Part shown: in pieces, positions 1 to 64,000 of the stretch
Position numbering within the stretch: position 1 is the stretch's first letter
Layout of the letters: each line of letters starts with the position of its first letter
From: a virus
DNA length: 64,000 nt
Virus record (IMG/VR): IMGVR_UViG_3300037540_000302
Coordinates: 1-64,000 of that record
Strand: one strand, 5' to 3'
Position numbers and translations under genes: made by a program
Notes under the pieces: generated by a model
Told to the model about the DNA's origin: nothing
Databases searched by the model: none
The model's input: only the letters and a program-made list of their open reading frames with translations

Positions 1-788
1 ACGGAATCATTTTTCTTTGCCCTAAATTCATCTAATGCAGAATGAGAATCTCTTGTTCTATCATCTATTATTGCTCGGAATTCAATCATTTCGATATTTC
101 GATCTCTTCTAAAATTATCGAAACGTGAGATACTATATACGCTTGATTGATTAGTTCTGAAAACTGTTTCTAAATGATGCGCTGTTAGATCCGGCCCCGC
201 TAAAAATCCTGCATTCATGAAATCCCGGTCTAATCCCGCAAGCCAATCTCGAAATACAACTCCGGTTTTAATGGCTTTTTCAAGTGATTTCCTAATTACA
301 AGAAGAGCATTTAAATCCTCTAATGTAGCAACTGAAAATGTAATTGATTTTAACAGTGCTATTGCTTTTTTAAATACACCGGGAGGTATAATCTCCTTAG
401 CAGCTAACAATCTTTCCGCTATAGGAAATCCGACTATTCTCCAATCAATCCCTGTAATTATTGCAAATTCAAATTTTTTAAAATTATCAATAGCCTGTTT
501 TTTTAATAAGCTAAATACAAATCGCACTGCCTTTTCTTTCTCTTTATCATCATTGGCAGAGCCATTACCGATTAAATATGATAAATTAAGAGTCCGGTTA
601 ATCGTATTCCTAATTTCTTCTGATAATGGAGTCAATTTCAATTTGTCAATATCATCATAATCCTTCATCTGGTCTTCAACATTCTTTATCCAGATATTGA
701 CTTGCTTTTTATACTCAGGAATAGCTATTCCTATAGCCCTATTGCCGACTGCTTCAATTGCTCTTATTCCAGGTGGTATGTGTGCCAT
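1..788 (-). CDS. Phage head morphogenesis protein, Mu gpF / SPP1 gp7-like (partial, runs off left edge)
   Basis: An open frame of 262 codons starts at ATG 786-788 and leaves the window without a stop. The segment FRDWLAGLDRDFMNAGF followed by HHLETVFRTNQSS and DDRTRDSHSALDEF matches the typical core of the Mu F / SPP1 gp7 minor head family (PF04233-type), which sits at the portal vertex and takes part in head assembly or DNA ejection. The N-terminal 130 residues are mostly helical and charged. It is the next recognisable structural gene after the portal, but about 19 small genes intervene. The start is supported by a promoter whose -10 box lies 5 bases before the ATG. The C-terminal zinc or cysteine part of the family lies outside the window. 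Confidence 0.85.
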   Translation of the reverse strand, partial: MAHIPPGIRAIEAVGNRAIGIAIPEYKKQVNIWIKNVEDQMKDYDDIDKLKLTPLSEEIRNTINRTLNLSYLIGNGSANDDKEKEKAVRFVFSLLKKQAIDNFKKFEFAIITGIDWRIVGFPIAERLLAAKEIIPPGVFKKAIALLKSITFSVATLEDLNALLVIRKSLEKAIKTGVVFRDWLAGLDRDFMNAGFLAGPDLTAHHLETVFRTNQSSVYSISRFDNFRRDRNIEMIEFRAIIDDRTRDSHSALDEFRAKKNDS

Positions 789-793
789 GTTCT

Positions 794-821
794 ATTATAA
801 CCTATTTCTTGAATTTTTCAA
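794..821 (-). promoter_or_regulatory. Promoter of gpF-like gene, leaderless geometry
   Basis: On the minus strand, TTGAAA (816-821), a 16-base spacer and TATAAT (794-799), then only 5 bases to the ATG at 788. Transcription should begin at or next to the A of ATG, and there is no room for a ribosome binding site. It is one of seven such arrangements in the window. Confidence 0.7.
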
Positions 822-1085
822 TCATAGTTTCATTCTTTCGGGAATTTCTTCTCTATTTTTATACTCCTCTGTTAAGATTGTAAGCTTCATTACGAATTCA
901 GATTCTTCACCATAATATTTTATTTCAGTTAATCCGCCTTCATATGCTGTATACGCAAGTTCATTAAATACAGCAACCCTGTCTTTGCTAATTTCTATAT
1001 TTTCCAATTCCTTTTCTAAACATTCTGCTATTTCATCTGGATAGTACTCTTCTTTCTCTTCTAAAAAATGATGTTTTTCATCCAT
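822..1085 (-). CDS. Hypothetical acidic protein, 87 aa
   Basis: Unrecognised. The protein is rich in Glu and Lys and probably mostly helical, with no Cys pairs or membrane segment. A clear SD (AAGGAG) precedes the ATG. It is the last gene of the small-gene run between portal and the gpF-like gene, and its 3-prime end abuts the -35 box of the gpF-like promoter. Confidence 0.65.
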   Translation of the reverse strand: MDEKHHFLEEKEEYYPDEIAECLEKELENIEISKDRVAVFNELAYTAYEGGLTEIKYYGEESEFVMKLTILTEEYKNREEIPERMKL

Positions 1086-1097
1086 TTTTCTTACTCC

Positions 1098-1280
1098 TTA
1101 TTTTTTAGTTTCTATTTTTTTTCTTTTATTCCAACAGGCTGCGCAATAAAATTTGTTATAATCTGAATAAATCCAGCCGAAAGAATGCTCTAAGGTTTTC
1201 ATATCAGAACTATCAAAATTCTTTGTTATATTCTCTATTTTGGCAGAGCAATTGCTACAATGAATCGTTTTTGTTATCAT
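1098..1280 (-). CDS. Small zinc-ribbon-like protein, 60 aa
   Basis: Two Cys pairs, CSNC near residue 8 and CAAC near residue 47, suggest a treble-clef or zinc-ribbon fold. I chose ATG 1278-1280 because it follows AGGAGATTAAA directly after the upstream stop. The longer frame starting at 1310 would overlap the previous gene. Function unknown. Confidence 0.7.
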   Translation of the reverse strand: MITKTIHCSNCSAKIENITKNFDSSDMKTLEHSFGWIYSDYNKFYCAACWNKRKKIETKK

Positions 1281-1281
1281 T

Positions 1282-1605
1282 TTAATCTCCTGGCTCCTTA
1301 AATAAATCAATTTCTTGATCTGGCGGTATTGATCTGAATCTATGATTTGTTGAAATTAGTTTATGTTTCCAATTATTCTCTATTTTTATTTTCCCACACC
1401 TCTGGCATACCAAGCCATAATCGCCGCTCCATTGATGCTTCAAAAATAAACAAATAATTCTTTTTAGATATGATTTTTTAATCAATGATTCAATTTCAAC
1501 ACAATGTATTTTTACTTTATTTGGAAATATAATCTCTGCCTCAATTCTATCTGTCTTGAATTTTATAGGCACATCTTTTATTTTAAATTCAATCTTGCCA
1601 GGCAT
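1282..1605 (-). CDS. Hypothetical protein with single CxxC, 107 aa
   Basis: Start chosen at ATG 1603-1605 (SD GGGAG). It has a beta-rich N-terminal half, then a basic-hydrophobic stretch and CQRC near residue 75. The pattern HQWSGDYGLVCQRCGK resembles the one-line zinc knuckles common in small phage proteins. Function not recognised. Confidence 0.65.
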   Translation of the reverse strand: MPGKIEFKIKDVPIKFKTDRIEAEIIFPNKVKIHCVEIESLIKKSYLKRIICLFLKHQWSGDYGLVCQRCGKIKIENNWKHKLISTNHRFRSIPPDQEIDLFKEPGD

Positions 1606-1615
1606 TTTAATCTCC

Positions 1616-1915
1616 CTATTCAAACTCCACTGTGGGAGCCACTATATTATAATGATAATTTCTTTCAAAATATAAATAGTAAATCAAATTACATGTTGCC
1701 ATTTTCACAGGACTTTCACCACATGTTTCGCATTCATCAAAAGGTTGAAAATCTTTACTTGTCTTTTTATATTGCCCAAAAGACGTCATTCCTTCAACAA
1801 TTGTCTCTTTGCGTGGGCATCTTGGGCCATTCTCGCGTTGCTTTTCCATAAAGTGCATAAAAGATTCTTGATGCTCATTTGTTATTATAATTAATGCTAA
1901 GTATAACAATGTCAT
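1616..1915 (-). CDS. Hypothetical protein, 99 aa, Cys-containing
   Basis: The ATG overlaps the stop of the upstream gene (ATGA), so the two are translationally coupled. It contains CETCGESP and an additional CPR and CN, which could bind a metal. The N-terminus is hydrophobic (TLLYLALIIITN) but too short to be called a signal peptide. Function unknown. Confidence 0.65.
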   Translation of the reverse strand: MTLLYLALIIITNEHQESFMHFMEKQRENGPRCPRKETIVEGMTSFGQYKKTSKDFQPFDECETCGESPVKMATCNLIYYLYFERNYHYNIVAPTVEFE

Positions 1916-2421
1916 ATTATCTCCATTTCTTCATGAATATAAAAATTAAGCTGCTCTCCTTTTTCTGATTCATAAAAAACTTTTTTATGCCATGCCGGCT
2001 TGTCTGGAAAGAAATCTTTTATGAATTTAATTTCTGTAGTATCTTCTTTCCATTGTATGGACTTTCTAATAAATATCTTCAACCACAGTCTAAATAGCCA
2101 TCTAAAAAATCTGCTTTCACTAAGAGTATATTTTCTTTGATAATCCACTTTAAAATGGTCCCACCATGTGGCAGGTTGTTTGAAAGTGATATGCTTAGAT
2201 TTAATATGTCGATCTACAAAGATTGATGTCTTTAAGGAATATATAGTTGCATTTAATCTTTGATCTATAAATTGTTTCAGTTCAATGGATGGCATTTCTT
2301 TTATTATACTATGAGATAAAGCAAAATCTATTCCAAATTGTCTTTTTATAAATTCGTAATGTTCTATTTTTAAGGGAATATTGAAATTTACTTTGGATTC
2401 ATCTTTAATTGTTTTTGTCAT
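1912..2421 (-). CDS. Hypothetical protein, 169 aa
   Basis: A soluble, basic protein with a Trp/Arg-rich centre (RFFRWLFRLWLKIF, residues about 105-118) that could be an amphipathic membrane-binding helix. No family recognised. It lies in an uninterrupted minus-strand run of small genes and its 3-prime end is coupled to the next gene by ATGA. Confidence 0.65.
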   Translation of the reverse strand: MTKTIKDESKVNFNIPLKIEHYEFIKRQFGIDFALSHSIIKEMPSIELKQFIDQRLNATIYSLKTSIFVDRHIKSKHITFKQPATWWDHFKVDYQRKYTLSESRFFRWLFRLWLKIFIRKSIQWKEDTTEIKFIKDFFPDKPAWHKKVFYESEKGEQLNFYIHEEMEII

Positions 2422-2430
2422 TTTTTCTTC

Positions 2431-2739
2431 CTAAGCCCATAATGTGGGCCAGTAACCTCCTGGATTTTTGGGTAATTTATAACCGTGCTTTATGTCAATG
2501 CCATCAGCGTTACTATGCGTTAAATCGCGATATACAACTAGGTGTTTTATATTCTCGAATTTCATAAGAAACTTAATTAAGTGCTTATTATAATTTTTAT
2601 ATAATTTCCAGCCTGTACCGCAATAATAACAAGAACATATATTTTCAGAAGTAATAATATAAATGTCCTCATGTTTACATTTCCAGTCTTTTAAAATTTC
2701 TAATGGGAATAAATGATATTTTCTTTTATAATATCTCAT
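2431..2739 (-). CDS. Hypothetical protein, 102 aa, zinc-knuckle-like
   Basis: CSCYYC around residues 34-39 and an upstream CKH could form a small metal site. The C-terminus is Pro/Gly/Trp-rich. It follows the exonuclease gene by one base, so both are probably on one transcript. Function unknown. Confidence 0.6.
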   Translation of the reverse strand: MRYYKRKYHLFPLEILKDWKCKHEDIYIITSENICSCYYCGTGWKLYKNYNKHLIKFLMKFENIKHLVVYRDLTHSNADGIDIKHGYKLPKNPGGYWPTLWA

Positions 2740-2740
2740 T

Positions 2741-3292
2741 TCATCTCCTCTTCAATTTATGATAAACTTCAATCAGCAAATCTCGGTCGTAACCTGCGGA
2801 ATGAGCCCACTTTCTATTTACCGGTATGCCCAGAGCGGCAGCAACGTCTACAAGCTTATAGGATTCGAGACCGGGTAATTTTTTGTGGGCAAGGGATAGA
2901 GCATTGATTGAATTTCTATTGAATATAAAATTGAACATGCCATCGGGGTGATTAAATATTATATGATTTTTTAAAAAATTATAATCAAATCGGTTCCCAT
3001 ATTCTACTATTTTATATTTCTGGTTATAGTTTTTTCTCTGACATATTCCTGCTATTTGGAATAATACTTCTTTAAAATCAGTACAGCTTGGCAATCGCTT
3101 TAATCTTTCAATAGTCCACCCATTAATTTTTAAAGCTTTTGAATCTATAATATCCCACTTCTCAGGTCTCATAAATAATTCCATCTTGCAATACATAATT
3201 CCATCTATCTCAATTGCAAAGGCAAGTTCTATTATTTCATGCTTTTTGGGATTGAAACCAGTTGTTTCAGTGTCTATGTAGAATAGATTCAT
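2741..3292 (-). CDS. DEDDh 3-prime to 5-prime exonuclease (DnaQ-like)
   Basis: This is a stand-alone RNase T/DnaQ-type exonuclease of 183 residues. ExoI motif DTETTG lies at residues 7-12, ExoII is plausibly NRFDYNFL near 98-105, and ExoIII HSAGYDRD near 163-170 supplies the catalytic His and last Asp. Such enzymes proofread or trim DNA or RNA ends. It is oddly placed, inside the small-gene run between portal and head morphogenesis genes rather than with the replication genes. Start ATG overlaps the preceding stop. Confidence 0.85.
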   Translation of the reverse strand: MNLFYIDTETTGFNPKKHEIIELAFAIEIDGIMYCKMELFMRPEKWDIIDSKALKINGWTIERLKRLPSCTDFKEVLFQIAGICQRKNYNQKYKIVEYGNRFDYNFLKNHIIFNHPDGMFNFIFNRNSINALSLAHKKLPGLESYKLVDVAAALGIPVNRKWAHSAGYDRDLLIEVYHKLKRR

Positions 3293-3525
3293 TTTTGTAT
3301 TTCCACAAAAAGACTTAAAGTAATTTTTTTACTTTTGCTTTTTGTAATCTCGCTTTCTTCAACTATATATTCCCTTGCCGTATTTAATATTTGAGCAATA
3401 ATCCTATCCTTTTCTTTATTTATTTTTCTTTCAATAAATTTGTATATCTGTTCAGCTTCACTTTCCATTTCTATTCTTTCTTGTCCTGATATGATGTAAC
3501 TCTCTTGAATTTTTATAGTTTCCAT
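3289..3525 (-). CDS. Hypothetical helical protein, 78 aa
   Basis: A central helical, Lys/Glu-rich segment (EAEQIYKFIERKINKEKDRI) is flanked by short beta stretches. Unrecognised. It overlaps the exonuclease start by 4 bases and directly abuts the upstream gene, indicating one operon. Confidence 0.6.
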   Translation of the reverse strand: METIKIQESYIISGQERIEMESEAEQIYKFIERKINKEKDRIIAQILNTAREYIVEESEITKSKSKKITLSLFVEIQK

Positions 3526-3833
3526 TATCCTGCATCCTCAATCATCTTTTCAGCTTCTGCCTGGATTAATTCTCTTTTTTGATCTTCAATATAAGTTCCA
3601 AAATCGGTAAGACTTTTTGCTATTTTGTTTTTATATAACGTTTCATCTGGTATAGAATTCCAAATAATTTTTAAATAACCTATATCATCTCGCCATTCAT
3701 TAAGTTTTTCTTTTGTAATATCAGTCTGGCGCTTTAATCGGAGTAAGCGCAAATATTTATCCCTATTTATTTTCCCAACTTCTGGCGATGGCGGTTGCCA
3801 TTTTTCATCTTTTTTTTCTTTTGTTGGGTTCAT
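3525..3833 (-). CDS. Hypothetical charged protein, 102 aa
   Basis: Lys/Arg-rich N-terminus then predicted long helices (RLLRLKRQTDITKEKLNEW). It could be nucleic-acid binding but no motif proves it. Good SD and tight packing with both neighbours. Confidence 0.6.
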   Translation of the reverse strand: MNPTKEKKDEKWQPPSPEVGKINRDKYLRLLRLKRQTDITKEKLNEWRDDIGYLKIIWNSIPDETLYKNKIAKSLTDFGTYIEDQKRELIQAEAEKMIEDAG

Positions 3834-3837
3834 TTAT

Positions 3838-4029
3838 TTACCTCCTTAATTTCTCAATCGGTATCCCGGTTTTCTCAGATATAATATTTTCAGTTTTAGT
3901 TTTCTTAATTTCACCGGTTATACGAATTTCCCGAAATGTAGAATATGATATGCGAAACATTCTACACATGGCTCCTATCTTTATATCTTTTTTATTCTCG
4001 TCTATCCAATTGTTTAGTAGTTTATTCAT
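3838..4029 (-). CDS. Small helix-turn-helix protein, 63 aa
   Basis: The order IGAMCRMFRISYSTFREIRITG followed by IISEKTGIPIEKLRR has the spacing of a short XRE/Cro-like helix-turn-helix. It is likely a DNA-binding regulator. No cognate operator was identified. The ATG overlaps the upstream stop. Confidence 0.6.
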   Translation of the reverse strand: MNKLLNNWIDENKKDIKIGAMCRMFRISYSTFREIRITGEIKKTKTENIISEKTGIPIEKLRR

Positions 4030-4346
4030 TTAATATACTCTCTATATTGATTTACAAAGATTTTAAATTCCGATTCATCCATAAAGTTTATCATATTATT
4101 TTTTACTAAATGATTTAATCTTATTTCACTATTTAAATGACAGCTCACAGAGCCTATATATTTACTATCAAAATAAATCAATATGGATTGAAGATTATGC
4201 TTACAGTTTGCCTGGCAAAATCTACATTTAAAATCATTTAATCTAATCTCTATTTCTTTAGAATGGGAGAATTCGCAATTTAAATGAACTATAGTAGGTC
4301 TTTGATATTTAGTTTCATCATTATAATAAATATATACTTTATCCAT
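4026..4346 (-). CDS. Hypothetical protein, 106 aa
   Basis: CRFCQANC near the centre with flanking His residues suggests a metal site. It is otherwise unrecognised. It overlaps both neighbours by one to four bases, the usual coupling in this cluster. Confidence 0.6.
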   Translation of the reverse strand: MDKVYIYYNDETKYQRPTIVHLNCEFSHSKEIEIRLNDFKCRFCQANCKHNLQSILIYFDSKYIGSVSCHLNSEIRLNHLVKNNMINFMDESEFKIFVNQYREYIK

Positions 4347-4546
4347 TATGTTATACCTGAATTTTCTCTTAATTTACAAACACTACCAATAATTTCTGAT
4401 ATTGAATCATATAAATATGATTCGCTTTTGTTTTTAGGAAACCAATGTGAATATCGCCCTAAAAGTTTTATAATTTCACTTACCAAAGTACATCTGTCAA
4501 AATGATAACAATTTCGGCAGTCTTTTAATTCTTTTTGTTTATTCAT
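4346..4546 (-). CDS. Hypothetical Cys-rich protein, 66 aa
   Basis: DCRNCYHFDRC near residues 9-19 plus a later VCKL gives four Cys in a short protein, typical of small phage zinc-binding proteins. Function unknown. Confidence 0.6.
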   Translation of the reverse strand: MNKQKELKDCRNCYHFDRCTLVSEIIKLLGRYSHWFPKNKSESYLYDSISEIIGSVCKLRENSGIT

Positions 4547-4919
4547 TCAATAACCCCTGTATTTTATCATCAAGTGCTTTTAGCATAAAATGAAAAGGAT
4601 ATATTACTACTAAATTCAAAAGCTTTTTTATTTCTTTCCAATCTTTTTCATTACAATGGTGATAATCATAATCCCATTTATTATTTTCCATAAAACCTAA
4701 TTTCATTATTGGAGTAGATTGCAAATTAATAAATCCGGTTTCTATAGTTGCTCCATAACCTTGATATGGCAATATCCCAAAATCATAATCTTTAGAATCA
4801 AAATTTACTTCTCGCCAACCCCATCCTATATAGGGAATTGATTTGCCTCCGAAAGATTCATATTCAGATGAATCATCGCAAATTATTTCTATTAGATTGT
4901 TAAGATTTTTGTTATTCAT
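4539..4919 (-). CDS. Hypothetical protein, 126 aa
   Basis: An acidic protein with aromatic-Gly stretches (YIGWGWREVNF, YQGYGATIETGF) and a C-terminal amphipathic region. No family recognised. Overlapping starts and stops place it in the same transcript as its neighbours. Confidence 0.6.
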   Translation of the reverse strand: MNNKNLNNLIEIICDDSSEYESFGGKSIPYIGWGWREVNFDSKDYDFGILPYQGYGATIETGFINLQSTPIMKLGFMENNKWDYDYHHCNEKDWKEIKKLLNLVVIYPFHFMLKALDDKIQGLLNE

Positions 4920-5496
4920 TTAGTGTGCCTTTTATAATTTCCCTCATTTTTAATTCAGCTTTCTTCCTGTCTTGTTTTATTAAAGTTGCGTAATCTGATT
5001 TTACATCATCTATATTTTTGCCAGTTATAGTTGCATAAGCCTCAGTTATTTCTTCTATATTGATGCTGCATTCTTTTGCTTCCTTTATATTCTTAGCTAT
5101 TTCTTTAGAAAGTAGAAATAATTTTTTATACTCTTTATAATTAAGCACCTTTTGTCTCTTGAAAAGTAATTTGAAACAATGTTCACATATACATTCAACT
5201 TTGCCTGTCTTTTTTATTTTAACCGGGAGATAGTTATCTCTATCAATATCTATTAAATTATCACAATGACAACATGCAGTCATATGATTGTTTATTAATT
5301 GTGTCATTGGTAAATTTATCTTAGCATAATGGGTAGGCTTATATAATGGCCATGTTTTTTGTGTTTCATCTGACCGCCAAAAATCCTCATCTTGTCTTAT
5401 CCAGGCAGTTAGCCAGTAATTATTTTTAAGTATTATTATAACCCGGATTCCTATTGGTAGATTATCGCCCTTATTGATTTTGATCCAGTCTATCAT
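4912..5496 (-). CDS. Hypothetical zinc-ribbon protein, 194 aa
   Basis: An N-terminal beta-rich domain of about 75 residues is followed by a treble-clef-like pair CCHC (about 75-78) and CEHC (about 103-106), then a helical C-terminal tail. The domain order resembles phage proteins with an unknown SH3-like head and a zinc ribbon. Function cannot be assigned. Confidence 0.65.
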   Translation of the reverse strand: MIDWIKINKGDNLPIGIRVIIILKNNYWLTAWIRQDEDFWRSDETQKTWPLYKPTHYAKINLPMTQLINNHMTACCHCDNLIDIDRDNYLPVKIKKTGKVECICEHCFKLLFKRQKVLNYKEYKKLFLLSKEIAKNIKEAKECSINIEEITEAYATITGKNIDDVKSDYATLIKQDRKKAELKMREIIKGTLNE

Positions 5497-5705
5497 TTTA
5501 TCATATGTCCATTCTTATCAATAACTATGGCCTCACCTGATTTTGAATTCTCAATATCATTTATAATCATCAATATCGTTTCGTGAGAATCTTTTCTCTT
5601 TAGCATTTCTTTGACAAGCTCTAATATCTGATAACTTCTCAATAATGATTCATGGCATCGCATCATTGATGTAGGGAGATTTTTAATCCAGTTTAAATCA
5701 GTCAT
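5493..5705 (-). CDS. Hypothetical protein, 70 aa
   Basis: A short helical protein without recognisable motifs. Start overlaps the upstream stop (ATGA) and its stop overlaps the next start, so it is translationally coupled on both sides. Confidence 0.6.
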   Translation of the reverse strand: MTDLNWIKNLPTSMMRCHESLLRSYQILELVKEMLKRKDSHETILMIINDIENSKSGEAIVIDKNGHMIK

Positions 5706-6160
5706 AGTGCTAACTCCTTTTCTTTTTCAGCATGTTTTAATGTATAGCCTCGCAATACATACCAATTCCGCCCACAATTAGGGCAGGATAAGGCGCCGTA
5801 AAGGCCGATATCATCAATAAATATTTCTTTACAATTTTGGCAATAGGCGTATCTATCATTATTGGCTTCAAGGCTTTCAGATAGCTTTCTGTATTTAGTT
5901 GGTTTATTTTGAATTCTATTTATTATTTCTATTTGCTCTCGTATTCGCTTATTCGATTTCTTACAACTTTCTTCAATCTTTTTCATATTAGTCATACTTT
6001 CTCCTTGCTTGCATCTACAATTAAAGTGTCCAGGCGGCGAAATATAGATTCTTAATTTTAAGCATCGCCAACAAATAACATATGTTTTCATAAACGATTT
6101 ATAAGCAAACCATTTGTGATTGAATAGCTTACAGATTAATTTTTTAAATATTTCATTCAT
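5702..6160 (-). CDS. Multi zinc-ribbon protein, 152 aa
   Basis: Three Cys clusters are visible: CWRC near residue 30 paired with CRC near 48, and CQNC near 110 paired with CPNC near 131, ending in RNWYVLRG. This looks like two consecutive zinc ribbons joined by a basic helical linker. The second ribbon, with Leu-Ser-Cys-Pro-Asn-Cys-Gly, resembles rubredoxin-like knuckles. Function unknown. Confidence 0.65.
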   Translation of the reverse strand: MNEIFKKLICKLFNHKWFAYKSFMKTYVICWRCLKLRIYISPPGHFNCRCKQGESMTNMKKIEESCKKSNKRIREQIEIINRIQNKPTKYRKLSESLEANNDRYAYCQNCKEIFIDDIGLYGALSCPNCGRNWYVLRGYTLKHAEKEKELAL

Positions 6161-6330
6161 TTTATTAGTTCCTCAATAACTTTTAGAATTATATCAATGA
6201 CAATCAATATCCCAATAATATAAATGATCCATATTTGCTGTTTTCTTTGCCTTTCTATATACTTAGTTAATTCACCATGATCCATATCATCAATATTTCT
6301 CATTTTCAATTTTTTAAATATTTTACCCAT
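6157..6330 (-). CDS. Small membrane protein, 57 aa
   Basis: Start set at ATG 6328-6330, which follows AGGAT and the upstream stop. The longer frame to 6390 would lie inside the upstream gene. A basic N-terminal half is followed by one strong transmembrane segment (WIIYIIGILIVIDIILKVI). Function unknown. Confidence 0.65.
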   Translation of the reverse strand: MGKIFKKLKMRNIDDMDHGELTKYIERQRKQQIWIIYIIGILIVIDIILKVIEELIK

Positions 6331-6331
6331 T

Positions 6332-6772
6332 TTAATCCTCCTTACATTTAATATCTTCCATCTCATTCTGTACATTTTTACAGACTTCATTCATATATTC
6401 CTTTAGTTCTTCACATAGCATCTTTTTTAAGTTATCGATATATGGCTTTATGATTGGAGTAATGGCATTGTTTAGCTTATCACACAATTCTTGCATAGAG
6501 TTTCTATCTTTAAATAAATCTGGGAAAGAATGAACGACAGATCCATGTTCAAACATTATGTCCCCACGCTTATCTCTTGTTACATTAATATTCCTTTCAC
6601 AATTAAAAATAATTCTTAGCTCTTCTGGTTTTTTTTCTATTTCATTCCCAAGGTAATCAACTTCATACCCATGCCATGATTTATTTATATCAGCAATTTC
6701 AAATTTAAGATTATCTAAGGATTCATTTTTTTCCTCTAAATTCTTTATTCCAAATTTATCAGTATCTTTCAT
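6332..6772 (-). CDS. Hypothetical protein, 146 aa
   Basis: An acidic soluble protein with a helical N-terminal linker, a middle segment with FNCERNINVTRDKRGDI, and a helical C-terminal third. No family recognised. It is the second gene after the 7.03 kb promoter. Confidence 0.6.
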   Translation of the reverse strand: MKDTDKFGIKNLEEKNESLDNLKFEIADINKSWHGYEVDYLGNEIEKKPEELRIIFNCERNINVTRDKRGDIMFEHGSVVHSFPDLFKDRNSMQELCDKLNNAITPIIKPYIDNLKKMLCEELKEYMNEVCKNVQNEMEDIKCKED

Positions 6773-6787
6773 ATTTATTTCCCTTAT

Positions 6788-7024
6788 TCACCTTATGCTT
6801 TCTGATTCCAATGCTTCTTTTATTGTTTTGCCAATACCAACATGATATAATTTAGTTCCTTTTATTATGTCAATTACTTGTTTATCGAAATTCTCTTCTA
6901 AATCATTCAACTTATCAATTATTCTATTTTGCTGTTTTATTATACATTTTACAATATTGAATTGTACCCCTGTAAAATCTTTTAAATTTTCCTCATCAAT
7001 TAATAATTTTAATAATTTTTCCAT
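6788..7024 (-). CDS. Hypothetical protein, 78 aa, leaderless start
   Basis: A helical protein resembling a short coiled-coil dimer (QQNRIIDKLNDLEENFDKQV). Its ATG lies 5 bases after a perfect TATAAT and has no SD, so it is the promoter-proximal gene for the small-gene run that continues down to 822. Function unknown. Confidence 0.7.
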   Translation of the reverse strand: MEKLLKLLIDEENLKDFTGVQFNIVKCIIKQQNRIIDKLNDLEENFDKQVIDIIKGTKLYHVGIGKTIKEALESESIR

Positions 7025-7029
7025 ACCCT

Positions 7030-7058
7030 ATTATAGTATAACTTCAACTATTTTTCAA
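7030..7058 (-). promoter_or_regulatory. Promoter, leaderless geometry
   Basis: TTGAAA (7053-7058), 17-base spacer, TATAAT (7030-7035), 5 bases, ATG at 7024. It reads into the small-gene block downstream of the portal. Confidence 0.75.
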
Positions 7059-7079
7059 CAAAAATTTAATTATTTTTAA

Positions 7080-8417
7080 TTACTGAGTGAGATATTGATA
7101 ATCCTGTAAGAATCTTTCAATTCCATCTATCCCTTCCGTAAAAGCTTGCATTCGTGGTGATTCTTTAGCTTCAAGAGTCTCTTCACCTTCCTTAACATCT
7201 GGTATACCCAATTTCTCCTCAAACCAGGACTTGCCAATACTTGCGCCTAACTTAACGGCTTCTCTCATAGCTTCAACCCAATCTTTGGGATCTGCTGCTT
7301 CTGGCCGAACTATATTCCATTTAGGATATACTGGATTTTGAAAATTAAGATCGCAAAGCTGTTTTATTATTTCGTGGTTAATAAAATATTCAAGCCCCAT
7401 AATGTAAGAATCTATTAAAAAATTAAACAACTGCATTCTCACGCCCTCTTTGGCCTGGCTGCCGGCAGCTTCATTTATTGCAAGCCCCTGCCCATGCAAT
7501 CTATACGCTATAGACAGATTACAAAAATTGATAAGGTTATCATAGGCTTTCCCTGGGTCTTGAAGATTTTTATTTAATATTTCAACTATCACTTTTTTGT
7601 TTAGTCTTATTCCCTTAGCAGCTAAAGGTTTCTTTAATAATTTACCAATTACTTCAAGGTCATCTTCTCCAAGTGTTTCTCCCGCTTCTGGCATTATGAT
7701 AATTTTTGGAAAAACATAACCCTCCCCTAACAATCCCCACAATCTCACCTCTTCTCTTTTCAGCCACCAATAATTATAAACATCATTATAAATGCCCTGG
7801 CCATGGGGATTACTGTAGGCTGCCCCATATGTCATATATTTAAATTTGCGTGGATCAAGTGGAATGCCATTCCAACAATCATTCATTGAAATTCCCCAAT
7901 TATCATTAGGATTATAATTTATTTGCCATAATCCATTAGCCTCTTGTTTAAAACAAAACTTTGAAGGTGGACGCACTAATATCCCACCCAATGATCCATC
8001 AAGAACCCAATGAAATCCATCTTGTATGTATAACAATTCAGTAAATGAATTGCCCAATTGAATAGCACCTAAAATATCTTTTAATTTTTCCATCCAGTTT
8101 GATATGGCCTTGAATTGCTCTTCAATAAACTGTGCCTCTCCTTTATCTCCCTCTCTTTTTTCTATAACTGTATCTAAGCCTATAATACGAGCGACTAATG
8201 TATACCATAAGCCTGCTAAGACAGGATCGGATTGATGCATTTTTTGTACTGCCTCTTCTTTTGTTCGGAAATCAGACCTCACTCCCAATACTTCATTTGG
8301 ATCTTCCGGTTCATCACTACAGAAAGTAAACCTATCACTTTCCGCTAAAAATGCTTTATTAATTCCCGTTTCTAATCCTTTACTCTCTTGATTTTTTGTT
8401 TCTATTATATTTGCCAT
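7080..8417 (-). CDS. Portal protein, DUF935 / Mu gp29-like
   Basis: At 445 residues it forms the dodecameric ring through which DNA enters and leaves the head. Family features seen are the N-terminal run ending in DPVLAGLWYTL, the central GNSFTELLYIQDGFHWV, RPPSKFCF, YNYWWLKREEVRLWG, then the C-terminal region with PEAADPKDWVEAMREAVKLG and IGKSWFEEKLGIPD, all as in DUF935 portals. It follows the large terminase directly. Its ATG lies 6 bases after a TATAAT, so it should be made from its own leaderless transcript as well as any readthrough. Confidence 0.9.
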   Translation of the reverse strand: MANIIETKNQESKGLETGINKAFLAESDRFTFCSDEPEDPNEVLGVRSDFRTKEEAVQKMHQSDPVLAGLWYTLVARIIGLDTVIEKREGDKGEAQFIEEQFKAISNWMEKLKDILGAIQLGNSFTELLYIQDGFHWVLDGSLGGILVRPPSKFCFKQEANGLWQINYNPNDNWGISMNDCWNGIPLDPRKFKYMTYGAAYSNPHGQGIYNDVYNYWWLKREEVRLWGLLGEGYVFPKIIIMPEAGETLGEDDLEVIGKLLKKPLAAKGIRLNKKVIVEILNKNLQDPGKAYDNLINFCNLSIAYRLHGQGLAINEAAGSQAKEGVRMQLFNFLIDSYIMGLEYFINHEIIKQLCDLNFQNPVYPKWNIVRPEAADPKDWVEAMREAVKLGASIGKSWFEEKLGIPDVKEGEETLEAKESPRMQAFTEGIDGIERFLQDYQYLTQ

Positions 8418-8423
8418 ATTGTA

Positions 8424-8452
8424 ATTATAATCTTATTTTCTCATTTTTTCAA
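8424..8452 (-). promoter_or_regulatory. Portal promoter, leaderless geometry
   Basis: TTGAAA (8447-8452), 17-base spacer, TATAAT (8424-8429), 6 bases, ATG at 8417. It occupies the 44-base gap between terminase and portal. Confidence 0.75.
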
Positions 8453-8461
8453 CTAATATTA

Positions 8462-9997
8462 TCAAAAGCTCATCTTTTCATATAGTTCGCTTTTATATAT
8501 TTCGGCTGGTTTAGATGATTTTTTTTGGATGGGATTGATGTAATGTAAAACAAAATAACGCGTTTCATCCTGAGTGTGATTATTTTTATCAATAGGTTTT
8601 CCCTTTTTATTTAACTTATAGCTAAAATATTCCCGTCGGCTTGCCTTGCAGTGTTTTGCTATATAAAACATTGGCCTGCCTATAACGGGCGATAATGCAC
8701 CTTTTACTTTTTCGATGCCAACATCAATTGTATTATCGGCGGCAATCATGCGAATGCCTTCGGGCTTTGCCTCTTCCCATTCTTTCCGCAAATCAGAGCG
8801 TGATGGATCATAAACGCATTCTTTAATATAATTCCACCATGCACGCTTTTTACATATTTCTATAACTTTTGGATTTGATGTATTTTCTTCAAATATTTCA
8901 TCAACTCTTGCCCATGCGTTAAGAGCAGTATTTCTGAAATCTTGCCATACTCCTATAGAAAATGCATCAGTACCGCCCCAATCTATAGAAAGATAAACCA
9001 TTCTGTCGGGGCTAAAATGTACATCAATGAAATGATGCTCTTGAATTTCATGACCATATACTAAATCGGGATGGCCGATTTTATTACAAAACCATTCCGT
9101 TTCTATACTAAAAAGTGATAGAGTTTGTAGCTTTGTCAAGAAATCTTTTATTGTATAATATCCTGTGGCTTCTTTCATTTGCTTACCGGGGCAATATGGA
9201 GATAGTGGACAGGTGCTGCAAGAGTAATCTGTGCAGGCTTCGAGGCATTCCCAAATACACCAACGATATATCCGGGCATCTGGATTTTTTGAAGCACGCT
9301 CAAGCTGTTCATCCATATTTCCACCCATAACATGGTTAGTAGATGAAATTTGGAGGCAAGCTGGTATCCCATTTTTTGACATTGGTTGCGATAAAGCAAT
9401 TTGCAATATATTGTCATCCATTACGTCAACTTCATCAAGTGCTGTAGTGTTGGGATGTGGACCTCTGGTTGACTTTTCAGATGCAGTCAAAATGCCTATT
9501 TTGGCTCCATTTTTAAGCCTCACCTTTTCAATTAATCTTTGTCCCTTTACATATCTTTCTTCTAAATAACATCTTCCATTATTTGCTCCTATACTCCAAT
9601 AATCAGCCATTGCTTCATAAGCCCTAGAGGATTGTTCTCCACTTCCACCCAGGATAACAATATCCATAAGCTTATTCCAGAGAGATTTTAACCAATTTAT
9701 CAAAGCCAAAAAATATGTTTTACTACCGCTCCTATTAGCCCATACTATTACAACAGAATAGAAGTTCAAAAGCATATCTGATATATAATCGAATTGAGAG
9801 CAATGATCTTCATTTTCACACATGCGCTTAGTAGATACCTTTATGGGTAATATGCTGTGCTTATACCTATTGTCTGCGTTCGTAAGTCTTATTATGGATT
9901 CCCTGTCCTTTACTCCATGTTTAATATACCACATTATTGAGACAAGTCTATTTGCTTCTATTTTGGCTCTTTTGATTTCATCCTGGGTATAATCCAT
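8462..9997 (-). CDS. terL: Terminase large subunit
   Basis: At 511 residues it is the ATP-driven packaging motor and headful/cos nuclease. A degenerate Walker A, WANRSGSKT, lies at residues 86-94, Walker B TTALDEVD at 184-191, a coupling region SSTNH follows, and the RNase H-like nuclease begins with LSIDWGGTDAF near residue 330. A CTDYSCSTCPLSPYC cluster between ATPase and nuclease resembles a zinc-binding insertion seen in some terminases. It is followed by the portal and preceded by a tRNA-like gene and P63C gene. The start is ATG 5 bases after a TATCAT -10 box. Confidence 0.93.
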   Translation of the reverse strand: MDYTQDEIKRAKIEANRLVSIMWYIKHGVKDRESIIRLTNADNRYKHSILPIKVSTKRMCENEDHCSQFDYISDMLLNFYSVVIVWANRSGSKTYFLALINWLKSLWNKLMDIVILGGSGEQSSRAYEAMADYWSIGANNGRCYLEERYVKGQRLIEKVRLKNGAKIGILTASEKSTRGPHPNTTALDEVDVMDDNILQIALSQPMSKNGIPACLQISSTNHVMGGNMDEQLERASKNPDARIYRWCIWECLEACTDYSCSTCPLSPYCPGKQMKEATGYYTIKDFLTKLQTLSLFSIETEWFCNKIGHPDLVYGHEIQEHHFIDVHFSPDRMVYLSIDWGGTDAFSIGVWQDFRNTALNAWARVDEIFEENTSNPKVIEICKKRAWWNYIKECVYDPSRSDLRKEWEEAKPEGIRMIAADNTIDVGIEKVKGALSPVIGRPMFYIAKHCKASRREYFSYKLNKKGKPIDKNNHTQDETRYFVLHYINPIQKKSSKPAEIYKSELYEKMSF

Positions 9998-10002
9998 ACA
10001 AT

Positions 10003-10031
10003 ATGATAGTATGGGTTTGGGATTTTGTCAA
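10003..10031 (-). promoter_or_regulatory. terL promoter, leaderless geometry
   Basis: A perfect TTGACA (10026-10031), 17-base spacer, TATCAT (10003-10008), 5 bases, then the terL ATG at 9997. Confidence 0.75.
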
Positions 10032-10212
10032 TTATGGTTATTTTGTTGAATGTTAGATTATCTTTATTTAATGACAAATAATTTAGGGTAATGACCCATC
10101 TATAGGTAGTGAAAAAAATAAAAAACATTTGATGCAGATTTTTATTTTTAATAAATTTGTAAAAAAAAAGTTGACAAATAAAAAAAATCATGCTATTTAT
10201 TAAAAATTGAAG

Positions 10213-10281
10213 TGGAGCGGCCGGGAGTCGAACCCGGATTGTTGGATGCGAAGCCCAAATTGTTAACCGTAACACCGCCCC
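10213..10281 (-). tRNA. tRNA-like gene, possible tRNA-Arg (TCG)
   Basis: A 69-base cloverleaf can be drawn: acceptor GGGGCGG/CCGCTCC, T-arm CCGGG-TTCGACT-CCCGG, anticodon arm TTGGG-CTTCGCA-TCCAA, a 4-base variable loop and discriminator A. CCA is not encoded. The anticodon reads TCG, but base 37 would be C instead of a purine and the D-arm region (16 bases) is short, so identity and function are uncertain. A further 9 bp of perfect pairing (AATTGAAGT/ACTTCAATT) extends the acceptor stem outward. It sits between the P63C gene and terL. Confidence 0.6.
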
Positions 10282-10306
10282 ACTTCAATTTATTTTAATT
10301 TCATAA

Positions 10307-10931
10307 TCAACATATTTTCTTTTTCGGTAAAGGTCTATATTGGATATTTAGTAAATTAAATAATGCAATATAATATTCATCAGGGAATCGTTTTTGCCAT
10401 TTCATCAATTCCTTAGAAATATATTTTGATAATATTTCTTGTAAAGCAATTCTATCTCTTACTTCTTGATACCCAGTAGCCTCATCTACAAGTGCAATTA
10501 TTCCAATTGTTGCTAATCCTCTCATTAAAATTTCGGCTTTTTTAGCGGTTTCCATTTGCTTATGAGCAAGAGCGCCGTTTTCTCTTGCTTTTAGCCAAAT
10601 ATTACATATTTCTGGTAATAATTCTGCATTAATCCCTTGGGCTTCTGTCCCCTTAATTGTTTTGTAAACTATCGGTATCAAAAGCTTTTGGCGAATATCA
10701 CTATCAATAAATTGCTCTAATCTTTTTGCCGAAACATATTCCGGTAGAACAGCGCCGTTTTTGACTTTTTTTCTTTGCCAATGAGCGCCGCCACCCCTTT
10801 TCCCAAGCGCCCTTGCTACGCTTCTTTCCCTCAATATCCTCGTGCCATCTTCTAATACTGCACAGGGTATTGAGCTTTCCCCTAATTTAATATCCCACTT
10901 GACGGGTTGCCATGGGACGCTGGTTATTCAT
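10307..10931 (-). CDS. P63C-domain protein (start irregular, possible frameshift)
   Basis: The C-terminal segment LVDEATGYQEVRDRIALQEI followed by KWQKRFPDEYYIALFNL is the P63C domain, found in phage and mobile-element proteins of unknown role. The family N-terminus (IPCAVLEDGTR, RERSVARALG) is also present but lies upstream of the first in-frame ATG at 10834. The frame stays open up to a TGA at 10928-10930, and the only nearby ATG (10929-10931) is in another frame. A shift at CGT CCC A near 10914 would join the two. An indel or non-ATG start are alternatives. It lies just before the packaging genes. Confidence 0.75.
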
Positions 10932-10940
10932 TTTAATTTT

Positions 10941-11204
10941 CTAATTTATATTATTAACTTTCACTAATTTACCATCAACCATTGTTAATTCCGTAGGATA
11001 TTTTTCTTGCATTTCATTAAATGGATTTACTATTGGATTTTTAATAGCTCCATTATTCTGAATATCGGCCCATGACCAGGATTCAGCGCCAGAAACATGC
11101 AGCTTGAATTGGATTTCACCTTCTGGCAATTCGGGATGATTTGTTTCTCTTAAAATTTCTTGCACCTTATCGGCAATTTGCCTTTTTTGATTAATTGAAA
11201 ACAT
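10941..11204 (-). CDS. Hypothetical protein, 87 aa
   Basis: The sequence (FKLHVSGAESWSWADIQNN) matches no family I can name. It is soluble with no Cys. SD AAGGAG precedes the ATG. It lies between the HTH gene and P63C gene in one operon fed by the 11.72 kb promoter. Confidence 0.65.
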   Translation of the reverse strand: MFSINQKRQIADKVQEILRETNHPELPEGEIQFKLHVSGAESWSWADIQNNGAIKNPIVNPFNEMQEKYPTELTMVDGKLVKVNNIN

Positions 11205-11206
11205 AT

Positions 11207-11428
11207 TTATCTCCTTATTTTAATTTTAATTTCATCCGGGCTTATATCACGCCCTAATTTTTCAGATAAGACAAGAGCTACCATAAGCCGCTTCCCCTTG
11301 CTTACCAATCCCGTCTTATTCCATTTCGAGAGGGTTTGTCTTGTTATATCGAAGTCCTTTGCAATTACTTCAAGCTTCCTGCCTATCTCGACGTTTTGTT
11401 GATCAATATATTGCTGAATTAAGGTCAT
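11207..11428 (-). CDS. Helix-turn-helix regulator, XRE/Cro-like, 73 aa
   Basis: Residues 20-45 read as a canonical helix-turn-helix (AKDFDITRQTLSKWNKTGLV), followed by a helix with LGRDISPDEIK, the usual XRE C-terminal helix. It is likely a phage repressor or Cro-type regulator. It lies immediately upstream of the P63C/terminase region, so it may control late genes. Confidence 0.75.
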   Translation of the reverse strand: MTLIQQYIDQQNVEIGRKLEVIAKDFDITRQTLSKWNKTGLVSKGKRLMVALVLSEKLGRDISPDEIKIKIRR

Positions 11429-11436
11429 TTTATATC

Positions 11437-11712
11437 CTATTTATTTTCTTCATACCAATTAACCATTGATTTCCATTCTTGGATTTTTGCCCAAAGATAT
11501 CTTTTGTTTATTCTATCAAATTTGATATTATTAGGGCAGGAGACACACATATTGGAAGGTGCTTTATTTTCATCTCCAACAAATATATGTATACTTTTCG
11601 GCCATATACCGCCCTTTAATCTCAAATACTGAGAGCGATCTATCATCCAGTTGTTAGGATTGGATAGTAACTCTTTTGCAATATCTTGTGTTATATTCCA
11701 TATTTTATCCAT
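11437..11712 (-). CDS. Hypothetical protein, 91 aa, leaderless start
   Basis: Contains CVSCPNN and a Trp-rich C-terminal half. No family recognised. It is the first gene of a short operon (then HTH, 10941, P63C). ATG lies 5 bases from TATAAT and there is no SD. Confidence 0.7.
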   Translation of the reverse strand: MDKIWNITQDIAKELLSNPNNWMIDRSQYLRLKGGIWPKSIHIFVGDENKAPSNMCVSCPNNIKFDRINKRYLWAKIQEWKSMVNWYEENK

Positions 11713-11717
11713 ATACT

Positions 11718-11746
11718 ATTATACACCAATTCCCTTTTTTTGTCTA
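11718..11746 (-). promoter_or_regulatory. Promoter, leaderless geometry
   Basis: TAGACA (11741-11746), 17-base spacer, perfect TATAAT (11718-11723), 5 bases to ATG at 11712. Confidence 0.75.
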
Positions 11747-11773
11747 CTTTATTCTCAATTTTGTTGATTTAGG

Positions 11774-12115
11774 TTACAATTGCTTTTTAGCTATTTTCCG
11801 TAATGCAAGCAGTTCGCGCCAAATACCATCTCTAAGGTAATCAGTTCCGTGTATATTATATTCGTACTCTAATCGGTCAATATCATCCCCGCTTAACCAG
11901 TGATAATATAATTTATAAGCCACATCTAAGGCATCCCAATTTAATAACTCCACTGCAATCATCTTGATATTTTTACTATGGTTGATCTTATCGGGCCATA
12001 TAATCTTACATTCCTGCACCATTTTTTCATGTTGTTGGGATTGATAAACAATCTTATACATAGATTTTGGAATCATTGAAGCAGCAATCATTAATTTTTT
12101 AAATTTAGTAAACAT
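11774..12115 (-). CDS. Hypothetical protein, 113 aa
   Basis: A basic, helical N-terminus and an aromatic-rich centre (YKLYYHWLSGDDIDRLEYEY). No family recognised. No good SD before ATG 12115, so an internal Met could be the real start. Confidence 0.55.
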   Translation of the reverse strand: MFTKFKKLMIAASMIPKSMYKIVYQSQQHEKMVQECKIIWPDKINHSKNIKMIAVELLNWDALDVAYKLYYHWLSGDDIDRLEYEYNIHGTDYLRDGIWRELLALRKIAKKQL

Positions 12116-12138
12116 AATGTGGCTTATTTGATATAGAT

Positions 12139-12492
12139 TTAATCAATATCAAAATCCCTTTTCCCGCAGCATGGGCAATAAGCGATATCTTTATCTTTTA
12201 GCCAACTTTTATAAGTCCACCATCTTTGCGTAAACAATCGCTTAATATGTCTTTTTAAATTCCATAATAACATTTTCCATGAATGCACAGGAGTTGATTT
12301 AATTCCCGTTTCTTTTAGGAACCAGGGATCAACATTAATATAATAAGGTTTTATATTTCTTTTGAAATCTTCTATTATAAGTGATAAAGGATTGTATCCA
12401 AATGGCCTTGATTCCCAAAATTTTAAAGTCCATTTCCAATTCCAAAAGTCATCTTGACTCCAATCGCATGAATGACAATGTAAATAAGCCAT
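12139..12492 (-). CDS. Zinc-ribbon protein, 117 aa
   Basis: HCHSC at residues 5-9 and CPCC near 108-111 bracket a Trp-rich basic middle (WKMLLWNLKRHIKRLFTQRWWTY in part), giving a split zinc ribbon. Function unknown. SD GGAG precedes the ATG. Confidence 0.65.
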   Translation of the reverse strand: MAYLHCHSCDWSQDDFWNWKWTLKFWESRPFGYNPLSLIIEDFKRNIKPYYINVDPWFLKETGIKSTPVHSWKMLLWNLKRHIKRLFTQRWWTYKSWLKDKDIAYCPCCGKRDFDID

Positions 12493-12502
12493 ATATTATC
12501 TC

Positions 12503-12706
12503 CTACCCATAATAACCAATATTATTTAATATTTCTTTCTGCTTATTCCATGTATTAATATGTATATTTATCGTTCTTTTTAGATCAAGTGAGAGCAACG
12601 TAAATGTCGTATCGCAAATCTTGTCTATTTCATAGGGTATTAATCTCCCATCTTTTGATGAAAAAACTATAGTATCGCCTACTTTTGGATCATTTATTTC
12701 TTTCAT
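12503..12706 (-). CDS. Hypothetical beta-rich protein, 67 aa
   Basis: Short SH3-like pattern: GDTIVFSSKDGRLIPYEIDK then FTLLSLDLKRTI. Possibly a small barrel. No function assigned. Three bases separate it from the upstream two-TM gene. Confidence 0.6.
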   Translation of the reverse strand: MKEINDPKVGDTIVFSSKDGRLIPYEIDKICDTTFTLLSLDLKRTINIHINTWNKQKEILNNIGYYG

Positions 12707-12709
12707 AAT

Positions 12710-12922
12710 TCACTTATCCCAATTATATAATTCTTTTGCTATCCCAAAAAGACCTACAGGTGCCATAATTATTGCAAATAAGCTAGCCCATCCTAAAATT
12801 TTTTTTGCTAAATTTTCATTAAATACTGAGATTGTTATTCCAAATATCAATAATATAAAAGCAATCGTTCCTAAAATATGTAGAATAAAGCCAATTATAT
12901 CTTTGTCTTTAAAATAATACAT
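12710..12922 (-). CDS. Two-TM membrane protein, possible RiPP immunity protein
   Basis: Seventy residues with two strong membrane segments (about 8-30 and 42-62) joined by a short loop, and a charged C-terminus. Good SD AAAGGAG. It is the first gene after the RiPP precursor on the same strand. Small multi-TM proteins next to bacteriocin precursors often give self-protection, so immunity is a reasonable but unproven guess. A holin-like or housekeeping role is equally compatible with sequence alone. Confidence 0.6.
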   Translation of the reverse strand: MYYFKDKDIIGFILHILGTIAFILLIFGITISVFNENLAKKILGWASLFAIIMAPVGLFGIAKELYNWDK

Positions 12923-13035
12923 TAAGTCTCCTTTAAATCCCTCACCAGAGCTTACAGGGGCGCCGAGGGCAAGTTTTTATTGAAATCACGTAGGGTAAAC
13001 CACTAATTAGAAAAGATAGAAGGATGTAGTCGATT
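12923..13035 (-). other. GC-rich intergenic segment after RiPP gene
   Basis: This spacer is much richer in G+C than its surroundings and holds CCCTC (12941-12945 area) and GAGGG arms around a GGCGCC palindrome, so the transcript may fold between the RiPP and two-TM genes. It could be an attenuator or processing site, but no clear T-run follows. Confidence 0.4.
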
Positions 13036-13275
13036 TTACGCTGGGCATATAACGCAACTCGTGTCCCATGGCCATGTATCACACATGGCGCCGCATGTCT
13101 CGGTATCGGGAGGACATCCATATGTAGGGCAATGTGGGTTACATGTAATTGTGCACCCAGCTGGATCGCAACTAAGCCACGGATCTGTACCTCCTTTAAT
13201 TTTGCCCATTATATTACCATTCAAATTAGTAACCGTAATTTTGTTTAACTTTAATCTCTTAAATTTTGATTTCAT
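13036..13275 (-). CDS. RiPP precursor peptide, class I lanthipeptide-like
   Basis: The 79-residue peptide has an evident leader and core. Leader residues 1-29 contain KLNKITVTNLN and end in MGKIKGG, the pattern of Bacteroidota-type class I lanthipeptide leaders with a double-Gly cleavage site. Core residues 30-79 contain nine Cys (36, 41, 45, 49, 54, 61, 65, 74, 77) and ten Ser/Thr, with Pro, Trp and Gly, as expected for lanthionine or other cross-links. Base composition is clearly more GC-rich than the neighbours, suggesting acquisition. No dehydratase, cyclase, radical SAM or C39 transporter is present in the window, so maturation would depend on host enzymes. SD AAAGGAG precedes ATG. An alternative is an unmodified disulfide-rich secreted peptide. 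Confidence 0.75.
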   Translation of the reverse strand: MKSKFKRLKLNKITVTNLNGNIMGKIKGGTDPWLSCDPAGCTITCNPHCPTYGCPPDTETCGAMCDTWPWDTSCVICPA

Positions 13276-13365
13276 TTATTTTACTCCTTTAAAAATGTTT
13301 TTTTTCTTTCCCACCATAACCCCGCATCCCCCTACACATCCAGGAGATTCCCCTTAAAAATAAAT

Positions 13366-13842
13366 TTATTCATCTTCATCTTTCATCATGCCATCAATAG
13401 ATTTTTCTTCATCTCCCATCTTATCCAGGATTTTATCAAATGGAGTTTCTCTAAGTTCCACTTGCGATCTATCTGTAAATTTATGATGGTGCTTCAGCAA
13501 AAATATTGCCATTGTAGTATCTATATTTTTGTGTATCGCAAATTCCTGTAATTTCATTTCCTGTAATTTCTTTGCTTTTTTTAGATACTGTAAAAACGAC
13601 TTGAAATTATCTTTCAAATATGTTATGGCATGTGGGTATAGGTCCTTTTCAACTACAAGGAATTTCTCAAAAAATATATTGCCAGCATGATCGTCTGTCA
13701 ATTCATTTTTATTTTTAGGGTCTTGAATATATTTAGGCATTAGCCATTCTATTAAATCTTTCCCTAATTCAATAACTATTTCTTCCGTCCACTTCACGGC
13801 ATTATTATTTCCAGGCTGGCCACCTTCTTTTTTTTTATCCAT
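13366..13842 (-). CDS. Putative terminase small subunit
   Basis: The N-terminal KKEGGQPGNNNAVKW is the usual opening of phage small terminase and gp3-like packaging proteins, and the C-terminal pattern TTMAIFLLKHHHKFTDRSQVE is the family signature where a helix precedes the oligomerisation region. It would bind the packaging site and present DNA to the large subunit. It lies about 3.4 kb upstream of terL on the same strand. I start it at ATG 13840-13842, directly after the upstream stop. A longer in-frame start at 13860 overlaps the ParB-like gene. Confidence 0.7.
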   Translation of the reverse strand: MDKKKEGGQPGNNNAVKWTEEIVIELGKDLIEWLMPKYIQDPKNKNELTDDHAGNIFFEKFLVVEKDLYPHAITYLKDNFKSFLQYLKKAKKLQEMKLQEFAIHKNIDTTMAIFLLKHHHKFTDRSQVELRETPFDKILDKMGDEEKSIDGMMKDEDE

Positions 13843-13843
13843 C

Positions 13844-14365
13844 TTAAAATTCACACCCACATTTTGGACACTTATGTTTTTTGAACAGCTTTGTATTTAC
13901 ATCCTTATCTTTGAATTTCACATCCTCAAAATAGTTCTCCCTTATAGACTTCATGCCCTTATGTTTCTTTGTAAGGCTGTCAAGATTCAAATTGTGCACT
14001 GTTATTTCTTTATAGGCACCATCTTCCGTAATTTTTGTATATTTTTCTGCATATAAAAATATCAATTCCACGGCTTCTGTCATATCCTTACAACCAATCC
14101 ATTCGCCCGATAATAAATCAGGTACATCCTCCCCCAATCCTATCTGCTCATTTAAAACAGCTTGCAAGTGGCAACCATCTAAAATCCATAATGCATCAGT
14201 GCTTTTTTGCCACAATCTATATGATCGTATAACCCCATGCTGTTTCAAAGACTGTACCAATCGCTCCTTATCCTCTTTATAAAAATCTTTTAAATCATCT
14301 ACTTGTAACCACTTTGCTTTTCTCCAATCGAATAGCCCTTGCTTAATTATTCTATTTTCTATCAT
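13844..14365 (-). CDS. ParB/Srx-like domain protein
   Basis: The 173-residue protein has WLQVDDLKDFYKED, a run with LVQSLKQHGVIRSYRLW, then WILDGCHLQAVLNE, matching the ParB N-terminal nucleotide-binding fold in which the GxxR/H motif is here DGCH. A C-terminal CPKCGC adds a metal knuckle. Phage ParB-like proteins upstream of terminase are often nucleases or methylation-linked adaptors. No ParA is present, so partition is unlikely. ATG is 6 bases after a TATTAT box. Confidence 0.7.
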   Translation of the reverse strand: MIENRIIKQGLFDWRKAKWLQVDDLKDFYKEDKERLVQSLKQHGVIRSYRLWQKSTDALWILDGCHLQAVLNEQIGLGEDVPDLLSGEWIGCKDMTEAVELIFLYAEKYTKITEDGAYKEITVHNLNLDSLTKKHKGMKSIRENYFEDVKFKDKDVNTKLFKKHKCPKCGCEF

Positions 14366-14371
14366 GCCCCT

Positions 14372-14400
14372 ATAATAATATCAATCTCCTATTTTGTCAA
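14372..14400 (-). promoter_or_regulatory. Promoter of ParB-like gene, leaderless geometry
   Basis: TTGACA (14395-14400), 17-base spacer, TATTAT (14372-14377), then 6 bases (AGGGGC) to ATG at 14365. It overlaps the 3-prime end of the preceding gene and should drive small terminase and the RiPP gene too. Confidence 0.7.
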
Positions 14401-14746
14401 CTTTCTTATCTTTTGATATTCGCTTATTAAGTATAGCTTCCATTTTAATAAATTCATCTCTTGTTGATAACTGGCTTATATCAAAATCAACATTTAATTC
14501 ATCCTCTGCATGATATTCAGCGGTATCTTGCATTTGAATATCAGGCATTTTAACTATATGCCTAAATCCATCCGTAGCCTCAATAAAATGATCAACTCCA
14601 TCACAACGCCAACAGAATCCCTCTTGCCATTTCGCCGTTTCCCTTTTCTTAGCTTCTAAAAGACAGGCCTTTTCACTACCTAATTTAGCAAAATTTTCAT
14701 AAACTATAAGCCTAAACTTACACTTTCTTGCTTTTTTAAATTCCAT
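14381..14746 (-). CDS. Hypothetical protein, 121 aa
   Basis: Contains CWRCDGVDHFIEATDGF, a compact CxxC turn, and an acidic C-terminal tail. No family recognised. Its last codons form the -35 box of the next promoter. Confidence 0.65.
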   Translation of the reverse strand: MEFKKARKCKFRLIVYENFAKLGSEKACLLEAKKRETAKWQEGFCWRCDGVDHFIEATDGFRHIVKMPDIQMQDTAEYHAEDELNVDFDISQLSTRDEFIKMEAILNKRISKDKKVDKIGD

Positions 14747-14757
14747 AATTTACTCCT

Positions 14758-15060
14758 TTAATTTTTATACAAATGATATGGTTTATAATATAACATTATT
14801 CCCCATCTTTTCAGAAATTTTAATAACCACACAAAACTATCTCTTTGTACTGCGTATTCATAAGCGGTATTCATTTCACGATCAAAATATTCAGAAGTAT
14901 TGCTATTGCTATGATCTACTAATATTATGCTATCGCAGCTATTGCAAATCACAATATCTTTTTTTATTCCAGATTTCCAATTTGTCCATTTATATTGACA
15001 TATAGGACAAATCAATCTAAGCTTGTCTTTATTGAATCTTCCGATTTTAATTTTATTCAT
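14758..15060 (-). CDS. Zinc-ribbon protein, 100 aa
   Basis: CPICQYKW near residue 18 and CNSCDS near residue 38 form a classical zinc ribbon, followed by a helical aromatic tail. Possibly nucleic-acid binding. Function unknown. Confidence 0.7.
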   Translation of the reverse strand: MNKIKIGRFNKDKLRLICPICQYKWTNWKSGIKKDIVICNSCDSIILVDHSNSNTSEYFDREMNTAYEYAVQRDSFVWLLKFLKRWGIMLYYKPYHLYKN

Positions 15061-15079
15061 TTTATACTCCTTTAATTTA

Positions 15080-15274
15080 TTAATTTAATAACTTCGCCAT
15101 CCTTTTGGCTGCCCTTGAAATTCTTTTCATTTTAATAAACATTAAGAGATTTTTTAACCATAGTCTTTTTTGTGATTTCCCTATTTTATCCTTCAATAGT
15201 TTGAAATTTTCCTTTACTTTGGTATCATCTCCACCGATTATAGAAATCTTAAATCTAATCTCTTCTAATTTCAT
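15080..15274 (-). CDS. Hypothetical basic protein, 64 aa
   Basis: Highly basic C-terminal half (IKMKRISRAAKRMAKLLN), which could contact nucleic acid. No motif. ATG is two bases before the previous stop. Confidence 0.55.
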   Translation of the reverse strand: MKLEEIRFKISIIGGDDTKVKENFKLLKDKIGKSQKRLWLKNLLMFIKMKRISRAAKRMAKLLN

Positions 15275-15275
15275 T

Positions 15276-15488
15276 TTAAAACAATCCCGTCAATTTTAGA
15301 AAAAGATATGCAAGGTGAACACCAATAATAACCATAAGCTTTGGATAAGCATAATCTCTGATAATAAAATAGGATTTCCAAAATATTGATTTTATATCAG
15401 TACCTTTAACTTTTGTTAAATTGCCTATTAAAAATACTGAAAATGAAATCCCATAAACTATCCACAACAAAATTTTAAGTACTATCAT
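15276..15488 (-). CDS. Small membrane protein, 70 aa
   Basis: Start at ATG 15486-15488 after SD AAGGAGG. The longer frame lies in the upstream gene. Two hydrophobic segments (about 4-23 and 48-66) suggest two membrane passes. Function unknown. Confidence 0.65.
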   Translation of the reverse strand: MIVLKILLWIVYGISFSVFLIGNLTKVKGTDIKSIFWKSYFIIRDYAYPKLMVIIGVHLAYLFLKLTGLF

Positions 15489-15915
15489 TTTGACCTCCTT
15501 TAAAATATTCAATGAGCTTATGGCCTTTAGTTTTTGTAACAATTGGCTTTGTAATTTTTATTTCCTTCGCCATAATGGCTCCCTTATCCCAGGAAGGATC
15601 AATTGAAATTCTAAATTCCTCTGGTGTTAAATGATAAAGGGCTGCTGCGCGGGGCAAAGGAGTTTCCCCCTTTATTTCACATTCAAAAGCAAAAACATAA
15701 TCCCCAATTTCCTTTGGCATAGCATTAATTAAATTGCCTAATGTATTAAAGCATAAAGGATGATAGCCCTTTTCAGCAAGCCATTTATGAGCTTTGCAAA
15801 ATACTCCAATCTTATATTCAATACATGCTTCTTTATTGTCTGTTGGCACTCCGATTGATACATATTTGCCATCATGAGACCGACATACAGCTTTATAATA
15901 TTTTCTTCTTTTCAT
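15475..15915 (-). CDS. Hypothetical protein, 146 aa
   Basis: Opens with MKRRKYYKAVCRSHDGKYVS and has a Pro-rich centre. The pattern resembles phage proteins of the DUF7666-like group, but I am not certain. No catalytic motif. It overlaps the next gene start by 14 bases. Confidence 0.6.
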   Translation of the reverse strand: MKRRKYYKAVCRSHDGKYVSIGVPTDNKEACIEYKIGVFCKAHKWLAEKGYHPLCFNTLGNLINAMPKEIGDYVFAFECEIKGETPLPRAAALYHLTPEEFRISIDPSWDKGAIMAKEIKITKPIVTKTKGHKLIEYFKGGQNDST

Positions 15916-16295
15916 TCCTCCACCTCCCTAACCCCACTCCAATACTCTTCCAATTCTGCAATATTAACCATTTTGATTTTTGTCCTCTTGCCTCTACCAC
16001 CCCGTCGCCATAAGCGAGTTATACTTCCCTCGTTATATAAATCGTTTATTGTGCCCTGCGAGGGCTCCGTCCATTTCGCCGCCTCTCTTATGGTTGCATA
16101 TTGGGGCTTAACTATAACTATAGCATCGAAGGGTATTATTGTTTGCTCTCCCTTTTTTTCTCCCTTTATGCAAACTACACCATAAGTTATATTATCAAAT
16201 ACATATATCATGTAGAAATTTGAGTCATCCTTAATTTTAAACTCAACCCCCCTTTGTTCCTGTATCTCTTTAAATTCAATCATTTTCTTTTCCAT
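15912..16295 (-). CDS. Excisionase/MerR-like winged-helix protein
   Basis: The C-terminal 55 residues read ATIREAAKWTEPSQGTIND, then a basic wing with RRGGRGKRTKIK and IAELEEYW, the pattern of helix-turn-helix_17/excisionase folds. The N-terminal 70 residues are beta-rich and unknown. Probably a DNA-binding regulator or architectural protein. Confidence 0.7.
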   Translation of the reverse strand: MEKKMIEFKEIQEQRGVEFKIKDDSNFYMIYVFDNITYGVVCIKGEKKGEQTIIPFDAIVIVKPQYATIREAAKWTEPSQGTINDLYNEGSITRLWRRGGRGKRTKIKMVNIAELEEYWSGVREVEE

Positions 16296-16538
16296 TTATT
16301 TCTCCTTATCAGCCTGGATTTTAAGTTCATCAATAAAGCCATTTCTAAGCTCCAATTTACCCCTATCAAATACCCATCCTCTTTTTGATTGTAAAATCTC
16401 TACTCTTCTACTATGTGGATTTAATGGCATTGCTATAAAAGAATAATCTCTTAAGTTGAACAGATCATTAAACACACATGTTTCAATTGTGCACCCTTCG
16501 CATGGTGCCGCTTTACAATCAATTATTTTTTTGTTCAT
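16296..16538 (-). CDS. Hypothetical Cys-containing protein, 80 aa
   Basis: N-terminal CKAAPCEGCTIETC packs four Cys into 14 residues, like an Fe-S or zinc knuckle. The rest is soluble. SD GGAG precedes the ATG. Function unknown. Confidence 0.65.
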   Translation of the reverse strand: MNKKIIDCKAAPCEGCTIETCVFNDLFNLRDYSFIAMPLNPHSRRVEILQSKRGWVFDRGKLELRNGFIDELKIQADKEK

Positions 16539-16671
16539 TTTTATCTCCTATACATATTCCTAAAAATCCATAAAGTTCTTTCATGGTCTCCTTACCGGGT
16601 TCCGCTTCTTTCTCTTCCGGTCCCTCTAACCATAATTCCTCAATTTTATTCCAATCAACTTTCCTTTTCAT
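16519..16671 (-). CDS. Small acidic protein, 50 aa
   Basis: Begins MKRKVDWNKIEELWLEG and ends 20 bases inside the next gene. ATG overlaps the stop of the upstream 51-aa gene (ATGA), and a GGAGG motif precedes it. No family recognised. Confidence 0.6.
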   Translation of the reverse strand: MKRKVDWNKIEELWLEGPEEKEAEPGKETMKELYGFLGICIGDKNEQKNN

Positions 16672-16823
16672 TTCAATCCTCCAAATCTTAAATCAACCGG
16701 TATCCCCGGTTTAATTATTCCGGCTTTCTTTACTCGTACCTCAACCCGCTTTAGAATCTCACGGGTATAGTGAGCGCCCCCATCGGGCTTAATTTGATAC
16801 TTTTTGACTATTATTTTTTTCAT
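16668..16823 (-). CDS. Small basic protein, 51 aa
   Basis: Lys/Arg-rich with REILKRVEVRVKKAG and PGIPVDLRFGG, compatible with a small beta-barrel or a transcription cleft binder. SD AGGAGG before ATG 16821-16823. Function unknown. Confidence 0.6.
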   Translation of the reverse strand: MKKIIVKKYQIKPDGGAHYTREILKRVEVRVKKAGIIKPGIPVDLRFGGLK

Positions 16824-16832
16824 GATTACCTC

Positions 16833-17099
16833 CTATGATTTTTTATCCTTTTTAAATCTTTTCAATGCCGCCGTTTTAATCAAAGCATGTTCAGCATAAT
16901 ATAGGGAATGATTGTAAGGCAATACTCCTATAACTTCAAATATAGGATTAGGATAATCCTTAACGCTAACCAATGCCATAATTTCTCCTATATTTGCAGA
17001 CATTGTGACTTCATAAATCTTACATTTAAAGCTTTGATTGATTTTAATTTCTTCGATACTTGTTACTTTGTGTTGATATTCTTGATCTTTTTGTTTCAT
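16833..17099 (-). CDS. Hypothetical protein, 88 aa
   Basis: Beta-rich centre (FKCKIYEVTMSANIGEIMAL), charged ends. No recognisable motif. Strong SD AGGAGG. Confidence 0.65.
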   Translation of the reverse strand: MKQKDQEYQHKVTSIEEIKINQSFKCKIYEVTMSANIGEIMALVSVKDYPNPIFEVIGVLPYNHSLYYAEHALIKTAALKRFKKDKKS

Positions 17100-17101
17100 G
17101 A

Positions 17102-17281
17102 TTACCTCCTTAAGTCTTCTTTTAAATCTTCATTAATGAGTAACATTTCAATTTTTTTAGGAATAATCTCTAATGCTTTGGCTATCTTCCAGTCTATTTC
17201 GTCCAGCCCCATCCAATCGTTTTGGATGCACCTGCTTTGGAAATCCGTTACTAATTGCTTAATGGCTTCTTCTTTAGTCAT
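17102..17281 (-). CDS. Hypothetical helical protein, 59 aa
   Basis: Start at ATG 17279-17281 with SD AGGAG. The longer frame to 17323 overlaps the upstream gene. Predicted all-helical. Function unknown. Confidence 0.6.
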   Translation of the reverse strand: MTKEEAIKQLVTDFQSRCIQNDWMGLDEIDWKIAKALEIIPKKIEMLLINEDLKEDLRR

Positions 17282-17323
17282 TTTATTATCTCCTATTATT
17301 TTGACATTGCTTCGTGTTGGCAT

Positions 17324-17452
17324 TCATAATAATAATAACACTCTTGACACTTGACATTGCTCGGAACCTGCGTCAAAATTATAATCCCTATCATCTTCAT
17401 GTAATGCTTGATCTGGTTCGTTAAGCCATTCTTGCTTTTCTTCTCTATTCAT
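17324..17452 (-). CDS. Truncated paralogue of the next upstream gene, 42 aa
   Basis: Starts with MNREEKQEWLN exactly as the 61-residue gene at 17465-17650, because a 50-base segment covering RBS and first codons is duplicated. After residue 11 the sequence diverges. Either a small real protein or a decaying duplicate. Confidence 0.5.
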   Translation of the reverse strand: MNREEKQEWLNEPDQALHEDDRDYNFDAGSEQCQVSRVLLLL

Positions 17453-17469
17453 CTTTATTACCTCCTATT
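17420..17469 (+). repeat. 50-bp direct repeat, copy A
   Basis: Identical to 17618-17667. It spans the RBS (AGGAGGTAAT), start codon and first 11 codons of two consecutive small genes, 198 bp apart. Confidence 0.9.
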
Positions 17470-17650
17470 CATCCCCAAAAGGCGTGTATCCTTCGGAGTG
17501 CTGGTCATATTCAATGGGGTCTCGAAGTTGATCCCCGCTGAAATTATAATAGTACCCGGTCTTTTCATCGTACAGTGCCTCAGTATCGGTCTCACCATAC
17601 GGGACTTGCTCTAAGTTGTTAAGCCATTCTTGCTTTTCTTCTCTATTCAT
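17465..17650 (-). CDS. Hypothetical acidic protein, 61 aa
   Basis: Acidic, Tyr-rich (YDEKTGYYYNFSGDQLRDP), no Cys. Its 5-prime end is the second copy of the 50-base repeat. Function unknown. Confidence 0.65.
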   Translation of the reverse strand: MNREEKQEWLNNLEQVPYGETDTEALYDEKTGYYYNFSGDQLRDPIEYDQHSEGYTPFGDE

Positions 17651-17667
17651 CTTTATTACCTCCTATT
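17618..17667 (+). repeat. 50-bp direct repeat, copy B
   Basis: Identical to 17420-17469. It carries the RBS and the first 11 codons of the 61-residue gene. Confidence 0.9.
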
Positions 17668-17886
17668 TAAATTTATTTGCATATTTTTCATTGCCATTTC
17701 TCTTGCTAAATAATACGATGTTGCCAGACAATATTCTCCTGGCTGCCCGTAATTATCATTTATCCAGCTGACAAGAGTCTTTGAAATCCTACCATTATCA
17801 AATTCGATTGAAGCTATACCATTTCTTATTTCGATTACGGTTCCGACTTCGCATTCCCGGTGGTCGTAAATTTTTGTGTTTAGCAT
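17656..17886 (-). CDS. Hypothetical protein, 76 aa
   Basis: N-terminal DHRECEVGTVIEIRNGIASIEFDNG is a typical small SH3-like or KOW-like beta barrel, followed by a helical tail. Possibly RNA or protein binding. No good SD is visible; only GAGAGACAAC precedes the ATG. Confidence 0.6.
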   Translation of the reverse strand: MLNTKIYDHRECEVGTVIEIRNGIASIEFDNGRISKTLVSWINDNYGQPGEYCLATSYYLAREMAMKNMQINLNRR

Positions 17887-17898
17887 GTTGTTGTCTCT

Positions 17899-18015
17899 CT
17901 AAGCTTTAGTATTTTCTAGCTTAATGATTTTAAGCTCTTTTGTTTTCCTGCTCCACTCAAAAATCACTTTGCCGATTTTTACTTGAAAAAAATAAGTTCC
18001 TTTTCTATAAGTCAT
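17899..18015 (-). CDS. Small basic protein, 38 aa
   Basis: Promoter-proximal gene of the 18.07 kb transcript: SD AAGGAG and ATG 18013-18015. Sequence MTYRKGTYFFQVKIGKVIFEW has the look of a short beta sheet. Function unknown. Confidence 0.6.
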   Translation of the reverse strand: MTYRKGTYFFQVKIGKVIFEWSRKTKELKIIKLENTKA

Positions 18016-18035
18016 TTTAACACTCCTTGCAAGTC

Positions 18036-18052
18036 GTTAGCTCCCGGCTAAC
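18036..18052 (-). promoter_or_regulatory. Hairpin in 5-prime leader
   Basis: GTTAGC-TCCCG-GCTAAC, 6 perfect base pairs around a 5-base loop, lying about 6 bases after the expected transcription start and 10 bases before the RBS. Could be an operator palindrome or an RNA stability element. Confidence 0.55.
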
Positions 18053-18064
18053 TCTTACACTATT

Positions 18065-18093
18065 ATTATAGTATAATTTTGTCCATTTGTCAA
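18065..18093 (-). promoter_or_regulatory. Consensus promoter
   Basis: Perfect TTGACA (18088-18093), 17-base spacer and perfect TATAAT (18065-18070) on the minus strand. It drives the 17.9 kb gene run. This is the best promoter in the window. Confidence 0.85.
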
Positions 18094-18098
18094 CTATT

Positions 18099-18126
18099 TT
18101 GTACAATTATTTTTATTTTTGTACAA
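18099..18126 (-). promoter_or_regulatory. Paired TTGTACAA palindromes, putative operators
   Basis: TTGTACAA at 18099-18106 and again at 18119-18126, each in the longer repeat TTTTGTACAAT. Centres are 20 bp apart, two helical turns, immediately upstream of the -35 box at about -44 and -64. The spacing suits a cooperative activator or repressor pair. Confidence 0.65.
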
Positions 18127-18159
18127 TATATTGTTAAAAATGGATTATATACCCCTATG

Positions 18160-18178
18160 TCGTAACGTTATGTTACGA
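18160..18178. other. Perfect inverted repeat TCGTAAC-GTTAT-GTTACGA
   Basis: 7 perfect base pairs with a 5-base loop. On the plus strand a TTTTT run follows, like an intrinsic terminator. On the minus strand it lies just after the stop of the TIM-barrel gene, where it may mark the end of that transcript or act as an operator. Confidence 0.5.
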
Positions 18179-18186
18179 TTTTTAGT

Positions 18187-19296
18187 TTATTTCTTTTTTA
18201 ATCCCTTCCAATATTGTCTTGCGAATCGTTTCGCTTCACTTTTAAACGTCTTATTTGGAATGTACTTCACGTCATACGGCGACATAAATTTATTAAACTC
18301 TCTAATATAATCAAATAGCATGTCCTGGTACAACCCATAATCATAAGTTATATTATCGCATTTTTTCCTGATATGGCCAGTCCTTTTTAGCCAATGCTCA
18401 AAGGGCAATCCAGGATTAATCCCCGATATAATAGCCTTCGTGGTATTTTTTATAGTCCCTTTCATGTTACGTAATTCCCTGCCTTTCTTGAAACATGCGC
18501 AAAGCTTCTTTAAATCTTTCTGACTCAAAAATCCATCCGGGTCGCAATGATAACCCAATAATAGTATTAGGAATTTGTCCGGCTTTTTCGTTTTCGACTT
18601 CTTTAAATGCCAAAATACATCGCCTCCCTCAAAGACTCCGAAAACCTCTCTTTTGGTTCTATTATTCAAATACGTTATTTGATCATAGAATGGCGTCCCA
18701 ATACCTATAGGTATCCGTTTGTCAAGCTTATGACAAAAGTTTACCATCTGCACGCTCCATTCACGTGCCCCACTTATCCAAGCATTGTATATTTCCCAAT
18801 TTAGGCATAGTAATGTATTGTCGGGTAGCATAGGGGTGAGCTTCTTTAAGAATTCCTTTTGCTTAGATATTCCATAATTAAAAAAGCCTCGCACCAGGTT
18901 ACGTCCTTTTGGCACCGGCCCACCGTTTTTAGAGTTCCACAGATGCGAATCCGCAAACCAGCGCCGCAAGGATGAACCGTCTATAATAATAACAAGGGCA
19001 CAGCCAATCCCATCAAGTCTTTCCGCTTCATTCTTGATATAAGCGAATGCTGCTTCATTCCACCCGGCCCAATTAGATTCAATTTTAGACCCTTCCTTAT
19101 AAAGCCATGGACATGTCTTTGCGCCTATGAGAAATTGCATTTGGATATAAAAGGTATTTACGCCGGATTTTATCATTTTTCCAAATAGTGGCCCCTTGGG
19201 CACACCATTTTGACCACTCGCGAAAAGATATTTTATCTCTTCACCGACCCCGACCTTAAAGAATCGCGGGTTTTCTTTAGAGATTGTTAATTTCAT
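18187..19296 (-). CDS. Putative glycoside-hydrolase-like TIM-barrel protein
   Basis: A 369-residue soluble protein. Alternating strands and helices fit a TIM barrel: VNTFYIQMQ, CALVIIIDG, HLWNSKNGGP, NTLLCLNWEIYNAW, RIPIGIGTPF, REVFGVFEGG and KFLILLLGYH. The NWE and FEGG strand ends are where catalytic acids sit in GH5-type enzymes, and WNSKNGGP recalls cellulase-like phage proteins. No signal peptide is visible, so it would act in the cytoplasm or in the virion. Base composition is richer in G+C than its neighbours and it is flanked by a hairpin and promoter, suggesting an acquired accessory gene. Substrate unknown. Confidence 0.55.
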   Translation of the reverse strand: MKLTISKENPRFFKVGVGEEIKYLFASGQNGVPKGPLFGKMIKSGVNTFYIQMQFLIGAKTCPWLYKEGSKIESNWAGWNEAAFAYIKNEAERLDGIGCALVIIIDGSSLRRWFADSHLWNSKNGGPVPKGRNLVRGFFNYGISKQKEFLKKLTPMLPDNTLLCLNWEIYNAWISGAREWSVQMVNFCHKLDKRIPIGIGTPFYDQITYLNNRTKREVFGVFEGGDVFWHLKKSKTKKPDKFLILLLGYHCDPDGFLSQKDLKKLCACFKKGRELRNMKGTIKNTTKAIISGINPGLPFEHWLKRTGHIRKKCDNITYDYGLYQDMLFDYIREFNKFMSPYDVKYIPNKTFKSEAKRFARQYWKGLKKK

Positions 19297-19305
19297 GTTA
19301 TTCTC

Positions 19306-19527
19306 CTATTTTACTTTTTTATAAACACAGCCATCGTAAATTAGATTGTCGCCAACCTTAATTACTTGACTTCTTTTTATTTCTTGTTTTGAAACTAAAT
19401 AAATCCGTTCATGCTGATAGGGCTTGGTTATAGTTCTCATAATCACAATAACTAATAAGAAAGTTATCAAAGACATTATAATTGCTATCATTATTGGCAA
19501 AACTTTCTCTTGATAAAATTTTTTCAT
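19306..19527 (-). CDS. Membrane-anchored protein, 73 aa
   Basis: One transmembrane segment (about residues 10-30) followed by a 40-residue soluble tail with QVIKVGDNLIYDGCVYKKVK, a small beta unit. Function unknown. SD AGGAG. Confidence 0.65.
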   Translation of the reverse strand: MKKFYQEKVLPIMIAIIMSLITFLLVIVIMRTITKPYQHERIYLVSKQEIKRSQVIKVGDNLIYDGCVYKKVK

Positions 19528-19530
19528 GTT

Positions 19531-19854
19531 TCACTCCTTTTTTAAATCTAAAAATCTAATCGAAATCTTACCATCATGATTATATAGCCCAATAACCTCG
19601 CCTACATGGGGCATATCAATCACGATTAATAATTTATTTAGCCAATCATTTTTAGAATCCTTTTCCCAATCCGGTATATCAATATCTTTAATTTTGTTTT
19701 CTGAATAAGGACTCAATTTATGATCTGGCAAAATTATTTTTAACCACTTGATGGCCACCTCAAAGGGTATATCAATTAAGTGGCTAAACCCATAATCATG
19801 GGGATATGTTACTGTATCCCCTGGCATCCAATTTTCCTTTTTTAAAATGTTCAT
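19531..19854 (-). CDS. Hypothetical protein, 107 aa
   Basis: Opens with KKENWMPGDTVTYPHDYGF and ends with GEVIGLYNHDGKISIRFLD, similar to small barrel proteins that bind nucleotides or replication factors. No family assigned. Confidence 0.65.
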   Translation of the reverse strand: MNILKKENWMPGDTVTYPHDYGFSHLIDIPFEVAIKWLKIILPDHKLSPYSENKIKDIDIPDWEKDSKNDWLNKLLIVIDMPHVGEVIGLYNHDGKISIRFLDLKKE

Positions 19855-19878
19855 ATTTTATTCTCTTTATTTTTGGAT

Positions 19879-20835
19879 TCAATTAATCTTCGTTAAAAAA
19901 TTAAAGCTTAATTGTTTATTTTCCATGACAATATGTTCCAGGTTTAATTCCGCTTGCCTATAATAACTTTCTTTCAATTCACTTCCTATTCCTTTTCTGC
20001 CCATAGCAACTGATTGATAAACTTCTGAGCCGATCCCCATAAATGGAGAATACACAATATCTCCAGGATTACTCCATAGCAATACTCCCCTTGCTATCGT
20101 ATCTAATTGTAACGGGCATATATGCTTTTCATCTTTTTCATCTCTTGCAGATGTTTTTTGTAATGTTTTTGATTGCCTTATATCCATCCATACAGGAGAT
20201 GCATATTTTTGCCATGTTACATGCTGATATTTTAATCCTGATATTTTAGGTGGATTAGATCCAAAATATTCAAATTCTGTTAGCCCATTTGGGTGTTCTA
20301 TTGGCTCTTTATTTTCTCCATGCTTCCGCATTGTAATTAGATAATCCGGTAAGCCAGCCCGGCATACAGCGGAATCCTTGACTATTTGCTTATGCATTAA
20401 CCCCAGGGCTTTTGTTCTTGTCGCTTCAATTAAAGGATCTTTCCATATAATGTGCCTTGAATGATATATTAAACCAATCGACTCAAAAAGTCTAATGATA
20501 TCTCCTGGAAAATCTCTTAAGCCAATATACCCATGATTTTGTTTTTGAATTGGCACATCAATGCAGTGAATAACAATGCATCGGCCTGGCTTTATCATCC
20601 TTTTTAATTCAATCGCCAAATATTTAAAGTGTTCAAAAAATTCTTGATAATTTTGTGAATTTCCTAAATCACGACCTGAATCTGAATATGTATACAATTC
20701 AGGAAATGGTGGTGAAAAAATAATAAGTCCTACTGAATTATCAGGAAATACTTTTGCTATTTCAATACTATCGCCTTGATAGATAGCGTAATCTTCTGTT
20801 ATTTTTTGATTTAAACAATTAATATTTAATTCCAT
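19879..20835 (-). CDS. DNA methyltransferase (N4/N6 type)
   Basis: At 318 residues it has motif IV SPPFPEL at about 41-47, the catalytic loop, and motif I as PFMGIGSE near 270, in the beta-class order typical of DNA methylase PF01555. GDSIEIAKVF upstream is motif X/XI-like. It overlaps the SNF2-like helicase gene by 17 bases. Such phage helicase-methylase pairs modify phage DNA and may block host restriction. No recognition site can be inferred and no endonuclease partner is adjacent. Confidence 0.85.
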   Translation of the reverse strand: MELNINCLNQKITEDYAIYQGDSIEIAKVFPDNSVGLIIFSPPFPELYTYSDSGRDLGNSQNYQEFFEHFKYLAIELKRMIKPGRCIVIHCIDVPIQKQNHGYIGLRDFPGDIIRLFESIGLIYHSRHIIWKDPLIEATRTKALGLMHKQIVKDSAVCRAGLPDYLITMRKHGENKEPIEHPNGLTEFEYFGSNPPKISGLKYQHVTWQKYASPVWMDIRQSKTLQKTSARDEKDEKHICPLQLDTIARGVLLWSNPGDIVYSPFMGIGSEVYQSVAMGRKGIGSELKESYYRQAELNLEHIVMENKQLSFNFLTKIN

Positions 20836-22237
20836 TTTTATCTCCTTTTAGCCACACTGGTAAATGTATTTGATTTTTTGGACTATAATTTGATTTTTTT
20901 TTATCTTTTCCTTTTATATTTTCCATAACGTATTTTTTAGTATGTTTTATCATATATTTTCTCATTTCTAATGCATTTTTTTCTTTTCTTTTGATATTCT
21001 GTAAAACATTTCCTTCAATACTTGATGTCAATATGTGAGCGGTTACATTGTTTGTTTGCCCAAACCTCCAGCATCTGCGGACAGCTTGATAATATCTTTC
21101 AAAAGAATCAGATAAGCCAAAAAATATAACATTTGAACATAATTGAAAATTCAAACCAAACCCTAAAATAGATGGCTTACTTATCATTATTAGTTTTTCT
21201 TTATTTAGCCATCCATATATTTGCGCTTCTCTAATTTTTTCACTTTGCGATCCTTGCAATCCCCTTAATGAGAATGCATTTACAAATATTTTCTCTAAAT
21301 AATCTTGCTCAGCATTCAAGTCTACCCAAATAAGAAGTGGTTTATTTAAATAACCATCATAATTATTAATTATTTCTAAAGTTTTTTTTGCTTTATCACT
21401 TATCGCCTTACGTCTCGCCAATCTTCTTTCGGTTAATGTTTCTGCCATTTTAGGGAATAAACATCCAGGCATTATCTCTTTAGATTCTATTATATGATTA
21501 ATAATTTTCAACTCTGGCAAATCAAATCCATCATTCTTATACCCCAAATCGGACGGCTCGTGAATAATCGCTGCCCACGATGCTACCCATTCCCAAAATT
21601 TATCAATGCAATGCCTTTTTAATCTCCATTTTTGAGTTTGCGTTTGATCATTTATAAAGAAGATCGCTTTCATTTCTCCAACTGTCATATAACCTAAAAA
21701 TTCAGCATGATTACCTAATTCCATAAAATCATTTGGTGCAGGAGTTGCAGTACAACATAATTTATATTCTATATTTTTGGTATTTTCAATTAGCCATGAC
21801 CGCCATTTTCCTGTTTGGGATTTTAAGATACTTGATTCATCTAAGCAAATAGCCCCCATTTTAGATAAGTTAAATTTGTGTAATTTTTCATAATTAGTTA
21901 TATTAATTCCCCTTTTTATATCATCTTGACTTTCTGCAATATTTATCTTATAGCCAAACTTAATGCCCTCTTGCTTTGTTTGCTTTGCTACATTCAAAGG
22001 AGCAACTATCAAACTTTTATTCACTATAAAATTGAGACATTTCAGAAATTCCATTTGCATAAACGTTTTGCCTAATCCTGGACTTGCAAATATTGCAGCT
22101 TTCCCTTTCCTTAAAGACCACCAGGTTATATCTTTTTCAAATTCAAACATTTTTAAATTCAAATCTTTCCTTTTAATATTAATGCCATAGTTTTTAATTG
22201 GCAAAGTCTTACTATTTAAAAATTCTTGATAATCCAT
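20819..22237 (-). CDS. SNF2-type DEAD/DEAH helicase
   Basis: 472 residues. Motif I SPGLGKT at about 52-58, motif II LDESS, motif III TATPAPN, motif V-like NFQLCSNVIF and motif VI QAVRRCWRFGQ, the full SF2/SNF2 set. It probably translocates on DNA during replication or helps the adjacent methylase. Its 3-prime end overlaps the methylase start, so they are co-translated. C-terminal 40 residues are basic. Confidence 0.88.
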   Translation of the reverse strand: MDYQEFLNSKTLPIKNYGINIKRKDLNLKMFEFEKDITWWSLRKGKAAIFASPGLGKTFMQMEFLKCLNFIVNKSLIVAPLNVAKQTKQEGIKFGYKINIAESQDDIKRGINITNYEKLHKFNLSKMGAICLDESSILKSQTGKWRSWLIENTKNIEYKLCCTATPAPNDFMELGNHAEFLGYMTVGEMKAIFFINDQTQTQKWRLKRHCIDKFWEWVASWAAIIHEPSDLGYKNDGFDLPELKIINHIIESKEIMPGCLFPKMAETLTERRLARRKAISDKAKKTLEIINNYDGYLNKPLLIWVDLNAEQDYLEKIFVNAFSLRGLQGSQSEKIREAQIYGWLNKEKLIMISKPSILGFGLNFQLCSNVIFFGLSDSFERYYQAVRRCWRFGQTNNVTAHILTSSIEGNVLQNIKRKEKNALEMRKYMIKHTKKYVMENIKGKDKKKSNYSPKNQIHLPVWLKGDKNGIKY

Positions 22238-22427
22238 TTTGTCTCCATATTGAATTCATTGTAAGCCTTGTTAACCTTCAATTCAACTTCCTGTTTATGC
22301 TCTGATTTCGGCTTAATAAAAGCCATATAATCAAAAAGTGTTTCTCCTGATAAAGTAAATTGTGATATTCCTTTCTAAATACTATTTTACTCAATTCATA
22401 TAATTCATTTTTTTCTTGTATTGTCAT
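22216..22427 (-). pseudogene. Small gene broken by a frameshift (or programmed shift)
   Basis: The frame from ATG 22425-22427 (MTIQEKNELYELSKIVF) runs into TGA, but the -1 frame from about 22371 is clearly protein-like (ISQFTLSGETLFDYMAFIKP) and runs on to a stop at 22216-22218 inside the helicase gene. Joining them at TTT AGA AAG gives about 70 residues. It may be a one-base deletion in an A-run, a sequencing error, or a recoding site. The start is coupled to the thioredoxin-like gene by ATGA. Confidence 0.5.
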
Positions 22428-22726
22428 CCCGTCACCTCCAATAAAAAATCCTTTATTTCATTTTTTGTCAATAAGCCCGTTTTAATACCTAACGTTTTGC
22501 CATTCTTAAATATGGCTAATTTAGGAAATTTTACAATCCTGAATCGTTTCTCCATTTCGGTCTCTTTTTCAAGATCGCATTCATACATTTTGATACTCGC
22601 GAGATTGCAAGACTTAAGGTTTTCAATAAGATTCCTACCGATTTGATCATTCTTTCTAAACACAACCATAATTATGAATGGCTGTAGCAATACTTTTTTA
22701 TAGTTTTGATCTGTTAGTTTATTCAT
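22424..22726 (-). CDS. Thioredoxin-fold protein lacking CxxC
   Basis: 100 residues with the thioredoxin order: IIMVVFRKN, central acidic strand KMYECDLEKE, and FPKLAIFKNGKTLG where the cis-Pro loop and following strand are recognisable. The redox CxxC is replaced by KNDQIG, so it cannot act as a dithiol reductant. It may be a polymerase processivity-like scaffold, as T7 uses host thioredoxin, but this is a guess. Confidence 0.7.
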   Translation of the reverse strand: MNKLTDQNYKKVLLQPFIIMVVFRKNDQIGRNLIENLKSCNLASIKMYECDLEKETEMEKRFRIVKFPKLAIFKNGKTLGIKTGLLTKNEIKDFLLEVTG

Positions 22727-22776
22727 ATTATTACCTCTATAATTTCATCAATATTTTTATCTTTCATTTGTTTCAT
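22723..22776 (-). CDS. Tiny ORF, 17 aa
   Basis: ATG overlaps the upstream stop (ATGA), the stop overlaps the next start, and a purine stretch precedes it. It may be a coupling leader rather than a functional peptide. Confidence 0.35.
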   Translation of the reverse strand: MKQMKDKNIDEIIEVII

Positions 22777-22976
22777 TTTATTACCCCCCTGTTCTTAGCT
22801 TCTTCCATGGTATCTTTATGAAATTGAAATATCCCATGCTCTATAAAAAGCTTTAATACATGGGAAGCTAAAATATCTTCATCTAATTTTTCACTAGCGT
22901 GTAGATTCATGTGTATTTTAATCGCCTCTTTGAATTTTTTTTCACTTTGTTTATTATCATATTTTATTATAAACAT
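22773..22976 (-). CDS. Hypothetical protein, 67 aa
   Basis: Helical, charged protein (KQSEKKFKEAIKIHMNLHASE), no motif. It lies between the thioredoxin-like and ASCH-like genes. Confidence 0.6.
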   Translation of the reverse strand: MFIIKYDNKQSEKKFKEAIKIHMNLHASEKLDEDILASHVLKLFIEHGIFQFHKDTMEEAKNRGVIK

Positions 22977-22979
22977 TTT

Positions 22980-23399
22980 TCACCATCCTATTACAAAGCC
23001 CTGATAACTATTTAACTTCGTTACTTTAAAGAATTTTTTTTGTTCTTTGAAATTTATGAATCCATCTTGCCGTGCAAAACTATCCAATATAATGGATCCT
23101 TTGACTTGATTAAATTTATCTATTTCAATCTTATCATGATAACTTATTATCTTACTGTTTAAATTTAATTCATTTCTGAAATAATCACTTGCTATAAAAT
23201 CATTTGATATACTTATTCTATAACACCATTTGCAAACAGGCTCTTTTCCTTTAGACCATACCCGTTCACACGTTTTTTTTCGTAAGTCAACGTATTGATA
23301 AAGTGTTTCTCCTATCTTTGCAGGCCTACCTCTTATTGTATGCGGTTTTGTCCAATCTCTAAGATCGTTTAAGAATCGTCTTTGGAATCCTAATAGCAT
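22980..23399 (-). CDS. ASCH/PUA-like protein
   Basis: 139 residues starting with the pattern GFQRRFLNDLRDWTKPHTIRG, then RPAKIGETLYQYVDLR, as in phage ASCH-fold proteins that bind RNA or modified bases. A CKWCYR motif is present. Substrate unknown. Confidence 0.65.
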   Translation of the reverse strand: MLLGFQRRFLNDLRDWTKPHTIRGRPAKIGETLYQYVDLRKKTCERVWSKGKEPVCKWCYRISISNDFIASDYFRNELNLNSKIISYHDKIEIDKFNQVKGSIILDSFARQDGFINFKEQKKFFKVTKLNSYQGFVIGW

Positions 23400-23403
23400 T
23401 TTT

Positions 23404-23685
23404 TCACCACTTATTTATTATTTCATTTCGATTTATTATATCTTGCACTACATATTTATGTGCTAAAAGTGTACTATATGCATCCATTAAGGCGCCCTTT
23501 CTGCTTCCATTAGCAGCAATATAACATCCCGTTGAATATTCGCTAACCCAAAAGAGATTAGTATTTTCATCAGGATAAGTCAGGACACACCTAAATGGAA
23601 AATTTTTGAATTTGATTAAATTGCCAGTTTTTATATGTGACGTTATGCCACATATTCTAAATCTTATCTTTTCACCTATTATCAT
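23404..23685 (-). CDS. Hypothetical protein, 93 aa
   Basis: Start at ATG 23683-23685 with SD AGGAGATATAAA, 6 codons after the longer frame. Beta-rich with a C-terminal helix. The sequence FWVSEYSTGCYIAANGSRKGALMDA suggests an alpha/beta fold. Function unknown. Confidence 0.6.
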   Translation of the reverse strand: MIIGEKIRFRICGITSHIKTGNLIKFKNFPFRCVLTYPDENTNLFWVSEYSTGCYIAANGSRKGALMDAYSTLLAHKYVVQDIINRNEIINKW

Positions 23686-23686
23686 T

Positions 23687-24424
23687 TTATATCTCCTGGC
23701 CATCGCTTATATTTATTTCGTAATAAAAATCAATAATTTTCCCATTTAATATGACTTTAAAATTATTCTTAATAAATAGCGGTATTTTATTCTCTTCACA
23801 AAAATGTATTAATTTAATAGCCCATTCCCATGATGGATGAAAATTGCTTTTCCTTTCAGGGGTTTCGGTGCCTACCATAATCCAATTAAACCGATTAAGT
23901 ATTTTTTTAAAGTCCTTTAATTCTACTTCTTCTTGAATAGGCTCAATTGAAAAAAACCAATTTTTACCATAATTATTCTCAAAAAGGTTAGTCATTTTAA
24001 GTTTTCTTAAGTCTGCATTTTTTGTTATCGTTATGCCTAACCAGCAATTAGGAGGGAATATAAAATGCTTATATATCTCTGGATATTTCGTTAAAAATAT
24101 AAAGGTATGATTTTCGTTTTTGTTTAAATCAGTCACCTTCAAAACTCTTTGTATCCATTCAGGTTTCCAGAATCTTATGTCACTCATGGAGCCTACAAAA
24201 ATCCTTGAAGGTTTTTTTGGGAATGATTTTTGGAAATTATTTTCATTCCATTGGACATCTTGAAATGACTCCATTTTTTTGTATTGGGGTAGATAATCCT
24301 TGAAGCGATTATAATATTTCTCAGCATAACACTGAAACTTCTTTTTTTGTGTGCAGTTTCCCTTACATCCATCGACCGGATTCCAAATATAGTCACACCA
24401 TTCAATACCTGATTCACTTATCAT
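23687..24424 (-). CDS. DUF5131 family protein (phage Gp37/Gp68-like)
   Basis: 245 residues with the N-terminal family signature IEWCDYIWNPVDGCKGNC and a further CYAEKYYNR, then IFVGSMSDIRF and FLTKYPE, the usual DUF5131 landmarks. The three-Cys arrangement suggests radical-SAM-like chemistry, although the exact CxxxCxxC of canonical enzymes is not visible. Role in phages is unknown. Confidence 0.85.
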   Translation of the reverse strand: MISESGIEWCDYIWNPVDGCKGNCTQKKKFQCYAEKYYNRFKDYLPQYKKMESFQDVQWNENNFQKSFPKKPSRIFVGSMSDIRFWKPEWIQRVLKVTDLNKNENHTFIFLTKYPEIYKHFIFPPNCWLGITITKNADLRKLKMTNLFENNYGKNWFFSIEPIQEEVELKDFKKILNRFNWIMVGTETPERKSNFHPSWEWAIKLIHFCEENKIPLFIKNNFKVILNGKIIDFYYEINISDGQEI

Positions 24425-24627
24425 TCTGCCCTCTCATAATTATCACATTGCATGCAAATCTCCACCATGAGATTATAATTAATCCATGACATAGCCTGGG
24501 TTAACTTTATATTGTGTTTTTTATTAAATTCATTCCAATCTTTCATTTTTTCACATTCAGTCAAATGGATACAGATAAAGCAACCTCCTCTAAAATTGAT
24601 AAAATTAACTAATGATTGTTTTTTCAT
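24421..24627 (-). CDS. Small Cys-rich protein, 68 aa
   Basis: CFICIHLTEC and CMQCDNYERAE give five Cys, probably a zinc ribbon. ATG is coupled to the upstream stop. Function unknown. Confidence 0.65.
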   Translation of the reverse strand: MKKQSLVNFINFRGGCFICIHLTECEKMKDWNEFNKKHNIKLTQAMSWINYNLMVEICMQCDNYERAE

Positions 24628-24848
24628 CTTAAGTCCTCCTCTGTAATCTCAATTCCATCTATCATGCAGCGCCTTTCTATTCGTAGAATCTCTTCTTCCC
24701 ATAAAGCTATAGAGGTAAATATAGCAATTCTTTTTTTACTATCCACTGTAGGCTTTAATTCTTCAAGTATTCCAATATAATGCTTTGCTAACTTAATACT
24801 TTGAATGACTCTTTGTCTTTCTGCTTCTTTTTCGGTTTTATAGGTCAT
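24624..24848 (-). CDS. Hypothetical helical protein, 74 aa
   Basis: Coiled-coil-like, Glu/Lys/Arg-rich N-terminal half. No motif. Coupled on both sides by overlapping starts and stops. Confidence 0.6.
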   Translation of the reverse strand: MTYKTEKEAERQRVIQSIKLAKHYIGILEELKPTVDSKKRIAIFTSIALWEEEILRIERRCMIDGIEITEEDLR

Positions 24849-25030
24849 TTCTTATCCTTCCACCATTCTAATCCATCATATTTTTTAGGGGTTTTACATG
24901 ATGTACAATCATCAATTTCATTTATTTGATAATATGAGCAATAGTGAAATGATTTAAAGCCAAATTTCTTTAATGTTTCTTTTGCTTCTATGTATCTGTA
25001 ATACGGACAAGCTTTATTTAATTTTTTCAT
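24845..25030 (-). CDS. Small Cys-containing protein, 61 aa
   Basis: CPYYRY, CSYY and CTSCK give a likely metal knuckle. Ends KKYDGLEWWKDKK. Function unknown. Confidence 0.6.
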   Translation of the reverse strand: MKKLNKACPYYRYIEAKETLKKFGFKSFHYCSYYQINEIDDCTSCKTPKKYDGLEWWKDKK

Positions 25031-25635
25031 TTTTTATCCTCCCACAACTCTGGGCTTTCGTGGATATTGCCGATTTTTTCTATACCGGATATATATTCAA
25101 TTAGTTCTTTTTCAGATTTTAATTTGTATTTTTTTAATAAATATTGCAGTTCGCCTTCTTCTGGATCATCCCATTTTAAATCTGAATCCTGAACCCTAAA
25201 GCCTCCCAACATTTGCTCTTTATCAATTTTTTCATGGTATATCCAAGATAACGGAACAATATGACCAAAAGAATTATTATCAACCTCCCGTTGGATCGTA
25301 AATCGATCTTTGTAATATACAATTGGGCTGACAATTTCTCTTATATATGGTTCGAGCGGCTCCCTGTAGTGCCCATCGGGGCAAGGCATATTATCGCCAT
25401 AATGATCTTGATAATAACGAGATGGTAACCTGATTCTGACTATATCATCTTGATAAAGCTCTGCTTTATTTTTATCTTCAAGTCCGATCCGCTTCATTCT
25501 GATACATTCTATAAATTTAACTCCCGTTTCTATTCCTTTATGATCGAAATATACACGTTCTTCTTTGAAATTTATTGAAACTACATCAAAAATCTTATCC
25601 AAACAATTCACATAGACTCTATATTCTGAATTCAT
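25027..25635 (-). CDS. YopX-family protein
   Basis: 202 residues with MKRIGLEDKNKAELYQDDIV, the YopX signature, and a late GNIHESPELWE corresponding to the family GNIYENPEL. The domain is widespread in phages of Firmicutes and others, with unknown function. A central acidic helical insertion is present. Confidence 0.8.
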   Translation of the reverse strand: MNSEYRVYVNCLDKIFDVVSINFKEERVYFDHKGIETGVKFIECIRMKRIGLEDKNKAELYQDDIVRIRLPSRYYQDHYGDNMPCPDGHYREPLEPYIREIVSPIVYYKDRFTIQREVDNNSFGHIVPLSWIYHEKIDKEQMLGGFRVQDSDLKWDDPEEGELQYLLKKYKLKSEKELIEYISGIEKIGNIHESPELWEDKK

Positions 25636-25636
25636 T

Positions 25637-26026
25637 CTAATCCTCCCTATTTAATTCAGGAAATCCCCGAAAGCCTGATGGGGTAAATCTGTATGCTGGC
25701 AAAGATTTAAGAATCGGTAAATATTTTCGATAGAATACGGCGCGGGCGGTGAAGGCTTTTTTGATTTCAGGGGTTAATTCATGTAATATTCCATTATTTC
25801 CCAATATTTTAAAAACTTTTTCATAGGAATTAAATCCTGAGCAAAAAATATCTAAAGATAAAAAATCATGAGAATATTTAAGATAAAGTGGGCATGGGAT
25901 ACAACGTTTTGTTATTTTGCATAATTCGCAAGTGTAGGGCGAACAATAAGGTTCCCCTATTCTCGGATTCTCATATCTATCAAGCTGCCGTTCCCAGGCT
26001 GCTAATATTTTTATTTTCCAGGTCAT
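25637..26026 (-). CDS. Hypothetical Cys-rich protein, 129 aa
   Basis: CSPYTCELC followed by CIPCPLY, then an FCSG motif, implies a metal-binding N-terminal half; a basic aromatic C-terminal half follows. Not recognised. Confidence 0.65.
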   Translation of the reverse strand: MTWKIKILAAWERQLDRYENPRIGEPYCSPYTCELCKITKRCIPCPLYLKYSHDFLSLDIFCSGFNSYEKVFKILGNNGILHELTPEIKKAFTARAVFYRKYLPILKSLPAYRFTPSGFRGFPELNRED

Positions 26027-26229
26027 TTTAATCCCTCCACATTTTTCTTGAAATATTTATGCCAGCAATCTTTACATTCATAACTTCTCCCATAACTTGC
26101 AAATTCACAAATTGATGAACTTGTGGGGGGACACGGGGGTATAGTCTCATTAAAACTTAATAATTCAAGGTATTTTTTATAACCTATACCTATTAATTCT
26201 AAATTTTCATTGAGAGTTTTTAATTCCAT
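26023..26229 (-). CDS. Small Cys-rich protein, 68 aa
   Basis: PPCPPTSSSICEF and YECKDCWHKYF suggest a compact zinc site. Start coupled to the upstream gene by overlap. Function unknown. Confidence 0.6.
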   Translation of the reverse strand: MELKTLNENLELIGIGYKKYLELLSFNETIPPCPPTSSSICEFASYGRSYECKDCWHKYFKKNVEGLK

Positions 26230-26235
26230 TTTAAC

Positions 26236-26406
26236 TTACTTCCACATTTCTTTTATATTTTCGTTTACTTGCGATATGTCAATCTTTGTAATTGTATCCA
26301 TAATATCACTAAATAAATATTCAATTCCACATGAGCGGCAAATAATTATATCACCATAAATATACCAGCGCCGACAATTACAGCCGCACCTTATGGCTTC
26401 TTTCAT
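26236..26406 (-). CDS. Zinc-ribbon protein, 56 aa
   Basis: Start at ATG 26404-26406. The longer frame to 26445 lies within the neighbouring gene. CGCNC and CRSC pairs 17 residues apart form a ribbon. Function unknown. Confidence 0.6.
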   Translation of the reverse strand: MKEAIRCGCNCRRWYIYGDIIICRSCGIEYLFSDIMDTITKIDISQVNENIKEMWK

Positions 26407-26413
26407 TTTAGCC

Positions 26414-26536
26414 TCACTTCTTCCCAAATGGCCTCCTATAAACATTTAGTTTGAACTTATCATTAAATGACATTATGTTAGCGCTCACTATTTTACATTG
26501 AGGATTTTGTAATTTAAGATATATCTCATCTTTCAT
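26414..26536 (-). CDS. Hypothetical protein, 40 aa
   Basis: Good SD CAGGAGG before ATG 26534-26536 and packed against both neighbours. No motif. Overlaps the DnaC-like stop by 4 bases. Confidence 0.6.
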   Translation of the reverse strand: MKDEIYLKLQNPQCKIVSANIMSFNDKFKLNVYRRPFGKK

Positions 26537-27234
26537 TTTAACCTCCTGTCGGGGCCGGTCATTTCTTTTATCATCTGATACCAAATTGCCTTATAAATAG
26601 ATCCGGTTTCAGCAAACCTGTCGTGTGTTGTGGGGTAATTTTCTTCTAAGCTTCCCGTTATTACATTTCCATAATCATCCTTTGTAATATCAGGATTATC
26701 ATTTATCGTAATAATAATTTTATCAGCCCTTAAGCTATCCCAAAATTCCTCAAATTCACCAATAAAATTTTCAGTTTTTACTTTCGGTGTATTCCAAAAG
26801 TCATCAATTATAAGAAAACTACTATCAACTAATTTTTCATATTGCATACAATAATCAGTCTTTTCAATTCCACCATATGTTATTAAATGAAATATTTGTT
26901 GTAGTTTGGTCGCGCGGATACAATTCGTAAGCCCAAATCTATATCTGTTAACTTTAGCAAATTCACTCATAGCCCAATAAGCAAAAAATGTTTTGCCAAT
27001 TCTTGTTTTACCCCAAATCAAAAGAGTACGAGCGTCTTTATCTTTTAAAAATTCATTGCCAATTTTTATCCAATCCCTTTTATAGCCTGCCGGATTCCAT
27101 TCAACCTGATATTGTTTAGGGATGTATTTAGTTTTTGATATTTCATGCTGACAGCTACAGGGGCGGAAATATTCTTTTTCATCTTTTTTATATCTTTCCA
27201 TATTGGTTCCATTACAAATTTCACAAACTTTCAT
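26533..27234 (-). CDS. DnaC-like helicase loader ATPase
   Basis: 233 residues: N-terminal zinc site CEICNG and CSCQH, then AAA+ motif GKTRIGKT near 75-82, Walker B FLIIDDF near 136-142, sensor/arginine region TINDNP and a C-terminal helix. Typical of phage DnaC/IstB loaders that place the replicative helicase on melted origin DNA. It overlaps the replication-initiator gene by 4 bases. Confidence 0.87.
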   Translation of the reverse strand: MKVCEICNGTNMERYKKDEKEYFRPCSCQHEISKTKYIPKQYQVEWNPAGYKRDWIKIGNEFLKDKDARTLLIWGKTRIGKTFFAYWAMSEFAKVNRYRFGLTNCIRATKLQQIFHLITYGGIEKTDYCMQYEKLVDSSFLIIDDFWNTPKVKTENFIGEFEEFWDSLRADKIIITINDNPDITKDDYGNVITGSLEENYPTTHDRFAETGSIYKAIWYQMIKEMTGPDRRLK

Positions 27235-28001
27235 TTTCCCCTCGGTCTCCTTGGTTGCTGTACATTATTCCATTTAGCCATATCTGCAAATTTTTCCATA
27301 AGATTTTCGTTTGATAAAAAGACGGTTAAATTTTCAAATATCTTATACCACTTTTTTCCATATTTATATTGAGTCCACCCCCTTTGTTTACATTCATTAA
27401 AATATTGGCTGACTCTCCTTGCGATACATTCCATATCTGTACTATTTGCCTTTGCTAATTTTATAGCTTGCTTAAAAGTTTTAATATTAGTTACTGTTAT
27501 TTTTGTAATTTCTTCAAAAATATTTTTGGCCTCTTCTTCTTTACTTTCCTTTACTATACTCTCCTTTCCTTTACTTTGGGGTTTAATGTCAGCATTAACC
27601 TCTTTGAGTGGGGTTTCTGTGGACTTTAACGCCAATATTTGGGTCTTAGTGTATACATTTATATCCCTACGCTGGTAAACTGTAGACAAGTTGTCGATAA
27701 AATTTTGACTTCTTATTATTTTTATTTTCCATAATTCTTGATCTATTGCATCAACTTCCGCAAGCGTGTCCAGTATCTTTTCTGCATTTTCCCCACTCAA
27801 TAGGGTTTTTGCTAACAAAAATTTCCATGTATTTTTGTTATTGCAATCAACAAAATGATGCTCTGTGCTGCCTAATAATTCTAATATTTTAAACCAAAAT
27901 GCGTATCCATCATTTTTAAATTCCGATTCAAGTATATAAATCGTTTTTCCATTTGTTGTAAAATGTGGAAAATAGTCAACTGTTGCTTTTTTTGGTCTTG
28001 A
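27231..28001 (-). CDS. Replication initiator, DUF4373 N-terminal domain
   Basis: Start chosen at the second Met (ATG 27999-28001), where RPKKATVDYFPHF begins, the DUF4373 (Lin1244/Lin1753-type) signature. The rest of that domain, DGYAFWFKILELLG, is also present. The C-terminal half carries a DnaD-like helical region (YKYGKKWYKIFENLTVF). It lies directly before the DnaC-like loader, as in many phage replication modules. Confidence 0.8.
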   Translation of the reverse strand, partial: SRPKKATVDYFPHFTTNGKTIYILESEFKNDGYAFWFKILELLGSTEHHFVDCNNKNTWKFLLAKTLLSGENAEKILDTLAEVDAIDQELWKIKIIRSQNFIDNLSTVYQRRDINVYTKTQILALKSTETPLKEVNADIKPQSKGKESIVKESKEEEAKNIFEEITKITVTNIKTFKQAIKLAKANSTDMECIARRVSQYFNECKQRGWTQYKYGKKWYKIFENLTVFLSNENLMEKFADMAKWNNVQQPRRPRGK

Positions 28002-28452
28002 CATTTTCTTTATTTTTCTCACTTAAATATTTAAAATATGAATCAATTACTATTTGTTGTAATTTAGGATTTCTCATAACATGATCTATTGCACTAAAAA
28101 CAACGTGTTTTAAATGATTGAATTTCCAAAATGGAATTTGATAAACCATTTCATCAATATCGCTTGATGTCACCCCGATCATTGATAGTCCGCTAGAAAG
28201 CATATTGATTACTAGTTGGAATTCATCTTTTTCTGTTTTATGGCAATTTTCACATAGTGTTACCAGGGATTCATTAGGATATTCCCATGGCTCAAGAGTA
28301 TTATTATAATAACAATGATGAACGTGTAGTGTGGTTTCAGTATCACAGCAACGCTGACATATCCATAAGTCCCTTTCTAATATCTCTAACCTCTTCTTTT
28401 GCCACCGTGGATCACGGAGCTTCTCTGAATAACTCTTATAATCGTTTTTCAT
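27976..28452 (-). CDS. HNH-type nuclease, 158 aa
   Basis: The N-terminal segment YSEKLRDPRWQKKRLEIL precedes a classical HNH domain: CQRC, HVHHCYYNN, and LCENCH, with zinc Cys at both ends. Probably a small DNA endonuclease of the packaging or replication type. The following 70 residues are helical. It overlaps the DUF4373 gene. Confidence 0.8.
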   Translation of the reverse strand: MKNDYKSYSEKLRDPRWQKKRLEILERDLWICQRCCDTETTLHVHHCYYNNTLEPWEYPNESLVTLCENCHKTEKDEFQLVINMLSSGLSMIGVTSSDIDEMVYQIPFWKFNHLKHVVFSAIDHVMRNPKLQQIVIDSYFKYLSEKNKENVKTKKSNS

Positions 28453-28670
28453 ATTTTCTCTGGCTCCGGGATTTCCAATCCCCTTTCAATTGATACTTCA
28501 AGCCACAGCTTTTTTGCGTCTTTGATGTTCTTTAATACCTCTTCTTCCGTTTCGCCCTGAGTACAACAGCCCCTTAACTCTACAATCCGTGCAACAAACC
28601 CCCCGTAAGGGTCAGGTATTATAATTGTGCTATAGGATAAGTTTAAATAATATTCAAGATTTTTTTTCAT
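28449..28670 (-). CDS. HicB-like antitoxin domain protein, 73 aa
   Basis: Residues EYYLNLSYSTIIIPD, GGFVARIVELRGCCTQGET and LEIPEP match the HicB partial RNase H-like fold. No HicA toxin lies nearby and no DNA-binding tail is present, so it is an orphan. The ATG sits in the sequence ATCGGTCATG, which pairs with an upstream segment of its own leader. A longer in-frame start at 28814 is possible but would translate the structured leader, so I prefer 28670. Confidence 0.8.
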   Translation of the reverse strand: MKKNLEYYLNLSYSTIIIPDPYGGFVARIVELRGCCTQGETEEEVLKNIKDAKKLWLEVSIERGLEIPEPEKI

Positions 28671-28824
28671 GACCGATCTCAAAAATAACACAGCCACCCG
28701 GAAGGACACATCGGTCATGTGGAATCTTCCGGGTATAGGCTGTGCATATATCTTTATATGGGCTTCGCAACCCACAACGGGTGTCAAAATTGCTTTTTTT
28801 AACCGATGTGTCATTTTTCATAAC
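28668..28824 (-). ncRNA. Structured leader RNA upstream of HicB-like gene
   Basis: Transcript order: GACACATCGGT (28802-28812), a GNRA-capped hairpin (760-773 region, GGGTT-GCGA-AGCCC), CACAGCC and ACCCGGAAG (738-744, 726-734), CATGACCGAT overlapping ACCGATGTGTC (705-719), CTTCCGGGT and GGCTGTG (696-704, 689-695), then ATCGGTCATG with the start codon (668-677). The middle segment can pair with either the first or the last, 11 and 10 perfect base pairs, so the folds exclude one another. Coordinates are abbreviated from 28,6xx-28,8xx. Confidence 0.65.
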
Positions 28825-28830
28825 ATCCTT

Positions 28831-28859
28831 ATTATATCATTCCTTCTTCTTTTTTGCAA
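28831..28859 (-). promoter_or_regulatory. Promoter of HicB leader
   Basis: TTGCAA (28854-28859), 17-base spacer, TATAAT (28831-28836). A short ORF starts 9 bases later (28819-28821), and HicB lies about 154 bases downstream. Confidence 0.6.
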
Positions 28860-28998
28860 GCTTTTTCTCTAAAAAATCTCTCATTTGACTTTTGTTATTT
28901 ATCTTATAGCTAAAAAAATTACCGATTTTTTTATTAAAATCAGGAAATTTCGCTAAACTAAAAAACCAGCACATTTTTATTAATTTATTTTTTTTCAT
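28837..28998 (-). CDS. Small basic protein, 53 aa
   Basis: Lys-rich protein (CWFFSLAKFPDFN, C-terminal KKKKE) likely cytosolic. No SD as strong as neighbours. Its stop is one base upstream of the -10 box of the HicB promoter. Function unknown. Confidence 0.5.
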   Translation of the reverse strand: MKKNKLIKMCWFFSLAKFPDFNKKIGNFFSYKINNKSQMRDFLEKKLAKKKKE

Positions 28999-29005
28999 TT
29001 TTTAA

Positions 29006-29887
29006 TCATTTGTCAACTATTTTTAATTTTTCACCTAATGATATATACCAAATGCCATTAATTAATTTTGGTATATAGCTTCCTTCTACATTACCATTTT
29101 CTAATCCTATCTTTTTGTTTAGCTTTAAATAACTAATTACTATGGTTAGCTGATAACTTAGAGTATAGGCGTTTGATTTATTAATTTTCCTAAACTTTAA
29201 AGAGTTATTTTTTTTTGAATATGCAATACTGATTCGATCTGGCCATTCCCATTTTGAAATATCACCAAAATATCTACTAAGATAAATATAATAATTATAA
29301 TAACTTTCAGAAGTCTTATATAATTTTATAGTTATAATCGGTTTTTTATGTTCATAATTATACATTTTAACTTTATGTTTTCTTAAAATTTGATAAGCCA
29401 TACTATTGGCTATTTGATATTTTTTAGCAATTTTCTTTATATCTTTATGCTCCCTGTATTCATCACAAATCTTTAATTGCTTAGTGATATTAATCCCCTT
29501 TTGATGTTCCGCACGATGGCAAGATGCACATAAAATTTTTATATCATCAATTGATGTGGCTGGTTCTTGGATATGGTGTATGTGTATATTCTTTTTACTT
29601 CCACATTCACAACATTTATTTTCAGTAAATCTTTGTAAAACTCTATAGCTATCGCTTTTCCTATTATTAGAATTTTTAAAATATTCTTTTAGTGAATTAA
29701 CGGGATTGCCCGCATTCTTATTGCCACGCTTTATTCTCGGTATTCCTAATTTTTCCATTTCTTGTTGTATGTATTGATGAGAAAATTTAAATCTATCAGC
29801 TATTTCTCTTAGGGTCATATTTTTGTTGTGATATAAATCTGTCAGTTCTTTTTTTAGTTCTGATTTATTAGAGTTTAGTTTTCTCAT
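29006..29887 (-). CDS. HNH homing-endonuclease-like protein
   Basis: 293 residues. N-terminal HTH (REIADRFKFSHQYIQQEM, residues about 20-40), HNH core CCECG, HIHHIQEP and LCASCHRAEH at about 90-130, then a second HTH-like region (IKKIAKKYQIANSMAYQIL). The architecture is that of free-standing phage HNH endonucleases. It lies between two small genes and may be a mobile gene. Confidence 0.8.
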   Translation of the reverse strand: MRKLNSNKSELKKELTDLYHNKNMTLREIADRFKFSHQYIQQEMEKLGIPRIKRGNKNAGNPVNSLKEYFKNSNNRKSDSYRVLQRFTENKCCECGSKKNIHIHHIQEPATSIDDIKILCASCHRAEHQKGINITKQLKICDEYREHKDIKKIAKKYQIANSMAYQILRKHKVKMYNYEHKKPIITIKLYKTSESYYNYYIYLSRYFGDISKWEWPDRISIAYSKKNNSLKFRKINKSNAYTLSYQLTIVISYLKLNKKIGLENGNVEGSYIPKLINGIWYISLGEKLKIVDK

Positions 29888-29897
29888 TTTTTATTAA

Positions 29898-30080
29898 TTA
29901 TTTCTCTTGAAATTTCTTACATTGCTTTTCTTTAATATACACAAATGTAGTTTTATGTTGGTTACATGCAACACCTATTCTATTTAAGCATATGAAAAAT
30001 TTCGCATTTAAGCATGTATAGCAAAGAGATTCTTTCACAGTTTCACTTGCCATCTGATAATGCCACAAAGTTATATTCAC
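29898..30080 (-). CDS. Small Cys-rich protein, 60 aa
   Basis: GTG start at 30078-30080 with SD GGAGGGG, overlapping the HicB-like stop. An internal ATG codon 10 is the alternative. CYTC, CLN, CNQH and C near the end form a likely zinc ribbon. Function unknown. Confidence 0.6.
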   Translation of the reverse strand: MNITLWHYQMASETVKESLCYTCLNAKFFICLNRIGVACNQHKTTFVYIKEKQCKKFQEK

Positions 30081-30295
30081 ATCCCCTCCAGTTCCGGTAT
30101 ATCAAGTCCCATTTTAAATGCCGCTTCAAGCCACATTTTTTTGTGAATTTTAAGTACTCTCATGGCCTCCGCTTTAGTTTTCCCCCACGCCACGCAGCCT
30201 TTTAGCTCTTTAATTTTTATTCCAAATCCGCCGTCATATGGCTCCACAATTACCGTATAAGGTAACTTCATATAATAATCAATATCTTTTTTCAT
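30077..30295 (-). CDS. HicB-like protein, second copy, 72 aa
   Basis: Start at ATG 30293-30295 (SD AGGAGAG). DIDYYMKLPYTVIVEP, GGFGIKIKELKGCVAWGKT and LDIPELEG parallel the HicB-like gene at 28449-28670, so these are paralogues. No HicA neighbour. No leader structure like the first copy was seen. Confidence 0.75.
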   Translation of the reverse strand: MKKDIDYYMKLPYTVIVEPYDGGFGIKIKELKGCVAWGKTKAEAMRVLKIHKKMWLEAAFKMGLDIPELEGM

Positions 30296-30545
30296 TCGTA
30301 TCTCTCCTAACACTCTTAATTTCTACCCCATCACTATTTTTAATTTTAGTAATGCCAGGTATTTCGTGCCCATCTATTGTATAAAATGAATATCCACTTA
30401 TCCCCACTACCTTCTTAATATTATCAATCCAGGTAAGCAATTCTCCTAAACCTAAATCATCTTTTGGGATTCTATAGTGTATGGTTCCTTTCCATCGTAG
30501 GACTATTTGTTCATTGTCTTTTTTCATTATTGTCTCTTTTCTCAT
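30279..30545 (-). CDS. Hypothetical protein, 88 aa
   Basis: Start chosen at ATG 30543-30545, which overlaps the stop of the small membrane protein. Beta-rich central segment (GVEIKSVRRD). No family recognised. Confidence 0.6.
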   Translation of the reverse strand: MRKETIMKKDNEQIVLRWKGTIHYRIPKDDLGLGELLTWIDNIKKVVGISGYSFYTIDGHEIPGITKIKNSDGVEIKSVRRDTNEKRY

Positions 30546-30640
30546 AATAACGAAAATGCCCGTAGTATTATATAAATAGCCCCGACAACCAATAAAGAAA
30601 ATCCTATATCGAATATCCAATATTTTATTTTATCTTTCAT
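30542..30640 (-). CDS. Small membrane peptide, 32 aa
   Basis: One transmembrane segment fills most of the peptide (FDIGFSLLVVGAIYIILRAF). SD AAGGAG precedes ATG 30638-30640. Function unknown. Confidence 0.6.
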   Translation of the reverse strand: MKDKIKYWIFDIGFSLLVVGAIYIILRAFSLL

Positions 30641-31019
30641 CCCTTAACTCCTTATCCCATTTCCATCCTTCAATCTCAAAAACAGGAGTTGGTTCTTTTT
30701 CACCATTTTCAACAAATAATTTATTTAGCCTAAATAATCCACCACTTGTATAATTGCAAGGTTTTATTTTATTTCCTATTTCACCCTTGCACCCAGGTAT
30801 TAATCTACCTATGCAACTAAAATGAATTAATCCCATAATTCTATCAGCCGACATATCAATATTCAATTCGCCACCTAACTTTAAAAAATCATTATAGCTT
30901 TGAGTATTTCCACAATTGGGGCATATAAATTTAATATCTCTTTTGTGGCCAGCTTTTCCACCAGCAATTTCAATCATTTCCTGAAACTTTTCTAATGTTA
31001 TAGTTCTTATTTCATCCAT
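30630..31019 (-). CDS. VVA0879-like zinc protein
   Basis: 129 residues: LEKFQEMIEIAGG, then CPNCGNTQSYNDFLKLGG, HFSCIGRLIPGC, CNYTSGGLFRLN, all landmarks of the VVA0879 family. At least four Cys bind zinc. Function unknown in phages. Confidence 0.75.
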   Translation of the reverse strand: MDEIRTITLEKFQEMIEIAGGKAGHKRDIKFICPNCGNTQSYNDFLKLGGELNIDMSADRIMGLIHFSCIGRLIPGCKGEIGNKIKPCNYTSGGLFRLNKLFVENGEKEPTPVFEIEGWKWDKELRDER

Positions 31020-31039
31020 TTTAATCTCCTTTTAAATTT

Positions 31040-31237
31040 TTAATATTGCGAACCGGGGAGAGGGCATAAACCTATACCCTGGTCGCTAATCTCCCCGGCG
31101 TCGTTATAGGTTAATATTTTTGTATGATTTAGTTTGCAGCCAGCTTTCAGGGTCACCACTCCCTGTTTATTTTCCGCCTCTTGCATGACGTACTTCTGGC
31201 CATGTTGCACCTCCTTTTTTAGATTAATTAATTTCAT
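31040..31237 (-). CDS. Hypothetical protein, 65 aa
   Basis: Contains GCKLNHTKILTYNDAGEI. The C-terminal part coincides with a strong inverted repeat (CCGGGGAGA/TCTCCCCGG at 31053-31061 and 31099-31107), so this ORF may be partly non-coding. SD AGGAGG. Confidence 0.5.
   Translation of the reverse strand: MKLINLKKEVQHGQKYVMQEAENKQGVVTLKAGCKLNHTKILTYNDAGEISDQGIGLCPLPGSQY
31053..31107. other. GC-rich inverted repeat inside small gene
   Basis: Nine perfect base pairs CCGGGGAGA/TCTCCCCGG around a centre with AGGG/CCCT. It resembles the other CCGGG-based hairpins at 28.7 and 31.8 kb. Confidence 0.5.
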
Positions 31238-31432
31238 TTATCTTCTGCTTTTTCTTATTATTAACTCAATTCTAAATTCCCAAAACAAAAAAATAAAACC
31301 AAAATGAATTTCATCATTAAGCCCAATTGTTGAATTTCTTAAAAAAGATAAGCTAATATAGATGGTAGGAATTAAAAATAATTGCTTTATATAACGTGCA
31401 ATAATTATTATCCGTTTATACTCTTTTATCAT
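31238..31432 (-). CDS. Membrane protein, 64 aa
   Basis: Two hydrophobic segments (about 8-30 and 43-57) with basic ends, likely two membrane passes. SD GGAG. Start overlaps the 31429 ORF stop. Confidence 0.6.
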   Translation of the reverse strand: MIKEYKRIIIIARYIKQLFLIPTIYISLSFLRNSTIGLNDEIHFGFIFLFWEFRIELIIRKSRR

Positions 31433-32142
31433 CTTTGCTCCTTTTTTAGATTTTTAATAATGCGGAATAACCGGCATGGGGTTGGATACTTGTGCTTACT
31501 TTGTGAATCGCGCGTGGTAAACATATCCTTTGGGCGCCTGCTTGTCAAGATTTCCCCGATATTATATTGCCTGCTTGACCGGCATATCACGGAATGCTCT
31601 CGGTTATTCAAATTAATGCCGTGGGGCGCAACGGTTCGGGGGATGGGGAAATCTATTCCGGTTAGGAGGCCATCTATTCGTTTATCCTCCCGTACTTGTC
31701 TCAATTCTCTATTGTAGTTACTGCGCCCCTTAATTATGGGATTCATAGTATTGCAAGCACCCGGTGAGCACCTTTCCATATGGGACATTTGTTTGACACT
31801 CACCGGGGCCTCTAATGTATTAATGCAAAACCCGGCAGGACTTTGAACCGTGTGATCAAAAAATATAGGAGGTTTTTTGAATTTGGCCTTTGCGCCTGCC
31901 GGGCTTTTATTTTTATTGGAGGGAAATAGTTCTCTTATTGCCTTATCAAATTTTTCTTTATCTTCCTTAAGCTCCTGCTCGTTTTTGCGTTGCCTATGAT
32001 CTTCATTGCAGATTCTTTTCCCACAATGAATCCCCATAAAAAATGTCAGGATAAGAAGGATGCACCATATTATAAAAAATAAAGTAAAATAATCGCACTT
32101 AAAATCCTGCGCTGGGGTTATGGGATCGCCGTGCTTTCTCAT
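31429..32142 (-). CDS. Membrane-anchored ORF with highly structured 3-prime region
   Basis: 238-codon frame. Residues 1-90 look protein-like: transmembrane segment FFIIWCILLILTFFMG near 23-38, then CGKRIC and a charged coiled coil. Residues 90-237 have unlike composition and are encoded by a GC-rich stretch full of perfect inverted repeats (31465-31903). The frame may be real, may be an RNA element read through, or a fusion of both. Start overlaps RusA by 4 bases. Confidence 0.5.
   Translation of the reverse strand: MRKHGDPITPAQDFKCDYFTLFFIIWCILLILTFFMGIHCGKRICNEDHRQRKNEQELKEDKEKFDKAIRELFPSNKNKSPAGAKAKFKKPPIFFDHTVQSPAGFCINTLEAPVSVKQMSHMERCSPGACNTMNPIIKGRSNYNRELRQVREDKRIDGLLTGIDFPIPRTVAPHGINLNNREHSVICRSSRQYNIGEILTSRRPKDMFTTRDSQSKHKYPTPCRLFRIIKNLKKEQR
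31465..31903 (-). ncRNA. Possible large structured RNA or palindrome-rich element
   Basis: Perfect inverted repeats: CCCGGCAGG/CCTGCCGGG (31831-31839, 31895-31903), CCCGGTGAG/CTCACCGGG (31760-31768, 31799-31807), GGGGCGCA/TGCGCCCC (31623-31630, 31722-31729) enclosing GGAGG/CCTCC, CGGCAT/ATGCCG (31580-31585, 31616-31621), CTTGAC/GTCAAG (31544-31549, 31574-31579), and long-range GAATAACCG/CGGTTATTC (31465-31473, 31601-31609). The density and nesting suggest an ornate RNA of the GOLLD/ROOL kind, but I cannot match it to any known family. On the minus strand several helices are nested. Confidence 0.55.
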
Positions 32143-32546
32143 TCTATCTCCTCAATCCAAATATCAATCCCTGGAATTTCGCTCCATACTTTTTTTAAAT
32201 TATGCATTTCAACTACTTTGCAATCATCCTCAATTAATCTGTCTTTAATCGCATCAAAAAGGGGCTTCTGCAAATTATCAGTCAAATCAGGTTCTTGCCC
32301 ACAATGCGAACCCCACAATATTTCCCATTTTGTAGAAATATAATATATCAATTTTCTTACAATTAGATTGCCCCTTAGCTTCCTGAAATCCCTACCTAAT
32401 TCTTTACGCATGAGATAATAAACAGCCTTTTGATATTCTCTTTTCTCTTCTGTTTTGTATACATGGGGCTTGCCATTCTTAAACCCAATTCCATCCGATT
32501 GATAACACCGGGGTTCAATTTTGATTTGGACTTCTATTTTGTTCAT
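32139..32546 (-). CDS. rusA: RusA-like Holliday junction resolvase
   Basis: 135 residues with PDLTDNLQKPLFDAIKDRLI and DDCKVVEMHNLKKVW, the RusA catalytic core with three conserved acidic residues (D in PDLTDN, D in FDAIK, DD in DDCKV). N-terminal KIEPRCYQSD. Resolves branched DNA during recombination-dependent replication. It sits with nuclease and annealing-protein genes. Confidence 0.82.
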   Translation of the reverse strand: MNKIEVQIKIEPRCYQSDGIGFKNGKPHVYKTEEKREYQKAVYYLMRKELGRDFRKLRGNLIVRKLIYYISTKWEILWGSHCGQEPDLTDNLQKPLFDAIKDRLIEDDCKVVEMHNLKKVWSEIPGIDIWIEEIE

Positions 32547-32689
32547 TATGCTTTTGTCATCGTGACATTTGAATCAAGTTCGTAAATTTGACTACACTTA
32601 CTACATTCCACCTGAATAATTTCTTCAAAGTTCATCTCGGTATATATTTTGGACTGACAATTTTGACAAATCATTGTTATTTTTCCCAT
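32546..32689 (-). CDS. Zinc-ribbon protein, 47 aa
   Basis: CQNC near residue 8 and CSKC near residue 29 form a tiny zinc ribbon. Start after AGGAGG. Coupled to RusA by TAATG. Function unknown. Confidence 0.6.
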   Translation of the reverse strand: MGKITMICQNCQSKIYTEMNFEEIIQVECSKCSQIYELDSNVTMTKA

Positions 32690-32690
32690 T

Positions 32691-33644
32691 TTATACCTCC
32701 TGATAATCGGGATTTGAACCTGATAAATCCAATTTTATAATCGAAACTCTACAATATTCACTTGCACTTACAGTATATTCTTTTTTTTGTACTAGTTTTT
32801 TTTCGATTACAAATTCATTGCAAATAAACTTATCACCATCAGCGTCTTTTACGAGATGTTTAATTGATCTATCAAGCTTTTCGTATTCCTTCGCCCTTTC
32901 ATATAGTTCTTCTCTTTTCTCTAACATGCCCAAAAATTCATGATCTTCAATCATTTTGGCAGCATCCATCTTTATGGGCGGTAAGCAAATATGTCGATAT
33001 TCACATTTCTTACATATGTCAACATTAACCTCTCGCTCTGGGAATGTCTTTTTTTCAACATGCTTATTTATTAACTTGCATTTGTTTTCAATTTCAATAA
33101 ACTTTTTCCCATCTGCCAGTATTTCGATTACTCTCAAATCCTTAGCCGTTTTGTTCTTTAGGAGTATCCAAAATTTTGGATATGACGACAACATCATGTA
33201 GGCTTGCATCTGCCATTCCCATTTTTTCATCCAGTATCGCCTTTCAAAATCTTCAATAGTTTGAATTTGTGGATATAGATTAGGATCACAAGTTTTAATA
33301 TCAAAGGGAACCTCTTCTCCTGTAGCGGTGTCGGCCAATACGCCGTCAATGTGCCCAGTTAAATTTAAATCATTTTTGGGGAAAGACATATTTTGGAGAT
33401 ATGCTCTATACCCCAATTCTTCAAGCCATTGAGTGACCGCTTTTTCTTGATCATTTCCTTCTCCAAATATCATATGAGAATAAGGGCTTAATGGTAATGC
33501 TTTATCCCATGATGTTCTGCAGTAAACCAGATATCGCATACAGGGGTGCCCAATCCCACTCGCCCTATTAGAGTGAGTCGGGAAATTTTCCTGCTTCCTT
33601 TCGTAGTATTCCTTTATTTTATTTTCAAAATTTTCTTTTTCCAT
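32691..33644 (-). CDS. RecB/Cas4-like PD-(D/E)XK nuclease
   Basis: 317 residues. Motifs GHIDGVL (about 97-103) and VPFDIKT (about 112-118) supply the nuclease core. Cys residues at HPCMRYLVYC and CKKCEYRHIC fit the Cas4/AddB 4Fe-4S arrangement. Works with the adjacent annealing-type protein in recombination. Last 8 codons overlap a cloverleaf-like T-arm sequence that is not a tRNA. Confidence 0.82.
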   Translation of the reverse strand: MEKENFENKIKEYYERKQENFPTHSNRASGIGHPCMRYLVYCRTSWDKALPLSPYSHMIFGEGNDQEKAVTQWLEELGYRAYLQNMSFPKNDLNLTGHIDGVLADTATGEEVPFDIKTCDPNLYPQIQTIEDFERRYWMKKWEWQMQAYMMLSSYPKFWILLKNKTAKDLRVIEILADGKKFIEIENKCKLINKHVEKKTFPEREVNVDICKKCEYRHICLPPIKMDAAKMIEDHEFLGMLEKREELYERAKEYEKLDRSIKHLVKDADGDKFICNEFVIEKKLVQKKEYTVSASEYCRVSIIKLDLSGSNPDYQEV

Positions 33645-33652
33645 AATCTATC

Positions 33653-34561
33653 CTAAAATGGCAAATCGCCCTTATTTCCTTCTCTTCTTATCATAGCTTT
33701 ATTGTACCACTCATTTAATGTATGCTTTTCTTTTGTCTTAATGAATCCATTTAGCCATTTTTCAGTTGTTATTTTTCGGACATCTGTTAAGCCTTTAAAA
33801 CCATTTGCAATTTCAAATACTGTCATTTTATATTTCTCTTCATTGTCTTCAAAGTTTTTCAATATTTCATCATGTAACGCTTGTTTTTTTGTTTGATCCG
33901 CCGGTTCTTTTTTTTCTCCATTTTCTGTTTGGGATTGCGACTCTTTACCTTTGCCATATGTAACGGATGCACCTTTTTTGCCCTTTAAAAGTGGATCATC
34001 CCAGCTTAATCCATTTAATGCTAACATTTTCCGGACACAAATACCTAGACCATTAGTAACGGATTTTTTCATTATATTAGGCTTTGAAATTTCAAGTCTA
34101 TCTTTCCAAATCATTTTGCCAGTAGCCTTATCTTTTTTCTTTGCATAAAACGGATCCCTTTCAGATGCTACACCTAGATTTGATTCTTCCTCAAACCAGG
34201 CGTGCCAGGCCCTCACCTTTGTAATTATTATATAGTATTTCCCCCTGGAATCTTCTGCTTCTTTCTCAGTTTGCCATAATGGTTCATAGCTAATTCCAGT
34301 ACAAAATATAATTCTCGCAATCCCTTTATCATTACAATAGGGGTTGCCTCCCATATCATCCCAATCTCCTTTAATCGTACGCTTAATAGCTGCATTCCTA
34401 ATATGATCAGAAAGCTCCATTTTTTTATCAATATAAGCTTTTGCTTCGCCAACACTCATATTTAACAATGACATTGACGCTCCTGTTTTTTTTTCATGAA
34501 CCACGCTATATTGCGGTTCAATAATTTCAATCGAATCTTTTCCGTTTTTTTCATCTTTCAT
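33653..34561 (-). CDS. Putative single-strand annealing / recombination protein
   Basis: 302 residues next to the RecB-like nuclease, the usual partner of phage annealing proteins. The segment GDWDDMGGNPYCNDKGIARI with a following YYIIITKVRAWHAW is seen in such recombinases. The C-terminal half is acidic, with GDLPF at the end, an SSB-like tail for partner binding. It may be Erf/Rad52-like or RecT-like; exact family uncertain. Confidence 0.6.
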   Translation of the reverse strand: MKDEKNGKDSIEIIEPQYSVVHEKKTGASMSLLNMSVGEAKAYIDKKMELSDHIRNAAIKRTIKGDWDDMGGNPYCNDKGIARIIFCTGISYEPLWQTEKEAEDSRGKYYIIITKVRAWHAWFEEESNLGVASERDPFYAKKKDKATGKMIWKDRLEISKPNIMKKSVTNGLGICVRKMLALNGLSWDDPLLKGKKGASVTYGKGKESQSQTENGEKKEPADQTKKQALHDEILKNFEDNEEKYKMTVFEIANGFKGLTDVRKITTEKWLNGFIKTKEKHTLNEWYNKAMIRREGNKGDLPF

Positions 34562-34583
34562 TTTTTATTCTCCTTTTTATATT

Positions 34584-34769
34584 TTACCAATCCCTATCTT
34601 CCCATGGAACCCTAAGAAGCTGATTCTTTTTCTTTTTAAAGGCATTTTGTATAACTTTAAAACTGCCTTCTTCTTCACTTTCTGCCTTTCTCATTTCTTG
34701 AACACTTTCAAGCCTAAGCTTGTCTAATTCAGGCATTGTTTTACAATCATTAATTTTTTTTAATATCAT
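34584..34769 (-). CDS. Hypothetical charged protein, 61 aa
   Basis: Helical, rich in Lys/Glu (MRKAESEEEGSFKVIQNAFK). Strong SD. Function unknown. Confidence 0.6.
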   Translation of the reverse strand: MILKKINDCKTMPELDKLRLESVQEMRKAESEEEGSFKVIQNAFKKKKNQLLRVPWEDRDW

Positions 34770-34981
34770 TTTTTCTCCTTTTCATATTTTTTTATTATAT
34801 CATATGCATTAAATTTTTCTCTAATCTTCTTGTCCTGATTAAAAGACAAGAGAACTTCAATCAACTTATCCGTTTCGTCTATACTATCTAAATCACTTCT
34901 TATATAACCCACAGTTGTGGACTCTGATTGCCTATTGACAATCATTAGTATCGCTTCACATTCCGGCTTATCTTTGCCCAT
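34766..34981 (-). CDS. Hypothetical protein, 71 aa
   Basis: Beta then helix pattern (PECEAILMIVNRQSESTTVG). Not recognised. Coupled to both neighbours by overlap or short gap. Confidence 0.6.
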   Translation of the reverse strand: MGKDKPECEAILMIVNRQSESTTVGYIRSDLDSIDETDKLIEVLLSFNQDKKIREKFNAYDIIKKYEKEKK

Positions 34982-34985
34982 TTCA

Positions 34986-35195
34986 TCACCTGAGACAGAA
35001 GATCAATTGATTATAGAAATATTCAATTTCATCTTTGCCTAAATCATGATTGTCAATAAATTCCCATATTGCATTTACCAGTGTTTTTTTTGTTGCCTTT
35101 CTAATTAAATTCCCGCAATAAGAATCCAAGCTCTCTGTTCCAGCAGTATAAATGCGCCAATTTTTTAAACTTTCATATAATTTATCTTTGCTCAT
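34986..35195 (-). CDS. Hypothetical protein, 69 aa
   Basis: Helical protein (SLKNWRIYTAGTESLDSYCG). No motif. Stop overlaps next gene by none. Function unknown. Confidence 0.6.
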   Translation of the reverse strand: MSKDKLYESLKNWRIYTAGTESLDSYCGNLIRKATKKTLVNAIWEFIDNHDLGKDEIEYFYNQLIFCLR

Positions 35196-35694
35196 TTTCT
35201 AACTCCTTATAGCAATTATCACAAATGTCAGAATTGACATTATAATCATTTTTGGTAAATAAGCACCTACAGCGATTACACATTTTTTTATATTTATCCC
35301 AATTTGGACTTGATACATTAAGGGAATGTTCAATCATTTTTAATGAATCTTCTTTTTCTTTAATTTTTAATTTTAATTCTTGAATATCTTTTTTCAACTG
35401 TATCCTTTTAGCATATAATTTTAATATAGGATTATCTATTTTTTTATATAATTTTTCTTCATGCCAGCATCCAGAGCCGCCGCCATTTCCCTGTATGTCA
35501 ATGTAATTTTCAACATAAACCCATCCCCTATTCTCGGCATAATTGGGTTGGGCTAAAATAGATAATGAATGATATGAATAATGTTTGCTAGACGTAGAGA
35601 CAATTTCACCATCTTCAAATTTATTTTTTTGCACTTTTTGAAACTTCCCTTTTTTATTTCTAATTATGATATATTCTTTATTGGCGTTATCCAT
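35182..35694 (-). CDS. Coiled-coil and zinc-ribbon protein, 170 aa
   Basis: A beta-rich first half with Gly-rich GNGGGSGCW, then a coiled coil (LKKDIQELKLKIKEKED) and a C-terminal CNRCRCLF and CDNCY zinc ribbon. Overlaps the 3-prime gene start by 14 bases. Function unknown. Confidence 0.65.
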   Translation of the reverse strand: MDNANKEYIIIRNKKGKFQKVQKNKFEDGEIVSTSSKHYSYHSLSILAQPNYAENRGWVYVENYIDIQGNGGGSGCWHEEKLYKKIDNPILKLYAKRIQLKKDIQELKLKIKEKEDSLKMIEHSLNVSSPNWDKYKKMCNRCRCLFTKNDYNVNSDICDNCYKELENEQR

Positions 35695-35977
35695 TTTCTA
35701 ACTCCCTGATTTTATCATGTACAAATTTTATCTTCCTATAATTATTACTAACAAAATCAGCCACTTTTTCATATGACGTAAACATTTCCGGTATAAAATC
35801 ATAATCGGCAGGATCAATTTTTGTTCGATTGTCATTATTGATTCCTAAGAATTTTCTTTCCTCTCCTAATGGCAGCACATTTAGATAACCGCCATTTCCC
35901 GGTGCACCATCCGTTACCCATTGTAGATCAAAATAAATTATTTCTTTAGTAGTTTTATTTATTCCATATATAATCAT
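35687..35977 (-). CDS. Hypothetical protein, 96 aa
   Basis: Alternating beta pattern (IIYGINKTTKEIIYFDLQW) with a Gly-Pro rich centre. Not recognised. Start one base after the small coiled-coil gene stop. Confidence 0.6.
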   Translation of the reverse strand: MIIYGINKTTKEIIYFDLQWVTDGAPGNGGYLNVLPLGEERKFLGINNDNRTKIDPADYDFIPEMFTSYEKVADFVSNNYRKIKFVHDKIRELENG

Positions 35978-35980
35978 TCT

Positions 35981-36124
35981 TCAATCACCTTTTTCTTTTT
36001 CTTCCAATTCTTGCAACTCAGACTCCAGGCCATTAATCTTGGTGCGAATCTCCCGCAAGGCATTTTCCAAACGATCCACCTTGCTATTGATTTCATTAAG
36101 TTTCCAATTTGCTTTATCATTCAT
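35981..36124 (-). CDS. Small coiled-coil protein, 47 aa
   Basis: Heptad-rich helix (VDRLENALREIRTKINGLES) across nearly the whole peptide. ATG overlaps the upstream stop. Function unknown, possibly an oligomerising scaffold. Confidence 0.6.
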   Translation of the reverse strand: MNDKANWKLNEINSKVDRLENALREIRTKINGLESELQELEEKEKGD

Positions 36125-36321
36125 TGCTCCCTAAGCTGATTTATAATTGAATTATGTCCTAAGCCAAAATCATCAATTAAATTATCAAATTCATCTCCCG
36201 TCCATGCCAATTGCTCTTCTTTATTCATTCTTAGGAGATTATCACTAAACATTCCCATTGCTTTAATCAGCGCACATGCAATCTGAGATTGAACATATAC
36301 TATATTTTGATCTTTATCCAT
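36121..36321 (-). CDS. Hypothetical protein, 66 aa
   Basis: Helical acidic protein (GMFSDNLLRMNKEEQLAWTG). Not recognised. The ATGA overlap couples it to the coiled-coil gene. Confidence 0.6.
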   Translation of the reverse strand: MDKDQNIVYVQSQIACALIKAMGMFSDNLLRMNKEEQLAWTGDEFDNLIDDFGLGHNSIINQLREQ

Positions 36322-36331
36322 CTTCTAACTC

Positions 36332-36571
36332 CTAAAAAAATTTTATTTTACAATCTTTACTTTCTTCTTTATATTTATCTTGCCAATGCTCAGCAACCGG
36401 GGACTGGCCAATTGATGTTCTTAATACCTGAAAACCACAGCTTCCGCATTCCATCAAATCTGTACTATATAATTTATAGCTTTCCTTTTTCTCCCTATCT
36501 CGCATCTCTTCTGCTAATATGCCAGCTTCCTTCATAATCATTGAAATTCCACATTTTACACAAATAATCAT
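36332..36571 (-). CDS. Zinc-ribbon protein, 79 aa
   Basis: CVKC at residues 4-7 and CGSCGFQVL near 45 form a split ribbon with an intervening helix. Function unknown. Confidence 0.65.
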   Translation of the reverse strand: MIICVKCGISMIMKEAGILAEEMRDREKKESYKLYSTDLMECGSCGFQVLRTSIGQSPVAEHWQDKYKEESKDCKIKFF

Positions 36572-36816
36572 TTCTTACCTCCAAATTTTCTGTCAATTTC
36601 ACTTTGATAGTAATTCCCTTTTATATTTGAATCATAAAAATCCGGATTTAATGACTTTTCTATACCAGGCACATCTCCTATGGGATTAATCTGCCATTCA
36701 ATAAATCTTATAAGATCACTATATCTTGCTTCAACCTGGAAATTTCCTTGTATCTGATGGAATGCTGCAATAAGTTTATATCTTTTTTTAATCTTTTCTA
36801 ATTCAGCTTTATCCAT
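36568..36816 (-). CDS. Hypothetical protein, 82 aa
   Basis: Helical and basic N-terminus (LEKIKKRYKLIAAFHQI). No motif. ATG coupled to the zinc-ribbon gene. Confidence 0.6.
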   Translation of the reverse strand: MDKAELEKIKKRYKLIAAFHQIQGNFQVEARYSDLIRFIEWQINPIGDVPGIEKSLNPDFYDSNIKGNYYQSEIDRKFGGKK

Positions 36817-36820
36817 TTTA

Positions 36821-36997
36821 TTAACTCCTCATGCATTCAATATTAACTTTATCATAATGCATACATAAGCTACCTATACATTTTGTAAAATTTTCTTCTT
36901 TTATTATTTCTTTTCTTATTTTTTTATATCGGCCATCTCTTTTAGTTTGCCTATATTCTATTATTCCTTTTTTAAATGAGCAATACCTATCTTCCAT
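36821..36997 (-). CDS. Hypothetical Cys-containing protein, 58 aa
   Basis: Basic protein with four scattered Cys (YCSF, KC, SLC, EC). SD AGG before ATG 36995-36997. Function unknown. Confidence 0.6.
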   Translation of the reverse strand: MEDRYCSFKKGIIEYRQTKRDGRYKKIRKEIIKEENFTKCIGSLCMHYDKVNIECMRS

Positions 36998-37039
36998 TTT
37001 GTTTAACCTCCAATCTTTTCCCTATCTCTTTTATTCATC

Positions 37040-37294
37040 TTAATCTCTATCATATAACGGGATAGGTGGGACTTGATCAAATTCATCATGCAGATGAAAT
37101 TCCCCGCTATTCCACATTTTTGTTATCATCTGTATTGCAAGCACAGCATTCCTTCTATTGTCGCTATCTAAATCGGCCTGTACAATTCTTATCATTGGCT
37201 TTGTTCTTGTTTCAAATCCGCAGAAAGCATAAGCCTTTATTAATCTCAAAAATTCTGATGGTAATGTTTTAAAATAATTTTCTAAAATATTCAT
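37040..37294 (-). CDS. Hypothetical protein, 84 aa
   Basis: Helical with hydrophobic RLIKAYAFCGFETR and acidic C-terminus. Not recognised. Start overlaps the stop of the 45-aa gene. Confidence 0.6.
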   Translation of the reverse strand: MNILENYFKTLPSEFLRLIKAYAFCGFETRTKPMIRIVQADLDSDNRRNAVLAIQMITKMWNSGEFHLHDEFDQVPPIPLYDRD

Positions 37295-37428
37295 TTCTTA
37301 ACCTCCTTTTCCCTGGTCTCATATCCATCAAGCCAGGCTTCATAATAAATTGTAGGATATAAGTTTACATCAATTCCTATTTTCTTAATCCACTTTAAAA
37401 ATTCAAGATATTTTTCATTTGAAGTCAT
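37291..37428 (-). CDS. Hypothetical protein, 45 aa
   Basis: Helical acidic peptide (KYLEFLKWIKKIGIDVNLY). ATG follows GGAG and overlaps a stop. Function unknown. Confidence 0.55.
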   Translation of the reverse strand: MTSNEKYLEFLKWIKKIGIDVNLYPTIYYEAWLDGYETREKEVKK

Positions 37429-37601
37429 TTTTTTCTCCCGTTGAAATCATATTTCACAATCATAGAAATAGATTTATTTTTTATATTGATGGATAAATCC
37501 TTATTGCAGTTATGACAATGATAATTCTCAATCTCCATATAAAATTTATGATCTTCAACTCTCATATAACAATTAGGGCAGAAAAATATAATTTTTTTCA
37601 T
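37425..37601 (-). CDS. Zinc-ribbon protein, 58 aa
   Basis: Start at ATG 37599-37601. CPNC near residue 8 and CHNC near residue 29, a compact ribbon. The longer frame lies inside the upstream gene. Function unknown. Confidence 0.6.
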   Translation of the reverse strand: MKKIIFFCPNCYMRVEDHKFYMEIENYHCHNCNKDLSINIKNKSISMIVKYDFNGRKK

Positions 37602-37611
37602 TTCATATTCC

Positions 37612-37818
37612 TCAACATGGGTGTCCCTCATTTAAGGAACCACCATTATCTGTATAAAAATATTCATCAAAATATTCACAGTTTTCATTTTTACATTTAA
37701 AAATGTCTCCGACTTTTTCTATCCAGCTTCGAGGGTGTATCCAATAATGCTCTGAATGTTCAATTTTGCCATAATAATCAACCCAGGCTAAATCATATTC
37801 ACATTCCGGGCATCTCAT
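37612..37818 (-). CDS. Zinc-knuckle protein, 68 aa
   Basis: CPEC at the N-terminus and CKNENCEYF near residue 44, ending HPC. Probably two zinc half-sites. Function unknown. Confidence 0.6.
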   Translation of the reverse strand: MRCPECEYDLAWVDYYGKIEHSEHYWIHPRSWIEKVGDIFKCKNENCEYFDEYFYTDNGGSLNEGHPC

Positions 37819-38438
37819 TTTTTAGTCTCCATTATTATGGCTTTTTCAAATTTCATAGCTTGTTTTAGGCAACTACGATATAAACAAAATATTTCAGGTT
37901 GATTTTGTAAGTTAAGTTTTTTTATTTGAAATCCCATCTCCTTAAGTATTACTATTGATTGGAAATATCCGTCTCTCAATGCCTCCATTTTGGTTTTATA
38001 AAAACGATTATAAATATCTACCCAACAAAAATGGGCATACTCCGGGATTTTGGAATCATTAAATTTTAAATCCATCCCATAAGGATATATTTTATGAATA
38101 ATATATTGAATCGGCATTGCTACAAAATAATTATCATTTCTCGTAAACCAGATAGTGTCATCTTTTTTTAGTTCATTTAATCTTAACATTCCTTTCCCAA
38201 TCACGCCACCCGACCCGGCTCCACCAACCGGGCCAGGGACGCTTAAATCAGTTATACTTAAGGAGGTATTGCTTTCATGATTTCCACATAATCCTTTATC
38301 TTCTTGACCTACATGTAATGTATTTAGGCATCCTGGGAATCGGCAGATTTGTAAATTATGAGAATTTTCGAGTTCCCGATCTTTAAAATCATCAAATCTG
38401 TTTTGATCCCAGGGGAGTAAATATTTACTAAGTCTCAT
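37815..38438 (-). CDS. Hypothetical protein, 207 aa
   Basis: Contains CRFPGCLNTLHVG and CGNH, a possible treble clef (residues about 30-55), then a Gly-rich linker and a beta-rich C-terminal domain. The Gly-rich linker DNA contains another small CCCGG/CCGGG hairpin (38213 area). Not recognised. Confidence 0.6.
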   Translation of the reverse strand: MRLSKYLLPWDQNRFDDFKDRELENSHNLQICRFPGCLNTLHVGQEDKGLCGNHESNTSLSITDLSVPGPVGGAGSGGVIGKGMLRLNELKKDDTIWFTRNDNYFVAMPIQYIIHKIYPYGMDLKFNDSKIPEYAHFCWVDIYNRFYKTKMEALRDGYFQSIVILKEMGFQIKKLNLQNQPEIFCLYRSCLKQAMKFEKAIIMETKK

Positions 38439-38614
38439 TTTTTAATCCTTTTATCAATTGCCTCTCTCAGCAATTGCAAATCAATACCCATGTCAATATC
38501 ACTACTATCCTTTATATCCGATAAAGAGTTAAATAAAATATCTATTGTGCAATCGCCATAATCATAACTTTTTAAAAGAGCTAATACTAAATACATTTTA
38601 TGTAGATCAGTCAT
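38435..38614 (-). CDS. Hypothetical protein, 59 aa
   Basis: Acidic helical protein (MGIDLQLLREAIDKRIKK). ATG at 38612-38614. Coupled to the next gene by overlap. Function unknown. Confidence 0.6.
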   Translation of the reverse strand: MTDLHKMYLVLALLKSYDYGDCTIDILFNSLSDIKDSSDIDMGIDLQLLREAIDKRIKK

Positions 38615-38615
38615 T

Positions 38616-38843
38616 TTAATTACTCATTATTTCTTTATATTTCTCAGGATTCAATTTTCTCATTGTCTCACTAATTTCAATTATTCCATTATCTGCTTTT
38701 AATTGAGATATATGTGTTTCATGAATCTTTTCCTTACCTTTGATTTTTAATTTAAACCAGACTCCCTTTGCGCGCAAATTAGAAATATCATCTTTAAAAA
38801 AATTTAATAATTTAACCTGATTTCCGTATATTGTATATATCAT
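38616..38843 (-). CDS. Hypothetical protein, 75 aa
   Basis: Basic beta protein (YTIYGNQVKLLNFFKDDI and RKLNPEKYKEIM). Function unknown. Confidence 0.6.
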   Translation of the reverse strand: MIYTIYGNQVKLLNFFKDDISNLRAKGVWFKLKIKGKEKIHETHISQLKADNGIIEISETMRKLNPEKYKEIMSN

Positions 38844-38847
38844 TTTG

Positions 38848-38994
38848 CTACCCTTTGCTATTCAGCCTATCACATTCCCTCTTAGCCGCTTTCCATGTCA
38901 ATCCTGAGATTACACAATAATGGTCTCCGTGAAGCCAGGTTTCAAAAACACCATAACTATCAAAGTTATCTTCTTTTACAAAATATTGTTTCAT
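38848..38994 (-). CDS. Hypothetical protein, 48 aa, first gene of minus-strand early operon
   Basis: SD AGGAGG before ATG 38992-38994. Sequence KQYFVKEDNFDSYGVFETW then a helix KAAKRECDRL. It is the first gene after the minus-strand promoter at 39.03 kb, so it is probably expressed very early. Function unknown. Confidence 0.65.
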   Translation of the reverse strand: MKQYFVKEDNFDSYGVFETWLHGDHYCVISGLTWKAAKRECDRLNSKG

Positions 38995-39031
38995 GTTACC
39001 TCCTAATTTCTTGAACTCACGGTTCACCTAC

Positions 39032-39060
39032 AATATAGTATAAAAATCTCATTTTGTCAA
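39032..39060 (-). promoter_or_regulatory. Minus-strand early promoter
   Basis: TTGACA (39055-39060), 17-base spacer, TATATT (39032-39037). It is followed by a normal leader with AGGAGG. It drives the long minus-strand early region. Confidence 0.75.
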
Positions 39061-39077
39061 CTTTTTTATTTTTTTTG

Positions 39078-39106
39078 TTGACAAAATAAGGAAATTGTAC
39101 TATTAT
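39078..39106 (+). promoter_or_regulatory. Plus-strand early promoter
   Basis: TTGACA (39078-39083), 17-base spacer, TATTAT (39101-39106). It is back-to-back with the minus promoter, 17 bases between the -35 boxes. It drives the plus-strand operon. Confidence 0.8.
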
Positions 39107-39114
39107 AAGATATT

Positions 39115-39135
39115 ATGAAAAGGAGTAAAAAATGA
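39115..39135 (+). CDS. Six-codon leader ORF
   Basis: ATG at 39115, codons AAA AGG AGT AAA AAA, stop TGA overlapping the start of the first gene (ATGA at 39132). Its SD (AAAAGGAG) is that of the gene. It could be a coupling or attenuation leader. Confidence 0.35.
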   Translation: MKRSKK

Positions 39136-39329
39136 GCAAAAATTATTTTGAGGATTTACCTGAAAATGAAAAAGAAGTAAGTGAATGTTTTGATACAATT
39201 TATAGCAAAGGCATCGCATTGGAAATGAAATCCATTTATAACGTGAAAAGGAAAATGGGTATAGGTCATATAGAAGCTTATGAACAAACCCTATTAATAC
39301 ACATTGATATTTGCAAGGATAAAAAATGA
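39132..39329 (+). CDS. Hypothetical acidic protein, 65 aa, first gene of plus operon
   Basis: Preceded by AAGGAG and the 39.08 kb promoter. Acidic helical protein, KRKMGIGHIEAYEQ. It may be an early regulator, but nothing proves it. Confidence 0.6.
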   Translation: MSKNYFEDLPENEKEVSECFDTIYSKGIALEMKSIYNVKRKMGIGHIEAYEQTLLIHIDICKDKK

Positions 39330-39544
39330 CTAATAACACAACTCATAAATTTACTGTCGAGATAGGACAGGAAGCAAATGAATTTTATATTGACTGGTCG
39401 AACGATCAGCTTCGCCCTGGCAAAACAAAAAAGAGTGTATGTGAATGGGTATTGGGCATGTTTGCAGCAGGCAAGTTGAACGAGTTGAAAAGAATGTATA
39501 ATGCCAAATGGTTAGATGTTGAAAAAGAAAAGGGGAAATCATGA
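39326..39544 (+). CDS. Hypothetical protein, 72 aa
   Basis: Acidic helical protein with FYIDWSNDQLRPGKTKKSV and VLGMFAAG. Overlaps the previous stop (ATGA). Function unknown. Confidence 0.6.
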   Translation: MTNNTTHKFTVEIGQEANEFYIDWSNDQLRPGKTKKSVCEWVLGMFAAGKLNELKRMYNAKWLDVEKEKGKS

Positions 39545-39720
39545 AGGTAACACAAGAATCTAAAAAAGATGAAGATGGTAATATTTACCTGATCGACACT
39601 AATTATATGAAATTTGAAGCTCATAAAATTAAGATCGAATTAGAAAATGGCACCAAATTTAGTATAACTGAAACAGATGGGATTATTGAATTGGAGACTA
39701 TAGAGGAGAATCATGAATAA
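39541..39720 (+). CDS. Hypothetical acidic protein, 59 aa
   Basis: Acidic, beta-rich (NIYLIDTNYMKFEAHKIKIE). ATGA overlaps the upstream stop; its end overlaps the next start. Function unknown. Confidence 0.6.
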   Translation: MKVTQESKKDEDGNIYLIDTNYMKFEAHKIKIELENGTKFSITETDGIIELETIEENHE

Positions 39721-40147
39721 AAAACTCACCCTCTACATGGAAACAACTAAAAAAACACCGGAGCAAACAGCATCCGAAATTCAAAAATTAATGAGCAATT
39801 ATGAATTAAGACATTTTATGTTTGCCTATGAGAATGGAAATATTTCAGGAGTAACATTTTCAATAATAGTCAATGATGAAGAGCTCCCGTTTAAACTCCC
39901 CATTAATCATCTACCATTATGGGGAAAAGCACAACAGGGGCTGACGAGATATATACGTGATGAAGAACAAGCCCGTAAAGTTGCATGGCGACAGGTCTAT
40001 AAATGGATTCAATCTCAATTGTCACTTGTAGATACGGGAATTAGAAATATTACGGAAACCTTTTTCAGTGATTTGATTGTAGAAAATGATAAAACTACTT
40101 ATCAATTATTTCTTGAGAAAAGGCCAGCACTGAAAGAGAAATCATGA
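39713..40147 (+). CDS. Conserved phage hypothetical protein, 144 aa
   Basis: The pattern TTKKTPEQTASEIQKLM, MFAYENGNISGVTFSI and VAWRQVYKWIQSQLSLV occurs in a common phage protein of unknown function next to replication or recombination genes. Alpha/beta fold. SD GAGGAG. Confidence 0.7.
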   Translation: MNKKLTLYMETTKKTPEQTASEIQKLMSNYELRHFMFAYENGNISGVTFSIIVNDEELPFKLPINHLPLWGKAQQGLTRYIRDEEQARKVAWRQVYKWIQSQLSLVDTGIRNITETFFSDLIVENDKTTYQLFLEKRPALKEKS

Positions 40148-40356
40148 ATGATATAATAAAATCATTGAGCGGAATAAGTGGAATTTGCGGATTAAATTGT
40201 CGTATATTCTTGCGAGGTAGATGTAAAGCGTATACCTCGGAAGAAATAGTACAGGAAATTAATACAATGACTCCTGAAAATAGAAATAAATATATTAAAG
40301 AGACTGAGATTTTAGAATTATATCCTGGAATAAAAGAGGCAATTGATAATGTATAA
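40144..40356 (+). CDS. Hypothetical protein, 70 aa
   Basis: Contains SGICGLNCRIFLRGRCKAY, four Cys, likely metal-binding N-terminus with helical C-terminus. ATGA overlap with upstream. Function unknown. Confidence 0.6.
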   Translation: MNDIIKSLSGISGICGLNCRIFLRGRCKAYTSEEIVQEINTMTPENRNKYIKETEILELYPGIKEAIDNV

Positions 40357-40573
40357 GAAAATATTGATAGGAGTCCCGATTTATGTTGATAAAAATAATC
40401 CTAAATGTTGCAATTTTAGATGTAATAATATTTGCTATGGTGAAAACTTTGCAGAATGTGGAGAATTTAAGGATAAAGAAGATAGGAGAAAAAGATTAGA
40501 ATTATCTAAAAATAATAAATGGCGCCGATGCGCAGCTTGCAAGAAAGCAGAGATAAAAAAGGAGAAAGCATGA
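40349..40573 (+). CDS. Small Cys-rich protein, 74 aa
   Basis: ATG chosen at 40349-40351. CCNFRCNNICYG, CGEF and CAAC: six or more Cys in the protein, probably zinc or Fe-S binding. Function unknown. Confidence 0.6.
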   Translation: MYKKILIGVPIYVDKNNPKCCNFRCNNICYGENFAECGEFKDKEDRRKRLELSKNNKWRRCAACKKAEIKKEKA

Positions 40574-40950
40574 GTAATGACCGTTGTATAGTAGTTCAAG
40601 AGAGTGAGAAGCACCCGGATGGATTGATAAGGGTTCCAAAATGCGATAAATGTATTACTATGGACGAGTGTCACGATTGGTGTATTTTGGTAGATGCATA
40701 TATTGAAGATTATGAAATAATCCATAAAGACTGCCCCCTCCCTCTCTATGATAGGATGCGATGGCATATGCCGGATGAAGTGCCACCCGATGGGAAAATT
40801 GTTAGATTAAAATTAAAAATCAAGTATATAATAAGCGATAAATATATAGGATTTTATCAAAGCTTGCCGGATGAATGGAGAGGTTGTGGATATAGGAGTG
40901 CTGATAAGATCATAGAAAAATCTCAAATTGTCTCATGGAGGCATTTATGA
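40570..40950 (+). CDS. Hypothetical Cys-rich protein, 126 aa
   Basis: Start at ATG 40570 with SD GGAG. CDKCITMDECHDWC forms a four-Cys cluster, then a beta-rich half. Function unknown. Confidence 0.6.
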   Translation: MSNDRCIVVQESEKHPDGLIRVPKCDKCITMDECHDWCILVDAYIEDYEIIHKDCPLPLYDRMRWHMPDEVPPDGKIVRLKLKIKYIISDKYIGFYQSLPDEWRGCGYRSADKIIEKSQIVSWRHL

Positions 40951-41291
40951 CATTAAAAGAATTTAGAGAATGGCTTGAAAATAAATTAAAATCTGTATAC
41001 AATTATAATGATATTCCCCAAAGAGAAGCAGCAATACATGAACTTAAATTAGTTAAACAAAAATTCGATACTATCAAATTTCCTGAGTGGGCAAACCCGG
41101 ATAAGCCACCGAAGCATAGCAATGAAATTTTATTAAAATTGAAATCTCACCCATCCCTTCCTGAAAGATACCAAAATCACATATGGTATAAAATAGGATG
41201 GTATGATTTAAAAGAAAAAAAATATACAAAACATTATGGGCTTAATGGTAATAGTGTAATTGTTTTAGGCTATATGGAGATTCCAGAATGA
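40947..41291 (+). CDS. Hypothetical protein, 114 aa
   Basis: ATGA overlap at 40947. Helical N-terminus then YQNHIWYKIGWYDLKEKK beta segment. Not recognised. Confidence 0.6.
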   Translation: MTLKEFREWLENKLKSVYNYNDIPQREAAIHELKLVKQKFDTIKFPEWANPDKPPKHSNEILLKLKSHPSLPERYQNHIWYKIGWYDLKEKKYTKHYGLNGNSVIVLGYMEIPE

Positions 41292-41488
41292 AAACAATAA
41301 CAATCGAACTGACAAATAAAAATGCCAAAGAAATAGAAAAACTTCTGAAGGATCGCTATAACCCTAATTATATAATAGGCTTAAGCTCGCTTGCCCATAT
41401 GGCAATATTGGAAATAATAGAAGACCAAAGGGTTAAAAATCTTTTTAAAGAAACACGAGGTAATAGAAAATGTATAAAAAACAAATAA
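41288..41488 (+). CDS. Hypothetical helical protein, 66 aa
   Basis: MKTITIELTNKNAKEIEKLL looks like a beta-alpha unit with a basic C-terminus. Overlaps both neighbours. Function unknown. Confidence 0.6.
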   Translation: MKTITIELTNKNAKEIEKLLKDRYNPNYIIGLSSLAHMAILEIIEDQRVKNLFKETRGNRKCIKNK

Positions 41489-41691
41489 CAATAAAGCAAT
41501 ATCAGGAAGCTAAGCAGATTATGAAAAAATATCATGAACAGGATCAAGAAAAACTTGAAGAATTAGAAAATATTATTTTGCCCTTACTGATAGATTATGG
41601 AAAAAAGGGTTATAATTATGAAAATGCTGAATTTGTATTTAATAGTATTTTGAAGATTATATTTGAGCTTTTCAATTCAAAAGGAGTTTAA
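41470..41691 (+). CDS. Hypothetical helical protein, 73 aa
   Basis: Helical Lys/Glu-rich N-terminal half (YQEAKQIMKKYHEQDQEKLE). Function unknown. Confidence 0.6.
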   Translation: MYKKQITIKQYQEAKQIMKKYHEQDQEKLEELENIILPLLIDYGKKGYNYENAEFVFNSILKIIFELFNSKGV

Positions 41692-41696
41692 ATTAG

Positions 41697-41927
41697 ATGA
41701 GTGAAATGTTAAATGAATTAAAGAAAACCACAAAATACATATGGCTTTATTTTCTTTTGGGGATTATATTGACAATATCAACCTATATATCAAATAAATT
41801 ATTTTGGAAAATCATTCTTGACCTAATGAGCATAATCTCATTTATTCTTTTTGCAATTGGCATATTGGGAATTTGGATTTTAAAGAAATTAAGAATTATT
41901 CCAGAAGACATTATAGAAGATGACTAA
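41697..41927 (+). CDS. Two-TM membrane protein, 76 aa
   Basis: Two long hydrophobic segments (about 14-32 and 38-62), then an acidic tail EDIIEDD. Function unknown. Confidence 0.65.
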   Translation: MSEMLNELKKTTKYIWLYFLLGIILTISTYISNKLFWKIILDLMSIISFILFAIGILGIWILKKLRIIPEDIIEDD

Positions 41928-42081
41928 ATTTACAATAAAATGTGATAGTTGCGGAAAAGAAATAATAGTAAAATATTATTATAAAGATTATGAAAGGGAT
42001 AAGTTGATTAGGTGCGGACATTGTAACGATACAGAAATATTAAACTATTGGGATTTAATGGATCGGGAAAAAGAGAAATGA
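41920..42081 (+). CDS. Zinc-ribbon protein, 53 aa
   Basis: CDSC near residue 8 and CGHC near residue 32, a minimal zinc ribbon. ATG overlaps the upstream gene stop by 8 bases. Function unknown. Confidence 0.6.
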   Translation: MTKFTIKCDSCGKEIIVKYYYKDYERDKLIRCGHCNDTEILNYWDLMDREKEK

Positions 42082-42308
42082 AACAAGAAAAAGATAAAAT
42101 TAAAAAATACCAGGTTGTTTATGAAGAAAATAATTATTTCGATGAAAATTATGGCCCTTATGGCTACAGGAAAGTCGGGATTAAAATTGATAATAGAATT
42201 ATTTGGCTATATACTCAAAGTTGCGGAGGTACTGATAAATTTCTAAAATGGGAAAAGGAAGCTTCCTTTATAGTTGATGCGTGTAATGACAAAAATGAAA
42301 ATGAATAA
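42078..42308 (+). CDS. Hypothetical protein, 76 aa
   Basis: ATGA overlap at 42078. Beta-rich, Tyr/Gly repeats (YGPYGYRKVGIKIDNR). Function unknown. Confidence 0.6.
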   Translation: MKQEKDKIKKYQVVYEENNYFDENYGPYGYRKVGIKIDNRIIWLYTQSCGGTDKFLKWEKEASFIVDACNDKNENE

Positions 42309-43320
42309 AGAAATAACTGATAAAAAATTAAAATGGTGGCAGTCCTCCTGGCTTACAATGTTTGGCTTGCTTTGTATCTCCTTTACTCTTGTTTCTCTAT
42401 GGAATCAAGGGGTATTTTATTATGAGTCTTTAGGATTTGCATTGGCTGTGCTAATTAGCCTATCCCTTGAAGCCTCACGATTGACCTGTCTGCACTCAAT
42501 GTTTGTTGACAGTTCGCCAATTGCTATTTTGATTTATATTCTAATAGCTTCATGGTGCCTGTCAGCAAACGTAATTGCATTTAGTGTCAAATTTGAGTCA
42601 AAGCGCCTGTCAAATTTGACAGAATTTGACAAACTATTTAACCAGGTTGTCAATAAAAAAAAGTTGAAAATTGATTTTGACATACTAAATGCGAAAAATG
42701 AAATCCACCAAAATGAAGGATTATCTAAAAAGTATCCTCAAAATAAAGAATATAATGGCTACACAGAGGATTGGAAATCACGAATTAGGGAACACATTAA
42801 GGAGAAAATTAAAATAACCAGTTTTCGCCCCTTAAATAAGGCTCAATTTACCCGGTCAATCTTACTACATGGCGATCCGGAGGACATTAAGACCTTAAAT
42901 GACATAAGATACCGTGCAAAAGAAAATAATGCGCTCACGGGCTTCCTACGCATTCCGGCAGAATTGATGGAATTTATAATTCAAATATGCCTTGCTATTC
43001 TTATTGAGATAATGATTCTCAGATTCGGCTATTTAGCAAAATTTCCTTTGTCAAAAAGTTGTCAAAAAAAGTCAAAAAAGAAAACTAAAAGTCAAGATTT
43101 GTCAAAAATAGAATTAAGTGATAATCAAAAATTATGGACACGTCAATTTTTTGATAAGTCTATCCAAATTGACAGGGATAAATCCGGGTGGCTAAATAGT
43201 GGGGCATTAAGACCGAGTCCCGAGAGGGATGAATTGGTAAAGCTTAAAAAAGCTTGCAAAAATAAAAAATATTTGGCTGCATGTTTGGCCGCAGCCGGGA
43301 TTAATCAGGAGGTAAAATGA
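42301..43320 (+). CDS. Multi-TM membrane protein with GTCAA/TTGAC cluster in its DNA
   Basis: Start at ATG 42301 (codon 10 of the longer frame). 339 residues: about four N-terminal transmembrane segments (17-39, 46-64, 74-96), a long basic cytoplasmic part, then another hydrophobic segment (LMEFIIQICLAILIEIMIL) and a basic Lys-rich tail. No family recognised. The coding DNA carries about 17 GTCAA or TTGAC pentamers in 0.7 kb. Role unknown. Confidence 0.65.
   Translation: MNKEITDKKLKWWQSSWLTMFGLLCISFTLVSLWNQGVFYYESLGFALAVLISLSLEASRLTCLHSMFVDSSPIAILIYILIASWCLSANVIAFSVKFESKRLSNLTEFDKLFNQVVNKKKLKIDFDILNAKNEIHQNEGLSKKYPQNKEYNGYTEDWKSRIREHIKEKIKITSFRPLNKAQFTRSILLHGDPEDIKTLNDIRYRAKENNALTGFLRIPAELMEFIIQICLAILIEIMILRFGYLAKFPLSKSCQKKSKKKTKSQDLSKIELSDNQKLWTRQFFDKSIQIDRDKSGWLNSGALRPSPERDELVKLKKACKNKKYLAACLAAAGINQEVK
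42480..43180. other. Cluster of GTCAA/TTGAC motifs, possible origin or operator array
   Basis: About 17 GTCAA or TTGAC pentamers, including the perfect palindrome TGTCAAATTTGACA and the run TTTGTCAAAAAGTTGTCAA. A random AT-rich sequence would have only a few. The motif is the core of the -35 box, but is here repeated within an ORF. Consistent with iterons or regulator binding sites. Confidence 0.5.
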
Positions 43321-43586
43321 AAATAAATCCAGAGAATGTAAAAGGAGATGAAATTCTCTATTTTGTATATAAGAAAAGGAGAATAGCAAAGATAAGAGCA
43401 TATTGTTATGACGAATACAATGATGAAATTTTTATTAATTTTGGTCAAAATGGAATTCCTATTAAAGGATTAAATTTTTATACTACACAATTAGAAGCTG
43501 CCCGCGAATTAAGGGTTTATCATTTTGAAGAATATTGGAGATATAGAGAAATGGCTACAGCTCTAAGGGATAAAGAAAATGAATAA
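43317..43586 (+). CDS. Hypothetical protein, 89 aa
   Basis: Basic, aromatic residues, beta-alpha pattern. ATGA overlap with the membrane gene. Function unknown. Confidence 0.6.
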   Translation: MKINPENVKGDEILYFVYKKRRIAKIRAYCYDEYNDEIFINFGQNGIPIKGLNFYTTQLEAARELRVYHFEEYWRYREMATALRDKENE

Positions 43587-43625
43587 ACCAAATAATAGAA
43601 TAAGAAAATTTCGTCAGGAGAAATA

Positions 43626-43757
43626 ATGATTACAGCAAAATGTGATATTTGCAAAATGCCAATTGATATATCAGATTGTGGAGATCCGCCAGACTCTGAT
43701 GAAGCGCACTGGTGCGAAATTTGTAAAAAGATCAAAAAAGAAAAGGAGGGATCATGA
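43626..43757 (+). CDS. Zinc-ribbon protein, 43 aa
   Basis: CDIC near residue 6, CGD near 17, CEIC near 32: compact ribbon. SD AGGAG. Function unknown. Confidence 0.6.
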   Translation: MITAKCDICKMPIDISDCGDPPDSDEAHWCEICKKIKKEKEGS

Positions 43758-43873
43758 CTGTAATGGAAGGTATAATTATTTTTTTATCAGTATGTATCAT
43801 TTATGCCGTGGTATTATGGATTCTCTATGTAAAAGTCAAGAGGAGGGAAAATGATGCAAATACATATAAATAG
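43754..43873 (+). CDS. Single-TM peptide, 39 aa
   Basis: ATGA overlap. One strong transmembrane helix (GIIIFLSVCIIYAVVLWIL) and a basic C-terminus. Function unknown. Confidence 0.6.
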   Translation: MTVMEGIIIFLSVCIIYAVVLWILYVKVKRRENDANTYK

Positions 43874-44123
43874 ACCCAGGATTGATAAAAAAAGATTATC
43901 TCATGGGAAGTGCCCGGACTGTAAAAGGCATGTTTTTTTTATGTGGTTTTATCAAGAGTGGTATGGATGGGATATAACATGCTTACGCTGCGGTAGAAGT
44001 TTTGGCGATGGTGAATGGCTGCCGCTTACATTTTCAAGAACTGCCCGGCAAGATAGTATTGGAAGTGCGAAAAGGAGGTGGAGACAAAATGAAAACAAAA
44101 ATAGCGATAACAAAATATGTTGA
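43851..44123 (+). CDS. Zinc-ribbon protein, 90 aa
   Basis: CPDC near residue 21 and CLRC near 44, then basic RTARQDSIGSAKRRW. Strong SD AGGAGG. Overlaps the next gene by 35 bases. Function unknown. Confidence 0.65.
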   Translation: MMQIHINRPRIDKKRLSHGKCPDCKRHVFFMWFYQEWYGWDITCLRCGRSFGDGEWLPLTFSRTARQDSIGSAKRRWRQNENKNSDNKIC

Positions 44124-44361
44124 AATTCAAACGGATGATTATTGTTGCGAAATGCCACCCAATAAATGTTCTGGGTTACAAATTGCTTATCAAAATATTT
44201 ATCAAAAAAGCAGAAATCATGTAATAGAATCATTTTGTAATATGTTTTCAGTTGATAATTATGATAGGAAATTAGAAATCAACAAAGAAAAGCAAAAGCC
44301 CGAACGTTGCCGCGCTTGCATAGATGCTCAAATGAAAGCAAGGGAATTGGAGATGAAATGA
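44089..44361 (+). CDS. Hypothetical protein, 90 aa
   Basis: Start at ATG 44089 with SD AGGAGG. YCCEMPPNKCSG and CRACID suggest a metal-binding fold. Function unknown. Confidence 0.6.
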   Translation: MKTKIAITKYVEIQTDDYCCEMPPNKCSGLQIAYQNIYQKSRNHVIESFCNMFSVDNYDRKLEINKEKQKPERCRACIDAQMKARELEMK

Positions 44362-44552
44362 AAAAGAAAATAATAATCGGGTGGGTTAATAAGCATAATA
44401 ATATTGAAAATGTTGCATTTTGGGTGTATAGATTTGGCCTTGAACAGCTTCATATGAAAGATGGCATTTTTAGGAAAAAAGGAAAATTAGCAAATTGGCA
44501 CAGAAGTGATCAGCCACCTAAAAAAATAAAAATTACTATTGAGGAGATATGA
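44358..44552 (+). CDS. Hypothetical protein, 64 aa
   Basis: Start at ATG 44358. Basic beta protein with KKKIIIGWVNKHNN. Function unknown. Confidence 0.6.
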   Translation: MKKKIIIGWVNKHNNIENVAFWVYRFGLEQLHMKDGIFRKKGKLANWHRSDQPPKKIKITIEEI

Positions 44553-44614
44553 TTATTAAAGCAATAATTCTCCCTGTCAGTCCGATCCTGGCAGAGGATT
44601 TCAACAAAGGATAG
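44549..44614 (+). CDS. Tiny ORF, 21 aa
   Basis: ATGA overlap. MIIKAIILPVSPILAEDF has no recognisable role; the peptide may be a translated leader before the hairpin. Confidence 0.35.
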   Translation: MIIKAIILPVSPILAEDFNKG

Positions 44615-44635
44615 GGGCGGATTTCGGTTCGCCCC
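44614..44635 (+). terminator. GC-rich hairpin, partial terminator
   Basis: GGGGCG (44614-44619) and CGCCCC (44630-44635), 6 perfect base pairs with a 10-base loop, followed by TTGATTTT. T-run is imperfect, so it may attenuate rather than stop transcription. Confidence 0.5.
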
Positions 44636-44657
44636 TTGATTTTAAAAGGAGTAAAAA

Positions 44658-44831
44658 ATGATACATAAATTAAAATATTGGAATTATGAATGCGAATTAT
44701 ATATTTGTGATTTCTGTTATAAAAGATTCAAGACTTTTGATATTGTAATAGAGCATGAAAAAAAATGTATAAATAATCCTGAGAATCAAATATTATTATA
44801 TATTCCGGGGTGTAATCTTAAAATTGTATAG
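44658..44831 (+). CDS. Small zinc-finger protein, 57 aa
   Basis: CDFC, then HEKKC and a later C, C2H2-like spacing. Strong SD AAGGAG. Possibly DNA-binding. Function unknown. Confidence 0.6.
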   Translation: MIHKLKYWNYECELYICDFCYKRFKTFDIVIEHEKKCINNPENQILLYIPGCNLKIV

Positions 44832-44841
44832 GAGAATAGAA

Positions 44842-45078
44842 ATGAAATTATCAAAAAGAGCGAGCCAGATTTTAAAAAATCTTGAAAGAGATAATAGCTT
44901 CATCTATGGCGGATTTTGTATTAATTCATGTCATACCGCTGGGCATATTGATTCAGATGATTATGAAGCAATAGCAGAGCTAATCAATAAGGGATATATA
45001 GAAAGCTTAACAATGAGTTTTGGAGCAAAAAGAGTATTTAGTATAAAAAAGGGGATACGAAATGATCAAACAAGATGA
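44842..45078 (+). CDS. Hypothetical protein, 78 aa
   Basis: Start at ATG 44842 with SD AGGAG. Winged-helix-like layout (SKRASQILKNLERDN then INKGYIESL). Could be a small DNA-binding protein. Confidence 0.55.
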   Translation: MKLSKRASQILKNLERDNSFIYGGFCINSCHTAGHIDSDDYEAIAELINKGYIESLTMSFGAKRVFSIKKGIRNDQTR

Positions 45079-45400
45079 AAAAATAAAAAATTTAAGCCCT
45101 ATGATTGCTGAATTTGGCACTGGGGACATAGGGGTAGCCACAACTGTATACCCGGATAAATATGGAATGATTTTTTATAATAAAGAGCCCGCCAGGGTTG
45201 GCTCTAAAGATAAAAATATAAAAGCAGTAACGAAAATAAAAGATATTAATCCAGAGATAATTTTTAAATTCAATAGCCATAAAAGTGTTAAAGTAATTAT
45301 AAAATGTCTTTTAAAATTATATTGGTTTTTATTTTGGGGTAAACACAAGGCGGGGAAAGAATATCAAAGATGTTTGAAAAAATATAGAGAGGATAGGTAA
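45062..45400 (+). CDS. Hypothetical protein, 112 aa
   Basis: A beta-rich first half and hydrophobic, basic C-terminal half (VIIKCLLKLYWFLFWGKHKAG), possibly membrane-interacting. Function unknown. Confidence 0.55.
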   Translation: MIKQDEKIKNLSPMIAEFGTGDIGVATTVYPDKYGMIFYNKEPARVGSKDKNIKAVTKIKDINPEIIFKFNSHKSVKVIIKCLLKLYWFLFWGKHKAGKEYQRCLKKYREDR

Positions 45401-45849
45401 TGTCTAAAAAAATGGTGATAAAAAGAACCAAATTTGAGAAAGTGCAGACTTTGGGGGAATTGGAAGTTATAGAAGAATTATTTGCTTACCATCAGTGGGT
45501 AAGCGATGATTTAATTTTTGAATCAAAAACGCTTGAACTCCCCTGGCTTGACAATGCACCTTATATTTCATGCATTCCTGTAGGTATTTATGATGTCAAA
45601 AAAAGATGGTCGCCCCGATTTGGATTTCATTTTCATATATTAGATGTAGAAGGCAGAACCTGGATATTGATGCACGCTGGTAATTTTTTCAAGAATACAA
45701 AGGGCTGTACTCTGGTTGGAGATGGGTATAAAAAAATCAATGATGATAAATGGTATGATCTTACGAATAGCAAAAGGACTTTAAGAGAACTATATCGGAT
45801 CATGCCAGAGCGATTTGAATTGGAGATTAGGAATGCCAATTCAAATTAA
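45400..45849 (+). CDS. DUF5675 family protein
   Basis: 149 residues with ELPWLDNAPYISCIPVGIYDV, FGFHFHILDVEGRTWILMHAGN and GCTLVG, a DUF5675 signature. The conserved His-Ala-Gly-Asn and Gly-Cys motifs resemble the catalytic region of L,D-transpeptidase/endolysin-like enzymes, so it may act on cell wall. Location in the early plus block is unusual for a lysis enzyme. SD AGGA. Confidence 0.75.
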   Translation: MSKKMVIKRTKFEKVQTLGELEVIEELFAYHQWVSDDLIFESKTLELPWLDNAPYISCIPVGIYDVKKRWSPRFGFHFHILDVEGRTWILMHAGNFFKNTKGCTLVGDGYKKINDDKWYDLTNSKRTLRELYRIMPERFELEIRNANSN

Positions 45850-45931
45850 AGCATGGAAATGTAAATTTCAGTTTTGTATGAAAATATTTCATACCAAAGT
45901 TGGACGTACAGTTCATAAAAAAGGAGAATAG
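45833..45931 (+). CDS. Tiny zinc-finger-like ORF, 32 aa
   Basis: ATG 45833, CKFQFC and HTKVGRTVH give C2H2-like spacing. No good SD of its own. Overlaps the DUF5675 gene end. Confidence 0.4.
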   Translation: MPIQIKAWKCKFQFCMKIFHTKVGRTVHKKGE

Positions 45932-45932
45932 A

Positions 45933-46145
45933 ATGAATAAGCAAGTTACATTTTTAGAAACAAGATCAAAGTCAGGCAATCCCATTGGTAGAGCATGTTT
46001 CCCGGATGAAGATGGCAGTAGGGTTGAAGTTTTATTTGAATTTGATTATGGTGAAAAATATTTACAAACAATCATTAATCATAATCTCAATGGAACTAAT
46101 TATGCTACTGTTCATAGGTTAGCTGGCTGCCATAACCCTGAATGA
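45933..46145 (+). CDS. Hypothetical protein, 70 aa
   Basis: Start at ATG 45933 (SD AAAGGAG). Beta-rich (EVLFEFDYGEKYLQTIINH). Last plus-strand gene before the terminator. Function unknown. Confidence 0.6.
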   Translation: MNKQVTFLETRSKSGNPIGRACFPDEDGSRVEVLFEFDYGEKYLQTIINHNLNGTNYATVHRLAGCHNPE

Positions 46146-46165
46146 TTTTTGTTTTAATTACAATT

Positions 46166-46195
46166 GGAGGCGGCATTTACTGCGCCTCCTTTTTT
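46166..46195 (+). terminator. Intrinsic terminator
   Basis: GGAGGCG (46166-46172), 10-base loop, CGCCTCC (46183-46189), then TTTTTT (46190-46195). It ends the plus operon and lies where it meets the minus-strand lysis cassette. Confidence 0.85.
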
Positions 46196-46207
46196 GTTTG
46201 ATGATGT

Positions 46208-46864
46208 TTATTTCACTATCAGCAAGCTAATAAAAGTCAGTACTGCTCCAAAAGCACCGCCCTTGACATAATTCCAAAATTGTTTCCAAAATCTCTTTTT
46301 TTCTAAAGTATTAATTCTATCATTTTGTAATCCAATTTTCTCATTCAGCTTAACCCTTGATTGAGTACACAGGATATAATTTTGTTCTGAGAGATTTAAA
46401 TTTTTACCTAATATATCTATAATTCCATCTTTTTCTTTTCCTAATTTTAAGCTTAATTCGTGATCTTTAATGCATAGCGAAAAGTTAATCCGACACTCTG
46501 CAAATAATGACTTGCACTCTTCAAGAGACTTAATTTCATTCTTATATTTATCTTCATTTTCCTGGTATATCTTTTCTTTTTTCTTAAGAGACGCTATTCT
46601 ATCAAGATATTCAATTTCAGTTACCTCACTTGATTCTCGTTTTGCCTTTAGCTCATCTTTCAATATGCTTATTTCTTCATTATTGGCTTTTTCTTTTTTT
46701 AGAATTGCTGTAATTATTTCGTCTTTTTCTGCAAGAAGCCGGTCAAGTTCGACGGCAGATATGGAATTATTATTATTAATAGTTAAAATAATAATCATAG
46801 CTATTGCTATTCCGACAAGTATTCCACCCAATACCCACCATAATTTTTTTGTGATTTTTTTCAT
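46208..46864 (-). CDS. Membrane protein with coiled coil, spanin-like
   Basis: 218 residues: N-terminal transmembrane segment (about 9-31), a long coiled coil with repeated Glu/Lys heptads, then a C-terminal hydrophobic segment (FGAVLTFISLLIV). Rz-type spanins have one N-terminal anchor; here both ends are anchored, which is unusual. It is the last gene of the late cassette. Confidence 0.6.
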   Translation of the reverse strand: MKKITKKLWWVLGGILVGIAIAMIIILTINNNNSISAVELDRLLAEKDEIITAILKKEKANNEEISILKDELKAKRESSEVTEIEYLDRIASLKKKEKIYQENEDKYKNEIKSLEECKSLFAECRINFSLCIKDHELSLKLGKEKDGIIDILGKNLNLSEQNYILCTQSRVKLNEKIGLQNDRINTLEKKRFWKQFWNYVKGGAFGAVLTFISLLIVK

Positions 46865-47091
46865 AATTGTAATTTACCAGTCCATAATGTTTTTATAAAT
46901 TTTATAAAAGTAGCAATCCAAATTGCACCTAAAATAATAAATAACAATATCCAAAATCCCATAGTAGATTTATCACTTAAAATCCATGCTGTAATTAAGG
47001 ATATAATAAAATCTATTAACCCCCATGTAAATAACCATTTAATCCCTGATTTTATTATAGATGAAAAATCTCCATCTGCTATACCACTCAT
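46861..47091 (-). CDS. Two-TM membrane protein, 76 aa
   Basis: Two hydrophobic segments (about 16-39 and 46-68). Overlaps the spanin-like gene by 4 bases. Holin or antiholin is plausible but not shown. Confidence 0.55.
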   Translation of the reverse strand: MSGIADGDFSSIIKSGIKWLFTWGLIDFIISLITAWILSDKSTMGFWILLFIILGAIWIATFIKFIKTLWTGKLQL

Positions 47092-47348
47092 TTTTTTCTC
47101 CTTTTATTTTTATTCTCAATAAATCTTCTCATATTCCTAAAATGCCGTGCATGCCCAGCTAATTTTGTATTACTCTTTAAGTCAACCTGCTTATTTTCTT
47201 TTTCCTCTTTTGTCATGTCATCCGGATTTATCTCAATCAAAGAATCTTTAAGTTTTTCTAAATTTTCTAAATTTTCTAAATTTTGCTTTAACTCTTCTGA
47301 ATCTTGCTCATCTGTATCCTGATATATTTTCCCCGTATCTATATCCAT
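47088..47348 (-). CDS. Hypothetical charged protein, 86 aa
   Basis: Acidic N-terminus, Leu-Glu repeats (LENLENLEK, encoded by a 9-base tandem repeat near 47251-47285), basic C-terminus. Probably helical. Function unknown. Confidence 0.55.
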   Translation of the reverse strand: MDIDTGKIYQDTDEQDSEELKQNLENLENLEKLKDSLIEINPDDMTKEEKENKQVDLKSNTKLAGHARHFRNMRRFIENKNKRRKK

Positions 47349-47351
47349 GTT

Positions 47352-47858
47352 TTATTCCTTTATAACTTTATCTAAAATTAATTTTGATGCATCTTGTATT
47401 ATTCCAGAAGATGTTTTCATTACACTTAATCCTTCACTATATAATTTTGCTAATTCCCTATTGCTTTCTTGCACCCCATTGAATGCTTCAATGTTATTCG
47501 CAAAGCCACTTTTCATTTCTTTTCTTATGCTCTTTATATCACTCTTTATTGTTTCAATTTCTCTTGCATGAAGTTTGATTTCATCTGAATTTTTAGTTAC
47601 TTTACTTTTCAGCTTTAATAATTCTCCATTTTGATCATAATTCTTATCTTTCATGCTGAGATGTTTTTCTTCATCCCGATCTCGAATGGCATCAAATTTA
47701 CCTCTAAATTCTTTATTTGTTTCTTTTTGTTCTCTTTCATGTTTGTCAAGTCTTTTATTAAAGTTTTTGAAAAAAGATTTTGCAAAAAAAATAAAGATAG
47801 CAGATGCTACAGCAACTATTACTGGCGGCAATGCTATCTTTATTATTTCAATAATCAT
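47352..47858 (-). CDS. Membrane-anchored coiled-coil protein, 168 aa
   Basis: N-terminal transmembrane segment (about 6-28), then a long coiled coil. Could be a spanin subunit or tail-associated membrane protein. Overlaps the next gene by 4 bases. Confidence 0.6.
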   Translation of the reverse strand: MIIEIIKIALPPVIVAVASAIFIFFAKSFFKNFNKRLDKHEREQKETNKEFRGKFDAIRDRDEEKHLSMKDKNYDQNGELLKLKSKVTKNSDEIKLHAREIETIKSDIKSIRKEMKSGFANNIEAFNGVQESNRELAKLYSEGLSVMKTSSGIIQDASKLILDKVIKE

Positions 47859-48082
47859 TTACTTCTTACCGTTTTCTTTTTAATATTGAAATTGGTTGTA
47901 TTTAAGCCTTTATAGATGGCATATATGCCGCCGCAAAATCCACTTGCAACTGGAAAGCTTACAGACTTTGTAAAGAATGCCACCACTCCAAATAGTATCA
48001 AGGATCCCGTGAATATAGTTTCAACTTTCCAAATTATACTTTGGTTTTTCCAGGTTTTTTTATTGAGTTCATCTTGTTCCAT
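47855..48082 (-). CDS. Putative holin, two TM
   Basis: 75 residues: charged N-terminus, two transmembrane segments (about 21-41 and 45-61), basic C-terminus, as in class II holins. In the late region next to other membrane proteins, so holin is a fair guess. Confidence 0.5.
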   Translation of the reverse strand: MEQDELNKKTWKNQSIIWKVETIFTGSLILFGVVAFFTKSVSFPVASGFCGGIYAIYKGLNTTNFNIKKKTVRSK

Positions 48083-48339
48083 TACAATCTCCCTTCAATT
48101 AATTTATATTTCTTATAGATTGAAAATTTTTTTGAATAAATTAGATAATAAATCTTTTTAATCCATGACAGCTTTTTATTCCCTATAAATTCAGTCCATT
48201 CACGATTTATAATTTCTGTATATTCTCTGTCTAAATCGTATAATGGCGATTCACTTTTGCTATTTTTGAAATATTTAGTTATTTCATTTATAGATTTGAA
48301 ACCTAATTTTCTAAAATAATCAATATATTCTTGTTTCAT
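48082..48339 (-). CDS. Hypothetical protein, 85 aa
   Basis: A basic helical protein (KKIYYLIYSKKFSIYKKYK). Not recognised. Stop overlaps next gene by one base. Confidence 0.55.
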   Translation of the reverse strand: MKQEYIDYFRKLGFKSINEITKYFKNSKSESPLYDLDREYTEIINREWTEFIGNKKLSWIKKIYYLIYSKKFSIYKKYKLIEGRL

Positions 48340-48348
48340 TTATTTTTT

Positions 48349-48543
48349 TTAATCTCGCCATTGCCAATTAAAATAAATTACAAGAATTAACCATATCAGC
48401 AATAAGAACCAGTATTTGCCCAAGATGGCTAAAATTATAATTGTTATCGCAATAAAAACAATAGTCAGAATTATAATAGTTATAAGCCTTAATAATATTT
48501 TTGCTGCAATCCACAGCCATATTGTTTTAAAAAAGTTTTTCAT
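48349..48543 (-). CDS. Multi-TM membrane protein, 64 aa
   Basis: Almost wholly hydrophobic, two or three transmembrane helices. Member of the late membrane cassette. SD AGGAG. Function unknown. Confidence 0.55.
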   Translation of the reverse strand: MKNFFKTIWLWIAAKILLRLITIIILTIVFIAITIIILAILGKYWFLLLIWLILVIYFNWQWRD

Positions 48544-48555
48544 ATTTATCTCCTT

Positions 48556-48957
48556 TTAAAATCTTATTGACATTATAATTTTTAACATTTGCTTCAATTT
48601 ATTACTCAATATATCTATTTTGCTCTCAATCCTTGCCAGTTGATATTCCGAAGGGTGCATATTGAGTGCGGCAGTCGGGAACATGGCCATTCCCGTGACT
48701 TGACCTTTTACAGTAAACAATTTTATCATATACCATCCCCTCTCACCGCTCGGTGTAAATGGTAAATCAGGATTATAAGCCGGGACTGGGTTAGGGATCC
48801 AACATAGCCAATATCCATTTATATCGGGGCTAACTCCAGGAATATCATAAACTTCTGAATTTTCAGGTAAGTTATTTAATACCAATTCCTGGGTAACCTG
48901 CCCAAAGCATAGGCTTCCTATCATAATGATTATTAAAAATAAAATTGTTTTTTTCAT
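48556..48957 (-). CDS. Secreted protein with Sec signal peptide
   Basis: Signal peptide KKTILFLIIIMIGSLCFGQ, residues 2-20, with likely cleavage after FG. The mature part is Trp/Pro-rich then helical. Signal peptides ending FGQ or FAQ are common in Bacteroidota and spirochaetes. No lipobox. Function unknown. Confidence 0.6.
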   Translation of the reverse strand: MKKTILFLIIIMIGSLCFGQVTQELVLNNLPENSEVYDIPGVSPDINGYWLCWIPNPVPAYNPDLPFTPSGERGWYMIKLFTVKGQVTGMAMFPTAALNMHPSEYQLARIESKIDILSNKLKQMLKIIMSIRF

Positions 48958-49148
48958 ATTGTCTCCTTTATTTGTTTATTTATAAATATTTGATATTCCC
49001 TATCATTATCAGAATTTTCTTTAATCATTCTGTTAATTTCATCTGCCATAGATGGTGCTGGCGGATCATTTTCTTCTTTGATAAGCTTTAAATAATTAAG
49101 ATAACGTCTATTTTCTGCTTTCAAATCGAAAGTTGTCATTCTTTTCAT
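48954..49148 (-). CDS. Hypothetical protein, 64 aa, leaderless start
   Basis: Start set at ATG 49146-49148, the second Met, because the first lies in the transcription start region. Helical protein with DEINRMIKENSDNDREYQIF. First gene of the late membrane cassette transcript. Confidence 0.6.
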   Translation of the reverse strand: MKRMTTFDLKAENRRYLNYLKLIKEENDPPAPSMADEINRMIKENSDNDREYQIFINKQIKETI

Positions 49149-49154
49149 ACCCAT

Positions 49155-49183
49155 ATATTAATATATATTTATTTATATGTCAA
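49155..49183 (-). promoter_or_regulatory. Late cassette promoter, leaderless geometry
   Basis: TTGACA (49178-49183), 17-base spacer, TAATAT (49155-49160), 6 bases, ATG 49148. Confidence 0.7.
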
Positions 49184-49203
49184 CTTTTTAATTATTATAC
49201 TAA

Positions 49204-50667
49204 TTAATCTGTCCATAAAATAGCTACATCAAACGTAATACCCAAATTGTCATCAAGATTTATTGTGCGTACCAATAGTCCGTCATTAGCTTTCAATTCT
49301 CTACTATTTTGAAAACGATCTGTAATGAAATCCCTTGAACTTCCTGCACTATAATTAAATTCAGATGGATGCATTTCGTCAATTGTTGATCTAAAAATTA
49401 AATACATTACTTCCGTACCGGGATCATTTGTTGTATGGTCCCATCTTAATCCTGTTCTACCGGAAGCAACTGTTTCCCTGGCTATGGTTATAACATTTGT
49501 AGCAATATTTGTAATTTTTACTATTTCTCCATCTGTTTTATAATCACTATAAACCCAGATTAAATCATCTACTAAAAATATAGAACCATCAACTACTGTT
49601 AATATTGTCTCACCTTCATCCCAATCATTACCACCACTTTTAGCTGATTTTATAGTATTATTTATTCGATAGATATTGCCCTGTGCATTTTTATTAGTTG
49701 TATTCGCAAAGATATTTATCCCAACAAGAGACCAGATATTCGTTATGGTTATTGGAGTAATTAATATTTTTGGTTCACCAAAATAATATTGATCATCCCT
49801 ACCCCCACTATCAGTTTCATCTTTTGCTAAATTATCAATGGTTATGGGTGCAGCGGCAGCACCTTCGCCATCACATTGCGGCCATACTTCTTCATGAAAT
49901 TCTACAGGCAATGTATCTACAAAATTAACCCACTGCGTACCTGTTCCCAAATCTATTCTTTTCCCATCTCCTCCACCACTACTTGAATTTTTTATGGTAT
50001 TAAATTCACATCCAATCGAAATTTCATAACCCGCCTGGGCATTCCCAATTGAAAAACAATTATTAATTGAGATGTTATCTGCACTGGAGGCTGAAAGATA
50101 AAATCCTCTCGTATTGCCGCCTACGCCAAATGCACCACTATCTATTATTATTGCAAATTGAGATGAAAAATCATACCCGGTGGAAGTGTATCCAACAGCA
50201 TGGCTCCTTTGAATAAAAATGTAAGATCCATTTACATCAAATGATGTAATTGGGGTACCCACAACTGGACAAAGATCAACCACGCAATAATTACCATTTA
50301 TAACTAATCCTTGATTAATAGTAGGAGAAATAACTATGCTTTGTAAATCCGCCCCATCACCATTTAATGTTATAGTGCCAATAATCGTAGTAGCAATTTC
50401 GCCATATAGTTTAAGATAATCTAAATTCACGCTAACGTTTTCAGTATATATCCCGCCTTTTATTTTTATAGTATCACCTGCCGAACTAGCTGCCATGGCA
50501 GCTCCAATTGTTAAAAATGGATTATCAGGTATTTTCCCATCATTTGAGTCATTGCCATCAGTTGCCACATAATGTATTATGCCGCTTGATTGACTTCCAT
50601 AACCTGGACTAATACCGGACCAGCCCGCTCTTGATTCATATGTTTTTTGTGATCCTTTTGATCCCAT
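49204..50667 (-). CDS. Tail spike or fibre, parallel beta-helix
   Basis: 487 residues. IHYVATDGNDSNDGKIPDNP then FLTIGAAMAASSAGDTIKIKGG and YTENVSV is the usual start of phage pectin-lyase-like beta-helix spikes, and repeats of 20-24 residues follow. C-terminal 150 residues form a different beta domain. Likely the receptor-binding or polysaccharide-contacting protein of the tail. Confidence 0.75.
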   Translation of the reverse strand: MGSKGSQKTYESRAGWSGISPGYGSQSSGIIHYVATDGNDSNDGKIPDNPFLTIGAAMAASSAGDTIKIKGGIYTENVSVNLDYLKLYGEIATTIIGTITLNGDGADLQSIVISPTINQGLVINGNYCVVDLCPVVGTPITSFDVNGSYIFIQRSHAVGYTSTGYDFSSQFAIIIDSGAFGVGGNTRGFYLSASSADNISINNCFSIGNAQAGYEISIGCEFNTIKNSSSGGGDGKRIDLGTGTQWVNFVDTLPVEFHEEVWPQCDGEGAAAAPITIDNLAKDETDSGGRDDQYYFGEPKILITPITITNIWSLVGINIFANTTNKNAQGNIYRINNTIKSAKSGGNDWDEGETILTVVDGSIFLVDDLIWVYSDYKTDGEIVKITNIATNVITIARETVASGRTGLRWDHTTNDPGTEVMYLIFRSTIDEMHPSEFNYSAGSSRDFITDRFQNSRELKANDGLLVRTINLDDNLGITFDVAILWTD

Positions 50668-50680
50668 GTTTTCCTCCTAC

Positions 50681-51052
50681 TTATGCTTTTGAATCTATTG
50701 TTACCGCCAAATCGACAACGGCATCGTCTGTGCCAGTAATAGAAATTTCAAAGATAATAGCCGTATCAGATTTGCTACAACCTACGACAACGGTTTCACC
50801 ATCTCCACTCGTATCTGTCGTAAATATAGCAATCCATCTAGTCACATTGCCACTGCCATCAACAGTATCAATATAAATCTTTTTTGTTTCATCAGTATGC
50901 GGTACTCTCAATGCTCTTATAGTCAGATTTGTTGAATTATTTTGCGTATAATTTACAGCTAAATTTATAGACTCAACTCCAAAAGTTGAAATTTGCCATT
51001 GATTAGAACCTAGATCTGTAAGCGATCCGTCATTACTTGTTATTGTGCTCAT
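50681..51052 (-). CDS. Tail protein, 123 aa
   Basis: A beta-rich protein between the tail hub and spike genes. No family recognised. It could be a baseplate or fibre connector. SD AGGAGG. Confidence 0.6.
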   Translation of the reverse strand: MSTITSNDGSLTDLGSNQWQISTFGVESINLAVNYTQNNSTNLTIRALRVPHTDETKKIYIDTVDGSGNVTRWIAIFTTDTSGDGETVVVGCSKSDTAIIFEISITGTDDAVVDLAVTIDSKA

Positions 51053-51077
51053 TTTTACTACCTCCTAATTTATTTTT

Positions 51078-53864
51078 TTATTCAAAATCTATCCAATATT
51101 TTTGAAAAAAATTACTCATTAATCCATAAGGCATTACATTTAGAGTATCAGTTAGCCCTACATTTGGATTCAATTCAAACCAACCGGTTTGCCTATCTTC
51201 ATTCAAAATACCGTTCGCAGCAAAATATAAATCCTGAATATTACCATCTAAATAGTCACCACTATTCCCATTATTGCCAACTGTTATTTCTGCACCTATT
51301 GAATAGGCAAGGGAAGTTGAATCATAATCCTCCTGAATTCCATCAATATATAAGCCTTTATCATCTCCACTATTGCGATAAAATAAAATATGATGCCAAT
51401 TGCCATCTGCGACTGTTGATGTTGAGGTCATTGTCAATCTTATAATATTACTTTCTTCTAATATTATTCTAATTGTATCATCGGTTCTCTTAAATAGATA
51501 CCAATAGTTTTGAGCATCATCATAAGAACTCACTATTCTTTCCCTATTACTACTACTATTAAATCTTACCCAAACAGAAACCTGCACGCTTGGTATATCA
51601 AGGCTCCCTATATTTTCAAATATATGAAAATCTCCCACGCGAACATTATGATTAAATGTTAAATCAGATGAAGAACCATTAAAGGCAATTGAAGATTTAC
51701 CAAAAAGTGGATAACTATTATCATGAGTTACATCTGTTGAGGCAAACCAGCAAAAAGAATTTGCTCCTCTGTCAAGAAATTCCTTCGATCCGCTTTCGTC
51801 ATCTGATTGTAACAATACGGTACATTCCGTATCAATTTCTTCAATATGTGAAATGTCAACAAAATCAACCATAGCGGTACCCCCTGGAAATTCCATATTG
51901 ATACGTCTAATTTGCATTAAATGAAAATCATCATCTTTGAAATTATCATGTTTAAACTTCCAGATATGCAATGGGGTAAGAATGTCAATTAATTTTTGAG
52001 TGTCATTTATTTGTAATGATAATGGCATTACCCTAAAGGATACACTTTTTTGAGTATTGAATTTTTCTAACATCCATAGCTCTGCCGTTTGGAATGCCAT
52101 TCTATTAGAAAATGTAACATTAACGGGAAATAGAGGACATTCAATCTTTTCGTTCCTGATTGTATTCCATCTTTTTTGACTTTCATAATTATTGAATTGA
52201 TAATTTTTTTTATTGCCACCATCTGTATATCCCCATTCTGCATTAATCTGGTTTGTTAATTCTTGATATTCCTCTTTATCTTCAAATGGAATGAATGCAC
52301 TACTAATGCCTGGCTGCAATTCAGTTCTATCAGAATCAAGATATATACTAACGAAATCAAAGATACGGAATAATATTTTTCTATTGGAAGTTATATAATA
52401 TGACAAATCAAATGTTTCGCAAATTTTACTTTTTAAAATTTCAATTCCGGTTATATCACTATCAACAACAAAATGTGGGTCTGTATGGTTTTGCGCTCCT
52501 GGAATATCAGCATTATAATGCCTATTAGACCAGCCCAATTCTCCCGTTATATCAGTAATGTCAAATTCAAATTTATCAAAAAGTATTTCTCCAATTTCTT
52601 CAATCAAAGTCTCTGCGCTTATGTTGGGATATTTAAACTGTACTTTCAAATATTCTACATCCGCTATTGAATAATGCAAATCAACATAATGATATTCATC
52701 TGTTGCTGTAGGAACAATTAATGTACAGCTTGTAGTTCTGTCTACATCATTTGAATCAACAACATACTGGAAATCTTTTGTTCCACTCCAAACTATTATA
52801 TTTTGCACAGATTTGCCGATTATATATCTACCATCTGTAGTACCAGCAGTATCTTTTGTTCTCCATGCTACAATATAATCTTTTTTGCCTGCTGCGCTTG
52901 CCCCTGATACTTGAAATTGACCGGAAAAATGCGGTATAGACTGACCGACACTACTCTCGGGCGCATCTGGAAATCTGTCATTTGTTATCTTAGGAACTAA
53001 AGAATTGTTTTGTAATTCTGCATATCCATCCCCTAATGAGAAAGCAATTTCAAGCGGACTATAATTTATATCTGTTATTACATAATCTGATATTTTTGTT
53101 CCATCATCTCTTCTTGCTATAGCTCCATTGCCTATTATTCTTTGTGTTCCAAAATTGTCTAAAATGCTCCTGTAATATTTATCAGGATCGGCAATAGTTA
53201 TTGATACCCCTGATGTTTCATATTCTCCTTTATAGGCTGCATTTGTTGAAATATTAATTGAACTATTATTTATAATTCCAATATATTGAGCAGAATTATA
53301 GCTTACTGTTTTCCTGGCACAGAATAATGTATCTCTTCTGAACTCTATATCGTCAATTATAATATAAGCAGACGTAATAGTTGATCCAGTTCCTGCAGAA
53401 AAAAAATAACTTGAATAATCTGCATGTGTTATAAATTTTATTTCAATATATGTCCATGTCGTACATATTGGTAAATTTATATCATTATATCCTGCTGACA
53501 TTATAAAATTATCTTGTAAAAAAACTGTAGCGGTTGTATCATTAAGCGTAAACCTAAACTCTTTTCCCGCAATCTCGCTTTCATATTTATACCAGATTTT
53601 TAAATAATACCATGTTTTTTTTAGCAAAGTACGCGATTGTCTTATTCTAGCTGTCCCGGGAGTTGCATCATAAGTAAACTTAGCAGCAGAACTGCCAGAG
53701 GTCAATGGAGCTAAATCACTTACTTCTTGCGTTACCGTTGAAGCTCCAGTCGTTATAATTGTCCAATTATCAAGATTTGGTCCAGTCCAGTTTTCAAAAT
53801 CTCCATTCAAAAGCATCTCAACTGACCTATCAGAAAATTGTAATTGAAATATAACGTCACTCAT
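51078..53864 (-). CDS. Large tail protein with N-terminal CBM-like and C-terminal LamG-like domains
   Basis: 928 residues. N-terminal GDFENWTGPNLDNWTIITTG then a jelly-roll like a carbohydrate-binding module, a central alpha/beta region probably belonging to the tail hub, and a C-terminal LamG-like jelly roll (near 700-850) with GNWHHILFYRNSGDDKGLYIDG. The domain set suggests adhesion to host glycans. It starts at ATG 53862-53864, overlapping the preceding stop as TAATG. Confidence 0.75.
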   Translation of the reverse strand: MSDVIFQLQFSDRSVEMLLNGDFENWTGPNLDNWTIITTGASTVTQEVSDLAPLTSGSSAAKFTYDATPGTARIRQSRTLLKKTWYYLKIWYKYESEIAGKEFRFTLNDTTATVFLQDNFIMSAGYNDINLPICTTWTYIEIKFITHADYSSYFFSAGTGSTITSAYIIIDDIEFRRDTLFCARKTVSYNSAQYIGIINNSSINISTNAAYKGEYETSGVSITIADPDKYYRSILDNFGTQRIIGNGAIARRDDGTKISDYVITDINYSPLEIAFSLGDGYAELQNNSLVPKITNDRFPDAPESSVGQSIPHFSGQFQVSGASAAGKKDYIVAWRTKDTAGTTDGRYIIGKSVQNIIVWSGTKDFQYVVDSNDVDRTTSCTLIVPTATDEYHYVDLHYSIADVEYLKVQFKYPNISAETLIEEIGEILFDKFEFDITDITGELGWSNRHYNADIPGAQNHTDPHFVVDSDITGIEILKSKICETFDLSYYITSNRKILFRIFDFVSIYLDSDRTELQPGISSAFIPFEDKEEYQELTNQINAEWGYTDGGNKKNYQFNNYESQKRWNTIRNEKIECPLFPVNVTFSNRMAFQTAELWMLEKFNTQKSVSFRVMPLSLQINDTQKLIDILTPLHIWKFKHDNFKDDDFHLMQIRRINMEFPGGTAMVDFVDISHIEEIDTECTVLLQSDDESGSKEFLDRGANSFCWFASTDVTHDNSYPLFGKSSIAFNGSSSDLTFNHNVRVGDFHIFENIGSLDIPSVQVSVWVRFNSSSNRERIVSSYDDAQNYWYLFKRTDDTIRIILEESNIIRLTMTSTSTVADGNWHHILFYRNSGDDKGLYIDGIQEDYDSTSLAYSIGAEITVGNNGNSGDYLDGNIQDLYFAANGILNEDRQTGWFELNPNVGLTDTLNVMPYGLMSNFFQKYWIDFE

Positions 53865-54577
53865 TATCTTTTTTCCCTGAAACTTAAAGTGCAATTATAA
53901 TTTTCACAACGATTTGTAGTTAATGTTGATATATCAATAATCCCATAAAATGCCTCTTGCAATTGATCATCCCAAAGCACACAATCTTCTAATTCTCCAT
54001 ACGTTTGATCGAATAAATCAGCCTGCGCTTGTAATATATTAAGAAATGTCCATCTTCTTATATTGGCACGGTAAAGGAATTTTCTATAAATCTGACCTGC
54101 GCGCCCCCTTCTTATTTCAAATACTTTTTCACTTCCCATTTCTCGATCAATTTGATTATTTTTCGTAAATGCATCCCTATCCTGATAAAGTTCAAATTTC
54201 CCAAATTCAGTATAACTTCCGCTTGCCTTTGTAACTTTCATTAAAAAATATCTATATGTTTGATTAAGTTCAAGATATGATTTTGTATCTTTTGTAAGGG
54301 CTGTGGGACCCCAATCTGTTGCTGCTACTGTAGTGCCTGCTTGAATTGTAAATGTAGTATCCCCTGATTCTATGTTAGAACCATCAATAAAAACAGTTTT
54401 TATTGTTTTTGCAGCTCCATGATCTATCAATAACGATTCAGTTGTTATGCTTGTAGTGCGCCACTTGTTGGCCTGGCTATCATCATAAACAAATTCCTTT
54501 TCATAAGAATCTGCTTTGGAACTTGCAGTTAGCGTTGCATCTGCAACCGTTCCGTTATATGATATTTCGGCAGTCAT
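53864..54577 (-). CDS. Distal tail protein
   Basis: 237 residues immediately after the tape measure: a discoidin-like N-terminal half (KWRTTSITTESLLIDHGAAK) and a C-terminal beta-rich part with YRANIRRWTFLNILQAQADL. Its position matches the Dit protein of siphoviruses. Overlaps the tape measure by one base. Confidence 0.7.
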   Translation of the reverse strand: MTAEISYNGTVADATLTASSKADSYEKEFVYDDSQANKWRTTSITTESLLIDHGAAKTIKTVFIDGSNIESGDTTFTIQAGTTVAATDWGPTALTKDTKSYLELNQTYRYFLMKVTKASGSYTEFGKFELYQDRDAFTKNNQIDREMGSEKVFEIRRGRAGQIYRKFLYRANIRRWTFLNILQAQADLFDQTYGELEDCVLWDDQLQEAFYGIIDISTLTTNRCENYNCTLSFREKR

Positions 54578-57500
54578 TAATCTGTAGCCTCTCTTATAGA
54601 TTTAATTACACCTAGTCTATTATCTTTTATAGCCTCTTTGATTTTCCAGGCTACTTCATCAACTGAATCAGTTTTATCAACTGCCATGGTGATATTTAAA
54701 TTTAATTCTGAATTGCTACTTGTCCGATTGTTAGAATTATCATGTTCAACAAAAATTCTTTCACCTGAACTTGCTGCAAACAAAAAACTATCATTAGGAT
54801 TTCCCGGTGGCACCTTAAGCCCTCCTGGTGGAGTTTCATGTTGAAATCCTGGTATTTGTGGCTGAATATTCAATCCTAAATTAGTTTTGCCTAATTTATT
54901 TAAATTTCCCAAAGCCGATTTTACCAATCCCGCAACGCTTTCTTTACCATCTTCTGACATAAGCTTAAAACTTTCAGCCATATCTTGTGCGGTCTGATTG
55001 GCTTCATCTGCAAGATTATTCAAATTATCAACTGTTTTATCTGATAAATCTTTAATATCACCATCTATGCTTTCCGTTGCGGCGTCCATGCTGCTCGCCA
55101 TTGTTTTTGCAGTATTTTGTGATGTATCTCCAACCTTTTCAATTTCACTATTCATTTCCTCTAAGCCTTTCGTTGCTTCATCTGTACTGGTTATTGCTGC
55201 CTGGCCTAATTTTTCAAGCTCATCTTCATTTCCACCCAATTGTACAAATATCTTTCCAAGTATATCGGCTACTCGATCGAGCGGATCCGCCATTGCATCA
55301 AAGATGCCCGCTTCTTCACCCTGGGCAATAAGCTTCTTAGTATTTTCATCAAGTTCAAGTCCATATTTTTCACTTTGCTCTTTAAGCGTTTTTAAAGATG
55401 GCCCCAAAAGCGTTAACGCTTCTCCTGCTGAAAATCCCTGCTCGATTAATTTATCAAATTTTGAAGTAGCAGAACTTGCAAAGGCATCAAAGCTTTCTTG
55501 ATTTAGTGGCCCTAATGCTGCCGTGGCTTCTAATACTGCATTTAATCCCTCCACAGACTCAACCAATTCCTTATTATCATCAATGAGAGTTTTAAATCGT
55601 TTCAAAGTTTCAAAGGTTTCATCACCTTCCACTCCTAAAGCTTCCTGATTTGCAATTAATTTATCAAAAGCCCCACCCATCTGGCTTAACGTCTCTGTAA
55701 TCGAAAGTCCCGATTTCAACATATTGGCAAAAGTATTGAGTGTAATTGTTACTCTATTATTGAATTCATCAACATTATCAGTCGGGACTTGCAAAAATTT
55801 TTCTAAATCTGGAATTATATCCCTGATTGGTTCAAACCATTGGCTTGTTGATTTTGCCATTTCTTCTGCTGTCTTATCAGCTTCATCTTGTAATTTTTTA
55901 AATGCATCCTCCGCATCTAACAAATCTGAAATGTCCCATGATTTTGCCATATCTTCTAATTTTTTTGTAAGCTCATCTATTTCCTTTTGGCCTGTTATGC
56001 CAAATTTTCTTAATGCTTCAGCAGCAAGTTCTATCCCACCGGTCAGACCGTCCTTTCCAAATAAATCAGTTAAAGTATTTAGCCCACTTGTTAAAGCTCC
56101 CAATACATTACCGGACGCCACATTTGCGATTACATCTCCAAAGCCAGCAAATGCAGTCGCTAAAGTATCAGGAACAAAAGATAATCCTGCAAGAGAACGC
56201 AAAGCATTTATTACAAAATTGAGATTTTTTTCAAGTCCCAATAATTCTTTTGCTAATTTTTTAGCTTTTTCCGCTGCTTCATCTGCTGCTTCGCTTTCCT
56301 CTTCGAGAGCCTTCCTGCCTTCTATTAAAGCAGTATTAACACTTTCTAATCCTGGGACTAAATCAATTTCTTCACGGAAATTTCTATTTACAAGTTCCTG
56401 TGCTTCTGGCATCTCTTCAAAAATATCTTTTGTTTTCTTAAGGTTTTCTTTTCTTTCTTCCTCAATTTTAACCAATATTGGATATAATTTCGTAGCTTCT
56501 TCTAATGATATATTTAATGATTCTTGAATCTCTGCTATTTTAGCAAGTTCAGGCTTTTGAGCTTGCAGAATTGCCGTTGCCGACGCAAGCCCAACTCCAT
56601 ATTGCTTTGCTATTTTTTCAATTTCTGTTAATTCTTTGGCATTATCTTCTAAGCCTTTAGTATTTTTGTCTAATTCATCCGTTGCTTTTTTTTGTGTATC
56701 AATTTGGCCTCTTAATATTTTACGTGCCTTTTCAATTACAGATGCATTGACACCATGCTGCTCTGCATTTTTAACTAATTCATGAAGTTGATTAACAAGT
56801 AGATCATTTCTTTCTGCTGTTATATTATTTAATTCTTTTGTGGCTTTTGTAAGATTTGCTTGTGCCTCTGTGTGCCCGAATATTCCCACTTCTGCCTTTG
56901 ATAATATATCTTCTTGCTTTTCAATCTCTTCTCTCAATTTCTTTTGGCTTTCTCTTAACTCATCTATCCTTTGTGTGCTTTCCATTGTAGCTATTATTTT
57001 ATTATATTCTTCAAATCCTAAACCCGCCTGCCTTAATGCAGAAAATATTTTATCAAAATCTGATTCCCATTGGTCTGCTTGACTTGAAAATCTTTCTTGG
57101 GCTTTGCCTGCTTGATCTACAAGTCCGGATATTGATGCAATAGTTGCTACTATATTTGAAACAAATTTTGCAAGTAGGCTTGTAATGTTTGCTATAGCAT
57201 CAATGAATGCTTTATTTTCAAAGGCTTCTTTCAATCCCTTTAGTGCGTCATCAAATTGGGTACTTTGCAAAGTTGAATCTACAATTCTTTGGGTAAATAC
57301 TGTAAAAGCCTGTTTCGTTTGTTCTAATGAGAAACCGGCTTTATTAACACCGTCTGTGACTTCTCTAAGTGCTTCATCAGTTGCACCGGTAGATACTTTT
57401 ATTTTTTCAAATTTTTCATTAAATACGTCTGCCTGTCCGCCCGTAAGTGCAAATACCGCTGTCAATGCTTCTGCTCTTCTGAAAAGTTTTCCTATCGATT

Positions 57501-58335
57501 CGCTGGTTCCATCTGTATTTTCTACTAACATGCGCATAGAGCCAATCAATCCCTCTTGCTCAATCATTTGCTCTGCTGTTTCAAATCCCAACTCCTTAAT
57601 GGCTGCTCTCATTCCTTCTGTAGGCTTAATCATAGCTCTTAAAATACCACTCAATTGGGTTGATACTTCGGCAGCATTCCCGGTAACACCTGTTAGTGTA
57701 GCAAAACCAGCAAATAATTCCTCTTGTTTTACATTCATGGCTGCGGCTACAGGTACAACTTTCCCAATACTTGCAGCCAGTGCAGGGAAATCAGTTTGGC
57801 CTAATTTGACTGTCATAAAGGCTAAATCACTTGCTTTTTGGAAAGCTTGATCTGAGGTATCCCCATATCCTTTTGTTACCGCACTCAATAAAGATAAGCT
57901 TGCAGATGTTTCGGCATTGCCAGCGGCAGCAGCCTTTGCAGTTAATTCAAGTTTTTTGCTTGCAGCAGCTTGTGCACCAAAAGCAGAAACAACAAGAAAG
58001 GAACCTTTCGCCATATCAATTGTTGATTTTCCATATCTTATCGCTAAATCTTGAACATTTGCTTTTAATTCATTTACTTCTTTATCAAGATTGGGCATCA
58101 TGGTTGCTGTCAGAGCAATTTCTTTATTAAAATCTATAGTTTTTTTAATAGCCAATGCTATACCAGCAGCAACAAAGGCACGACGCATTGTTTTAGCAAA
58201 GCCGCTCATGGATTTATTGGTTTTTTTCACTCCCTTATCAAGCTTATCCATTTTAGAATCCATGACAGTTATATTTTTTACAGCCCCTTTATTATCAACC
58301 GTAATTACAAACTTTAATTCCCCTGCCGTTGCCAT
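54577..58335 (-). CDS. Tail tape measure protein
   Basis: 1252 residues. The N-terminal half is a TP901-type tape measure domain (KGSFLVVSAFGAQAAASKKL, QLSGILRAMIKPTEGM), then hydrophobic and coiled-coil segments (about 380-1200) typical of tape measures. Length implies a long tail. It starts one base after the stop of the frameshift product, so they are coupled. Confidence 0.92.
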   Translation of the reverse strand: MATAGELKFVITVDNKGAVKNITVMDSKMDKLDKGVKKTNKSMSGFAKTMRRAFVAAGIALAIKKTIDFNKEIALTATMMPNLDKEVNELKANVQDLAIRYGKSTIDMAKGSFLVVSAFGAQAAASKKLELTAKAAAAGNAETSASLSLLSAVTKGYGDTSDQAFQKASDLAFMTVKLGQTDFPALAASIGKVVPVAAAMNVKQEELFAGFATLTGVTGNAAEVSTQLSGILRAMIKPTEGMRAAIKELGFETAEQMIEQEGLIGSMRMLVENTDGTSESIGKLFRRAEALTAVFALTGGQADVFNEKFEKIKVSTGATDEALREVTDGVNKAGFSLEQTKQAFTVFTQRIVDSTLQSTQFDDALKGLKEAFENKAFIDAIANITSLLAKFVSNIVATIASISGLVDQAGKAQERFSSQADQWESDFDKIFSALRQAGLGFEEYNKIIATMESTQRIDELRESQKKLREEIEKQEDILSKAEVGIFGHTEAQANLTKATKELNNITAERNDLLVNQLHELVKNAEQHGVNASVIEKARKILRGQIDTQKKATDELDKNTKGLEDNAKELTEIEKIAKQYGVGLASATAILQAQKPELAKIAEIQESLNISLEEATKLYPILVKIEEERKENLKKTKDIFEEMPEAQELVNRNFREEIDLVPGLESVNTALIEGRKALEEESEAADEAAEKAKKLAKELLGLEKNLNFVINALRSLAGLSFVPDTLATAFAGFGDVIANVASGNVLGALTSGLNTLTDLFGKDGLTGGIELAAEALRKFGITGQKEIDELTKKLEDMAKSWDISDLLDAEDAFKKLQDEADKTAEEMAKSTSQWFEPIRDIIPDLEKFLQVPTDNVDEFNNRVTITLNTFANMLKSGLSITETLSQMGGAFDKLIANQEALGVEGDETFETLKRFKTLIDDNKELVESVEGLNAVLEATAALGPLNQESFDAFASSATSKFDKLIEQGFSAGEALTLLGPSLKTLKEQSEKYGLELDENTKKLIAQGEEAGIFDAMADPLDRVADILGKIFVQLGGNEDELEKLGQAAITSTDEATKGLEEMNSEIEKVGDTSQNTAKTMASSMDAATESIDGDIKDLSDKTVDNLNNLADEANQTAQDMAESFKLMSEDGKESVAGLVKSALGNLNKLGKTNLGLNIQPQIPGFQHETPPGGLKVPPGNPNDSFLFAASSGERIFVEHDNSNNRTSSNSELNLNITMAVDKTDSVDEVAWKIKEAIKDNRLGVIKSIREATD

Positions 58336-58336
58336 C

Positions 58337-59136
58337 TTATCGCCTTCTGACTTTTGATCTCATTTTAGCTTTCATTTCATCTTGTTTTCGTTTTTCAGCT
58401 ATTCTTTTATAGTCTATATTCTTTATGGTTTGATCTATCATTGCTAATTTTCTTATGAATTCATTTCTATAGATTTCGGGAAATTCTAATTCATTAATCA
58501 TTCGAGGTAAAAATCCATTCTCTTTAGTAAACGAATTAACATTATTAACATAAAAAATATATGTAAATTGATTTGCAATTGTAAGCTCTTCAAATACTTC
58601 CTTAATTTTTGATTCCCAACTTTTGTAATAATCTTCCCATAAATCAAGGAAGTCTTTCAGTTTTTTGAATCACCTTCACAATAATTTTCAGTTGTGCTTG
58701 CGCAGTCATAAAGCCAATAATGTAAAACAACCCATTGCTCATTCCCATCTTCATCAACTTCAATGGTTCCATCGCCGTTCATTTTGGGGAATAATTTTTT
58801 ACTCCACAGGCTATCAAGTAAAATTTCTAAATTTTTTCTATTGAATTCAAGTTCTTTTTTAGTTTGAAAATCTCTTATTCCAGCATATCCTTTAATTTTT
58901 ATTAAAAGTAAATCTTTTAATCTTTCATAATATACTAAAGAATCTGTTTCCTGTGCATTTCTTTTACCATCCTTTATAACAATTTTTCCATTCGTAATTG
59001 TTTTAGAACAGCCCGCAGCAAGACGCAAATTTTCTTTTGCTGTTATTGGCTCAATCATAAATGATATTTCTGGTTTTGATTCGGGCATCACAAACTTTTT
59101 GGCTTTATTAAATTCAGTATTAACTATTAATTCCAT
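58337..59136 (-). CDS. Tail assembly chaperone, -1 frameshift product (gpGT-like)
   Basis: The zero frame (58657-59136, 159 codons) meets a perfect slippery heptamer A AAA AAC at 58660-58666, three bases before its stop TGA. A -1 shift opens 107 codons with no ORF of its own start, ending TAA at 58337-58339, one base before the tape measure ATG. The fused protein has about 266 residues. This is the arrangement of lambda G/GT. Confidence 0.85.
58657..59136 (-). CDS. Tail assembly chaperone, short form (gpG-like)
   Basis: 159 residues, between tail tube and tape measure, as expected for siphovirus gpG. Mostly helical with IIVNTEFNKAKKFV-type start. SD AAGGAGG before ATG. The stop is bypassed by the A AAA AAC shift in a fraction of ribosomes. 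Confidence 0.8.
   Translation of the reverse strand: MELIVNTEFNKAKKFVMPESKPEISFMIEPITAKENLRLAAGCSKTITNGKIVIKDGKRNAQETDSLVYYERLKDLLLIKIKGYAGIRDFQTKKELEFNRKNLEILLDSLWSKKLFPKMNGDGTIEVDEDGNEQWVVLHYWLYDCASTTENYCEGDSKN
58660..58666 (-). promoter_or_regulatory. Programmed -1 frameshift heptamer A AAA AAC
   Basis: Minus strand AAAAAAC in the chaperone zero frame, with TGA immediately after. Among the most efficient bacterial slippery sequences. No clear stimulatory hairpin was recognised by eye downstream. Confidence 0.85.
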
Positions 59137-59153
59137 ATATTTTCACCTCCTTT

Positions 59154-60206
59154 TTAAGTTTCTGTGACCGCTGGATAACCGGATAATGTTGACAACTCAT
59201 TATACCAGACACAATAAGGTACTTTATAATCCATACTTGCAGTACCATCTTTATCCCATTGAGACATGAATATAGCGGTTGTTGGTTCTGGGGTTTCTTG
59301 ATCATAAACGGGAGCTTCCATCAAATATAATTGAGGGAATGAAAATGTCAATTGATAAGGAGTTGCACCTGTTATAATTGGGCCGATCATATCAATTGTC
59401 ATTTTATAAATTTCTCCGGTTTGGTATTCAGCAAGAAATCCTCTATTCTGTGCAGTTTTTTTGGGATATTCAAGTGTTGGTGCAAATATATATTGGGTGT
59501 TATCAATCACATCTGAAACATAAGCTGTTCCAACAATCGGGGGAACGCTTGTATAGCCACGTTCTAATGATAAGCCATAGGCAGATACATCTTGGTCATC
59601 GCTTACGCTTAATGCACCTGCATCTTGTTCATTAATTCTAACTGTTGTATTTTCATTCAAGAAACACGCAATTCTTGGGTCGGCGGTCACGCTTAATGGG
59701 GTTGCAAATCCTGATTTATATTGAAGTATATTCCCGATATAACTTGTAGTATGCTTATATACCTGGTCTAATGCGATTACGAAGCTATTGAATTTAGCTG
59801 AATCGGTCGCCTTGACCTGGGCACCTTCATCATATGCAATTGTATGGAAAATATCTGTTGACAAAATTCTTTGGCCAACAAACTCATGTTTATTTACACC
59901 CGCAACCGGGTCATCAACTGTAAATGCATAACTACCAAAAATACTTGCAAGTATTTCCATCAATTTGGTTTGAGCAACGTATATTTTGCCATCAAATCCT
60001 CCTGTCTGTTCTGGAAAATCAGCAAGACATAATTGAGATTCAAGCCCTTCGCCATATTCTTCTGCACTTGTAACCAGGTTACGTTCACCTGTAGGCGGGG
60101 AATTGTTTTCAACTGGAAGTTGATCTCCTGTGCTTGGTTCGACTGCCGTTCCCCATGTAGAACCCTTTACAAAAGCTATAACATTTTGCCTTTTTATAAC
60201 ACTCAT
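59154..60206 (-). CDS. Major tail tube protein
   Basis: 350 residues. Begins SVIKRQNVIAFVKGSTWGTA and contains tube-like jelly-roll/beta segments, with no sheath gene nearby. Position right before the frameshift chaperone supports tube identity. Forms the hexameric tail tube through which DNA exits. Confidence 0.75.
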   Translation of the reverse strand: MSVIKRQNVIAFVKGSTWGTAVEPSTGDQLPVENNSPPTGERNLVTSAEEYGEGLESQLCLADFPEQTGGFDGKIYVAQTKLMEILASIFGSYAFTVDDPVAGVNKHEFVGQRILSTDIFHTIAYDEGAQVKATDSAKFNSFVIALDQVYKHTTSYIGNILQYKSGFATPLSVTADPRIACFLNENTTVRINEQDAGALSVSDDQDVSAYGLSLERGYTSVPPIVGTAYVSDVIDNTQYIFAPTLEYPKKTAQNRGFLAEYQTGEIYKMTIDMIGPIITGATPYQLTFSFPQLYLMEAPVYDQETPEPTTAIFMSQWDKDGTASMDYKVPYCVWYNELSTLSGYPAVTET

Positions 60207-60445
60207 TCTATCACCTCTTCATCTAAAGAAATAAGTCCCACTTTACTATCGACCGTTTTTTTCTTGCCAGTTTTTCTAAGTCCTTCTTTAATTCTATCAA
60301 TTCTATCCCGTTGTTTTTTTGTATATTTCTTTTTCCTTTTTTTTGAATCAGCTTTGGTTTCTGTCTTGATAAAGGGAGTTATTTCTTCTTCTTTTTTAAT
60401 ATAATCTTCTGCTATTTTTGCAGTTCCTAATTTGTTTATACTCAT
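60203..60445 (-). CDS. Small basic protein, 80 aa
   Basis: Very Lys/Arg-rich (ADSKKRKKKYTKKQRDR). Between tail terminator and tube genes. Function unknown; could be a neck or scaffold peptide. Confidence 0.55.
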   Translation of the reverse strand: MSINKLGTAKIAEDYIKKEEEITPFIKTETKADSKKRKKKYTKKQRDRIDRIKEGLRKTGKKKTVDSKVGLISLDEEVIE

Positions 60446-60449
60446 GTAA

Positions 60450-60926
60450 TCACCTCTCTTCTACTTGATACAACATACGAAAACCACCAGAGTTATTATA
60501 AAATTGATCTGGTATTCCTAATTGTATCGTACTTGTTGTGGGATTAAAACTTTGCGCAGCAGCATGATAGCAATAATTAGGCAATTCAGTATCAAACATA
60601 TACAAATCAAGTTTTAATTTAGCTTCATTTACTATATCAGCAATTGTTTTATCACCTGTAGCTGTAACAGTATAAGTTCCAGCACCTTCTTTATCCCATC
60701 CATGCTTAAATACAAAAATGATAAATATATGATCTTGATCTTCATATCCATGCCTATCCAGGATATTTGCACCTGAATATATTACAAGAATAAACGGATC
60801 TTTTCTACCTTTGAATTTAAAAGCTTCTGTTCTTTCATGAATCGGATATACTTCATCATTGAGATATGGAAGTTCTGTCTTGAGCCTTTCGACTATTTCA
60901 TTCATTATGTCGCCGTAATTGCTCAT
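60450..60926 (-). CDS. Tail terminator-like protein (Mu gp37-like)
   Basis: 158 residues. An alpha/beta protein with FILVIYSGANILDRHGYEDQ and a C-terminal beta hairpin, positioned between the gpG-like head completion gene and tail tube. Analogous to gp37/tail terminator proteins. Weak family evidence. Confidence 0.55.
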   Translation of the reverse strand: MSNYGDIMNEIVERLKTELPYLNDEVYPIHERTEAFKFKGRKDPFILVIYSGANILDRHGYEDQDHIFIIFVFKHGWDKEGAGTYTVTATGDKTIADIVNEAKLKLDLYMFDTELPNYCYHAAAQSFNPTTSTIQLGIPDQFYNNSGGFRMLYQVEER

Positions 60927-61420
60927 GTTTTCCTTTCAACTTCTTTTGTGATAATAGGGGCGAGATTGTTAATTTCTTCAATTGCTTCATCTGAAATCCA
61001 TGCAAATTCACGCGCCGGCACATCAATGTCAATTATGGTGCCATCCTCTTCAAGAATTTTGCCTTTACCGCCATCATTTTGTAATTCAGCTACATTTATA
61101 CCGAAATATGCATCATATTTATTGAAAGCGACAATAGCATTTTTATTTGTAGTTTGATCTATATTCCCCGATTGTATTAATTGGCCTGTATCTTGAAGTG
61201 GTTTTGGAGAACCGCTTCCTCTTCCTTTTCTGCGCTTTTCAATAGTTATTTTTGCTAATGGTGGCCATGACATGCCGCTACTATCTTTTTCATCTCTGAA
61301 ATGGTTTAATATATCGCCTAATGCAATATCAGCTATTTCACGATTTAATTCGATTCCAGTAATAATATCTTCAAATACATGAAGCGCGTCGTCAATTGTA
61401 TTTTTCTGTATTTTTATCAT
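60923..61420 (-). CDS. Head completion protein, Mu gpG / phage virion morphogenesis family
   Basis: Start at ATG 61418-61420. Contains REIADIALGDILNHFRDEKD, GMSWPPLAKITIEKRRKG and LQDTGQLIQS, the virion morphogenesis (gpG) signature. Acts in joining heads to tails. Overlaps the gp36-like gene by 4 bases. Confidence 0.85.
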   Translation of the reverse strand: MIKIQKNTIDDALHVFEDIITGIELNREIADIALGDILNHFRDEKDSSGMSWPPLAKITIEKRRKGRGSGSPKPLQDTGQLIQSGNIDQTTNKNAIVAFNKYDAYFGINVAELQNDGGKGKILEEDGTIIDIDVPAREFAWISDEAIEEINNLAPIITKEVERKT

Positions 61421-61941
61421 GAGCTTCTCAGGAAACTTGAATCGCCGCAATTGTCATTCCATGATTGATCTGGCCAATTATAAGGACGTTCAAGCGAATC
61501 GTATCCGCCCAAATCATCCGATTCGTAGGGATTATATTCTTTTGCACTTTTGGAATCTTTGATTTCAATATCTGGTATTTCTTTATCGCCGCTTGCTATT
61601 TCTTCTAATATCTTAGTGGCTTTCTGGCATAGCTCTTGCCGCCATTCAGGGCCGCCGGCTTCTGGAGTAAAAAATTGGCAAATTGCCTTAGCTCTTGCTA
61701 TCCATTCTATTTTGTCGATATGATCTTGGTTTGTAAGAGGAACAGTGTAACGCTGCCCGATATAACCATCTATTTCATTTGCTACAGTTTCAATTATTCT
61801 GTCAATTCTATCAGTATCAACCGTTGCTGGTATTATTGTTTTCCCATTTGAATCACTAACAGGAATGATTGTCAATAGTTCCCTCAGCGTTACATCATCC
61901 TCTATTTTCTGATACGTTGTATATGCTGGACTATGTGCCAT
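61417..61941 (-). CDS. gp36-like protein, DUF1320
   Basis: 174 residues. VTLRELLTIIPV, a central helix DRIDRIIETVANEIDGYIGQRY and VPLTNQDHIDKIEWIARAKAIC are the DUF1320 core (Mu gp36). Connector-type protein at the head-tail joint. Confidence 0.85.
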   Translation of the reverse strand: MAHSPAYTTYQKIEDDVTLRELLTIIPVSDSNGKTIIPATVDTDRIDRIIETVANEIDGYIGQRYTVPLTNQDHIDKIEWIARAKAICQFFTPEAGGPEWRQELCQKATKILEEIASGDKEIPDIEIKDSKSAKEYNPYESDDLGGYDSLERPYNWPDQSWNDNCGDSSFLRSS

Positions 61942-61960
61942 TTCATGCTACTTTACTTCA

Positions 61961-62326
61961 TTATTTTGCTCTAGTCTTTGGAATCTTTAGTTTCTTTTCT
62001 GGCTCTTCTTTAACTTCTTTTTTGATTTCTATAGGTGGAACTAACACCTGTTTCGGTTTTACGATCCGGGGCAATTGCCAAAATTTAACAGGGAAAGCTT
62101 TATTAAGTCCTTCGTCCATTACTACAGGAAGCTTGTCTTTAAATGATTTCTTGTCAATATCAACTTCTTTTATAGCCAAAAAATCACTACCGATATCTGC
62201 TTCTATCACAACTTTGAAATTATCAGGGATTTCTTTCCAGTGAGCTTGGGTAAGTTTGATTTTATAATTTTCAAAATCATAATATTTTTCGTGTTGTATT
62301 TTACTTTTAACTCGTGCAATTAACAT
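61961..62326 (-). CDS. gp35-like small head protein, 121 aa
   Basis: Basic, Lys-rich C-terminal tail (KKEVKEEPEKKLKIPKTRAK). Its place between gpT-like capsid and gp36-like genes matches Mu gp35. Not identified by motif. Confidence 0.5.
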   Translation of the reverse strand: MLIARVKSKIQHEKYYDFENYKIKLTQAHWKEIPDNFKVVIEADIGSDFLAIKEVDIDKKSFKDKLPVVMDEGLNKAFPVKFWQLPRIVKPKQVLVPPIEIKKEVKEEPEKKLKIPKTRAK

Positions 62327-62338
62327 GCTTTCCTCCTA

Positions 62339-63262
62339 TTAATTTACGACTTTAACTGCCGCTTCCCAATACCATGGATTGAACTGATAATGAGCATCCG
62401 CTCCATAATATATAGCATCTTTGAAAAAATCACTATCGCCTTGCGTATGCCACCTGGTAGTTAAGTCTTTGACAGTCATTAAGGCAAAGGGAGCCACTCC
62501 AATTCCTTCAATCAGTACATACCAATCATCTGTATTATTGGTACGTTGTGTACCCCACAGCATGGCTTCTTTGTACCAAAATCCTTCGGGTCGATCTGCT
62601 ATAGTTTCAGTCGATTTACGCACGTGCTCAAAAACACTCCTGAAAACATCTTCATATTCGGAGGGGTAAATAATTGTGAATTTCATAAATTCAATATCTT
62701 CAAAAAGAGGATCCCCGCCACGCACAACCCAGCCTCGGATTGCATCTTTTACGGATAACCAATCTGCAAGAATATTCGCCTCAGTCATTCCAGTTCCTGA
62801 TACAAGATTTGAATTTGTATTCGTATCATCTCCAATTGGGTGAGCAACATTAAAAAAAGTAACACCATCTGGCCCCAATGCAGTAGCATCGGTTAATAGA
62901 TTAAAAAACAAACTTGTTCTATGCCTTGCAAATGTAGAAGCAAATTTTGAAATGTTACCTCTTTGCACATGCCTTTGATCTGGATCATTGAAGTTGTCTC
63001 TTTTGAATTCCGCTGCATTCTGCCATTTGTTACTTGTAATGGTATATGTTTTTTCACCCCATGAGTGAAGTTCACGCATACCTTTCCACTCAGTTACAGG
63101 TCCGACATCATTAGCCCAATTATATACAATTTCCTTTTTCCCATTGGTTGGAATATTAGTCGTAAATTTTATCCATCGCTGTTGATCTTTGATTTGGGTT
63201 TGCAACGTCTTGAAAAATGTTCGATTTAAGTCTCGCTGTACTTCTGTACTTACTATACTCAT
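62339..63262 (-). CDS. Major capsid protein, Mu gpT-like
   Basis: 307 residues. VSTEVQRDLNRTFFKTLQTQ, YNWANDVGPVTEWKG, and GVTFFNVAHPIGDDTNTN are typical of the Mu gpT family (HK97 fold). No scaffold domain fused. Preceded by the DUF2190-like cement protein and followed by gp35-like, matching Mu order. Confidence 0.88.
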   Translation of the reverse strand: MSIVSTEVQRDLNRTFFKTLQTQIKDQQRWIKFTTNIPTNGKKEIVYNWANDVGPVTEWKGMRELHSWGEKTYTITSNKWQNAAEFKRDNFNDPDQRHVQRGNISKFASTFARHRTSLFFNLLTDATALGPDGVTFFNVAHPIGDDTNTNSNLVSGTGMTEANILADWLSVKDAIRGWVVRGGDPLFEDIEFMKFTIIYPSEYEDVFRSVFEHVRKSTETIADRPEGFWYKEAMLWGTQRTNNTDDWYVLIEGIGVAPFALMTVKDLTTRWHTQGDSDFFKDAIYYGADAHYQFNPWYWEAAVKVVN

Positions 63263-63274
63263 TTTTTCCTCCTA

Positions 63275-64000
63275 TTAACCAGATCGCTGGTAGACAACAG
63301 CTACCCTATCAATCGTTGCCGCAAGGGCTGAGCCTGCCGATTCAATAACCGATGTTGATAATTTGATATTCAATATATCACCTGGAACCAGTCCTGTAGG
63401 CGTTACTACAAAGGTCGATTCTACATAAGTTGTCTTTTGCATTGCCTGTGCTGCGGTAGTTACCAAATCTGCACCAACTGCACCATCAGTCTGTTCATAA
63501 GCTGAAAAATCAATAGTTGATCCATTATTGGTGCCTGCGCCTGTCAATACATGATTTATTCGTATACCAATTGTGCCAGCTGCTAAATAGTTATAGGGAA
63601 TACGATATTGATACCAGGATACAGAAACTTCCGTTTCGCTTATTGCCTCTTCACCATCAAGCGTAAGAGTATTGGTTCCTAAATTAAGAAAATGATCTCC
63701 AGGACTTTCTACAATCCCCATAGCTGCCATATCGGCTGCACGCCAGGAGTGTAATGGGATACCATCAACTGTAGTTGCTGAAACATTTGCAAGCATTTCC
63801 TCTGTAAGTACCCATATCCAGACAACAGTTGCACTATCTACACGCTTTACAATACCGGCTTTTACTGAATTGCCAGGATCGGTTAGAGCGACTACGTCAT
63901 CATTTACAACATAGACAATTTGTTCTCGCCATGCTTGGGTTGCACCGGAAGTTGAAAATTGGAATAAATCACCCACGTGGACATCAACTGTAATGGCTCC
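63275..64000 (-). CDS. DUF2190-like capsid cement / decoration protein (partial)
   Basis: The frame is open to the right edge, so the true start lies outside. The visible part includes AITVDVHVGDLFQFSTSGAT then NDDVVALTDPGNSVKAGIVK, the DUF2190 pattern, followed by a longer beta-rich C-terminal domain not present in short DUF2190 proteins. Likely capsid decoration. Confidence 0.65.
   Translation of the reverse strand, partial: GAITVDVHVGDLFQFSTSGATQAWREQIVYVVNDDVVALTDPGNSVKAGIVKRVDSATVVWIWVLTEEMLANVSATTVDGIPLHSWRAADMAAMGIVESPGDHFLNLGTNTLTLDGEEAISETEVSVSWYQYRIPYNYLAAGTIGIRINHVLTGAGTNNGSTIDFSAYEQTDGAVGADLVTTAAQAMQKTTYVESTFVVTPTGLVPGDILNIKLSTSVIESAGSALAATIDRVAVVYQRSG

Follow-up and report, generated by a model that had tools for sequence, protein, structure and literature searches.

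The phage genome IMGVR_UViG_3300037540_000302 encodes a short peptide that, judged from its leader and core, is very probably a class I lanthipeptide precursor of the L1a type, and none of the enzymes that would finish such a peptide was detected alongside it. These sequences make maturation in trans the likeliest, though unproven, route, and the reading of a phage-borne L1a-type precursor matured by host enzymes is given a probability of about one in two. The window analyzed here is the whole stretch of DNA presented, spanning the first 64,000 nucleotides of the record.

Leader family and core composition

The precursor gene (13036..13275, minus strand) is an ORF of 79 codons with an ATG start and a strong ribosome-binding site, the Shine-Dalgarno sequence AAAGGAG (13284..13290, minus strand) located 8 nt 5' of the ATG. 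The peptide reads MKSKFKRLKLNKITVTNLNGNIMGKIKGG then TDPWLSCDPAGCTITCNPHCPTYGCPPDTETCGAMCDTWPWDTSCVICPA. Its leader (29 codons; 13189..13275, minus strand) presents an LxLxKx5L motif in the form L8xL10xK12x5L18, hydrophobic residues at positions -4, -7 and -12, and GG at -2/-1, and is followed by a core (50 codons; 13039..13188, minus strand) harboring 9 Cys and 10 Ser/Thr. The ORF coordinates, the length of 79 aa, the GG site, the 50-residue core and its residue counts, all put forward in an initial sequence-only reading of this DNA, were re-derived from the sequence and were correct throughout.

That reading had assigned the leader to the class I lanthipeptide style of Bacteroidota, and profile searches support the assignment. 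The lant_leader_L1a model (NF038153) matches residues 1-29 over its full length, from Met1 to GG, with a score of 22.2 bits (E=1.2e-4), just 0.2 bits above its curated cut-off of 22 bits. The TIGR04149 model, proposed together with L1a as a suitable search, yields only 12.8 bits, under its cut-off of 25; the pinensin leader model yields 9.3 bits, also under its own cut-off, and Pfam and PHROGs profile searches returned no match for the precursor peptide. The motif LxLxKx5L ending in GG has been described for Bacteroidetes class I precursors, whose clusters often include a C39 protease (PMC7268733), and the phage leader fits both the motif and the terminal GG. With our own leader HMM, derived from 16 non-redundant cellular leaders, the phage peptide reaches 27.9 bits; the best of 20,000 shuffled leaders attains 17.5 bits, and the runner-up among 1,250 frames of the window stops at 4.9 bits. 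Since the HMM was trained on NF038153 hits, these values constitute a control of specificity, not independent proof of family.

The core is compatible with the same assignment. On its C-terminal side, every Ser/Thr is followed by a Cys at a distance of 3-8 residues, a spacing that would permit lanthionine formation, and such ring-forming Ser/Thr-Cys spacing is among the features that define class I L1a precursors. No other called ORF has as high a Cys density as the precursor gene (11.4% versus a mean of 1.9%), and the Cys enrichment of the core is significant (binomial P = 5e-7). It could be argued that the gene encodes a Cys-rich phage protein, perhaps metal-binding, whose N-terminus resembles a leader by chance, given the borderline NCBIfam score, the many small Cys-rich ORFs in this phage and the lack of homologues. 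The shuffle and window controls, however, fall far below 27.9 bits, and the match spans exactly from Met1 to GG with the Cys-rich core directly after, making a chance resemblance very unlikely.

Cellular L1a loci and the missing maturation enzymes

Among 395 Bacteroidota genomes, nine were positive for NF038153, and in all nine a LanB homologue was found within ~10 kb of the L1a leader, together with LanC in most and a C39 transporter in several. The association extends to a cellular precursor (L067) whose score on our own HMM, 27.2 bits, is no better than that of the phage peptide and which adjoins LanB/LanC. A strict leader pattern applied to a genome collection of 257 Gb gave a single match, at a Flagellimonas class I LanB/LanC locus. 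The C-terminal endings of L067 (LCVCPA) and of another cellular precursor, L051 (TCVSCP), resemble that of the phage peptide (SCVICPA), a similarity that is suggestive only. One cellular locus (L070) contains an array of at least 17 near-identical L1a precursors, with cores almost free of Cys, adjoining LanB and a C39 transporter.

The phage record is 67,550 bases long, and its two ends are identical over 127 bp (positions 1-127 of the window equal the last 127 bases), so the genome is apparently complete, as a circularised assembly of ~67,423 bp. Searches of the record detected no LanC, no C39 transporter and no radical SAM protein (PF04055). LanB gave no match in the record, in a family search lacking a positive control in the same run, and LanB probes did not match the 64-kb window either; the LanB model does work at the cellular L1a loci. 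The notion of a bare precursor, advanced in the sequence-only reading, is thus supported in an apparently complete genome. A DUF5131 protein at 23687-24424, which we take to be of the phage Gp37/Gp68 type, has a Cys-rich N-terminus and no PF04055 match. By sequence the peptide groups with L1a-type precursors, while LanB and LanC in the same cluster, the feature that also characterizes that family, are not found in the phage; nor does the phage present the combination of an above-cut-off TIGR04149 score and a radical SAM partner that identifies TIGR04149 rSAM-modified RiPPs.

In an apparently complete viral genome with no finishing enzymes detected, the precursor would need to borrow, or perhaps block, host machinery. 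If matured in trans, the leader would dock on a LanB-type dehydratase and a LanC cyclase of the host during infection, core Ser/Thr residues would lose water and form (methyl)lanthionine bridges with Cys, and a C39-type protease/transporter of the host would cleave after GG and export the polycyclic peptide, which might then benefit the phage or the infected cell, for instance against competing bacteria. The linkage of the L1a leader to LanB in 9/9 genomes, including the low-scoring L067, argues for this reading; the 0.2-bit NCBIfam margin, a core without homologue and a Shine-Dalgarno usage that speaks against Bacteroidia argue against it.

A rival reading is export without modification. The peptide carries the GG leader expected of a C39-exported double-glycine peptide, and the leader could serve only for C39 cleavage and export, with the core acting as a disulfide-bonded bacteriocin or signal. 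The combination of GG and hydrophobic residues at -4/-7/-12 is a general C39 substrate pattern, and C39 proteins are widespread (8/14 control genomes) whereas LanB is rare in the controls. We nevertheless consider an unmodified peptide unlikely, because the best-matching family is specifically L1a, with TIGR04149 and pinensin below their cut-offs, because that leader is LanB-linked wherever it was found among the nine genomes, and because nine Cys would be odd in a purely disulfide-bonded peptide. Blocking of host machinery, in turn, would make the leader a decoy that occupies host RiPP enzymes or the exporter and thereby prevents the production of a lanthipeptide harmful to the phage. Anti-phage lanthipeptides have been reported in Streptomyces (review PMC12360287), lanthipeptide clusters occur near defence systems (PMC12715929), and the gene sits among essential packaging genes. 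A Cys/Ser/Thr-rich core would, however, be unnecessary for such a role, and there is no evidence for lanthipeptide defence in the host, so that we regard counter-defence as quite unlikely.

Genomic context and base composition

The precursor gene lies between the genes for the small and large terminase subunits. Its upstream neighbor is a small terminase-like gene, terS (13366..13860, minus strand; phrog_309 E=2.4e-5), and terL (8462..9997, minus strand; phrog_10250 E=2.4e-12) and a portal protein gene (7080..8417, minus strand; phrog_113 E=7e-41) are found downstream. Directly downstream, after a gap of 113 bp, a gene at 12710..12922 (minus strand) encodes a protein of 70 aa in which hydropathy shows two hydrophobic segments and for which profile searches gave no family over cut-off; as a speculative guess, it may be a candidate immunity protein or membrane partner. 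Neither an intrinsic terminator nor structured RNA was found around the precursor gene. Its position between terS and terL, without a terminator nearby, suggests that it may be expressed with the late genes, which would make superinfection exclusion, a role contemplated in the sequence-only reading, less likely in a lysogen. A search directed at tyrosine integrases detected none, and, considering this together with the terS-terL position, a lysogen-expressed exclusion gene is not favored. A single tRNA-Arg gene (TCG) is located at 10212-10281, between terL and a gene with a P63C domain.

The precursor gene has a GC content of 42%, with 52% in the core and 24% in the leader. The GC difference from neighboring genes had been interpreted as support for acquisition, an argument that does not survive comparison with a codon-usage null: the same amino acids encoded with phage codon usage predict 41.6% (P=0.29 for the gene and P=0.10 for the core by itself). 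The amino-acid content hence accounts for the GC of the gene, and GC as a sign of acquisition was ruled out. Two other genes, at 31429-32142 (z=6.7) and 18187-19296 (z=6.3), show a strong excess of GC3 over phage codon usage and no Pfam match, which makes them stronger candidates than the precursor for recent acquisition. A further reading is that a stray host precursor gene was recently picked up and is carried functionless, for which the lack of relatives and the restriction to a single phage lineage in IMG/VR could be invoked. The ORF, however, is intact and preceded by a strong Shine-Dalgarno site, its codon use fits the phage and it is tightly placed in the packaging region, rendering an orphan pickup decidedly unlikely.

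Host, known systems and relatives

Shine-Dalgarno sites were identified in 72/140 phage genes, with starts partly chosen by these sites, versus 4.6% at random positions, and in 24/60 genes when first-ATG starts were used. The corresponding counts were 0/53 in a Flavobacterium phage, 14/27 in a Helicobacter prophage and 36/51 in a Faecalibacterium phage. Bacteroidia, and mostly Chlorobia, lack Shine-Dalgarno sites (PMC6847099, PMC9976891). Such heavy usage argues against a host in Bacteroidia, where the L1a leader is documented, and consequently disfavors the Bacteroidota host that had been expected; from the initial interpretation, the L1a leader, its location on a phage and the absence of enzymes are retained, whereas the host and the GC-based acquisition are not. 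Either the L1a leader exists in a lineage using Shine-Dalgarno sites outside the sample, or a Bacteroidota gene gained a phage-style start. Within our sample of Bacteroidota, no such lineage combining LanB with an L1a leader was found. That a phage infecting a host outside Bacteroidia encodes a bare precursor which, during infection, commandeers, or through a leader decoy jams, the host lanthipeptide machinery is put forward tentatively, as a somewhat doubtful possibility. Capsid, portal and helicase matches are distant, to Helicobacter, Faecalibacterium, Vibrio and others, and the tRNA-Arg gave only a partial match of 26 nt, in Bacteroidota.

The phage peptide shares with class I L1a precursors (NF038153; Walker et al. 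2020, PMC7268733) the leader motif, length, GG junction and Cys/Ser/Thr core. It differs from its cellular counterparts in being encoded by a phage and single-copy, in lacking LanB, LanC and C39 genes nearby, in its Shine-Dalgarno start (such sites precede 0/33 cellular L1a precursor genes) and in its nine Cys, versus six at most in the 33 cellular examples. TIGR04149 rSAM-modified GG peptides have a similar GG leader, but the phage has no radical SAM. Prochlorosin precursors are often encoded far from their LanM synthetase (PMC7268733), a separation of precursor gene and modifying enzyme also seen here and in keeping with maturation in trans. Prochlorosins differ, however, in their Nif11 leader, class II enzyme and chromosomal location. 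Phage-borne bacteriocin clusters such as that of sublancin on SPbeta likewise place a bacteriocin-type peptide gene on a phage, but these clusters come with dedicated genes for modification, export and immunity. If the phage precursor does act through host enzymes, phages may supply only the cheap part of a pathway, the precursor, leaving host enzymes to make the product or using the leader to poison the pathway; RiPP biology would thereby be tied to the conflict between phage and host, enzyme-less precursors would be accounted for, and viral RiPPs would be missed by cluster-based searches. In a partial library of the literature, no paper was found that describes a phage encoding a lanthipeptide precursor by itself.

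Apart from a duplicate contig with 100% identity, searches for homologues of the peptide among phages and plasmids, in IMG/VR and in GTDB genomes gave nothing above chance level. The sequence-only reading had named two outcomes that would count against it: a leader without HMM support, which the above-cut-off NF038153 score contradicts, and an absence of homologues with a conserved GG and Cys pattern, which is what the collections searched show. With no homologue of the core, neither conservation nor selection can be demonstrated. Pattern scans for L1a leaders in IMG/VR phages likewise retrieved only the duplicate contig, the other matches not being leaders; as the stricter pattern recovers 3/33 and the looser ~13/33 known leaders, a minority in both cases, these scans do not establish absence elsewhere. 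No close relative of the phage was found via its terminase, portal and P63C genes, and its terminase and portal have no close IMG/VR relative except on the duplicate contig, making it an orphan phage. A Mu-like gpT capsid and the portal show distant resemblance to Helicobacter and Mushuvirus phages. The duplicate contig, IMGVR_UViG_3300043168_000035, represents the same phage and is identical over 9.3 kb bar one gap of 51 bp, an in-frame deletion of 17 codons inside terL (window positions about 9481-9531).
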